Shown here piece by piece: positions 1 through 36,601 of a stretch of DNA of 36,601 bases. Under the pieces are notes generated by a model. The model ran no database searches. It was not told the DNA's origin and was given only the letters and a program-made list of their open reading frames with translations. A program made the position numbers and the translations under genes. Position 1 is the stretch's first letter; the number at the start of each line of letters is the position of its first letter. The DNA lies in assembly GCA_021373255.1 (NCBI GenBank), contig JAJFTD010000181.1, forward strand, positions 1 through 36,601, in the 5' to 3' direction. Source of the DNA: a bacterium. Lineage in GTDB: Bacteria > Armatimonadota > UBA5829.

Positions 1-1
1 G

Positions 2-1330
2 GTCGCCAATCGCGGTGAGATAGCAGTAAGGATAATACGTGCGTGCAGGGAGATGAAAATCGCCACTGTCGCGATCTATTCCGAGGCCGACCGAAACTCT
101 TTGCATGTCAGGATGGCGGATGAGGCCATTTGTGTTGGGCCTGCTCCTAATAAAGAGAGCTACCTCAATATGCCCAATATCATCTCCGCTGCGATAATAA
201 CCGGCGCTGAAGCGATTCATCCGGGTTATGCATACTTCTCAGAGCAGGCCAGCTTCGCCGAAGCTTGCGAAGCATGCAACCTCAAGTTTATCGGACCCAA
301 AGCGAGCGCCATCGAACTGATGGGTGACAAGGCTCGGGCTAAAGAGACCGCTGCAAAAGCCGGCGTGCCGGTTATTCCCGGAAGCAAAGGCACCATTCAG
401 AGCGAGCAGGACGCATTCAAGACAGCCAGCAAGATGGGCTACCCTGTCAGGCTTAAGGCTACGGCGGGTGGAGGCGGGCGCGGCATACGCGTAGTGCACA
501 GTGAGGACGAGCTCGCTGGGCAGCTCAGAATTGCCACGGCTGAGGCTGAGTCCGCATTTGGCAATGGTGAGCTCTATATGGAAAAGGAGATCGAGGACCC
601 GAGGCACGTCGAGATCCAGCTCATAGGTGATGAGCACGGCCATTATGTATACCTCGGAGAGCGTGAATGCTCCATCCAGCGGCGAAACCAGAAGCTCCTG
701 GAAGAAGCTCCATCGGTCGCAGTTACTCCCGCTATTAGGACTAAGATGGGTGAGGCTGCGATCAAACTTGCCAAAACTGTGGGTTATGCCAACGCAGGAA
801 CGGTGGAGTATTTGCTGGACCGCAAGGGCGACTTCTATTTTATGGAGATGAACACCCGTGTGCAAGTGGAGCATCCTGTGACTGAATTTGTGACCGGTGT
901 GGACATTGTGAAGGAACAGATCAGGGTCGCGGCGGGTGAGAAGCTGAGCGTTACTCAGAAGGATATCAAGATTGATGGTCACTCCATCGAATGTCGTATT
1001 ATTGCGGAGGATCCATCCAACAACTTCTGTCCGTCGGTGGGTACAATAAAGCATCTTGCGATGCCCGGTGGGATTGGGGTCCGTGTGGACAGCCACATAT
1101 ATGGTGGTTATGAGATACCGCCGTATTATGACGCGATGCTGGCGAAGCTGGTCGTTTGGGGCCAGGACCGCAACGAGGCGATTGCCCGTATGCTGCGGTG
1201 CCTGAGCGAACTTGAGATTGAAGGTGTAAAGACAAACATCAGCTATCAAATAGAAATTCTGTCCAACGCATATTTCCGAAAAGGCGAGTTATCCACCAGC
1301 TTCATTCCGAGGAGGATGAACGGGGGGTAG
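2..1330 (+). CDS. accC: Biotin carboxylase subunit of acetyl-CoA carboxylase, 5'-truncated
   Basis: AccC carboxylates the biotin on biotin carboxyl carrier protein using ATP and bicarbonate, the first half of the acetyl-CoA carboxylase reaction in fatty-acid synthesis. The reading frame is open to the left edge: codons from base 2 read VANRGEIAVRIIRACREM, the conserved N-terminus of the family, so the ATG at 53 is internal and only a few residues are missing. Visible hallmarks are HPGYAYFSE, the glycine-rich ATP-grasp loop KATAGGGGRG, the EMNTRVQVEHPVTE block with catalytic Glu/Asn/Arg residues, and SHIYGGYEIPPYYD near the C-terminus. Visible length (442 residues) fits the usual 445-450. A carrier-protein gene (accB) would be expected just upstream, outside the window. 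nusB and folD follow, as in the accC-yqhY-nusB-folD order of Firmicutes, but no yqhY (Asp23-like) gene is present. Confidence 0.96.
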   Translation, partial: VANRGEIAVRIIRACREMKIATVAIYSEADRNSLHVRMADEAICVGPAPNKESYLNMPNIISAAIITGAEAIHPGYAYFSEQASFAEACEACNLKFIGPKASAIELMGDKARAKETAAKAGVPVIPGSKGTIQSEQDAFKTASKMGYPVRLKATAGGGGRGIRVVHSEDELAGQLRIATAEAESAFGNGELYMEKEIEDPRHVEIQLIGDEHGHYVYLGERECSIQRRNQKLLEEAPSVAVTPAIRTKMGEAAIKLAKTVGYANAGTVEYLLDRKGDFYFMEMNTRVQVEHPVTEFVTGVDIVKEQIRVAAGEKLSVTQKDIKIDGHSIECRIIAEDPSNNFCPSVGTIKHLAMPGGIGVRVDSHIYGGYEIPPYYDAMLAKLVVWGQDRNEAIARMLRCLSELEIEGVKTNISYQIEILSNAYFRKGELSTSFIPRRMNGG

Positions 1331-1619
1331 TGGGGATTGAATTGCTGAGACGCTGAAGGGACATGAAGACGCTGAATTATAATGTGTAAGTGTACAGCGT
1401 TAGCCTTTCAGCGTTTTATCTCATTCATCCCTTCAGCGATTCTGGGAGTATGTTGCAGATAGTACGCCCGGAGGTTTCGGGAAAAGGGTTTCCCGAAACA
1501 ACTTGCGTTATCGCTTCGACTTTCTTAACCTTTTGACTTTATGACCTTGTGACCTTCTAACAAATTTCGCACTGTCGCGCTTTCGCGATTAGATTCCCTT
1601 CTTAACTGAAAATTGCTGT
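1331..1619. repeat. Intergenic region built from dispersed palindromic motifs
   Basis: This 289-bp gap holds no credible gene. It contains an 11-bp inverted repeat, CGCTGAAGGGA at 1351-1361 and its complement at 1428-1438, with further CAGCG/CGCTG copies between them. A perfect palindrome follows (GTTTCGGGAAA at 1474-1484, TTTCCCGAAAC at 1489-1499) inside a 39-bp stretch (1468-1506) that recurs inverted at 18309-18347 with two differences. Near 1577-1600 a segment around TTTCGCGATTAGATTCCCTT resembles 18561-18584. Three degenerate 8-bp units of the TGACCTT type lie at 1533-1557. The gap occupies the place where yqhY sits in comparable gene orders. Confidence 0.75.
1533..1561 (+). promoter_or_regulatory. 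Possible sigma-70 promoter for nusB-folD
   Basis: TTGACT (1533-1538) and TCTAAC (1556-1561) are separated by 17 bp and lie about 60 bp before the nusB ATG. The -35 is good and the -10 matches TATAAT at four of six positions. The site overlaps a run of TGACCTT-like repeats, so the match could be chance. Confidence 0.35.
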
Positions 1620-2111
1620 ATGAAAAAGACCCGAAGAGCGGCGAGGGAACTCGCCTTGAACATTTTATATCAATGGGACACCTGCGGAGTGCCGTTTGAC
1701 GAGGCGCTGGGGACCGCGCTCGAGTTTGCGGACCTGAGCAGTTTGGATGCTAGAGGAGAAGGTCCGGCTGAAGAGGCTCGATCTTACGCGGCATTGCTGT
1801 CGTCGGGTGTGAGAGCACATCTTGCCGAGCTTGATAGCCACATAGCCAAGCTGGCTGAGGGATGGCCTCCTGACCGCCAGCCGGCTGTTGACCGCAATAT
1901 CCTGCGCATTGCAATTTACGAGATCAAACATGTGGATTCTGTGCCGCCGGTGGTAGCGGTTGATGAAGCCGTGGAACTCGCGAAGAAGTTCAGCACAAAA
2001 GAGTCCGGAAAGTTTGTTAATGGCGTCCTGGCTGGTTTCCTTCGTGAAATCAACAAAGAATCGGACGCCGCCCCGGTGGAGGAGGAAACACTTGGAAGCG
2101 AAGATTCTTGA
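1620..2111 (+). CDS. nusB: Transcription antitermination protein NusB
   Basis: NusB pairs with NusE (S10) on boxA RNA and takes part in rRNA antitermination. The 163-residue product starts with KKTRRAARELALNILYQWD, the typical N-terminal RNA-binding helix, and contains DRNILRIAIYEI and VAVDEAVELAKKFSTKESGKFVNGVL, the family's conserved C-terminal helices. Length is slightly above the usual 130-150 because of an acidic tail after residue 150. No clear Shine-Dalgarno precedes the ATG at 1620, though no better start is available. The last 20 bases overlap the start of folD, whose ribosome-binding site lies inside nusB, so the two genes are probably translationally coupled. Confidence 0.95.
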   Translation: MKKTRRAARELALNILYQWDTCGVPFDEALGTALEFADLSSLDARGEGPAEEARSYAALLSSGVRAHLAELDSHIAKLAEGWPPDRQPAVDRNILRIAIYEIKHVDSVPPVVAVDEAVELAKKFSTKESGKFVNGVLAGFLREINKESDAAPVEEETLGSEDS

Positions 2112-2949
2112 CGGCTCCGCCGTTGCCAAAGAAATACGTGCTGAGCTTGCCCAACGCGTTGAGAAACTGAAAAGCGAGCGGGGGATTACCCCCAGGCTGT
2201 CAGTGATTTTGGTTGGTACGGACCCGGCGTCGGTCACATATACGAAGATGAAGAAGAAAGCTTCCGAGGCCATCGGCATGCTCTCCGATCTCATTGAGCT
2301 TCCTGAAGATAGCACCCAGGAACAGGTCAAGGACGTTATTCGCGGGCTTAACGAAGACCCGACGGTGCATGGTATCCTGGTTCAGCACCCTGTGCCCAAG
2401 CATCTCGACGAACTCGATATTCTCGCCACTGTAGCGGTGGAGAAGGATGTCGACGGCATCAGCGCGTTGAGCCTTGGCAGGCTTGTTCTTGGTAACGCGG
2501 ATTTTGTCTCCTGCACTCCGCTGGGTATTATCACCCTGATGGAGAGATACGGCATAGAGATCAAGGGCAAGGAGGCGGTCGTGGTAGGGCGCAGCATAAT
2601 CTTGGGCAAGCCCGCCGCACTGGCGCTTTTGGAGCGTAATGCAACCGTCACCATTTGCCACTCTCGCACCCAAAATCTGCCGGAGGTTGTGCGGCGTGCA
2701 GACATTCTAGTCGCAGCCATTGGCAAGGCCGAGTTTATTAAAGGCGACTGGATAAAAATGGGTGCGGTTGTGATCGATGCCGGATATAACAGGGTCGAGG
2801 GCACCAAAACCGACGTTGGAGACGTAGAGTTTAATGAGGCTGTTAAGCGGGCCAGTTACATCACTCCAGTCCCTGGAGGCGTAGGCCCGATGACTATAGC
2901 GATGCTCCTCGCGCAGACCGTGAAGGCTGCGAATAAGTATGGTCGCTAA
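2092..2949 (+). CDS. folD: Bifunctional methylenetetrahydrofolate dehydrogenase/cyclohydrolase FolD
   Basis: FolD interconverts 5,10-methylene-, methenyl- and 10-formyl-tetrahydrofolate with NADP in the cytoplasm. The start is taken as TTG at 2092, preceded by GGAGGAGG at 2078-2085 with six bases between; the protein then begins MEAKILDGSAVAKEIR as in the family and is 285 residues, the normal length. The catalytic YxxxK motif is seen as SVTYTKMKKKA, the substrate loop as DVDGIS, the Rossmann signature as VVVGRSIILGKPAA, and the C-terminal signature as PVPGGVGPMT. An in-frame upstream extension to 1960 would lie wholly inside nusB in another frame and is not credible. It is the second gene of a nusB-folD pair; folC, another folate gene, lies far downstream. 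Confidence 0.95.
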   Translation: MEAKILDGSAVAKEIRAELAQRVEKLKSERGITPRLSVILVGTDPASVTYTKMKKKASEAIGMLSDLIELPEDSTQEQVKDVIRGLNEDPTVHGILVQHPVPKHLDELDILATVAVEKDVDGISALSLGRLVLGNADFVSCTPLGIITLMERYGIEIKGKEAVVVGRSIILGKPAALALLERNATVTICHSRTQNLPEVVRRADILVAAIGKAEFIKGDWIKMGAVVIDAGYNRVEGTKTDVGDVEFNEAVKRASYITPVPGGVGPMTIAMLLAQTVKAANKYGR

Positions 2950-2970
2950 GCCTTTTTAATAAAATAACTC

Positions 2971-3003
2971 AATCAGCCATCAGCACCATGCTGGTGGCTG
3001 ATT
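2971..3003. terminator. Strong hairpin between folD and the zinc-ribbon gene
   Basis: AATCAGCCATCAGC (2971-2984) pairs with GCTGGTGGCTGATT (2990-3003) with one wobble/mismatch and a 5-base loop. There is no T-run after it on the + strand; the T-rich stretch lies on the other side. It may end or attenuate the folD transcript, or be a processing site. Confidence 0.5.
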
Positions 3004-3019
3004 GTTGAGAGCTGTAGCT

Positions 3020-3784
3020 ATGCTCAAATGTAATGATTGTAAGATCGTTTTAGATGATTCCGCTCACTTTTGCCCAAAGTGCGGGAAGCAACTTGTTGCA
3101 AACCAGTCGATAGTAAGCAATACTCATGGCCAGATACATAAGCCTGCGGCCAACCTGATGAAATATCTGCCGTTTATGGTTGCCGGGTTGGCGGTGCTGC
3201 TGATCGTGCTGGTTGTCGTTCTTGTTTCCCATAGATCCAAGGGCACCCGTGTCACGGTTACCCCCTCTTCGCGCTCCACGCACTATTCTGTTAATCAGCC
3301 GATTACAGAGCCTGGTATGACATCCTCGCGAGACTCAAGACCATCTACATCTACCCGTTTGGATGGCACCTCTAGCTCAGGAGGCGGATCAACCAATCGC
3401 ACAGCCGCCGAGCAAAGTATTACAAATGCAGTATCTGAAAGCCAGGGGGTGAGTGGCAGTGGGGTTACAGTAGATGACGCTATTGCAGACCCCCGCCAGG
3501 GTATTGTTACAGTTACATTCTCCATTCCACTTGCCTCGGCAAACAAAAGTGCGATTATCGCCACCGCAACTGCCGTAGCCAAGGCTACATTTGGAGCGAA
3601 CTCCGAAGTTAAGTTCGTAACTACGCGATGTGTAGTCACGGGGAGCGGATCGCAATCTACTCAAATCGCGTTCGTCGGAGATACCGACCGTGCTACTATG
3701 ACAGCTTTGAGTCAAAACTCTACGCAGGAACAGCTTATGCAGGCGTTCAGCGCGCAGTGGTGGAATCCACAGATCAGCCGTTGA
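3020..3784 (+). CDS. Membrane-anchored protein with N-terminal zinc ribbon
   Basis: The function is not recognised. Residues 1-24 form a zinc ribbon with cysteines at 4, 7, 18 and 21 (CNDC...CPKC). A strong hydrophobic segment at about residues 50-70 would anchor the protein with the ribbon inside the cell. Residues 75-135 are Ser/Thr-rich and probably disordered, and a globular extracytoplasmic domain of about 110 residues follows (VTVDDAIADPRQGIVTV... to the end), alternating beta-rich and Ala-rich helical stretches. The ATG at 3020 is used because it starts directly before the ribbon; TTG codons at 3002-3005 are possible but lie in a hairpin. The next gene starts 51 bp later on the same strand and may share its transcript. 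Zinc-ribbon/TM/extracellular layouts are common in anchored bacterial proteins of unknown role. Confidence 0.8.
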   Translation: MLKCNDCKIVLDDSAHFCPKCGKQLVANQSIVSNTHGQIHKPAANLMKYLPFMVAGLAVLLIVLVVVLVSHRSKGTRVTVTPSSRSTHYSVNQPITEPGMTSSRDSRPSTSTRLDGTSSSGGGSTNRTAAEQSITNAVSESQGVSGSGVTVDDAIADPRQGIVTVTFSIPLASANKSAIIATATAVAKATFGANSEVKFVTTRCVVTGSGSQSTQIAFVGDTDRATMTALSQNSTQEQLMQAFSAQWWNPQISR

Positions 3785-3835
3785 CAAATCGCCCACACAA
3801 CATATCATGTACTGTGACAATCGGAGGCGCCGCTT

Positions 3836-4276
3836 ATGGTTTCCATGAATGAGCAGGACAACGATAGTTTGGCAGTGTTGATGTTGCAGTTGTTCGTAAT
3901 CATCCTCATTTTTGCTGTTCCCACCGTGATTCTAGCGATGGCGCTGCCGAAGTATGCCTCTTGGATCATACTAGGGGGCACTTATCTGCTATTCGCGCTT
4001 GCGGCGCTATTTGCCGGGATAGGCTGGCGAGAGCCTGCGTATAGCCTCCACGCTCGCATATATACCCTGCTCGTGTTTGCGTTCACCATTCTGGCAATGC
4101 CGGTATACCATCTTGTAAACGGTGACTATTGGGATTTTGATGACTTCGTGCAAGGAGTGCTGGTCAGAGGTGCAGTTGTCCTCACACCGTTTGTTGCCGG
4201 GTTGATCGGGTCGTGGATGATGAGGAGATATGTGACTCCGTCGGGTAAATGCACAGGCGATGTGGACAGGCGGTAG
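3836..4276 (+). CDS. Small integral membrane protein, four predicted helices
   Basis: This 146-residue protein is not recognised. It has about four hydrophobic segments: residues 15-38, 40-63, 78-98 and 108-128, separated by short charged loops, with a short hydrophilic N-terminus and a basic C-terminal tail (WMMRRYVTPSGK). GGAGG at 3823-3827 with eight bases before the ATG at 3836 supports the start. It follows the zinc-ribbon gene by 51 bp in the same direction, so the two may be co-transcribed. The stop codon lies inside a terminator hairpin shared with the convergent fucosidase gene. Confidence 0.78.
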   Translation: MVSMNEQDNDSLAVLMLQLFVIILIFAVPTVILAMALPKYASWIILGGTYLLFALAALFAGIGWREPAYSLHARIYTLLVFAFTILAMPVYHLVNGDYWDFDDFVQGVLVRGAVVLTPFVAGLIGSWMMRRYVTPSGKCTGDVDRR

Positions 4277-4292
4277 ACCTGCCCACATCGCC
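4256..4292. terminator. Bidirectional terminator-like hairpin between convergent genes
   Basis: GGCGATGTGG (4256-4265) pairs perfectly with CCACATCGCC (4283-4292), and an inner CAGG (4267-4270)/CCTG (4278-4281) stem extends it. It sits across the stop codon of the membrane protein and just downstream of the fucosidase stop. No long T-run follows on either strand. Confidence 0.65.
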
Positions 4293-4304
4293 TAGATCGT
4301 AATG

Positions 4305-5582
4305 CTATTTCAGGAATAGCTCGATGACCGGCACCGTCACGTTCGGCTTTTGCACGGGCAGTACAAGTGTCAAAGTGTCCTTGTTTGGCTCCAGTGTCTG
4401 CATATTTATTTCCGAGGCGTCGTTTAGAAGCTGCGCGTATTCCACCTTCCCCGCAAGCCCATCTAGGTGAAGATGTATGAACGGCCATGCGAACACGTGA
4501 ACGTAGAGCCGCTTCTTGTCCGGGTTGTATGTGAAACGGCAGTCTTGCGGCGCGGTAAACTCAGCCGGAGCTTGTGTGCAGCCGTAAATCGACTTGTTGT
4601 GCAACCTCATCCATTCTCCCATGCCGTTGAGCCTGTCGAGAGCGCGGGCATCAAACTCGCCGCGGCCGGTGGGGCCGACATTAAGTAGCAGGTTACCACC
4701 TTTGCTCACGGTGTCGATCAGCATCTGAACAAGCTGGTCCAGACTCTTCCAGCTTGTCTCGTCCCTGTGATAGCCCCATGACCCGGAAAATGTCTGGCAT
4801 GCCTCCCAGACCACCGGTTGACCGTCAACCTTTACCCATTCCCTCGGCTGAACCTGCTCAGGGGTTTTGATGTCCCAACCTTCGGGCAAGTCCAAACGAT
4901 CATCGAGTATAATGTTGGGCTGAAGATCTCGGATCATCTTGAGTAGTTCTTCGCTGCGCCAGTGCGTGTGCCCTTTGCCCTTCCTGCCTTCGGGATCATC
5001 GGGCATTGGATAGCTGAAGTCAAACCACATTATATCAACCTTGCCGAACTCCGTGAGAAGCTCACGTACCTGTCCGTGCAGGTAGTCAACGTACCTCATC
5101 TGGTCGCGACCCTCGTTCATTTTGTCACGATCGGGCGAATTGTGCATAGGGTGCAAGTTGTCCACTATGAAATCGGGGTGATGCCAGTCTATCAGTGAAT
5201 GGTAGAAACCGGTCCGCAGGTTGTGCGCGCGAAACGCGTCGACCATAGGGTGCAGGAGGTCGCGTCCGGCTGGGGTATTGGTGGCCTTATAATCAGTTAG
5301 CTTGGAATCCCAGAGGCAAAACCCTTCGTGGTGTTTAGTAGTGATGACGAAGTATTTCATACCGGCGTTTTCGGCAGCACTTGCCCAAAGGTCGGGATCG
5401 TACAAATCGGGGTCAAAGTGCTTGAAGTACTTTTCATAGACATCATCAGGGATTTGTTCATAACACTTCAGCCACTCGTGCCTGGCAGCCAAGGCATAAA
5501 GCCCCCAGTGAATGAACATTCCGAACCTGTCGTGAACGAACCAACCGGTATCACCGGGAGTGGGTTTGGTGGTAAGCGTCAT
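4305..5582 (-). CDS. Alpha-L-fucosidase, glycoside hydrolase family 29
   Basis: GH29 enzymes release terminal alpha-L-fucose from glycans by a retaining mechanism. The N-terminal two thirds show the family's barrel landmarks: GWFVHDRFGMFIHWGLYA, the KYFVITTKHHEGFCLWDS block, and KVDIMWFDFSYP, whose Asp after WF is in the position of the catalytic nucleophile. The start is set at 5582 because AGGAG lies about ten bases before that ATG, whereas the longer in-frame start at 5609 has no ribosome-binding site. The product is 425 residues, at the short end for the family, and the C-terminal about 90 residues form a small beta-rich domain. No signal peptide is visible, so it probably acts in the cytoplasm on imported sugars. 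No transporter or fucose-pathway gene is adjacent. Confidence 0.9.
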   Translation of the reverse strand: MTLTTKPTPGDTGWFVHDRFGMFIHWGLYALAARHEWLKCYEQIPDDVYEKYFKHFDPDLYDPDLWASAAENAGMKYFVITTKHHEGFCLWDSKLTDYKATNTPAGRDLLHPMVDAFRAHNLRTGFYHSLIDWHHPDFIVDNLHPMHNSPDRDKMNEGRDQMRYVDYLHGQVRELLTEFGKVDIMWFDFSYPMPDDPEGRKGKGHTHWRSEELLKMIRDLQPNIILDDRLDLPEGWDIKTPEQVQPREWVKVDGQPVVWEACQTFSGSWGYHRDETSWKSLDQLVQMLIDTVSKGGNLLLNVGPTGRGEFDARALDRLNGMGEWMRLHNKSIYGCTQAPAEFTAPQDCRFTYNPDKKRLYVHVFAWPFIHLHLDGLAGKVEYAQLLNDASEINMQTLEPNKDTLTLVLPVQKPNVTVPVIELFLK

Positions 5583-5631
5583 GGGTTTACTTCTCCTAAC
5601 ATCTATCATATATGCAAGTCAATGCCCCACC

Positions 5632-5660
5632 ATTATGTGATATCCGTATTTGAGTGTCAA
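5632..5660 (-). promoter_or_regulatory. Sigma-70 promoter of the fucosidase gene
   Basis: On the minus strand TTGACA (5655-5660) and CATAAT (5632-5637) are separated by exactly 17 bp. They lie about 50 bp upstream of the ATG at 5582, leaving a short leader that carries the AGGAG site. Confidence 0.65.
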
Positions 5661-5772
5661 GAGCGCGAGGGGGTACAAAATGATTATGTCGTGATTTTCT
5701 AGCCCCAACACACAAACATTCGCTTGGGACATATGCGGGTATAAAATCTGGGGTTTGATGGAGGTGGCTAAT

Positions 5773-7038
5773 ATGCGGCGTATTGTATTTGTTGCGGCGT
5801 TGTTGACTATGGCAATTGGCTTGGGGTGCAGCTCTCAAGAGACTTCAAGCCGTAGTTCAAAGAATAAGGAGACTACTCGCATCGCTTCTCCCGCTGGTGA
5901 AGGTCAGGGTGGGCGAAAACTTCCGCCGCCCGGTCGCCCTCTGATCGGGCAAAAGCCTCCGATGCCGGCGTCAGTGCAAGTGTCCTCTCCAAGTGGCTAT
6001 CGAGTGCAGACCATTGCGTCGGGCCTTGTGGTGCCGTGGGATATGGTGTTTGTATCCCGGCAGCGGATATATGTTACTGAGCGGCCCGGCAGGGTGCGAT
6101 TGATAGAGAACGGTCGGCTTCGATCTAGCCCTTATGCTGTTATCAAGTCCGCACGGAGTGGGGAGGGAGGTCTCATGGGCATTGCCCTACATCCGAACTA
6201 TCCGAATCCTGCGTGGGTCTATCTGATGTATACATATAGCTCAGGAATATTCCTCTACGATCGTATCAGCTATTTCCTTGATACCGGTAACGGACTCACC
6301 AATGAAAAGCCGGTTGTAACTAGAATTGCCGCAGCCACGTATCACGATGGTGGAATCATTCGCTTCGGCCCTGATGGCATGCTCTACGCGGGCACTGGTG
6401 ACGCAGGACAGCCGGAGAGTGCACAGGACAGAAGTTCGCTTTCCGGTAAGGTCCTCCGAATGACTCCAACCGGAAAAGTGCCTGCGGATAACCCATTTTC
6501 TAATTCACTTGTCTATGCCTACGGCTTGCGTAACGTTCAAGGTTTTGCTTGGAATCCGGCTAACGGAGACCTGTGGGTAACCAACCACGGTCCTTCTGGT
6601 GAGTTCGGCCTGGAGGCTATGGACTCGGTGTTTATAATACCCAGAGGTGGTAACTGCGGCTGGCCTCGCACATTGGGTGTAACGGATGTGCGAGGGGTTG
6701 TTCCTCCGGTGCTGTGGTATCCGGGGACGGCAGTTCCACCCGCGCTGGCTGTGTTCTACACATCGGATCAAATGCCGAACTTACGCGGCAACTTCTTCTT
6801 TGCGTCACTGCGAGGGGAGCACCTGCAGAGAGTCATACTTTCGGGGCCGAGGACCATCAGCCGCATCGAGCGCTGGTTCCAGACTGGAACCCACAAGGGA
6901 CGATATGGCCGTCTGCGAGCTGTAGTTCAGGGGCCGGATGGCGCCTTGTACGTCTCCACCAGTAATCGCGATGGCAGAGGGAGCGTCAGGCCGGGCGATG
7001 ATCGTATATTGCGTATCACCCGAGTGAGCGGCAGGTAA
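5773..7038 (+). CDS. PQQ-dependent sugar dehydrogenase family lipoprotein (glucose/sorbosone dehydrogenase type)
   Basis: Members of this six-bladed beta-propeller family oxidise sugars with pyrroloquinoline quinone. Landmarks are ASGLVVPWDMVF, RPGRVRLIENG, GEGGLMGIALHPNYP, the block YHDGGIIRFGPDGMLY carrying the His that acts as base in soluble glucose dehydrogenases, GTGDAGQPESAQD, YGLRNVQGFAWNP, and GNCGWP. GGAGGT at 5760-5765 points to the ATG at 5773. The N-terminus is a signal peptide ending in GLGC, with Cys19 as probable lipid-attachment site, followed by a Ser/Pro-rich tether of about 50 residues, so the enzyme is likely anchored on the outer face of a membrane. Length is 421 residues. 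No PQQ-synthesis gene is seen, so actual cofactor and substrate are unproven. Its stop codon directly abuts that of the convergent PRC-barrel gene. Confidence 0.88.
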   Translation: MRRIVFVAALLTMAIGLGCSSQETSSRSSKNKETTRIASPAGEGQGGRKLPPPGRPLIGQKPPMPASVQVSSPSGYRVQTIASGLVVPWDMVFVSRQRIYVTERPGRVRLIENGRLRSSPYAVIKSARSGEGGLMGIALHPNYPNPAWVYLMYTYSSGIFLYDRISYFLDTGNGLTNEKPVVTRIAAATYHDGGIIRFGPDGMLYAGTGDAGQPESAQDRSSLSGKVLRMTPTGKVPADNPFSNSLVYAYGLRNVQGFAWNPANGDLWVTNHGPSGEFGLEAMDSVFIIPRGGNCGWPRTLGVTDVRGVVPPVLWYPGTAVPPALAVFYTSDQMPNLRGNFFFASLRGEHLQRVILSGPRTISRIERWFQTGTHKGRYGRLRAVVQGPDGALYVSTSNRDGRGSVRPGDDRILRITRVSGR

Positions 7039-7818
7039 TCAACTCTCTTCCATGTGCTCAGGTACTTCGCACTCAACACCGGCAGCCACTGCGACATCGT
7101 GCATTTCGTCTTCAATTATCGCTTGGTGCACTACGTACTCGGTGATTTCCTCGCCTTTTGCCACAATCAGGTTTCCACGGTCGTCATATACATCCTGCGA
7201 AGCCACTTTACCGCGCGCCATTTCGATCTCTTGTTCAGGAGTGCACGCCGTCGGATGTGGGTGCATAGGCTGCGGGGATTCAATCGTCTTCTCGGGTGTT
7301 GGTTGTTGCGGGGCGAATGTTTCTTCGGCATCACCCTCCACAATCACAGCATCCGGTCCTACTTTAAGTACTTTCTCCGCAGGCAGATAACCATGGCTAC
7401 CGGAGATGCTGGTTATTTCGTAGCTGATAATCACGCCTGTACTGTCATCTATGACCACATCCGCAATCTTCCCCAGCACCTTTCCCCTCTCAGTCAGGAC
7501 CAACGTTTCCAGCACATTCTTCCTTCGCCCCGTAACTCTTGATATCTCCGGCGTTTCCTTTTCTTTGACCAGCGATTGTTCGCTTTCGACCATCACGGCA
7601 TCCTGGCCCAGGTTTCTTACTTCATCAAACATGATCAGACGCGGCTCAGGTGGAATAAAGCCCGGCTCTCTTACGCCAAATCCAATCACTCTACTGTGTT
7701 CCGCATCATATATGATACTTTTCACCACACCGGCCTGCCGTGCCTGGTTCAGCACATATACCGGCATTCCTATTAAGCTGCTGGCCTTACGACCATTGAT
7801 GAGTTCTTGTCTTTCCAT
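7039..7818 (-). CDS. PRC-barrel domain protein
   Basis: PRC-barrel domains are small beta-barrels found in RimM, photosynthetic reaction-centre H subunits and many stand-alone proteins, usually mediating protein contacts. Two copies are seen: roughly residues 5-85 (KASSLIGMPVYVLNQARQAGVVKSIIYDAEHSRVIGF...) and 95-165 (VLTERGKVLGKIADVVIDDSTGVIISYEI...). The C-terminal 90 residues are acidic, with a Pro-rich linker and a segment VYDDRGNLIVAKGEEITEYVV that looks like a further small barrel strand set. The ATG at 7818 is chosen because the protein then begins MERQELINGRKASSL and a GGGGGC stretch lies upstream; the longer frame to 7956 has no family similarity. The product is 259 residues and predicted cytoplasmic. 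Confidence 0.82.
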   Translation of the reverse strand: MERQELINGRKASSLIGMPVYVLNQARQAGVVKSIIYDAEHSRVIGFGVREPGFIPPEPRLIMFDEVRNLGQDAVMVESEQSLVKEKETPEISRVTGRRKNVLETLVLTERGKVLGKIADVVIDDSTGVIISYEITSISGSHGYLPAEKVLKVGPDAVIVEGDAEETFAPQQPTPEKTIESPQPMHPHPTACTPEQEIEMARGKVASQDVYDDRGNLIVAKGEEITEYVVHQAIIEDEMHDVAVAAGVECEVPEHMEES

Positions 7819-7941
7819 CTGTTGCCCCCGATAACTTTTGTTGCAGCGTAATACCTCGTAATTTATGTACCCAGCAACAGAATTATGGAAACGAGGCGCA
7901 CAGTATGGTGGATTGTGTGACTCAGCAGAGCGTAACAAAAA

Positions 7942-7971
7942 GCGGGCGGAGCCCAATTAGGCTCCGCCCGC
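7942..7971 (-). terminator. Intrinsic terminator of the TPR gene
   Basis: A perfect 12-bp GC-rich stem (GCGGGCGGAGCC at 7942-7953 and its complement at 7960-7971, 6-base loop) is followed on the minus strand by TTTTTGTT. It lies about 30 bp after the TPR gene's stop. Confidence 0.9.
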
Positions 7972-7999
7972 TGTATATTCAATCAAAATGTGTGTAGTG

Positions 8000-8935
8000 C
8001 TACTTCCGAGCCAGCCGCTCTCTCGCCTCGATGTTTTCAGGGTCGATTTCCAGGGCTCTCTTGTAGAACCCTGCGGCTTCGTCGGGCACGCCCATCATCT
8101 CACAAGCCACACCTGCGTTTATTACCGCGCCGACGTAGTTCGGATTGAGCTCTAGAGCTTTTTGAAACTCTTCATAAGCGCGCTCATGTTCGCCACAGGC
8201 CATCAGTGCCAAGCCGAACCAGTTGCGGACATCGGGGTAATTGGCTTCCAGGCTCAACGCCTGCTCGAAAGATTCCACCGCGCTCTTATAGTCGCCTGTA
8301 CGGTAGTGTTTCTTGCCGACTCCGAGATGGAACGAGATATCATCGATATTAGTTATAGGAAGCTCTTGGAAACAGGCCAGAGCAACCCGGTAGTTACCCT
8401 TCTTGTGCGCAGCTAACCCATCTTTGTAGGATGAACTGTCATATCTTGGTTCAACCTTGACCGCATGCGCAATGTGTCCTGCTCCCGCCTGGTACTCACC
8501 GATCTGATAAGCCAACACCCCAAGCAACAGAAGAGCTTTGCCATAGTCTGAATTCAACTCCAGGGCTGATTCCAATTCCACCATTGCTTCGTGAATTGCA
8601 CCTGCCTCAGCCAGGATTTCCGCGAGCTGATAGTGCAAATCAGGAAACTTCGGATTCTGTACAATAGCCTGCCTCAGATGGTCCTCAGCCCGTTCTCGTG
8701 CTCCGTGGCTCAGATTGTCTTCCGCAAGCCTTAAATGGGTCTCCCCAATATAAAATCTTGCCAGTTTGGTCTCAGGACTGTCAGGTGCAGCTTCTTTCAG
8801 CACCACTTCAAACGCCGCCAGCGCGTCGACCAGCAGCCCCTGGTCGTAGAACTCCAACCCTTTTTGATACGACTTACTCAACTGTCGAACTCCTGCCATG
8901 CCGCGATACGCTCCTGTGGTGAATAGTCCTTCCAT
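8000..8935 (-). CDS. Tetratricopeptide-repeat protein
   Basis: The 311-residue product is made almost wholly of TPR units, helix pairs that form a protein-binding superhelix. Successive units begin near GLEFYDQGLLVDALAAFE, ARFYIGETHLRLAEDNL, PDLHYQLAEILAEAGAIHEAM, GKALLLLGVLAYQIGEYQAG, FHLGVGKKHYRTGDYKSAVE, VRNWFGLALMACGEHERAYE and VGAVINAGVACEMMGVPDEAAGF, giving about seven or eight repeats. No signal peptide or membrane segment is seen. The start is uncertain: ATG 8935 has no Shine-Dalgarno, while the in-frame ATG at 8899 (MAGVRQL) has AGGAG about eleven bases upstream. The specific partner cannot be told from the sequence. Confidence 0.85.
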   Translation of the reverse strand: MEGLFTTGAYRGMAGVRQLSKSYQKGLEFYDQGLLVDALAAFEVVLKEAAPDSPETKLARFYIGETHLRLAEDNLSHGARERAEDHLRQAIVQNPKFPDLHYQLAEILAEAGAIHEAMVELESALELNSDYGKALLLLGVLAYQIGEYQAGAGHIAHAVKVEPRYDSSSYKDGLAAHKKGNYRVALACFQELPITNIDDISFHLGVGKKHYRTGDYKSAVESFEQALSLEANYPDVRNWFGLALMACGEHERAYEEFQKALELNPNYVGAVINAGVACEMMGVPDEAAGFYKRALEIDPENIEARERLARK

Positions 8936-9029
8936 CAAGTATTATCGGTTTTTGCATACTATACTTGACCCCTGCCAGCATTATTCGTGAACGTATATCG
9001 CGTATTACTATTGTTGAGGTATTGTACAG

Positions 9030-9064
9030 AAAAACGGCGGTACCCACAAGGGGCCGCCGTTTTT
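9030..9064 (-). terminator. Intrinsic terminator of the small zinc-ribbon gene
   Basis: AAAAACGGCGG (9030-9040) pairs with CCGCCGTTTTT (9054-9064), giving an 11-bp stem with a T-run on both strands. It lies directly after the stop at 9091 on the minus strand. Confidence 0.85.
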
Positions 9065-9090
9065 CGATAAATCTTTCTATTGGGAGATGC

Positions 9091-9234
9091 TTACTCGGCT
9101 TTACCGATTTTGAACATCTTGGTGCCACAGACCGGGCAAACGCCCTGGGTAGCCGGCTTGCCATTCTTCATCGTGACAGCCTTTGCATCCTTCATTTCCC
9201 TCTTAGCCTTGCATTTTACGCAATATGCCTCCAT
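9091..9234 (-). CDS. 47-residue zinc-ribbon protein (DUF5679-like)
   Basis: This tiny protein has two cysteine pairs, CVKC near the N-terminus and CPVC near residue 35, flanking KREMKDAKAV and KNGKPATQGVCPVCGTKMFKIG. That pattern matches the small zinc-ribbon proteins I know as DUF5679, common in several deep bacterial phyla; the function is unknown and binding to nucleic acid or protein is a guess. ATG 9234 is used because a purine-rich AAGGAAGGTGG stretch precedes it and homologues start MxAYCVKCK; the in-frame extension to 9282 is not family-like. It has its own terminator and is probably monocistronic. Confidence 0.85.
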   Translation of the reverse strand: MEAYCVKCKAKREMKDAKAVTMKNGKPATQGVCPVCGTKMFKIGKAE

Positions 9235-9497
9235 TGCACGTCCACCTTCCTTCACATGATTAGGCAGGAACCATACTCGCAAGCGAGCAGACTTCCTGTC
9301 TGCTTCTTCTATGGCTTAAGTAGAATGTCCTTCAAGATGAGCAAGAATAGAAGAAATATTTGCTAAATTCAGGCCAATTTTGCCCATTAATGCCCTGACT
9401 GACTTGCTTTCGTCCCTTCAAGGCTAATAAATGGTCGGCCTCCACGAGGGCCACGAGGAATAATTAGAACTCAAAAATGTCAAGCTCGTCACCCGAA

Positions 9498-12400
9498 TTA
9501 CAATGCCACATCCAAGCGAGTAAGACCAGTAGTTACGGTAACGTCGAGTGTAGTTATCGTGCCACTAGTTTCCTGGATCTTAACTTGGTAAGCTCTGTTC
9601 GGCGCTAGCTGGCTGATACAATAAGCGCCTACACCTGCCATATTCGTCTCGGTTGTTGCCGTCGTGAGCACGTAGCTCCTGGCTTCTTCAGGAATGGTAT
9701 TAGGCTTTAGCACCGATGTACCATCAGCATTGTAAATATATACCTTTGCACCTTGAACAGGCTGTCCGCCTCTTGTTACCAACCCCTGAATAGACGCGTT
9801 TACCGGTGCGTGAAGAGGGGTGGTACAGCCGGTGCGAGCGTTGTCGTGATGGAATGTCGGCCACGGATACAGGCTGCTGTTACCCGTATACTGGACGTTG
9901 AGATTAAACAGGTATACTCCCTTATCTCCTGCCACCAGCACTTCCACGAGACCATCATTGTCAATATCATCGATTACAGGCGCCGTTACGAGTTGAGAGA
10001 CGGTGTCTGTTGGTGGTATGCAACTCTGTACCCAAGCGACCGGGCCAGTGAGGTCGCCATTTTCCTGATGTTGAATGCCATCATTATAGAGCGCATAAAC
10101 GAAGCCATCTTCACACGCAACGACTACATCTATCTTGCCGTCACCGGTAACATCGCCCACCACTGGAGATGCCTCGATAGCATAATTTGCTGTTGAATTC
10201 AGCTTGATCCCACCGATCCAACCAGCCGGAGCCTGCCCCAACCAGTTGTATGCGAATATATAGCCTGAATCCGATCCAGCTATAACGTCCAGTTTCCCGT
10301 CATTATCCAAATCAGCCAGTGCAGGCGATGACTTTACCGGTCCGCCGGTCGGGCACAGCCTATCTGAATTGGTGCTTGATAACCATATGTGGATGTTACT
10401 GTCCTCAGCACCCCATGCTACATCGTTTTTGCCGTCTCCATCGATATCTCCGATAGCAGGGGATGATTCGATGCGCCCGCCACCCGGTTTGGGCCAATCA
10501 TTAAGGTTCAGCCCCTCTGAGGAGTAGTTGCCCCATGTGTCTCCAGCAAATCCATACAGGTTGCCAGGAGAAGTGACTGTGCCGACTACCACATCCGGCA
10601 TACTCTTCGCGTCAAAATCGATGTCGCCCAACGCGCAAGTGGAATTATGAATCACCGTGTTGCTGGTACCTGTAAGGTTTATCCACAAGCACGAAGCATC
10701 AGCATCGGCATTGTTCATCCAATGCCCTGTGGGATTCCATGAAAATACATAACACGACTGATCGCCCGATACAATCTCTGAAGTACCATCCAGGTTGATA
10801 TCACCTATAGCCGCAGCCACGTTCAGGAACGAATATTTACTCCTCGTAGGCCAGCCAGCCAGAGTTTTGCCTTCAGGTGAGAAAGCATATACAGCCTGTT
10901 GATTCTCAACAGGAACGAAAATGCAGGGTTTGCCTGATCGCTCAGCATCCATCGGTGCGCATGAAGGTGAGTTGTTGCCCGATCCGAATTTGCTGCGCCT
11001 CCACATCAAGGACCCATCTGCGTGCAATGCCAACAGATCTCCCGAAGATGTTATGAGAACAACTTCCTTGCCATCATCGCCACCGTTCAGGTCAGCTACA
11101 AGCGGATTGGATTTCAATATACTCTCCGAATACCAAGGGTATGCGGTATACGATACTGCTGTCCAGTTCAGTGTGGTGTGCTGGCAGATGTCTATATATC
11201 TTGCTGCTACCTTGGCAGTTCCTGGAGCTGTCAGAATGAGAGTCGCGGTAGCTACGCCGGTAGAGTCTGTTACCGTTGTATATGTCTTGTTTCCATTGGC
11301 TGCGAACGCTCCGAAGTCTGTGCTGAATGTTATCTGAGCATCACTAAGGACTTCACCGTTCCTGGTGATCGTCGCTGTCAAAACCGATGATCCCGATTGG
11401 TTGATTATATTCGGGCTGGCGGCTAGTGTGATTTCAGGTCCCTTAAGCTGCAGACTCAACTCCGCTGAGCATTCAGCAGATGGATATGCCGTTGCCTTGA
11501 TAGTGGCAATAGTGGCTCCATCAGTAGCCGCCGCGAGTTCGGCTGAGACGACTCCTGTAGAGTTGCTGGTCAGAATAATCTCCGGTGTGCCGGATAGGAC
11601 GAAGTCACCGCTCGATGTTGTGAGCTTGATCTGGCGTCCGCTAATGCCTTTTCCGCTGCAGTCGCGCAACTTGGCATAAATCGTAGTGGTATCGTTGCTG
11701 CACACAGCTATAGATTGCTTGCTGGATGTGATCTCAATATACATCGAAGACGGCTGAAGCTCAAAGTCGACGTCGGTATTGCCTCCGTGAGCGAGACGTG
11801 TAGCCGATGTGAAGCCGGGCGCTGATGCCGCAACCGGTCCGCCATTATCTGCCACACTGGATAGTGTGTAGGTGCTCCACTGGTCGGTCACATTGTTAAC
11901 TGTTACGCTGCCCTGCTCGGAGTATACGCGCACAGTCGCCCCGGGAGCTGTCTGTCCAATCAAACGTACTTTACCTGATATCTGGCTGGTCGGCTTGGCA
12001 CTAGACGAGGTCCCTGGAGTAAAAAGATCGCTGCTATAAGTCGTGCGAATGCAAGGTATGATAATCTCATCGCCCTCAATACCTTTAGGAGTCGGGTCGT
12101 AAAGTTTAGTGCCAAGCACGCCTATTACTGATACCAAGCCACCACTCATTGATGGTATATTGCTGGTGTATACTCTGATGCCTGTAATGTTGGCGTCGGT
12201 GCCATCCTTCTTGTGCCAACCGTCATCGAGGTAAGTGTACCATGAGCCATCCTCATCGGCTAAGCCATCTGTAGTCGGCTTTCCCCATATCTGGATCAAC
12301 AAGCCGTAGGGGATAAGACCAGTTACTCTTGGGCCATCCGGCACCTTGGGTGATTCAGGCCAACCCATAATGGCAGGGCTGGACATACCCAACCCGCTTA

Positions 12401-12809
12401 CTTTAGCAACAACGCTGAGATCGTAACTTATACTATCTGGATAGAAAACACGCTCTCCGGATATTGTACTAAGGACTCCTGAGGCGGTTATAATGTTGCC
12501 TGTGGTGAGTTGCATTGGGGTATAATCATTGCCCAGTTCTACCCTGATGCCGGCGGACCTGTCAGGTTCTTCGACATACAAGCTGTGCAAGGATTTGTAG
12601 ACGACTATCTTTTGGCTCAGGCACGCGTATGCACCATCGGCGAGGAGTCTGATGCAGCCGATATCGGAGGCTTGCCCACTGATGTTGTTGAAGTAAGGGC
12701 TAAGCTTGGCCTGTTCCGCTGCGGATACTGTACACGTGCTATTAATAACTACATATATGGCGATTAGCGCCATGCAGACGAGTAATTTGCCCAGTCGCAG
12801 AGTTCTCAA
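9498..12809 (-). CDS. Large secreted modular protein: OB-fold, Ig-like and FG-GAP repeats
   Basis: The 1103-residue product is predicted to be exported and probably cell-surface or extracellular. TTG at 12809 is preceded by GGGGGAG five bases upstream, and residues 1-31 form a signal peptide (basic RTLRLGK, long hydrophobic core, cleavage near VSAA). Approximate modules: two OB-fold-like domains (35-130, with SLYVEEPDRSAGIRV; 160-265, with ITGIRVYTSN), a carboxypeptidase-regulatory-like beta-sandwich (275-350), two invasin/Big_1-type Ig domains (355-455 and 457-555, with STGVVSAEL and STGVATATL), an FG-GAP/VCBS propeller with repeated GD(I/V)DxDGxxD calcium-loop motifs (565-1020), and a final regulatory-like sandwich (1025-1103). 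FG-GAP propellers resemble integrin heads and often bind glycans or proteins. No sorting signal is seen at the C-terminus. Its role, adhesion or polysaccharide binding, is inference. Confidence 0.85.
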   Translation of the reverse strand: MRTLRLGKLLVCMALIAIYVVINSTCTVSAAEQAKLSPYFNNISGQASDIGCIRLLADGAYACLSQKIVVYKSLHSLYVEEPDRSAGIRVELGNDYTPMQLTTGNIITASGVLSTISGERVFYPDSISYDLSVVAKVSGLGMSSPAIMGWPESPKVPDGPRVTGLIPYGLLIQIWGKPTTDGLADEDGSWYTYLDDGWHKKDGTDANITGIRVYTSNIPSMSGGLVSVIGVLGTKLYDPTPKGIEGDEIIIPCIRTTYSSDLFTPGTSSSAKPTSQISGKVRLIGQTAPGATVRVYSEQGSVTVNNVTDQWSTYTLSSVADNGGPVAASAPGFTSATRLAHGGNTDVDFELQPSSMYIEITSSKQSIAVCSNDTTTIYAKLRDCSGKGISGRQIKLTTSSGDFVLSGTPEIILTSNSTGVVSAELAAATDGATIATIKATAYPSAECSAELSLQLKGPEITLAASPNIINQSGSSVLTATITRNGEVLSDAQITFSTDFGAFAANGNKTYTTVTDSTGVATATLILTAPGTAKVAARYIDICQHTTLNWTAVSYTAYPWYSESILKSNPLVADLNGGDDGKEVVLITSSGDLLALHADGSLMWRRSKFGSGNNSPSCAPMDAERSGKPCIFVPVENQQAVYAFSPEGKTLAGWPTRSKYSFLNVAAAIGDINLDGTSEIVSGDQSCYVFSWNPTGHWMNNADADASCLWINLTGTSNTVIHNSTCALGDIDFDAKSMPDVVVGTVTSPGNLYGFAGDTWGNYSSEGLNLNDWPKPGGGRIESSPAIGDIDGDGKNDVAWGAEDSNIHIWLSSTNSDRLCPTGGPVKSSPALADLDNDGKLDVIAGSDSGYIFAYNWLGQAPAGWIGGIKLNSTANYAIEASPVVGDVTGDGKIDVVVACEDGFVYALYNDGIQHQENGDLTGPVAWVQSCIPPTDTVSQLVTAPVIDDIDNDGLVEVLVAGDKGVYLFNLNVQYTGNSSLYPWPTFHHDNARTGCTTPLHAPVNASIQGLVTRGGQPVQGAKVYIYNADGTSVLKPNTIPEEARSYVLTTATTETNMAGVGAYCISQLAPNRAYQVKIQETSGTITTLDVTVTTGLTRLDVAL

Positions 12810-13267
12810 TGGAACTCCCCCTTTCCACCCAAGGCGAACGCACAACTACTCTTCGCACGCCTGGGCGCTACGCAGTCCTGCCAGAACCGTTTCAGCGCCA
12901 CCGTGAGTGCTCTGCGGTGCAGTAAGCCCGCTCATGAGCCCAATTACGCCGTGGGTGTGATCGGGGTCGATCAATCTTGTCTGATCAAATAAGCCACAAA
13001 CTGTTAACCGTGAGTATACAACCACTCTATGTTAACATATGGCTACCCGCCACGTAATCTTAACGCACCTGTTTATCTGAATGATCAGACGACGTAAATG
13101 TTCCCGAGTTACGCAAATACAAGTAGATTATTCCTCAAATTGACTGCTAGCCTGAAGAATGTACATCACTACTTCATTACTATGAGGTTCCCAGTCCCAC
13201 CGTTTATATTCACCGGCGCCTGGGTAACCCTTCATTGGGCGCCTTCAACACGAGAGAGGTGATAAGA
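12810..13267. other. Divergent gap with hairpin-rich leader on the minus strand
   Basis: This 458-bp gap separates two divergent genes. Next to the secreted-protein gene lie three consecutive hairpins: GGCGCT/AGCGCC (12864-12869 with 12894-12899), CACCG/CGGTG (12899-12903 with 12915-12919) and the palindrome GCTCATGAGC (12930-12939). TGTTAAC and its complement occur near 13003-13009 and 13031-13037. On the + strand TTGACT (13140-13145) with TACATC 16 bp on is a weak promoter candidate for the gene at 13268. No known riboswitch is recognised and no gene is seen. Confidence 0.5.
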
Positions 13268-13513
13268 ATGCGGGACGTAGACCGCTTGCTGTTGACTGAA
13301 ACGGTGCCGGAAGTTCCAGCCGAAGAGATTGGTGAGTTTCCCTTGCCGGTTGCCGAAGACTGGGATGTTCTGGTTTCCAAAGCAGAAAAGATGACTGATG
13401 TAATAGACAGGCATCTGGATTTTGAATCAAAGTTGCAGGGTCGGGAACTCCGGCCGAATACGCTGTGTCCTGAGCAGAAGGTGAGCTTAGTTAGCGACCT
13501 TACAGCAGTATAG
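13268..13513 (+). CDS. Small acidic protein of unknown function
   Basis: The 81-residue protein starts at an ATG preceded by GAGAGGTG. It is acidic and hydrophilic, with an N-terminal stretch RDVDRLLLTETVPEVPAEEI and a probable helix around EDWDVLVSKAEKMTDVIDRHLDFESKL. There is no membrane segment, signal peptide or cysteine motif, and I recognise no family. A second small unknown gene follows 47 bp later in the same direction with a strong hairpin between, so the two probably belong together. Confidence 0.6.
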   Translation: MRDVDRLLLTETVPEVPAEEIGEFPLPVAEDWDVLVSKAEKMTDVIDRHLDFESKLQGRELRPNTLCPEQKVSLVSDLTAV

Positions 13514-13515
13514 TC

Positions 13516-13544
13516 CGCATTATTCGCCACTGGCGAATAATGCG
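13516..13544. terminator. 13-bp hairpin between two small unknown genes
   Basis: CGCATTATTCGCC (13516-13528) is followed by ACT and its exact complement (13532-13544). The stem begins two bases after the first gene's stop codon. It lacks a T-run, so it may be a processing or attenuation element rather than a full terminator. An ATG at 13540 lies within it. Confidence 0.6.
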
Positions 13545-13560
13545 AAATAGGTGGAAACAA

Positions 13561-13950
13561 GTGAAAAAGTTGTTTCCTGAGATGCCGGATGTGCCGCAAG
13601 GTATGGCCAATCGTGCGTCGCGGATCATAGAGAAACACATGAGGATGCATCGCGTGGAACGTGCACGCGATTTACCGGAGGAGGCGAAGATCAGATTGTA
13701 TCGCGATCTCCGGTTTCTCTTTGATGGTGGCTCACAGACTCCACTTTCCGGCGCGGATGGCGGCGGGTTTTCCGTTCGGGCATGTCTCTCGCGCTTTTGG
13801 GAGAAACTTGAAGATTTCCTGAGCGCATTTGATGGAGAACGCGCGGACGGTTCGACGAGTAGGTTAGTTCTGGCTCCTTACGGGGAGTTGGGACGGCTTG
13901 CAGCATTGCCGTGGCTCACCTGGCAAGCCCCGCGTGAGGAGCCGAGTTAA
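13561..13950 (+). CDS. Hypothetical protein, basic N-terminal region
   Basis: The product is not recognised. GTG at 13561 is chosen because AGGTGG lies six bases upstream; the longer start at 13540 falls inside the preceding hairpin. The 129-residue protein begins MKKLFPEMPDVPQGMANRAS, has a basic helical stretch RIIEKHMRMHRVERARDLPEEAKIR, and an amphipathic part RACLSRFWEKLEDFLSAF, ending in a Trp/Pro-rich tail. No membrane helix is obvious. It follows the 81-residue gene and may be co-transcribed with it. Confidence 0.55.
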   Translation: MKKLFPEMPDVPQGMANRASRIIEKHMRMHRVERARDLPEEAKIRLYRDLRFLFDGGSQTPLSGADGGGFSVRACLSRFWEKLEDFLSAFDGERADGSTSRLVLAPYGELGRLAALPWLTWQAPREEPS

Positions 13951-13983
13951 TCGGGGAGTAATACTTCAAAATTAGTCAGAGAG

Positions 13984-14005
13984 GCCGGGCTTTCAAGTGC
14001 CCGGC
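13984..14005. terminator. Bidirectional terminator between convergent genes
   Basis: GCCGGGC (13984-13990) and GCCCGGC (13999-14005) form a stem extended by GAGA/TCTC on the flanks with one bulged base. It sits between the stop codons of the genes ending at 13950 and 14036. Confidence 0.7.
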
Positions 14006-14035
14006 TCTCATTACATTATATACATCAGTTCTGGA

Positions 14036-15721
14036 TCAGCCCATCATAACCTTTTCTAAATCGGCGTGCTTGATTGTGCGCCTGCTGATCTTGCCGCTGA
14101 TGGTCTTCGGCAAGGATTCCGTAAATGCGATCACACGCGGGTATTTGTATGGAGCAGTGATCTTCTTTACGTGGTCCTGCAGCTCTTTTACCAACTCATC
14201 GCTGGCTGTATAGCCTTCTGATAAAACAATAGTTGCTTTTACTACTTGACCACGTACGGGATCAGGTGTGCCGGTGACTGCGCACTCATGCACGGCTGGG
14301 TGCTCCTGCAGCGCGCTCTCCACCTCAAACGGCCCTATCTTATAACCTGAACTCTTTATCGCATCATCTGCGCGGCCAACGTACCAGTAATAACCGTCCT
14401 TGTCTCTCCAGGCGATATCACCCGTGCGGTAGATGCCATTGCTCCACGCTGATCTAGTAATTTTCGGATTGTTATAGTATTCACAGAACATGCCGAACGG
14501 TTTGCGGATTTCGGTGTGAAAGATTATCTCGCCTTCTTCGCCGTCAGCGCACGGCAGGCCATCTTCATCCAGTAGTTCCACATCGTAACTTGGAGATGGT
14601 TTGCCCATTGAGCCTGGTTTTACTTCCATCCAGGGGAAGTTAGCCAGGGCAACAGCAGTCTCGGTCTGCCCGAATCCTTCGTGAATACTCAGCCCCATTG
14701 CTTCCTGGACACTCGCGAAAACTTCAGGATACAGCGGTTCTCCCGCCACGCAAAGGTGCTTGAGGTGCTTTAGGTCATATTCAGTAAGGTCTTCACGCAC
14801 AAGCATCCTGTAAACCGTAGCCGGAGCGCAGAATGTCGTCACGCTATATCTTTCCAGCACGGTAAGCATCTTTTTTGCATCAAACTTATTATTGTAGTCA
14901 TATACAAAAACTGCACTCCCGGCGATCCACTGCCCATAAATCTTGCCCCACGCTGTTTTTGCCCAGCCTGTATCGGCAACGGTTAAGTGCAGCCCGTTGT
15001 CTTGAACATTCTGCCAATACTTGGCTGTGAGAATGTGGCCGAGGGGGTAGGTATTATCATGCCGGACCATTTTAGGCATGCCGGTTGTGCCTGATGTGAA
15101 GTACAGCAACATAGTGTCATCATTAGTGGTAGCTTCGGGTCCGGTTGGCCGTTCAAAAACATCGGAAGCCTTTTGCATTGCCAGGTCAAGGTCATGCCAA
15201 TCATCCCTGGCGCCTCGGATTACCACCTTGTGCTTCAGGGTGGGGGATTCTGCTTGCGACTCATCTACAGCGTCCATCAAGTGCTCATCATCTGCTGTAA
15301 TGATCATCTTTATACCTGCGGCGTTGCTGCGGTATTCTAAGTCACGCGCAGTGAGCATGTGAGTCCCTGGAATGGCGACAGCACCCAGCTTATGCAGGGC
15401 TACTATCATATACCAGTACTCATAACGCCGCTTGAGCATCAGCATTACCGAGTCGCCTTTACCAATTCCAAGCGCCCGCAGGAAATTTGCAGCTTTGTTG
15501 CTATATCTTTTGAGGTCCTCAAAAGTAAAGGTCTCTTCGTCGTCATTGTCATCGCACCACACAAGCGCGACTTTCTCCGGGTCCAATCGTGCGTACTCAT
15601 CCACGATGTCGAACCCAAAGTTGAAATTCTCAGGGATATTTATATTGAAGTTCTCTTTGAAATCTTTGTAGGAATCGAAATCTATCCTCGGTAGATAACG
15701 CCCCAGTAGGTTGCTTTCCAC
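14036..15721 (-). CDS. Acyl-CoA synthetase, medium-chain type (AMP-forming)
   Basis: The enzyme activates a carboxylic acid with ATP to an acyl-adenylate and then forms the CoA thioester. All core motifs of the ANL superfamily are present: the phosphate loop YFTSGTTGMPKM near residue 210, GEPLYPEVF, GFGQTETA, YRTGDIAWRDKDGYYWYVGRADDAIKSSGYKIGPFEVE, and the C-terminal PKTISGKISRRTIK carrying the catalytic Lys. The 561-residue length and the ADTGWAKTAWGKIYGQWIAG block fit the medium-chain (MACS) group, but substrate length cannot be read from the sequence. GTG at 15721 is preceded by GGAG eight bases upstream. It stands alone between a convergent and a divergent neighbour. Confidence 0.92.
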   Translation of the reverse strand: MESNLLGRYLPRIDFDSYKDFKENFNINIPENFNFGFDIVDEYARLDPEKVALVWCDDNDDEETFTFEDLKRYSNKAANFLRALGIGKGDSVMLMLKRRYEYWYMIVALHKLGAVAIPGTHMLTARDLEYRSNAAGIKMIITADDEHLMDAVDESQAESPTLKHKVVIRGARDDWHDLDLAMQKASDVFERPTGPEATTNDDTMLLYFTSGTTGMPKMVRHDNTYPLGHILTAKYWQNVQDNGLHLTVADTGWAKTAWGKIYGQWIAGSAVFVYDYNNKFDAKKMLTVLERYSVTTFCAPATVYRMLVREDLTEYDLKHLKHLCVAGEPLYPEVFASVQEAMGLSIHEGFGQTETAVALANFPWMEVKPGSMGKPSPSYDVELLDEDGLPCADGEEGEIIFHTEIRKPFGMFCEYYNNPKITRSAWSNGIYRTGDIAWRDKDGYYWYVGRADDAIKSSGYKIGPFEVESALQEHPAVHECAVTGTPDPVRGQVVKATIVLSEGYTASDELVKELQDHVKKITAPYKYPRVIAFTESLPKTISGKISRRTIKHADLEKVMMG

Positions 15722-15930
15722 TGCTTGTTCTCCGAATATGTCCTTCTGTCAAACAGTACTTCTACTTTAGCGTGCTTTCTACCTCCATTACTGTTGAGGT
15801 TGATGATAAAGCTACACATGGTGGTTGGTTGAATTTATCTAGTTTTATTGCAAGGTAATTGCATATGGCAAGTTGAATGATCAACAAGGAAAACTATCAA
15901 CAGGCTCTTGGGATCAGGAGAAAGTATTAT

Positions 15931-16716
15931 ATGGGCACAGTCTTGAATATCAGCAGAACTGAAGAATACTCGCAGCCGGGTGTGATGAGACTTGACTTTG
16001 AAAGTGAAGTCGATGGTTTCCAAGACTGGGCTTTGGCCCTCCCCAACGAGTCTTCCGATGTGTGGTTTGTCACCATACACGGGCATGGTTCTACGGCTGA
16101 TCAATTGTTCACGCGGACTGACATAAGGGAGCATTGGTTGGGGTATTGCACCAGGCATGGTTTCAGCGTCTTATGCCCGAATGTAAGGGGAAATTCGTGG
16201 ATGGGACCTGCTGCGGCAGCCGATCTGCACAACTTACTGCGGGAAGTTCGTGCACATTTCGGCGTCTCGAAGTTCATATTTATGAGCGGTTCTATGGGTG
16301 GCACAAGCAATCTCATCTATTCAATCCTTCACCCTGAGGACGTGGCGGGGATTGTTTCGTTTGGCGCTGCTTCCGATCTTTCATCTTATCACGCATTCTG
16401 CAGGGCATCTGATAGCAGCATTCTTCATGAAATAGCTGATGCCATCGAGGCCGCATACGGCGGGCTGCCGTATGCGAATCAGGAAATCTACCAAAAACAT
16501 TCAACATTGCTTAATGCTTCACGTATTGTAGTTCCGACAGTAGTCATGCATGGCACCGCCGATGCCATCATTCCTGTGTCTCAAACTCGGGCTCTTGCGG
16601 CGGCAATGGGCAATAAACCTGACTTTGCTTATATCGAAGTACCTGGGGGAGATCACGATTCGCCACTATTACATGTAGAGGTGGTCGATTGGGTAGTGGG
16701 CAGCGTAACAAAATAA
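15931..16716 (+). CDS. Alpha/beta hydrolase, prolyl-oligopeptidase/esterase-like
   Basis: The fold is shown by VWFVTIHGHGSTAD (oxyanion strand), the nucleophile elbow GSMGG (Ser in FIFMSGSMGGTSNLIY), an acid in MHGTADAIIPVSQ, and the His in VPGGDHDSPLL, i.e. a full catalytic triad in the right order. The family includes esterases and S9-type peptidases; the substrate is not known. No signal peptide is seen. ATG 15931 has AGGAGA about ten bases upstream and gives 261 residues; an in-frame ATG at 15877 would add 18 residues but has no ribosome-binding site, so the start is uncertain. It is divergent from the acyl-CoA synthetase gene. Confidence 0.85.
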   Translation: MGTVLNISRTEEYSQPGVMRLDFESEVDGFQDWALALPNESSDVWFVTIHGHGSTADQLFTRTDIREHWLGYCTRHGFSVLCPNVRGNSWMGPAAAADLHNLLREVRAHFGVSKFIFMSGSMGGTSNLIYSILHPEDVAGIVSFGAASDLSSYHAFCRASDSSILHEIADAIEAAYGGLPYANQEIYQKHSTLLNASRIVVPTVVMHGTADAIIPVSQTRALAAAMGNKPDFAYIEVPGGDHDSPLLHVEVVDWVVGSVTK

Positions 16717-16742
16717 AAAACCGGATGCCTCGCGGCACCCGG
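16715..16742 (-). terminator. Intrinsic terminator of the Rad52-like gene
   Basis: CCGGATGCC (16721-16729) pairs with GGCACCCGG (16734-16742) with one mismatch; on the minus strand a run of six T (16715-16720) follows. It lies directly after the stop at 16753 and also follows the convergent hydrolase gene. Confidence 0.8.
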
Positions 16743-16752
16743 TGGATGTAGA

Positions 16753-17550
16753 TTAAGCAGCCTCTTCTCGATAATTCGGCAGGACCATCAACGCTTTGAT
16801 GATCTTGTCAGCTTCGTGTTTCTTCAATTCGGATCGTTTGGATACACGTCCTATAACGCCTTTTTGGAAATCATCGTAGTTCCTGCGTGATTCCGGCGAC
16901 GTTCCGAACTTATGGATCTGGAGGTCTTTGATCCGCTCCTGCTGGGCGGGAGTCGATTCGGCCACAGGCTGTTGGCTGGCCCTGCCGCTGGTTGAGGACG
17001 CCTCCACCTGCAGTTCCCTAGGGTTTAACTGTGATGGGTCCCCACCAGCCTGCACCAGTTTCTCAGTGACGGACTCGATAAACGCATCCAGCTCGCTAAG
17101 ATTGCTGAACCTCCTGCGAGACTTGTCATACGGCCACCAAGTCTGCGGCATTCCATATAGATACCTTGCCAGCCCGAAGTGGACCGCGCACCTCTTGAAT
17201 GCATCCGACACAGCTGACTTGAACGGCTCGTCCTCGTCCTGGGCTTCACCAACATCTTCCTTGGTGATACCAAGTATACTCAATTGCCCATGAACAGCCA
17301 CTCTACCTTCGCTCGTTGGGACCGAATTCCAGCTGAAGCTCCAGTTCTCAGGGCCCACAGCCTGGTCCAGACGCGCCATAACCGCGCGCGCATCAACATA
17401 CCACAATAGCATGGCCTGACCGGTGTCGCTCACCGCACCTGGCCTGACACTTATATACTTTCCATCAAAGGGTCTACTCAACTCGGCCTGAATCTGCTCC
17501 CACTTTGGGTCGCGATCGATTGGCCCAGTGTTATTATTTGATTTGGTCAC
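16753..17550 (-). CDS. Rad52/Rad22-family single-strand annealing protein, DdrA-like
   Basis: Rad52-type proteins bind single-stranded DNA ends and anneal complementary strands; DdrA of Deinococcus protects 3' ends after damage. The family core is in residues 20-150: RPFDGKYISVRPG, YVDARAVMARLDQAVGPENWSFSW, then DEPFKSAVSDAFKRCAVHFGLARYLYG, the most diagnostic block. After residue 175 comes a Ser/Gln-rich linker and a small helical domain (PAQQERIKDLQIHKFG...HEADKIIKALM), of the kind added to many phage annealing proteins. GTG at 17550 has AGAGGTGA just upstream. The 265-residue gene lies 19 bp after a coiled-coil gene with its own terminator, so the two form an operon. No exonuclease or phage genes are adjacent. 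Confidence 0.85.
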   Translation of the reverse strand: MTKSNNNTGPIDRDPKWEQIQAELSRPFDGKYISVRPGAVSDTGQAMLLWYVDARAVMARLDQAVGPENWSFSWNSVPTSEGRVAVHGQLSILGITKEDVGEAQDEDEPFKSAVSDAFKRCAVHFGLARYLYGMPQTWWPYDKSRRRFSNLSELDAFIESVTEKLVQAGGDPSQLNPRELQVEASSTSGRASQQPVAESTPAQQERIKDLQIHKFGTSPESRRNYDDFQKGVIGRVSKRSELKKHEADKIIKALMVLPNYREEAA

Positions 17551-17569
17551 ACATCACCTCTGATACTAT

Positions 17570-18052
17570 TCAAGCCGCCGGGAATTCCTCTTCATCGGCG
17601 GATAAATCCTCTATACTTGGCACCTGCACTGTCTCTTTTCGTGGCTTGCCTATTGAGGCCAGCACGCTTGCAGGTACCGGGATTAGCGGCTCCTGCTCCT
17701 TTTGTGCAAAAGTGCACATTATTTCAACGATCTTCCCCGCATACTTCGCCTCGCGCTGCAAGTGCATACTTTCTTTGGTCAGAATAGTCATCTCCGCGCT
17801 TTCTCGCTGATAATGCGGGTCCAGCGCCAGCCGCCTGGATACTTCGGCTTTCCTCGCCTGCTCGTTCCCATACCGGGCTTTGCCGGTTTCGTCTTTCTCT
17901 GACGTTATGTCGCCCAGTATATCTTTTTCAATGCGATCCAGCTCGTGTTCCAGGGCTGTTATCCTGACTTCCAGAGTGGCTTGCTGCTGAAGCAGTTCAT
18001 GCTGTTGGTTCGCCCAATATATGGCATTATCGTAACTTAGTTCTGTACGCAT
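17570..18052 (-). CDS. Coiled-coil protein preceding the annealing protein
   Basis: The 160-residue product is mostly charged helix. Residues 20-55 (LLQQQATLEVRITALEHELDRIEKDIL) and 70-125 (EQARKAEVSRRLALDPHYQRESAEMTILTKESMHLQREAKYAGKIVEIM) have heptad-like patterns; the tail is acidic and Pro-rich. The string RKAEVSRRLALDPHYQ followed by a long coil resembles small coiled-coil proteins found next to RecT, Erf and Rad52-type genes in phages and mobile elements, as I recall; that is a memory-based match, not a search. ATG 18052 has GAGGGGTG upstream. Only 19 bp separate it from the annealing-protein gene, so they are probably made together and may interact. Confidence 0.7.
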   Translation of the reverse strand: MRTELSYDNAIYWANQQHELLQQQATLEVRITALEHELDRIEKDILGDITSEKDETGKARYGNEQARKAEVSRRLALDPHYQRESAEMTILTKESMHLQREAKYAGKIVEIMCTFAQKEQEPLIPVPASVLASIGKPRKETVQVPSIEDLSADEEEFPAA

Positions 18053-18609
18053 AGTCACCCCTCTTACATTAAATACGCGAGAATGGATGCAAAAAGTGCC
18101 CAAATAGCAGGAAATTCACTGTAGTGCGGCTTATAATCGGGGCTGTTGCAAACACATAGTTGTCACTCGTCCGGCAGTCGTGGTGGGCTTTCTTAGCGAG
18201 GGATCTTTTAATCGCGACAGCGCGAAGGGCGAAAACGCGAAATGGGACGAAGAGATAATGCATGTTGGTGCGGCATCCTGATGCCGCATCCCGCTGGACG
18301 CACTGTATGCAAGTTGTTTCAGGAAACCCTTTTCCCGAAACCGCCGGATATACTATCTTTGATATGTTTCCTGAATCGCTGAAAGGCTGGCGCCGGATGC
18401 TTGTACTTTCTTATTCAGTGCCTCAGCGATTCAAGTCCCAATTCTTTTTCGCGTTTTCGGGTAGTGGCATTATATGGCGTGATGATCTTTGTTGCTGCGA
18501 AGGCAAGTGCTGGGCGTAAGCTCACGCCAGGCTAACATCACGTTATAGACGCCCAGCACCCGTTTTCGCGATAAAATTCCCTTCGATTTATGCAAACGGC
18601 GTTAAGTGG
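18053..18609. repeat. Repeat-rich intergenic region with nested palindromes
   Basis: No credible gene is seen in these 557 bp. Features: hairpin TGCGGCAT/ATGCCGCA (18269-18288); the inverted copy of the 39-bp TTTCGGGAA element (18309-18347); GTGCTGGGCGT (18507-18517) pairing with ACGCCCAGCAC (18549-18559), enclosing GGCGT/ACGCC and overlapped by CGTGATG/CATCACG; and a segment near 18561-18584 shared with 1577-1600. CGCTGAAAGGCT and CAGCGATTC motifs near 18378 and 18423 match motifs at 1400-1440. A GCGACAGCGCG motif near 18215 matches one at 29910. Confidence 0.7.
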
Positions 18610-19197
18610 CTAAAACCGGTATCCTATCTGAAAAGTAGCTAACCCATCGTCGCCAGGGTTCTTGCCTCCGATGAACCTGAACTGGCCGAACAGCTCATTA
18701 GTAATGTCAATCCCGAACCCTCCGGTCCAGCCGAAGTTTGCGCCGTTATCGAGCTTCATTTCGAGGATGTTATCATCTGTGGCAAGTATACCGACCCCAA
18801 AGTTGGTAAACAACCGATAGCCCATCGCTATTCCGTATTGTTTATAGTTAAAAAACACCGGCACCAGGTTGACAGTAACCCCATCGTTGCGTTTGATGCC
18901 GATCCAGTCCGCTGATAGCCCTATGGCTGAACCGGTGCCCAGCCTTGTATCATTGGGGCCATACCAACTGATTCCCACGGTGGGGCTGGACTCGCTATTC
19001 AGGGTATCATTGACGGATACCGCCGCACCAGCGAAGAATGAATACTCCAGCCCAGTCTGCTCTGGTATTATCAACTGAGCCGCGGCCGCGCTTGCCAAAG
19101 CAAACACCAGTCCCAAGACCAACGCTAATCCAAAGAGTCCCTTTGTCTCCACATTCGCCTCCGAACCCTGTTGACGTTTAAGCATAGTCCCCTTCAT
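18610..19197 (-). CDS. Outer-membrane beta-barrel protein
   Basis: The 195-residue product has a signal peptide (hydrophobic core LFGLALVLGLVFALASAAAAQ) and then alternating amphipathic strands separated by short turns: YSFFAGAAVSV, PTVGISWYG, GSAIGLSADWIGI, VNLVPVFFNYKQYGIAMGYRLF, FGWTGGFGIDI, ELFGQFRFIGG and a last strand ATFQIGYRF ending in Phe, the classical signal for insertion by the BAM machinery. Eight or so strands fit a small barrel of the OmpA/OmpW type. Starts at 19197 and 19185 (MLKRQQ) are both possible; neither has an ideal ribosome-binding site. Its presence supports a diderm cell envelope. Confidence 0.78.
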   Translation of the reverse strand: MKGTMLKRQQGSEANVETKGLFGLALVLGLVFALASAAAAQLIIPEQTGLEYSFFAGAAVSVNDTLNSESSPTVGISWYGPNDTRLGTGSAIGLSADWIGIKRNDGVTVNLVPVFFNYKQYGIAMGYRLFTNFGVGILATDDNILEMKLDNGANFGWTGGFGIDITNELFGQFRFIGGKNPGDDGLATFQIGYRF

Positions 19198-19254
19198 TAC
19201 ACTCGGTTATTACCATATTAAGCAGGCTTGAAACGCAAGAGGGCGAGTGTTTAC

Positions 19255-19283
19255 TTGACCGCCAGCCGCGTGTCCTATAGAAT
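19255..19283 (+). promoter_or_regulatory. Sigma-70 promoter giving a leaderless crp/fnr-type transcript
   Basis: TTGACC (19255-19260) and TAGAAT (19278-19283) are separated by 17 bp. Only seven bases lie between the -10 box and the ATG at 19291, so transcription should begin at or next to the start codon; no Shine-Dalgarno is present. Confidence 0.65.
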
Positions 19284-19290
19284 CTACCCT

Positions 19291-19983
19291 ATGAACGAAT
19301 TCCAATCCAAAAGCATACTTTCTGCAATGCGGTCATGCAGGTTCTTTGAGAGTCTGGACGAGGGCACTCTTCGCCTGATCCGTGCCACGGCTAAACGCAT
19401 AAATCAGCCCAGGAATACGGTAATCTTCCACGAAGGCGAGGCGTGCCATGGGCTGTATATAGTGGAATCGGGCGCGGTGAAGATATATAAGGAAAGTGCG
19501 GACGCAAAGGAGCATGTGCTTCACGTTGCGATGCCGGGGGATTGTTTCGGGGAAGCTGCGCTGTTCCTTGGCAGGGGTTATCCGGCTTCAGCGGCGGCTA
19601 TCCGAGATTCCGTGGTGATCCTCCTCCGAAAGGACGAGTTCCTCCAACTCCTGCGCGAAAACCCGGAAATCAGCTTTAAGCTAATGGCTTCCATGGCTAC
19701 ATGGTCTCACAGATTAGTAAGCAGCATCGAAGCGCTCACATTAAAAGACGCCGGCTCACGCCTGGCCGATTATATCCTCTCCCAAACTCCCCCCAACGCA
19801 TCCGACGGTGTAACCGTAGACCTTGGCATGCCCAAACAAGTCCTCGCCTCCCACCTGGGCATGACCGGCGAAACCCTCTCCCGCCTGCTGGCAAGATTCG
19901 AAGAAGACAACTTATTACAAGTACAAGGCCGGAAAGTAAAGGTCACCTCAATAGAAGAACTTAAAGAGATAATTAAGAGTTAA
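19291..19983 (+). CDS. Crp/Fnr-family transcription regulator
   Basis: The 230-residue protein has an N-terminal cyclic-nucleotide-binding-like beta-roll (about 15-125: FFESLDEGTLRLIRATA..., VIFHEGEACHGLYIVESGAVKIYKES, MPGDCFGEAALFLGRGYPASAAA), a long dimer helix (about 130-160) and a C-terminal winged helix (165-230) with recognition helix MTGETLSRLLARFEEDN. The roll lacks the full set of N-terminal cysteines that FNR uses for an iron-sulphur cluster, and the phosphate-binding pocket (GEAALFLGRGYPASA) differs from the RxS of true cAMP receptors, so the ligand is open. ATG 19291 is the only sensible start; the upstream extension would cover the promoter. The final codons lie inside a short inverted-repeat element. 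Confidence 0.9.
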   Translation: MNEFQSKSILSAMRSCRFFESLDEGTLRLIRATAKRINQPRNTVIFHEGEACHGLYIVESGAVKIYKESADAKEHVLHVAMPGDCFGEAALFLGRGYPASAAAIRDSVVILLRKDEFLQLLRENPEISFKLMASMATWSHRLVSSIEALTLKDAGSRLADYILSQTPPNASDGVTVDLGMPKQVLASHLGMTGETLSRLLARFEEDNLLQVQGRKVKVTSIEELKEIIKS

Positions 19984-20089
19984 GAATTGAGAGTGAAGAA
20001 TGAATGGACAAAGCAAGCTGTAAACCCAAACGCCCATTTCTTCGCTAACCCTCTCCAAATTCTTAATTTATAATTCTCAACTCTCAATT
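19971..20089. repeat. 119-bp inverted-repeat element, copy A
   Basis: The left end AATTAAGAGTTAAGAATT (19971-19988) and the right end AATTCTCAACTCTCAATT (20072-20089) are inverted repeats matching at 16 of 18 positions. The element carries the last codons and stop of the regulator gene and of the convergent MEMO gene. A related copy lies at 20956-21050. Confidence 0.65.
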
Positions 20090-20937
20090 GCGACAGCTCC
20101 ATATCCCACCACCTGCTCCAAATCGCCGGTAACATCACCGGAGGTGTAGTAGGTGAGTTTTCGGGCGGTGGTGGCGCCGAGGGTTTTGCATGCTTGCAGC
20201 ATAATGGCGGTCCCGACAGCTCCACACATGGTTATTTGCCTGTCGTGGACGGTTTGTATCAAGCCTTGTGGGTCCATGGCGAGTATACGGTCTATGGCGG
20301 CGGTATCTTTGGCTTGGGCGCTGGCCTTGGATTCGTAGTGGCTGAAATCGGTGCTGGCGATGATAACTGCGCTTTTGCCTTTGATTGCCTTTGCGATGGC
20401 GCTTCCAAGGTCGGTGAGCAGCACCAGGGCATCGTGATAGCTTACGTGGGCGATGCAGATAGGCACTATGCGCGTTTTATCAGCCCCGAGGTATTGCAGA
20501 AACGGTAATTGCACTTCTATAGAGTGTTCTCTGAAGTGGGCAACATTATCCCCCTGAGCGGCCTGCGATGATTTCAAGATGCTCCTTGCCACATCCATAT
20601 CAATCGACAATGCGCCGAGCGGAGTGCTCCATTGGTCTTCTTCAGTCGCTACGGCCACTGCTGCCCCAACACCCTGGTGGTTCGGTCCTATAATCACAGC
20701 AATATCAGGCACCCCGTCCTCAGCAAGTGCGTTATACGCCCAAGCAGCGGCCGCACCAGAATATATGTAGCCGGCATGCGGGCAAACCAGCCCCAACACG
20801 CGTCCCTGCCGCTCGCCAGACACCTCCGGCGCCCGCCCCGGTCCAAACGTACCCATAAAGCAATCCTCCACGCTCCTCCGAAGCTCCGAAACATCTCCAT
20901 CATAAAACATCCCAGCCACTGCCGCTCGTCGCACCAT
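20077..20937 (-). CDS. amrB: MEMO-like protein (AmmeMemoRadiSam system protein B)
   Basis: MEMO1 homologues share a fold with extradiol dioxygenases and LigB and occur in bacteria beside an AMMECR1 protein and a radical-SAM enzyme; the human protein binds copper or iron. The 286-residue product shows the family blocks VRRAAVAGMFYDGD, LVCPHAGYIYSGAAAAWAY, VIIGPNHQGVG, HFREHSIEVQLPFLQYLG, VIIASTDFSHYE and ITMCGAVGTAIMLQACK. The two His and the Cys of the metal site in human MEMO correspond to those in PHAGY, GPNHQ and MCGAVG. ATG 20937 has GGGGG upstream. The AMMECR1 and radical-SAM partner genes are not adjacent here. The gene is bracketed by two copies of a short inverted-repeat element. Confidence 0.9.
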   Translation of the reverse strand: MVRRAAVAGMFYDGDVSELRRSVEDCFMGTFGPGRAPEVSGERQGRVLGLVCPHAGYIYSGAAAAWAYNALAEDGVPDIAVIIGPNHQGVGAAVAVATEEDQWSTPLGALSIDMDVARSILKSSQAAQGDNVAHFREHSIEVQLPFLQYLGADKTRIVPICIAHVSYHDALVLLTDLGSAIAKAIKGKSAVIIASTDFSHYESKASAQAKDTAAIDRILAMDPQGLIQTVHDRQITMCGAVGTAIMLQACKTLGATTARKLTYYTSGDVTGDLEQVVGYGAVAIES

Positions 20938-20955
20938 AACAACCCCCTGAAAAAC

Positions 20956-21050
20956 AATTAAGAGTGAAGAGTGAAGAATGAAGGGACGAGTTGTAACCCT
21001 AACACTCGCTTTCCACCACCAGCCTTCCCCAAATTCTTAACTCTTAACTC
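20956..21050. repeat. Inverted-repeat element, copy B
   Basis: This copy begins AATTAAGAGTGAAGAGTGAA and ends near CTCTTAACTC, in the same orientation as copy A at 19971-20089. Both share GAGTGAAGAATGAA, a central TTGTAA/CTGTAA segment with CCCTAAC/CCCAAAC, and CCCAAATTCTTAA or similar at the right. It lies in the upstream region of the MEMO gene. Confidence 0.6.
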
Positions 21051-21109
21051 CCTTCTCCCCTTTTCTCGAATCTTTACCTGGTAATATTACCTGAATTACG
21101 AAATCGTAC

Positions 21110-21138
21110 TTGACAGCCTGCATACCTGGTGCTAAATT
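21110..21138 (+). promoter_or_regulatory. Sigma-70 promoter far upstream of the PEP-CTERM gene
   Basis: TTGACA (21110-21115) and TAAATT (21133-21138) are separated by exactly 17 bp. Transcription from about 21145 would produce a leader of roughly 400 bases before the PEP-CTERM ATG, or a separate small RNA. Confidence 0.6.
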
Positions 21139-21145
21139 ACGGTTG

Positions 21146-21414
21146 TAAGATAAAGCTGGTGGCTGTGAGGAAGCCTCACATGGGCAGAACTGCTGTTCAG
21201 TATACCACCAAAGCTGCCAAAAGAGAGTCCCGCTTAAGGGGCCACGGCAATGATAAGTAAATAAGATCCACACCCGCACGGCCACGCGGTACTGGATCGA
21301 CAAGCCAACCGGCTCGTTTCGAGTGGGTTTTACAGCGTAAACCCCGCTAGTATTACTGGTTTAAAGGCTTGTGCTCTAATTTTCCCCATTGGTGCACCGT
21401 TCAGCTAGCGGGAT
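21146..21414 (+). ncRNA. Candidate structured leader RNA, class not recognised
   Basis: Several stems lie in series. AGCTGGTGG near 21154 pairs with CCACCAAAGCT near 21205 and encloses TGTGAGG/CCTCACA (3-base loop) and GAAC/GTTC. Further on are GATCCA/TGGATC around 21275-21298 enclosing CCG/CGG, AGCC/GGCT, CTCG/CGAG, and GGGTTTTAC/GTAAACCC. CCCGCTAG (about 21343) can also pair with CTAGCGGG (about 21405). No known riboswitch signature was recognised. It lies between a sigma-70 and a sigma-54 promoter. Confidence 0.45.
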
Positions 21415-21430
21415 TGGCACGATATTTGCA
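21415..21430 (+). promoter_or_regulatory. Sigma-54 (RpoN) promoter of the PEP-CTERM gene
   Basis: TGGCAC (21415-21420), five bases, then TTGCA (21426-21430) matches the -24/-12 consensus TGGCAC-N5-TTGCA at every fixed position. Start of transcription is expected near 21442, about 107 bases before the ATG at 21549. The site is on the same strand as the gene. Confidence 0.75.
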
Positions 21431-21548
21431 CATATATGAGTGAGCGACAATTCCTAATAAGCTTTCAAGCTACAAAGGGGGAAATCAGTTGCAGAGCACA
21501 GGGATCAACAATGGAGCATCTCTTTATTCGAGAGGAGGAGGTAGATTG

Positions 21549-22238
21549 ATGAAGAAAGTTATCGTTTTTGGACTCGTAGGAATGATGGTGTTGGGTATGG
21601 CGGTGGCCGCTGGTGCAGCAACGGCTGACAATGGTTGGATGATGTCTATCAAAGCCGGAATCGGCGCTTTGGCTTCCAGTGAGACAGCGGGTGCTGCGAC
21701 CATAGGCGTAGGAACAAGCATTAGCACTGCAGACTGGCCGATGCCTCAGCAGTCGCCGATGGTGCAGGTGAACGTTGCACTACCTGGAGGCAGCTTTATC
21801 GGTACAAAGAATCGCGTTCTTTACACCGATGCTAACCTGAGATGGGATATGTACATTTGGAATCCCATGACGTCTTCGGATACAGTCGATCTGGTTGTCT
21901 ACAACACCAGCATGTATAAGATGAATACGGGCGACTCGTTTAAGCTGTGGGAAGAGGATGCCAAGCATGCAGGTTACTACACACTGCTCTATTCACTCAC
22001 AGACGATGCCAGAGGTACTGGGACCGCTAACGCAGTTGCTTGGGAGACTTCGTTAACCGTAGCTCGGACCGCGAGTGTGGGCACCGCTGCTGCTCCCTCT
22101 GGCAAGCATCTTATTGCTACAGCTAACTATGACCTGCAGACGTTCACCGAGCCGATTGTTCCTGAGCCTGGCAGCATAGTTGCTATGCTCAGCGGCCTCG
22201 TGGGCCTCGCTGGCTTCGGCATCCGCCGCAGAAAGTAA
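21549..22238 (+). CDS. PEP-CTERM sorting-domain protein
   Basis: PEP-CTERM proteins are exported and then processed at the membrane by an exosortase. The 229-residue product has a signal peptide (KKVIVFGLVGMMVLGMAVAAGA) and ends with VPEPGSIVAMLSGLVGLAG and a basic tail FGIRRRK, i.e. the Pro-Glu-Pro motif, a transmembrane helix and Arg/Lys anchor at residues 204-229. The middle is a beta-rich Ser/Thr domain with no recognised family. ATG 21549 is preceded by GGAGGAGG; an in-frame TTG at 21489 also has AAGGGGG upstream but would put 20 polar residues before the signal peptide. A 12-codon upstream frame (21511-21549) ends in TGATG overlapping this start. No exosortase gene is in the window. Confidence 0.9.
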   Translation: MKKVIVFGLVGMMVLGMAVAAGAATADNGWMMSIKAGIGALASSETAGAATIGVGTSISTADWPMPQQSPMVQVNVALPGGSFIGTKNRVLYTDANLRWDMYIWNPMTSSDTVDLVVYNTSMYKMNTGDSFKLWEEDAKHAGYYTLLYSLTDDARGTGTANAVAWETSLTVARTASVGTAAAPSGKHLIATANYDLQTFTEPIVPEPGSIVAMLSGLVGLAGFGIRRRK

Positions 22239-22614
22239 ACTTAACCAAGACGATACTTGGTGCACCAAACTTGCCGCCGGTCTTTCCGGCTGGCGGCAGT
22301 CTTTCCTCCATCTGGGGATGGAAGTAGCAAAGAAATTGAAGCTGCTGTTTTCAACACAGGGCGACTGAAAGAGAAGTATCCGCCTCGCCTGTAATACAGG
22401 TTTCTGGCAGAAGAGGGGCGGGAATGCTTGATATAAGACTCGCACTTATCCAGGTTCTTGCGAACAATCAAATGTAGTTTTTAGTTCTCGGTTTACAGGT
22501 ATTGCATCCGAATAGGAAGCGCTTGGCAACCAATTAGAAAGAACTATGAAAGGGGAGGTGGATGTTATGAGCAAGTTTACTTCGATCTCGAACATAATTA
22601 AAGGAGGTGAAAAG
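22239..22614. other. Gap with terminator-like hairpins
   Basis: After the PEP-CTERM stop come two hairpins: ACCAAG/CTTGGT (22244-22261) and GCCGCC/GGCGGC (22273-22297, with an inner bulged stem) followed by GTCTTTCC, a plausible weak terminator. The remaining bases to 22566 show no gene. From 22567 the sequence may already be coding, see the alternative start of the following gene. Confidence 0.45.
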
Positions 22615-23373
22615 ATGAGAACATTGTGCTTTGCTGTTGCTATGTTGGCGATTGTTGCCAGCGCATCTGTCGCGGGGTCCGTTACGGTGGATTTTTATGG
22701 TCCTGGCTGGGCGTTGGTAAGCGCGCCCCAGGTTCCTATAGAGTCACGTGCGGTTTATCTGTGGGATCCTGATTTCACCGAATGGCTGGATTCTAAGCTA
22801 TTTGCGGTTAACCCGACAACTGGCTCGCAAGTCCCTCTATCATACGGTGATAACGCCGAGACGTTTAGTATTTTGCTCGGCGAGGGCTATCTTCTTAACA
22901 ACACTGATGGACCAACACAGGTAACGTATGATGCAGTGGCTGATGGTGTTCCAAGCAATCCTGCAGACGCCACAACCATGACAGACATGTGGATTTCTCT
23001 TCCAGGTCGAACGGAGACAGGGACGAACTTGGACCAGGGCGGATGGCACCTTATTGGTTGCCCATTCAACCATGTCATTCCTTTCGACAAGGCAGAAGGT
23101 AGCTTCGCTGCAGGCGACAACATCTATTTCACGGACGGCACCACGGTGAAGACCTGGGCAGATGCTTCTACTGGTAACGATGCTTGGGTTTCGCCAACGA
23201 TGTTCGGTCGTGATGGGCGTGGTCAGTTCCAGGCGACATATGATGGAGACCCGAGTGAGGTCGACCTGTTCCTTCGCCCTGGATATGGCTACTGGTTCCA
23301 GACAAAGAAAGATAACTTGGCTATGATTGTTACTGCCAAGGCAGATTGGGATCCATCCACCTATCAGTGGTAA
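22615..23373 (+). CDS. Secreted protein with two GW-L-P / GYGYW modules
   Basis: The 252-residue product is exported: residues 1-20 (RTLCFAVAMLAIVASASVAG) form a signal peptide. I do not know its family name, but it is visibly built from two related halves, the first with PGWALVSAPQVP...LGEGYLL and the second with GGWHLIGCPFNHVIPF...LRPGYGYWFQT, a pattern seen in bacterial surface and dockerin-type proteins where a domain opens with GWNLIG-P and closes with G-GYW. ATG 22615 has AAAGGAGGTGA, an excellent ribosome-binding site. An in-frame ATG at 22567 has GGGGAGGTGG five bases upstream and would add 16 residues. It sits in a run of four same-strand secreted-protein genes. Confidence 0.75.
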   Translation: MRTLCFAVAMLAIVASASVAGSVTVDFYGPGWALVSAPQVPIESRAVYLWDPDFTEWLDSKLFAVNPTTGSQVPLSYGDNAETFSILLGEGYLLNNTDGPTQVTYDAVADGVPSNPADATTMTDMWISLPGRTETGTNLDQGGWHLIGCPFNHVIPFDKAEGSFAAGDNIYFTDGTTVKTWADASTGNDAWVSPTMFGRDGRGQFQATYDGDPSEVDLFLRPGYGYWFQTKKDNLAMIVTAKADWDPSTYQW

Positions 23374-23760
23374 ATCCTTTGAAAGTCCAACAAATAAGAA
23401 AGTAAACAAAAAATCCGGCCACTATGAATAATAGGGGGACCTCCCCCAGATGGGGCGGTTGCAAGGAGGGGACTCCGAGCAACTGCCCCTATTTCATGTA
23501 CGATGTGAGCGAGTGCGCGTTTAGCTGGGCTGTTAATTGGGAATATTTTCTGGGAGCCTCAGCGGTTGGAAAGTTTTATAGTCATTAGATGTGGATTGTA
23601 TTAAAAGCCTGCTTGCAAAATCGTCTTTCATGAGGTATAAAGCAAGTGGGGTAGCATCTTTCATGCCCGGTAGTTCAATCTGCAGAGGCGTTAAGAATTC
23701 TATTCACTAGCTCAGGTAAAAGACCTGAATACCGAATTTATTAAGAAATGAGGTGGGTAT
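23374..23760. other. Gap with two competing hairpin structures
   Basis: No gene is seen. GGGGG/CCCCC (23434-23438 with 23443-23447) is followed by GGGGCGGTTGC (23452-23462) pairing with GCAACTGCCCC (23479-23489) with a single G-U. Alternatively ATAGGGG (23431-23437) can pair with CCCCTAT (23485-23491), which excludes both. A small CAGGT/ACCTG hairpin lies near 23714-23728. The first group may be the terminator of the preceding gene, though T-runs are poor. No convincing promoter was found. Confidence 0.45.
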
Positions 23761-24231
23761 ATGAGATATCTGGTCATTATTTCAGTATTAGTGCTTGTTA
23801 TCACCAGTGTGTGTGGAGCGGATGTTATCAAGCCGCTTGCGCTTTCTAATAGAGATGTCGGCGGTGGCAGGCTCAATGCATATACTGCAGGTGTTGATAA
23901 TAGCCGTGGTGGGTTGAATAACATCGGCCTCCTTATCAAGTCTTTCGGCATAGTTACTTATAAGGACGACACCAACAAGTTTTTCTACGTCAATGATGGA
24001 TCCGGTCTAAAAGATGGGTCTATTCACTATGAAGGTGCGGTTGCTGTGGATAATGTGGGGCTGAGAGTAAGCTATGATAACCTCGCCACAGGAAATTATG
24101 TAAACTCTCCTACAGTGGGCAGCTATATAGCGGTTACAGGCATTTCAACCACCGTGCTAGTAGGCACAAGTGTTCAGCCGAATCTAAGACCGAGAAATAA
24201 CGACGACGTTCAGACAATCCATTTGCCGTAA
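23761..24231 (+). CDS. Small secreted OB-fold protein
   Basis: The 156-residue product has a signal peptide (RYLVIISVLVLVITSVCGAD) followed by one OB-fold-like domain: FGIVTYKDDTNKFFYVNDGSGL, then GLRVSYDNL, then VGSYIAVTGISTTV. The same core (YV-DGSG ... G(L/V)RV ... G-(Y/F)IA-TG) appears in the following 806-residue protein and in the 1103-residue protein, so this looks like a free-standing copy of a shared module. GAGGTGGG lies just before the ATG. It is separated by 39 bp from the next gene and probably co-transcribed with it. Ligand and role are unknown. Confidence 0.75.
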   Translation: MRYLVIISVLVLVITSVCGADVIKPLALSNRDVGGGRLNAYTAGVDNSRGGLNNIGLLIKSFGIVTYKDDTNKFFYVNDGSGLKDGSIHYEGAVAVDNVGLRVSYDNLATGNYVNSPTVGSYIAVTGISTTVLVGTSVQPNLRPRNNDDVQTIHLP

Positions 24232-24270
24232 GCGCAACATGAACCTAAGTAACAGCAGGAGGTTTCCCGT

Positions 24271-26691
24271 TTGGCCGTGAGTAGAATAGGTGTTCTGCTT
24301 ATAGGGCTGTGCGTGGTTTTCACAGCCACATTAACGGGCGCGTCTGCTGATTGTCCGCTGAACAACCTCAGTTTTGAGGAAGGCACCGATGGCTGGACTA
24401 GATACGAGGCCCCAAACGGCGATATGTTAGGTGCATTGCCGGTCGCAGGTACAGTGACCGGCTCGTCTCCCACGTTCACAATTCTCCCCCCATCAGCCCC
24501 AGCGGATGGCAACAAAGTCTGCGGGCTGGAATCTCACAATACCACTGCCAATGGAGGCGTCTGCCAGTCATTTAATTGGCCGGACGGACCTGTGGAGATA
24601 GTCGTTTCTCAATACGTCAATTTTGAGCTTGATGGCTTTCCGCTGAGTAATGGCTGTTATGTGCGCCTAGGGCTTGCCAATGGAATGAATGCAGATCGAA
24701 CCGATGTCTGGCAGTGGGTAGATGCGGGTTGGAACAATACCCCAGGATGGTCGGATGTCTCGCTGCAAGTTCCGGGTTATAACGCATATACTCTGTTCAT
24801 AGAAGCCGTTCAGCCAACAATCAATTCGTATATGATACCATCATACAACGACGTAAAAATGTCCACGCTTTGGGACAACGTCCGATGGAAGCCGATTCTG
24901 CAGATAGAGTCTATACAAGCGCCTATCGTCCCCGGTGATGAGTTGCGCCCGGATACCACCGCTACCATCAAATGGACTACCAGCAACAAGAGCACTTCTC
25001 GCGTGGAATATGGTTTTGATACAAACTATCCACTGCACGTGGACAGCTCTGAAAAGGTGATGGACCATACTATTCTGCTGGAAAATCTAGTGCCTTCCCG
25101 CACATATCACTACAGGGTCATCAGCACATTGGACGGTGTTCCTGATGCTGTCTCAGGAGACCGCACGTTTACCACTCCTATAGGGTTTTCCAATATAAAT
25201 GTAACCACCGAGGGCTTGAGAAACATAATAACATGGACTACCGACAGACCCTCGACCGGGCAAGTGGCATACGGCCTATCAATGTCATATGGCAGCACAA
25301 CTGCGCTGGATCAGAACACCTCCACCACACATCGTGCGGAGATTACTGGCCTGAGTCCATTGACAGTGTATCATTTCAAGCTCCTTGCCACGGCTACAGG
25401 CTATAATTCCGTTTCATCGGCTGATCAGACATTCACAACTATTGCTGCACCAAGTACATCGCTCTTGAACCCAAGTTTCGAGGATGGCCTCAACCATTGG
25501 GTGCAATACTCTACGTCTTATGGCGATATCATTCATCCGATTGATGGATTGGTGGGCCCATTTCCATCCAATGGTACCACTCGTTGGTCCAACGGCGCGT
25601 TTCGCGCCTGGGATGGCTCATATTTCATCGGAGCTCAGGCTGAAGGGACTTTTAAGAGCGGTGGCGTATATCAAAGAGTTCTATGGCCAGCCGGCACACC
25701 TTGTGCCTTGTGCGCCCGCATGGCAACGTATGTGTTGGGCAGCAGCGGTACTACAAATGTAAGAATCGGCATTGATCCCAATGGTGGCATAAATCCTGAG
25801 GCGGGGGGTATCAAATGGTGGATGGGCAGTTCGTCTACTAATGACGATCGCTGGTATCCCGGCGGTGTAATCGCTACTGCAGGCGCAGAAGGGATCGTTA
25901 CGCTCTTTCTTGACATAAGCCAGCAGGATTCAGTTGCCCAACGCGTCTGCGCCATCGATGATGCAACGTTCGGTGCGCCTATCGTTACAGATGTCACCTC
26001 GTTGAAGTCCAATAAACACTGTAAAGGTTTTACCCTCCAGAACAAGGTGGTGACTCAAGTCCAGCCACAAGCAGTGATCTATGAAGGGTTACCCTACTAC
26101 AGGGTTTATGTGCAGGAAAGCACTGTCCCCGCAGGTCTAGCCATACTCTGTGATTGTAATGCGTCCAACTTGCCTCAACCAGGCGATAAGATTACGGTAA
26201 CCGGCACTTTAATGGTTATGCAGGGAGAGGCGACGCTGCTTGCAAATGATTGGAATGTGACTCCTGGGCCGTTTGATATCCCGAATGCCTATGGTATGTC
26301 GCAGCGCTCGATAGGTGGCATGACCTCCAACCAGCCATCATTCTATGCTTCCACTGGGTTGTGCAATGTGGGTTCCAGAATGCGGTTATGGGGCAAAGTT
26401 ACTGATTCTGTTATGGATTATTATAACAACACTATCACAGTCTACTTTGATGATGGCTCCGGCCTGCAGGCTGATCCCTATACGCCGCTTGGTGTCAGGG
26501 CTACACTGATGAGTAATGGGCCTGTGGAAGTAAATGTAGGTGACTTTATCGCCGCCACTGGTGTGTTGGGCATTGAACTTGTAGATCCAGATTACACACC
26601 CAATTCCCATGATGAATTCCTCTCCTACATCCTGGCAACAAGTGCTTCTACCGATTGGGATGTTCTTTATCACGCTTCTCAGCTTCAATAA
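24271..26691 (+). CDS. Secreted modular protein: CBM-like, fibronectin-III-like and OB-fold domains
   Basis: The 806-residue protein starts at TTG 24271 with AGGAGG eight bases upstream and has a signal peptide ending near GASAD. Modules: a beta-sandwich beginning NNLSFEEGTDGWTRYEAPNGD (30-205), two FN3/purple-acid-phosphatase-N-like domains (about 210-300 and 305-395; SRVEYGFDT...YHYRVIST and GQVAYGLSM...YHFKLLAT), a second sandwich beginning NPSFEDGLNHWVQYSTSYGD (about 400-570), and two OB-fold-like domains (580-680 and 690-790; GLAIL...GDKITVTGT and YFDDGSGL...GDFIAATGV). The two sandwiches are clearly duplicates and look like carbohydrate-binding modules. No membrane anchor or sorting signal is found at the C-terminus. 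A role in binding polymers outside the cell is inference. Confidence 0.82.
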   Translation: MAVSRIGVLLIGLCVVFTATLTGASADCPLNNLSFEEGTDGWTRYEAPNGDMLGALPVAGTVTGSSPTFTILPPSAPADGNKVCGLESHNTTANGGVCQSFNWPDGPVEIVVSQYVNFELDGFPLSNGCYVRLGLANGMNADRTDVWQWVDAGWNNTPGWSDVSLQVPGYNAYTLFIEAVQPTINSYMIPSYNDVKMSTLWDNVRWKPILQIESIQAPIVPGDELRPDTTATIKWTTSNKSTSRVEYGFDTNYPLHVDSSEKVMDHTILLENLVPSRTYHYRVISTLDGVPDAVSGDRTFTTPIGFSNINVTTEGLRNIITWTTDRPSTGQVAYGLSMSYGSTTALDQNTSTTHRAEITGLSPLTVYHFKLLATATGYNSVSSADQTFTTIAAPSTSLLNPSFEDGLNHWVQYSTSYGDIIHPIDGLVGPFPSNGTTRWSNGAFRAWDGSYFIGAQAEGTFKSGGVYQRVLWPAGTPCALCARMATYVLGSSGTTNVRIGIDPNGGINPEAGGIKWWMGSSSTNDDRWYPGGVIATAGAEGIVTLFLDISQQDSVAQRVCAIDDATFGAPIVTDVTSLKSNKHCKGFTLQNKVVTQVQPQAVIYEGLPYYRVYVQESTVPAGLAILCDCNASNLPQPGDKITVTGTLMVMQGEATLLANDWNVTPGPFDIPNAYGMSQRSIGGMTSNQPSFYASTGLCNVGSRMRLWGKVTDSVMDYYNNTITVYFDDGSGLQADPYTPLGVRATLMSNGPVEVNVGDFIAATGVLGIELVDPDYTPNSHDEFLSYILATSASTDWDVLYHASQLQ

Positions 26692-26724
26692 AAACGGCCC
26701 CAGACTTGTGCAGCCTGGAGCCGT
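26689..26724. terminator. Terminator between convergent secreted-protein and S41 genes
   Basis: ACGGCCCCAG (26694-26703) pairs with CTGGAGCCGT (26715-26724) with one mismatch. On the minus strand TTTTTATT follows, so it is an intrinsic terminator for the S41 operon, whose stop is at 26749. Confidence 0.8.
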
Positions 26725-26748
26725 ATTGCGTTTATAGTTCAGCAGTCA

Positions 26749-28119
26749 CTATTTCTTTACTGCTTTGGCGGTCGTCTTGAGTTTATCTAGTGTATTCTTA
26801 GGCAAGATGCCCATCTTCACTTTCATCACCTTCACTGCTTCGTTGAGCTGAACATCATACTTCGGATCCATCGGATCGTAATCATCCTGCTTGGCCTTCG
26901 GTAGTTTCGCTATCACCGTTTCCGGGTCAGGCTGCTCAACAAAGTAATCCGGGGATATACCCTTATGGTGTATATCAGTGCCGTTGGGCGTTAGGTACTT
27001 CGCAGTCGTGATGGCGACCGCTGAGCCATCCTGCATAGGCATGATGGTTTGCACCCGTCCCTTGCCGAATGTTACCGTTCCCACCAGCGTTCCAGACTTC
27101 GTGTCCTTAATTGCGCCCGACACGATTTCCGACGCGCTGGCGCTGCTCTTGTCCACCAGAACCACCAGCGGGTAACGCTTGTGGTTGTGCTTCTCTTCCT
27201 CAACATACAGCGGGTTCTTTCGCCCGCCGCGTTCCTGGATAATTACCACAGGTCCGCTGTTGATAAAGCGGCTGCCTATGTCAACAGCCACTTGCAGCAG
27301 TCCACCGGGGTTACCGCGCAGGTCAAGGATCAAACCCTTGATATGTTTCTTCTCGAGTGCGGTCATAGCATCATTGAATTGCGGGTCGCTCTGCTCATTG
27401 AACTGATAAAGCCGTATGTAACCTATGCCGTTCTTCGGGTCAGCCATCATCGACTTGACCATCTGGAACTGCACGATCCGCCGCGTGATTACCACATTCA
27501 TCGGTTTGGTCCGGCCTGGACGCCGCATTGTCAACTTGACCTTGGTCCCCTCGGGGCCACGGATCAATTTGACTACATCCTCTATGTCCATGCCTTTGAT
27601 AATTTTATCATCCACCGCAGTGATAACATCATTGGTCTTCACTCCGGCGGTGATAGCGGGAGTGTTAGGTAGAGGCTCCTTTACGAATATCTCACCCTTT
27701 TTGTTGGTGTCGAGTTGAGCGCCTATGCCTATGAAGTTGCCCTCGTTCTCCTCGCGCATCTTCTTGTATTCATCGGGGTCAAGGAACCGTGTGAATGGAT
27801 CTCCCAGTGCGTGCAGTACACCTCTGATGGCGCTGTAGGTGAGTTCCCGCTCATCTACTTTGCTGCCGTAGTAGTCCGACTTCAGTCGCTCCATAACTTC
27901 CGAGTAGGTATCGATCAACGGAAGTGCATTAGCGTCAGAGTTACTTTCTGTGCGTGCTCCGGCATACTCCAGCCTCTGCGGCAGTAGTTCCAGGCTGGCA
28001 ATCCACTTGGACAAGCTAAACCCGCTGGCGCTGACATCGGGCGCCGTAAATCCGAACATAAATGCCGCAAACATCGTAAATACAAGCGGTATTATTATCT
28101 CAATCCGCAGCTTTTTCAT
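26749..28119 (-). CDS. ctpA: Carboxyl-terminal processing protease, S41 family, active type
   Basis: CtpA/Prc proteases cut proteins near their C-terminus in the periplasm. The 456-residue product has an N-terminal signal/anchor (residues 5-25), a leading helical region with YSAIRGVLHALGDPFTRFLDPDEYKKM, a PDZ domain (about 128-205; GIGAQL, ITAGVKTNDVITAVD), and the protease core with GYIRLYQF and LDLRGNPGGLL. The catalytic set is complete: Ser328 in SSASASE, Asp339, and Lys353 in FGKGRVQ, with the same spacing (11 and 14) as Ser430/Asp441/Lys455 of E. coli Prc. It is the second gene of a pair; its ribosome-binding site GAGGAGC overlaps the end of the upstream paralogue, five bases apart, so translation is coupled. 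Confidence 0.93.
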   Translation of the reverse strand: MKKLRIEIIIPLVFTMFAAFMFGFTAPDVSASGFSLSKWIASLELLPQRLEYAGARTESNSDANALPLIDTYSEVMERLKSDYYGSKVDERELTYSAIRGVLHALGDPFTRFLDPDEYKKMREENEGNFIGIGAQLDTNKKGEIFVKEPLPNTPAITAGVKTNDVITAVDDKIIKGMDIEDVVKLIRGPEGTKVKLTMRRPGRTKPMNVVITRRIVQFQMVKSMMADPKNGIGYIRLYQFNEQSDPQFNDAMTALEKKHIKGLILDLRGNPGGLLQVAVDIGSRFINSGPVVIIQERGGRKNPLYVEEEKHNHKRYPLVVLVDKSSASASEIVSGAIKDTKSGTLVGTVTFGKGRVQTIMPMQDGSAVAITTAKYLTPNGTDIHHKGISPDYFVEQPDPETVIAKLPKAKQDDYDPMDPKYDVQLNEAVKVMKVKMGILPKNTLDKLKTTAKAVKK

Positions 28120-28124
28120 TGCGT

Positions 28125-29507
28125 TTAGCTCCTCTGTCCGCCGGAAGCAAGCAGCTTAACGGCTTCTTTCAATTGTATATCATCCGATCCGGACCCTACT
28201 TGAACATCTACCTTGATACCCTTGCCGGTGTAATCCGTGCCTGCGGAGGTGAGAAACTTACCTGTGGTCATAATTACTGCGGAGCCATCCGGTTGTTCAA
28301 TAAATGTTGTGTAAGCGGAATCTCCATAAGTGGTCTCGCCTACTAGTCGCCCTGCTCTGCTATCCTTCACTACTGATGCGATGAGCTCTGAAGTGCGAGC
28401 TGTGCCCGAGTTCACAAGCACCACCAGTGGCTCGTGCCAGATGTCCTCGCTGCTGACAGAAGGAATATTAATACTCGATTTTCTGTCCCTCGACTTCACC
28501 ACGTAAGCTAGTCTCTTACCAGGAGTGAGATCAGCGGCCACTTGCAAAGCCGAATCAACTTCCCCGCCTGCGACGTCGCGCAGATCAAGCACAAGGCCTT
28601 TGGTTTTCTTTGCTTTCAAATTCTGAACCGCACTGGTGAATTGCTCGCCGGTCTTGCGGCCGAGGAAGTTGATTTTGATGTATCCAAATGCACCGTTTTC
28701 GATCACGGAACTAGCTACCGGTTCAACCATGAACACCTTGGGTTCGAGCTTGACCTTGATCTCTTTGGGCGAACCCTTGCGGACTACTGTCAGGTCAACG
28801 TTGTCCTTGTCCTTGGTGGTAAGCTGGTCCATCGCCTCGGTGATCAGCATGCCGTTGTCCAGTCGCTTTTGCTCTGACTCTAGTTCTTTGCGAAGAATGA
28901 GTCGGTTTGTCTTACCGTTGCGACTGTCTTTGATTATTTTGTTGGCTCTCTGGTATGGGTCGAATGGCAGCACATTTTTACCATTCACCGCCACTATATC
29001 GTCCCCGGCTTTAAGGCCGGCTGCGGCGGCTGGTCCACCCGGGATTGGGGATATCAATAGCAGGTGTTCTTCGGTGATACCGTTGGATTTGATTCGTTTG
29101 ATGCCGAGAACTGCACCCACACCGTGGAATTTGCCTTCCTGAGCATCATCTATTACCTTGTTTCCATCGGCGTCTACAAACCGGGTATTGACGTCGTTTA
29201 GCGAGCCAAGCATTACCTTGAGGGCGTCGTGAGTCATTTTGCCCTCGTCTTTTGGGGTAAGCTGCTCAACGTAGTGCTCTCGCAGGTTCTTAACTACACT
29301 GTATAGCGTCTCAATGGGCTTGAAATCGATGTTGGCTGCACCCTGCAGCCCAACGGAGGCGATCTGTGTTCCCGGCGCAAGCACCGGTGCGCTCTGCTGC
29401 GCTTGGGCAGCTTGCTCGTGAGTAATACTGTTCAACCTCATTCTATAACCTGAGGTGAAACACAGCGCAACCAGCAAGCCTATAGCGATTTTATGAATAG
29501 TCCGCAT
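28125..29507 (-). CDS. S41-family pseudoprotease paralogue lacking catalytic Ser and Lys
   Basis: The 460-residue product has the same layout as the gene after it: signal/anchor (residues 5-20), a helical lead with MTHDALKVMLGSLNDVNTRFVDADGNK, a PDZ-like domain (about 128-250; GVGAVLGI, AAGLKAGDDIVAVNG), and an S41 core with GYIKINFLGRKTGEQF and LVLDLRDVAGGEV. When aligned on the SELIASVVKD block, the nucleophile position is Arg371 (TARTSE instead of SASASE) and the Lys position is Asp396 (YGDS instead of FGKG); only Asp382 remains. The PDZ domain also carries an insert of about 45 charged residues. The frame is intact and the fold appears kept, so a regulatory or adaptor role is likelier than decay. 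GAGGG precedes the ATG. It is the first gene of the operon. Confidence 0.88.
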   Translation of the reverse strand: MRTIHKIAIGLLVALCFTSGYRMRLNSITHEQAAQAQQSAPVLAPGTQIASVGLQGAANIDFKPIETLYSVVKNLREHYVEQLTPKDEGKMTHDALKVMLGSLNDVNTRFVDADGNKVIDDAQEGKFHGVGAVLGIKRIKSNGITEEHLLLISPIPGGPAAAAGLKAGDDIVAVNGKNVLPFDPYQRANKIIKDSRNGKTNRLILRKELESEQKRLDNGMLITEAMDQLTTKDKDNVDLTVVRKGSPKEIKVKLEPKVFMVEPVASSVIENGAFGYIKINFLGRKTGEQFTSAVQNLKAKKTKGLVLDLRDVAGGEVDSALQVAADLTPGKRLAYVVKSRDRKSSINIPSVSSEDIWHEPLVVLVNSGTARTSELIASVVKDSRAGRLVGETTYGDSAYTTFIEQPDGSAVIMTTGKFLTSAGTDYTGKGIKVDVQVGSGSDDIQLKEAVKLLASGGQRS

Positions 29508-29522
29508 CTAGTCCCTCATAAC

Positions 29523-29550
29523 AAAAAATGCCGGGATTAACAGCCCCGGC
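29523..29550 (-). terminator. Intrinsic terminator within the S41 operon leader
   Basis: On the minus strand GCCGGGG (plus 29544-29550) pairs with CCCGGC (29530-29535), followed by six T (29523-29528). It ends only about 15 bases before the start codon at 29507 and downstream of the operon's own promoter, so it is placed to attenuate the operon. An alternative stem GAGCGCC/GGCGCTC (29548-29554 with 29580-29586) overlaps its 5' arm by three bases. Confidence 0.7.
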
Positions 29551-29655
29551 GCTCGTTCAACCCGGTCCGCACCATTCATGAGCGCCTGATAATGTAGTAA
29601 AAAGTGATCATGAATAACGCGGGCTGGAATACTTCAGATATACTGCACCAATTGG

Positions 29656-29683
29656 ATTATACCACACAGAGTCCACGTGTCAA
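29656..29683 (-). promoter_or_regulatory. Consensus sigma-70 promoter of the S41 operon
   Basis: On the minus strand TTGACA (29678-29683) and TATAAT (29656-29661) are separated by 16 bp, both boxes perfect. Transcription should start near 29649, giving a leader of about 140 bases. Confidence 0.85.
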
Positions 29684-29853
29684 TTTTGGCAAGTATCGTC
29701 ACATATTGTAACGATCAGCCGCAAGTGAATGTTCATGTTCCATAACTATAGGACGTGAAATTGGTTAGCATGTTCCCAATATCATCTTTGCGGGTGCCGT
29801 GTTATCCTTGACGGTCTTTCGCACCTGGTGTACAATCAGTTGATAATGACCGA

Positions 29854-29954
29854 TAAGCGCGAAAGCGCGTTCCCTGTTTCGGGAACAAGTTCCCGAAACA
29901 CCCTTAAGCGCGACAGCGCGTTCCAGTTTCGAGAACAAGTTCCCGAAACACCGA
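29854..29954. repeat. Two tandem 51-bp palindromic repeat units
   Basis: Each unit reads TAAGCGCG(AAA/ACA)GCGCGTTCC followed by a TTTCGGGAACAAGTTCCCGA palindrome and AACACC. Palindrome cores are at 29876-29899 (perfect, 11-bp arms) and 29926-29949 (one change). Units start at 29854 and 29905. The palindrome is related to those at 1474-1499 and 18316-18341. Confidence 0.85.
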
Positions 29955-29966
29955 GTGTGGAGACCT

Positions 29967-30599
29967 ATGAGAACAGAACTCTTGACTTGCCGCAGAATGA
30001 CTGCGGGGGTGGTGTATCCGCCCTACCAATTGCAGCAACAGCAGGTTAATCGCATATATGCGGATATAACCGAACGATACCCGTTTCAGTCACTTCAGCA
30101 CCTGCCTGACGGGGGCAGAATGGCCAACCCGAATGGTGACTTTTTCATCCAAACTACCCGGATGCAGGTGAATGATAATGTCGACTACTTCCAGTCTTCA
30201 AAGGAGAAAGCTCTCGATCTGTTCCGGCTGGCGCAGGACAAGCTAAAAATCCCGCAATTCATGACATTCGGTATCAAATTGACTGCATTCCTGCCGGTGG
30301 AAAGCGGAAGAAATGCGGCTGAACTGGTTGAGAGCTCGGCACTTGCTGCTGTTGTGGATAATCTGGACCTGCTGGGCCCTGGAAGACAAGGTGTGGGTTT
30401 GCGTATTGTTTTGCACCAGGATGGCGTCCACGAGCTGAAGATCGAGCCATTCTTCAGCGACCTTACGCAGCTATATGTAGAACTCGATGTGCAGCATCCT
30501 AATCCGTTCAATGATCTCTCGGTGCTCGAACCGCGTATGGATGCAGCTTATGATTATCTTTTCCGTGAAGTAAATGGTTTCCTGGAAACGCTGGCCTAG
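29967..30599 (+). CDS. Conserved-looking hypothetical protein
   Basis: I do not firmly recognise this 210-residue protein. It is soluble, with no signal peptide or membrane segment. A beta strand-rich first half (GVVYPPYQLQQQQVNRIYADITERYP, GDFFIQTTRMQVN) is followed by helices (SKEKALDLFRLAQDKL), then strands LRIVLHQDGVHELKIEPFF and LYVELDVQHPNP, and a final helix RMDAAYDYLFREVNGFLETL. The overall pattern faintly recalls the TIGR04255 family, which I cannot confirm. ATG 29967 has GTGGAG close upstream; a GTG at 29955 is also in frame but abuts the tandem palindromes. The following secreted-protein gene starts 46 bp later on the same strand. Confidence 0.65.
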   Translation: MRTELLTCRRMTAGVVYPPYQLQQQQVNRIYADITERYPFQSLQHLPDGGRMANPNGDFFIQTTRMQVNDNVDYFQSSKEKALDLFRLAQDKLKIPQFMTFGIKLTAFLPVESGRNAAELVESSALAAVVDNLDLLGPGRQGVGLRIVLHQDGVHELKIEPFFSDLTQLYVELDVQHPNPFNDLSVLEPRMDAAYDYLFREVNGFLETLA

Positions 30600-30645
30600 T
30601 GCAAATGGTTATTGAGGTAGAGGAAACCAAGAGGTAAAGTAGCTC

Positions 30646-31635
30646 ATGCTCCAAGTTAGATTGGCCTTGTGCTCCATGCTCGCACTGGCGAGTGTTTGTG
30701 TTCAGGCTGGCAGTCTTCAGCCGGTTATGCTGTCGAAATGGGGCATAAAACTGGATATCCCTTCGCCGCTCGAAAAACATGAAGTACCGGTTCAGGGAGA
30801 TGAAGTAAGCTCAGAGGCTTATGTTCAAGGCCGCTTTGTCTATATAGTAAAGGTCACCAACGCTCCTCAGGATGCTCTGGTTTCCACTGAAATCGAAAGG
30901 GTGATACAGTCGGAGATGAAGGCGGCTGCGAACCAGAAGCCTGCGCCGAAACGCTGGGAGATAGACCTTGCCGGAGAAGAGCTGATTAAGGGCTACACAC
31001 GGATTATACAGCTAGATGGACGCACTGTGGCCTCTGCACCGTTTCTTGCCAAAGCTATGGGTGGAAAAACGGCAATTCTCAGCCTTGCTATGACACCGCT
31101 TGATGCAGAATCTTCCCAGGTACTGTCAGTGGGTGTTATGGGGCCGGTAGATGCGAGCAGCGACACGCGCAAGCGGGCCGAGCAGTTTGCACTCTCCATC
31201 AAGCGCTTCCCGAAGCAGCCGGAAGTTGCACAAGCGCCTGAGCCGGTGAAAGTCCCGCCGGTAATTGCGACACCGCCTCAGCCTGCGCTTCGCCCGGCTA
31301 AGCCTGTAGTCCAGGCACCCAAACCTAAGCAACCCAAGGCGATAGTAAAGGTCATCCCGCCGTTGAAGAAAGGGCAGATCGAGCTTTCTGGAGCTGTTAT
31401 GTCCGTCGATTGGCTTGCCAAGAGCCTCAATATGTCTGTAGATAGCGTCACCCTTCCGGGAACCAAGCCGGTTGCTGTTTCAGGCAGGACCAAGCTGGTG
31501 CTTCTCGACAGAATCCCCGAGGGAATCGCCCAGGGAAGCAGGATCACCGTCATCGGCAAGAACGATGGTGTGGGTGTTCCCATCAAGGCTGACTATCTGG
31601 ATGTGAAAAGTGCTGCACCCAAGGGCAACTCGTAA
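30646..31635 (+). CDS. Secreted protein with Pro-rich linker and C-terminal small beta domain
   Basis: The function is unknown. The 329-residue product has a signal peptide (LQVRLALCSMLALASVCVQAG), an N-terminal domain of about 160 residues (WGIKLDIPSPLEKHEV... to FALSIKRFP) that resembles lipoprotein-like or PsbP/DcrB-type folds in its strand-and-helix pattern, a long Pro/Lys/Ala-rich linker (about 185-245, PKQPEVAQAPEPVKVPP...), and a small beta-barrel-like end (IELSGAVMSVDWLAKSLNMSV...GSRITVIGKN...PIKADYLDV) of the DUF5666/OB type. GAGG lies eleven bases before ATG 30646. The next gene starts two bases after its stop, so they share an operon with folC. Confidence 0.72.
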   Translation: MLQVRLALCSMLALASVCVQAGSLQPVMLSKWGIKLDIPSPLEKHEVPVQGDEVSSEAYVQGRFVYIVKVTNAPQDALVSTEIERVIQSEMKAAANQKPAPKRWEIDLAGEELIKGYTRIIQLDGRTVASAPFLAKAMGGKTAILSLAMTPLDAESSQVLSVGVMGPVDASSDTRKRAEQFALSIKRFPKQPEVAQAPEPVKVPPVIATPPQPALRPAKPVVQAPKPKQPKAIVKVIPPLKKGQIELSGAVMSVDWLAKSLNMSVDSVTLPGTKPVAVSGRTKLVLLDRIPEGIAQGSRITVIGKNDGVGVPIKADYLDVKSAAPKGNS

Positions 31636-31637
31636 TC

Positions 31638-32735
31638 ATGAGAAGTCTCTATGTGGGCGCTACACGGCAGAATGACGGCAAGACCATCACGTGCCTGGGC
31701 CTGATCGCGGCTTTGAAGAAACGTGTTGGGAGCATCGGTTACATCAAGCCTGTAGGGCAGCGCTATATCGAGATCAATGGCCACAAAGTCGATGAGGATG
31801 CTCTGCTGGTAAAGCAGGTTTATGGCCTCAGAGGCGATGTTGAGGATATGTCCCCCATAGCCGTCCCCAGGCATTTCACCGAAAATTACATCGACAATCC
31901 TGATCGGACTGATCTTGTTGATCATATAATGGAAGCATTCACCCGCATAGCAATGGGCAAGGAGATAGTTGTGGTTGAGGGGACGGGGCATGCCGGGGTG
32001 GGGTCGGTGTTCGATATGTCCAACGGTGACGTTGCCGCCATGCTCAGGTGCAAAGCTGTTATTGTCTCATCGGGAGGCATTGGCCGACCTATCGATGAGA
32101 TAATGCTAAACAAAGCCATGTTCGATGCCGCCGGAGTGGAGATTATCGGCGTGATAGTCAACAAAGTCGAAGAGGAAAAATACGATAAGGTAAAGCATTA
32201 CGTGACTCGTGGGCTGGAGCGCAAAGGGCTCGAAGTCCTGGGTGTTATGCCTTTTCGCCCCATGCTATCGGCGCCGACGGTCGAGCAGTTGCTTGAAGAT
32301 ATCGACGGTGAGGTGCTGAGCGGTGAGTGTGGGCTTGGCAACATCGTGCGGAAAATGGTTATCGGCGCGATGCCGCCCCACCAGGCGCTGGAGTATATGA
32401 GCAGTGATTCGCTTCTCATAACTCCGGGCACGCGCGAGGATATTATCCTTGCGGCAATGAGTTCATGCATATTGGGAGAGACGGGTGATCCTTGCATTGC
32501 GGGTATGATACTTACGGGCGGCACGCCGCCGCAGCCGAGTATTATGGACCTGGTCCACCGGACATCTATTCCGGTTATTCTGGTGGATTGTGATACATAT
32601 ACTGTTGCTTCCAAAATCGCCAAACTCATTGTGAAGATCAGACCGGGAGATTTTGAGAAGATCCAGCAGGCAGAGAAGATGGTGGATGGGTTTGTGAATG
32701 TGGACAGAATTATTGAGAAGCTGAGAGCAAGCTGA
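31638..32735 (+). CDS. Stand-alone P-loop (BioD-like) plus DRTGG-domain protein
   Basis: The 365-residue product matches the N-terminal part of long phosphotransacetylases: a BioD/CobQ-like P-loop domain (1-205) joined to a DRTGG domain (about 215-330), without the acetyltransferase domain. Seen: a modified Walker A GATRQNDGKT at residue 7, VVVEGTGHAGVGSVFDMSNGDVAAMLRC, IGVIVNKVEEEKYDKV, VLGVMPFRP, then LITPGTREDIILAA (the DRTGG signature with Thr for the first Asp), GMILTGGTPPQPSIMDLV and IPVILVDCDTYTVASKI. Such proteins are often annotated as phosphotransacetylase family and may sense nucleotide or acyl metabolites; the activity is not established. Its TGA directly precedes the folC ATG with no gap, which indicates coupled translation. 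Confidence 0.85.
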   Translation: MRSLYVGATRQNDGKTITCLGLIAALKKRVGSIGYIKPVGQRYIEINGHKVDEDALLVKQVYGLRGDVEDMSPIAVPRHFTENYIDNPDRTDLVDHIMEAFTRIAMGKEIVVVEGTGHAGVGSVFDMSNGDVAAMLRCKAVIVSSGGIGRPIDEIMLNKAMFDAAGVEIIGVIVNKVEEEKYDKVKHYVTRGLERKGLEVLGVMPFRPMLSAPTVEQLLEDIDGEVLSGECGLGNIVRKMVIGAMPPHQALEYMSSDSLLITPGTREDIILAAMSSCILGETGDPCIAGMILTGGTPPQPSIMDLVHRTSIPVILVDCDTYTVASKIAKLIVKIRPGDFEKIQQAEKMVDGFVNVDRIIEKLRAS

Positions 32736-34049
32736 ATGAGTGAAATAATGACCTACGACCAGGCGGTAAATTACCTGGATGGGCTCATGAAATTCGGGAT
32801 CAAGTTTGGTTTAGACAGAATCAAAGCGCTCTCGGAAGCTCTCGGCAGCCCGCACAAGCATCTCAGGGTAATCCACGTTGGCGGAACCAATGGCAAGGGT
32901 TCCACTTCTACTTTTATCCAAAACATCCTCAGCGAAGCAGGCTACAGGACCGCGTTGTATGTCTCCCCGTATGTTCACGACCTGCGAGAGCGCATCCAGA
33001 TCGACGGCCGTGTGATCGGCAGGGAAGAATTTGCCGAGCTCATAAGCGACATCAAGCCAGTTGTAGACAAAATCAGCCAGACTGAATTGGGCCCTGTGAC
33101 CGAGTTTGAAGTGAAGACCATGGCTGCGTATCTCTATTTTGCCCGGCGGATGGTGGATTTCGCGGTAATGGAAGTCGGGATGGGCGGACGGTTCGACGCT
33201 ACCAACATAGTCGAGCCGCTGGTTGCTGTTATCACAAATGTCAGCTTGGACCATACCGAGCGGTTGGGGCATACTGTCGAGAAGATCGCGTTTGAGAAGG
33301 CTGGAATTATTAAAACAGGCACGGTGGTCGTGACTGCTGCTGAGGATGAGGACGCTTGGAGGGTGATATTGCGCCGGGCGCGCGAAGAAGGTGCGGAGGT
33401 GTGGCGGGTGATGAGGTCACAAGCCCGCAAGCAGGGCTCTCCAAGCGCCGACGTGCAGTTCCGTTATATCAGCAAGGATGGCAACTTTTCATTTAACGGC
33501 CCTGAAGTGCACATGCTCAACCTGCGTCCCGGATTGCTCGGCCAATTTCAGCATACTAACGCCGCCACGGCTGTTGCCGCTGTGCTTGCGCTTGCAAGGT
33601 ATGAGGTGCGGGTGCCCGAGCCTGCAGTACAAGCGGGTATTGCCAATGCCTACATTCCCGGCCGCCTGGAGGTTCTTCAGGACAAGCCCACTGTGGTGAT
33701 CGATGGTGCCCACAACACCGACGCCGCACACAACTTAGCCAAGGCAATTCACGACAAATTTACCTACGAAAAACTGATCCTGGTGATAGGTATGCTCAGC
33801 ACCCATTCAGCCGAGGGTGTCCTATCAAATCTTGCTCCTCTAGCCTCGCATATCATCGCCACGCAATCCCAGTGGTCTAAAGCCCTGCCCGCTCAAGAGT
33901 TGGCTGAAAGCGCCCGTACATTCCTTGACGATGTTGAAGTTGTGGAGCGTGTGCCCAATGCAGTCCGCCGAGCTCTGGAAATTGCCGGTGAGAAAGACCT
34001 GATCCTGGTCACCGGTTCGTTCTACACAATAGGCGAAGTATCACTCTAA
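32736..34049 (+). CDS. folC: Bifunctional folylpolyglutamate synthase / dihydrofolate synthase
   Basis: FolC adds glutamate to dihydropteroate or to tetrahydrofolates with ATP. The 437-residue length is normal. Motifs: YDQAVNYLDGL and FGIKFGLDRIKALSEALG at the N-terminus, P-loop HVGGTNGKGSTSTFIQNIL, the omega loop SPYVHDLRERIQIDG, VMEVGMGGRFDATNIV, VSLDHTERLGHTVEKIAFEKAGIIK with the Mg-binding His, and in the C-terminal domain PGRLEVL and VIDGAHNTDAAHNL. It directly abuts the DRTGG gene, and no separate Shine-Dalgarno is evident. Its stop codon TAA (34047-34049) overlaps the stop of the convergent response-regulator gene by four bases. Confidence 0.94.
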   Translation: MSEIMTYDQAVNYLDGLMKFGIKFGLDRIKALSEALGSPHKHLRVIHVGGTNGKGSTSTFIQNILSEAGYRTALYVSPYVHDLRERIQIDGRVIGREEFAELISDIKPVVDKISQTELGPVTEFEVKTMAAYLYFARRMVDFAVMEVGMGGRFDATNIVEPLVAVITNVSLDHTERLGHTVEKIAFEKAGIIKTGTVVVTAAEDEDAWRVILRRAREEGAEVWRVMRSQARKQGSPSADVQFRYISKDGNFSFNGPEVHMLNLRPGLLGQFQHTNAATAVAAVLALARYEVRVPEPAVQAGIANAYIPGRLEVLQDKPTVVIDGAHNTDAAHNLAKAIHDKFTYEKLILVIGMLSTHSAEGVLSNLAPLASHIIATQSQWSKALPAQELAESARTFLDDVEVVERVPNAVRRALEIAGEKDLILVTGSFYTIGEVSL

Positions 34050-34678
34050 CTCCGTGATGGCTGATCATCAAGCCCGCTGGTTAGCGCGTAGTGCACCAAC
34101 TGAGCGCAGTGACGCACTTTGAGCTTCCTAAACACGCTCTTTCTATGGCTCTCGACAGTATTGATGCTTAGGCAAAGCTGTTCAGCTATCTGCTTACTGG
34201 TGAGCCCTTTTGTGATAAGCGTAACGATTTCAGATTCTCTCTTTGTGAGTTCGCTGTCAACACCCTTACTGATTGGGGTTGGATCGATTGTTCGCAGGGC
34301 GGGAGCAATCCATTTTTGCTTATTGGCTGCAGCCTCAATTGCTTTTGCCAGATCGTCTAATGGGGAGGTCTTGTGGACCAGTCCCATGCCCCCTGCTTCG
34401 AAGAACGCTTCGGCATCATCCCATGTATCAATGTCGCTGAAAGCCACTACTTGTACGCATACCCGTGTAACCAGCTCGTAGACAGCATCCGTATCTGCGC
34501 TGAACATATCCAATACAACCACATCCGGCTTCGTTGATCTCATTATAGATAACGCTTCCGAGTAGGATTCTGCAGTTGCTATGACTGCGATGTTATGGTG
34601 ATCGGCAAAATACTCCTTAAGACCCCATCGCACGATAGGAATCTTATCAACTACTAAAATGTTTATTTTGGCTTGCAC
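34046..34678 (-). CDS. NarL/FixJ-type response regulator with LuxR DNA-binding domain
   Basis: The 210-residue protein has a receiver domain (1-120) and a LuxR-type helix-turn-helix (about 142-205; LTKRESEIVTLITKGLTSKQIAEQLCLSINTVESHRKSVFRKL). The phosphorylation site Asp57 (VVVLDMF), switch Ser81 and Lys103 (VHKTSP) are present. The usual acidic pair near the N-terminus is Asp11-Lys12, so one Mg-binding acid is missing, which could weaken phosphorylation. GTG 34678 has GAGGTAG upstream. No sensor kinase is adjacent; a chemoreceptor gene is divergent from it. The stop overlaps that of folC. Confidence 0.9.
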   Translation of the reverse strand: MQAKINILVVDKIPIVRWGLKEYFADHHNIAVIATAESYSEALSIMRSTKPDVVVLDMFSADTDAVYELVTRVCVQVVAFSDIDTWDDAEAFFEAGGMGLVHKTSPLDDLAKAIEAAANKQKWIAPALRTIDPTPISKGVDSELTKRESEIVTLITKGLTSKQIAEQLCLSINTVESHRKSVFRKLKVRHCAQLVHYALTSGLDDQPSRS

Positions 34679-34997
34679 TAGCTACCTCACAATCATTCCG
34701 CAGATCACTACTAACACTGGTTCAAAGGCCGGAATTGGTAGATCGTCAATATAAGTTATAGGGTGAATTTAGAAGCCACCCAGAACTTATTGTGGCCTTA
34801 GTGCGTCCAGTTCACTATGCATAATATTGGTATTGTGAGAAAATTCACGGATTGCCGTGAGGTGCTTGCGGGTCAACAAACCCAAATATAACGGTTGGTT
34901 ACCAATTACGCCATTAACTCGCGTTATGCACGAACTGCAGTAAACCATAATAATGCGGGTTAAGGACTATGCACTGAGATGAATTGGAGGATCGGCT
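34679..34997. other. Divergent intergenic region, nothing firm seen
   Basis: The 319 bp between the response regulator and the chemoreceptor are AT-richer than the genes. On the minus strand TTGACG lies near 34750 with only a poor -10 box 17 bp away. A short palindrome TTGGTTACCAA lies near 34900. No convincing promoter, RNA or gene could be assigned. Confidence 0.4.
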
Positions 34998-36601
34998 ATG
35001 CAATGGTTCTGCAACCTTAAGATTGGGCAGAAGCTGATATTGGCATTTATCTGCCTATCGGCGATGACTGGGTTTGTTGGGTTCATGGGGATTAAGAACA
35101 TGGCCCGGATTGATGCACTGGCTGGCGACATGTATGCCAAGGAACTGGTGGGGTTATCCTATATCAAGGAAGCTAATATCGATCTTATATACATCGGTAG
35201 GGCAGAGAAAAACTTCCTTTTGTCGAGTGAAAAGAGCCAGCGAGATGGACACATTCGGAACTTCCATAAGTATATCAAGATGCTGGAAACCGATATTGAT
35301 AAGGCAAAGCCGCTGATATACACTGCAAAGGGCAAAAGGCTATTGACGCAGTTCGACCAGAAGTGGGAGACGTATAAAGAGGTTCATTACCAGATAGCTC
35401 AGATGGCCCAGAATGAAAAACTTCAAAGCAAGCGCGCGACTGTAGATATGGCATTTGGCATAGGAAGAGAGACCGCTGATGCCCTTGATGATCTGATGTC
35501 ACGCATTTCCAAGACCAAGGAAGTAAATGCAAAGCAGACTTCAGATGAGACAACAAACATCTATAAGCGCAGCAGGGCGTTTATGATCGTGCTGATAATC
35601 GGTTGCGTGATGCTTGGACTAGGCATGGGCATGTTTATTTCCAGAATGATCGGTACCCCGGTAAGGGCTCTGGCTGCGGCTGCGGAGAAAGTTGCTGATG
35701 GCGATCTGAGGGTGAATATAGAGAGTACGTCGCAAGACGAAATCGGCTCATTATGTGCGAGTTTCCAAAAGATGATAGGCAATCTACGTGGTGTGGTCGG
35801 TAATGTGAGGCGTAATGCGGATACTGTAGCTGCCTCATCCCAGGAGCTTTCTGCCACTGCCGAAGGAGTCACTCAAGGCACCCAACAGATAGCTGAAACC
35901 GTGAGCCAGGTTGCCCAGGGAAGCCAGGACCAGTCGAGAACAGTGCAGGCAAGCACTACGGCGATGGATACACTTGGCAGCGCTATTCAAGAAGTGGCAT
36001 CGGGCGCTCAGCTACAGGCCAAGACGGTGGAAAATACAGTCGAGGTGGTCCAACAGATCACTACTGCGATTGCCGAGGTTGCTAAACTCTCTCAAGATTC
36101 AGCAGCGAATGGCCAGCAGGTAAGCGAAATCGCAACCACTGGCGGCAAGCAGGTGGCTGAGGCTGTTAGTGGACTGGATAGAATAAAAGAAGCAACTGAC
36201 AAAGTTGCGGATATGGTCAGGCAACTGGGTGACAGCAGCCAGCAAATCGGCACTATCGTGGAGACAATAGACGATATAGCAGAGCAGACCAATCTTCTTG
36301 CCCTTAACGCCGCAATCGAGGCTGCCAGAGCCGGTGAGCATGGCAAGGGCTTTGCTGTTGTTGCTGATGAAGTGAGAAAGCTCGCGGAGCGAAGCTCCAA
36401 GGCCACAGGTGAGATAGCCGATCTCATAGGTAACATTCAGGTTATGACAAACCAGGCAGTCGAGGCTATGAACCAGGGCAGCCATGAAGTGGCTGAAGGT
36501 ACGCAGCTTGCGAACCACGCTGGCGAGGCTTTGAAGCAGATTCAGGATGCTGTTGCCGGTATCGTGCTGCAAATCGAGCAGATGTCGGCTGCAACGCAGC
36601 A
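34998..36601 (+). CDS. Methyl-accepting chemotaxis protein, truncated by window end
   Basis: The frame is open from ATG 34998 (GGAGG seven bases upstream) to the last base, 534 codons. Layout: transmembrane helix 1 (about 10-30), a periplasmic four-helix-bundle-type sensor region (32-192), transmembrane helix 2 ([20 protein letters not shown], about 195-215), a HAMP domain (215-270; [17 protein letters not shown]), and a cytoplasmic signalling coiled coil with the highly conserved hairpin tip [20 protein letters not shown] followed by [16 protein letters not shown]. This tip binds CheA/CheW. The sequence ends in the returning helix (MSAATQQ), so only the last part of the protein is missing. 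Ligand is unknown. No che genes are in the window. Confidence 0.95.

Follow-up and report, generated by a model that had tools for sequence, protein, structure and literature searches.

An inactive paralogue encoded directly upstream of an active S41A C-terminal processing protease in families of the Armatimonadota

The closest described relatives of the gene pair reported here are C-terminal processing proteases (CTPs) of the S41A group, such as CtpB from Bacillus subtilis, D1P, and the CtpA proteins of P. aeruginosa and H. pylori, which the pair resembles in fold and in domain order (N-terminal helices, PDZ, cap/core). In CtpB the catalytic triad is Ser309-Lys334-Gln338, with Gln338 as the third catalytic residue, the PDZ carboxylate loop is Gly113-Ala116, and Arg168 is the substrate sensor; the protein has N- and C-terminal dimerisation motifs, and the dimer is essential for function (PMC3808539). 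Known CTPs dimerise via their N-terminal helices (PMC3808539). Some of these proteases have a dedicated partner. Prc and CtpA degrade cell-wall hydrolases, NlpI and LbcA bring such cell-wall substrates to them, and LbcA activates only one protomer of the CtpA dimer (PMC11021448). NlpI and LbcA both belong to the TPR lipoproteins and have no relation to the protease, whereas the putative partner described below is itself an inactivated copy of the protease. Inactive paralogues alongside active protease subunits are known from the plastid ClpR and other inactive CLP subunits and from the FtsHi pseudoproteases (PMC6508832, PMC8197885). These belong to unrelated protease families, and the mixed CLP core has been established experimentally, whereas the complex of dead and live S41 proteins is one that we infer. 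In bacteria, the Csp pseudoproteases CspC:CspA of Clostridioides difficile are likewise kept for signalling in a heterodimer (PMC12880746); unlike the S41 pair, they belong to a different protease family and serve germinant sensing. Dead/live protease pairs are thus already known in other families (CLP, FtsHi, Csp), but the S41 case is without precedent in the open-licence literature searched, where no description of a dead/live S41 pair or of a dead S41 partner was found.

The window analysed here is a stretch of 36,601 nucleotides from a bacterium of the phylum Armatimonadota. It contains two S41 genes arranged head to tail on the minus strand, and these make up the whole S41 complement found in the 4.19-Mb genome. 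The upstream gene, P0001 (28125..29507), encodes a protein of 460 aa with a putative N-terminal membrane anchor, N-terminal helices, a PDZ domain with an insert, and an S41 core with a dead active site. The downstream gene, P0002 (26749..28119), encodes an intact S41A CTP of 456 aa with Ser328/Lys353/Gln357; in the following the two are called dead and live. Only 5 nt lie between the P0001 stop and the P0002 ATG, and the 3' end of P0001 contains AGAGGAG (28129..28135, minus strand), which resembles a Shine-Dalgarno sequence for the live gene. Matches to consensus on the same strand are a sigma-70 promoter, TTGACA-16-TATAAT with 12/12 positions and an extended -10 (29656..29683, ~150 nt upstream of P0001), and an intrinsic-terminator-like hairpin of 13 pairs followed by a T tract just 3' of P0002 (26694..26724). 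The nearest long ORFs on either side run in the opposite orientation, and therefore the pair is probably its own operon in this genome. A GC-rich hairpin followed by a T run (29530-29550, minus strand), between the promoter match and the P0001 start at 29507, resembles a leader terminator or attenuator. On the plus strand, a gene convergent with the live one (24271-26691) encodes a large, secreted-looking protein with purple-acid-phosphatase N-terminal/fn3 domains, and a relative of this protein adjoins the pair in several genomes of the window's family (cluster c7). Further away, a Rad52/Rad22-family protein (Pfam 51 bits) is encoded at 16753-17550 on the minus strand of this bacterial chromosome contig.

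Both proteins match Peptidase_S41 and PDZ in Pfam, P0001 with 117 bits to PF03572. No other domain is matched in P0001, and it contains no TPR repeats, unlike the TPR adaptors NlpI and LbcA. The best solved relatives of P0002 are CtpB, CtpA and D1P, and P0002 scores 356 bits against TIGR00225 (prc), above the cut-off of 218.6 bits. With the Ser-Lys dyad and the Gln also in place, P0002 is an ordinary C-terminal processing protease and an ordinary member of the S41A CTPs. P0001 scores 176.8 bits, below the cut-off, and lacks the dyad, and would thus not count as an active S41A peptidase. By fold and ancestry it does belong there, with a PDZ domain and an S41 core, homology to CTPs over nearly its full length, and the fold of the group. 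HMMER alignments of P0001 to the solved D1P and P. aeruginosa CtpA place T-A-R-T-S-E over S-A-S-x-S-E and YGDSA over FGKGxVQ, without gaps in either case, and the alignment of all relatives agrees on the catalytic positions. The live residues Ser328, Lys353 and Gln357 correspond to Arg371, Asp396 and Thr400 of the dead protein, while Asp339 is kept as Asp382. Computed from the ORFs, the codon of Arg371, which aligns without gaps to the catalytic Ser of D1P, CtpA and the live relatives, lies at 28395..28397 and the aligned Asp396 codon, at the catalytic Lys position, at 28320..28322; the catalytic Ser328 and Lys353 codons of P0002, placed by alignment, are at 27136..27138 and 27061..27063 (all minus strand). 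The initial annotation had read the active-site residues of P0001 as replaced (Arg371/Asp382/Asp396 against Ser328/Asp339/Lys353), and the gap-free alignments bear this out, as the ORFs and alignments do its coordinates and residue numbers. An alignment that puts a Ser and a Lys into the active site of P0001, which would have spoken against it, was not seen.

The dead protein also departs from the S41A pattern in its PDZ domain. The carboxylate-binding loop, Gly129-Ala132 (29112..29123, minus strand), is equivalent to Gly113-Ala116 of CtpB and is conserved across the dead clade. The sensor Arg (Arg168 in CtpB, Arg187 in the live protein) is lost in P0001; among 95 dead/live pairs from the phylum, 94 live partners carry Arg or Lys here, but only eight dead proteins carry Arg. 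About residues 180-218 of P0001 (28854..28970, minus strand) form an insert of ~38 residues (41 vs 3 residues), modelled as a helical hairpin with helices 184-196 and 202-218. It is found in the dead proteins of 21 of 22 families and in no live partner. An insert of about 45 residues had originally been proposed; the insert is real, but it divides into these 38 residues and about 7 by which a second PDZ loop of P0001 is longer. The dead proteins of one family, f6 (as in L050 3348-4805), are without the insert, which was either lost there or gained after f6 split off. An AlphaFold model of P0001, made from an alignment of 8 sequences (the window's proteins and six related loci; mean pLDDT 68), is S41A-like, with Z 27.0 to D1P and H. 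pylori CtpA and about 26 to CtpB (VIA-align Z 25-27). The N-terminal helix region, which is the dimerisation region in known CTPs, is kept in both P0001 and P0002. The fold search also matched the related fold of the S41-related module of IRBP (retinol-binding protein 3). IRBP serves binding rather than proteolysis; it is a vertebrate protein, is not paired with an active S41 protease, and differs in function from the dead protein. S41A assemblies contain a single type of protease subunit, unlike a pair in which one member lacks the Ser, Lys, Gln and sensor Arg and carries a PDZ insert, although it aligns with CTPs over most of its length.

To look for the same pair in related genomes, a profile was built from 26 dead orthologues and run on 291 genomes from the phylum; for about 120 genomes the DNA was extracted, the S41 frames were collected and aligned, and the catalytic columns were read. 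When a pair is counted as one locus with a Ser+Lys protein and an inactive protein, 95 pairs are found, distributed over 22 families. In all 95, the two genes share a strand and the inactive one lies upstream, and because this order is shared without exception, the arrangement is far from chance. The absence of Ser+Lys from the upstream proteins is partly built into the counting rule, and the independent statement of it is the clade in the tree described below. Wherever a contig holds both positions, no dead gene without a live neighbour was found; in a few genomes dead and live genes are on separate contig ends. Several relatives have the two genes in one frame with a single stop between them. 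Only active S41 genes were found in 12 other families examined (f9, f12, f13, f14, f18, f19, f22, f23, f24, f26, f35 and f36), and f36 has two neighbouring active copies. Live proteins that have a dead partner were compared with those that lack one, and no sharp signature distinguished the two groups.

The residues that replace the dyad are far from uniform. At the Ser position the 95 dead proteins have Asn (32), Gly (29), Arg (17), Ser (12), Lys (3), Ala (1) or Asp (1), and at the Lys position Asp (73), Leu (6), Glu (4), Asn (4), Ser (2), or Thr, Arg, Gln, Met and Ala once each; one dead protein retains the Lys but has Gly for Ser. In f1, the family of the window, the combinations are Arg/Asp (10), Lys/Asp (2) and Lys/Asn (1). 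Arg or Lys facing an acid or amide in these f1 proteins suggests a salt bridge that may replace the dyad. The dead proteins of f31 (L144, L145, L146, L155, L156 and L157) have Arg at the Ser position and a hydrophobic Leu or Met at the Lys position. As read from these alignment columns, the conserved feature is inactivity, not a particular residue pair. Arg and Asp themselves are not conserved across the phylum: Arg characterises the genus and family of the window, position 371 is elsewhere Asn, Gly, Ser or Lys, and 396 is Asp in 73/95.

Outside the phylum, the dead-clade profile was run on 199 genomes of the phylum of a Paenibacillus relative and on 198 of the Chlorobaculum phylum. The latter sample, which held no positive control, gave no match at a strict threshold, one too stringent for dead-type proteins as divergent as those of f16 (E about 1e-45). 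The sole full-length strong match outside the phylum, L170 1456-2775 (G335), is an active CtpB-like protease without the dead-clade PDZ insert and was rejected as a pseudoprotease. It has a charged insertion of ~35 residues in its PDZ region and an unusually high score with the dead-clade profile. Scans of viral contigs with P0001 and P0002 gave no relatives. It is likely, from these profile searches, that the dead clade is restricted to the phylum.

In a tree of 217 sequences all 95 dead proteins form one clade with support 1.0 that excludes every active S41 protein, and within this tree-defined clade Ser and Lys never occur together in one protein. Every family represented at least twice forms a monophyletic group, except f1 among the dead proteins and f20, with its extra copy, among the live ones. 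The groupings f16+f31, f10+f21 with f6, f7+f20, and f17+f25 are common to the dead and live parts, a pattern that a single ancient duplication followed by vertical co-inheritance would be expected to produce. Pairwise identities of dead and live proteins correlate with r = 0.85, which mostly reflects shared descent and is no evidence of interaction. Parsimony places Gly (Ser position) and Asp (Lys position) at the base of the dead clade, and on this reconstruction the window's own family acquired Arg at 371 later. For f3, f5 and part of f17, where the Ser persists, it would imply either a reversion or a root deeper than the one recovered. The extra active S41 gene of f20 (L070 2243-3646, G043) groups with Paenibacillus, Fibrobacterota and Chlorobaculum proteins and not with its own phylum, which suggests a lateral gain or contamination.

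The duplicate could also be an ordinary one in the course of decay, a pseudogene in progress. The dead protein does evolve faster than the live one (58% vs 75% identity between G000 and G001; 54-73% vs 69-88% within the window's genus). However, the frames are open and full length, the proteins form one clade of phylum-level age, and dN/dS for pairs with finite dS, from Nei-Gojobori counting that is rough where dS is above 1, is 0.04-0.29 for the dead and 0.02-0.21 for the live genes, and 0.04-0.17 for the dead genes when the comparison is limited to live proteins sharing 85% identity or more. Residues conserved in at least 80% of the dead clade are, in the PDZ domain, G129, G131 and A132 of the loop and P159/A160/G164/D169, and in the core D308/R310/G315, T369, E374, G390, G395 and G430. 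The positions of the Ser, the Lys and the sensor Arg vary freely while these PDZ loop and core residues, including the glycines, stay conserved. By these codon and conservation measures the dead clade is clearly under purifying selection, and the dN/dS values therefore do not indicate decay, a reading that the data exclude. The random degradation in relatives that would have contradicted a maintained pseudoprotease was not found, and the proposal of such a protein, made before the relatives were known, is upheld by a single orthologous clade, vertical inheritance, dN/dS far below 1 and the lack of any member with an intact dyad. Judged by this selection, the dead copy is a maintained working part.

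The genomic surroundings give some indication of the pathway. In G026 (f5) the order is ftsE, ftsX, an M23 peptidase with a PcsB coiled coil, dead, live, a polysaccharide deacetylase and a LysM protein, and the deacetylase is found 3' of the live gene in several other pair-bearing families as well. In f18, f24, f26 and f14, which have no dead gene, an M23 gene lies directly upstream of the lone live gene, together with ftsX, and with ftsE in f18, as far as the contig or fetched stretch reaches. In the window's genus and most other families this cell-wall cluster is dispersed and the pair alone stays together. The context ties the pair to a putative role in cell-wall remodelling, as for Prc and CtpA.

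As is usual for a pseudoenzyme partner, the dead protein has lost its catalytic residues with fold and purifying selection kept, and is co-encoded with an active paralogue. The roles initially suggested for it, of scaffolding, inhibiting or delivering substrates to its active partner, may fit best. Of the readings considered, the most likely one, which we hold to be somewhat probable, is that it has no catalysis of its own and serves the live Ctp as a partner subunit or adaptor in a maintained pseudoprotease-protease operon, and our confidence goes no higher because the step from co-inheritance to a complex is one that we infer. A Ctp gene in a cell-wall locus would have duplicated ancestrally, the upstream copy would have lost its Lys (mostly to Asp) and its Ser and gained the helical PDZ insert, and both copies would have been inherited vertically together ever since. 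Secreted and anchored at the outer face of the cytoplasmic membrane, the two proteins may form a heterodimer through the N-terminal helices kept in both. The intact carboxylate-binding loop of the dead PDZ domain may capture the C-termini of substrates, presumably cell-wall hydrolases or their regulators, and the dead subunit would then position or activate the live one, so that one active and one inactive protomer make the working unit. In this arrangement the dead protomer could be the permanently inactive member that holds on to substrate tails. Points against this model are the faster evolution of the dead protein, which indicates less constrained surfaces, the 12 families that keep a live Ctp without a dead partner, so that the live enzyme can work alone, and the broken-up cell-wall cluster in the window's genus.

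The dead protein could instead act on its own as an adaptor or scaffold, with its PDZ domain and insert binding either a cell-wall component or envelope proteins by their C-terminal tails, and with co-transcription reflecting a shared pathway and no stable complex. The PDZ loop is among the best-conserved parts, the insert is the hallmark of the dead clade, other cell-wall proteins occur in the gene context, and Prc and CtpA are served by the separate adaptors NlpI and LbcA (PMC11021448). Such an adaptor is rather unlikely, though, as the whole S41 core and the N-terminal helices, needless for a PDZ adaptor, have been under purifying selection over phylum-level time, and the dead gene is always beside the live gene. 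The same anatomy could suit a built-in inhibitor or decoy that holds the live protease at rest or shields substrates by occupying their C-termini; a PDZ domain without the sensor Arg could bind tails without triggering activation, and possible translational coupling would fix the dead:live ratio. Nothing specific favours this role, which we regard as improbable, since CTPs already self-inhibit via their PDZ domain (PMC3808539) and lineages without the dead gene manage without such an inhibitor. An enzyme with another chemistry at the same site might be read from the Asp at the Lys position (73/95), the Ser kept in 12/95, and the near-invariant Thr369 and Glu374. This is very unlikely because no single set of replacement residues is conserved, with Asn, Gly, Arg, Ser, Lys, Ala or Asp at 371 and Asp, Leu, Glu, Asn or others at 396.

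The partner-subunit reading can be taken further, although more tentatively: the Ctp of this phylum may be an obligate heteromer whose dead subunit is a genome-fixed form of the one-active/one-inactive asymmetry for which CtpA depends on LbcA, and a protease-derived substrate receptor replacing a TPR adaptor, with its origin in an FtsEX-PcsB cell-wall-hydrolysis locus. We see this as possible but doubtful. Routine annotation would label both genes as S41 family peptidase, and the pair is thus easily missed. Cell-wall hydrolases are under the control of CTPs, and work on what determines the activity of these proteases and their choice of substrates has mostly concerned TPR adaptors. An ancient, phylum-wide dead copy is a natural experiment on which parts of the fold (the PDZ loop, the N-terminal helices and the core glycines) matter without catalysis, and the pair predicts an asymmetric protease that can be tested.
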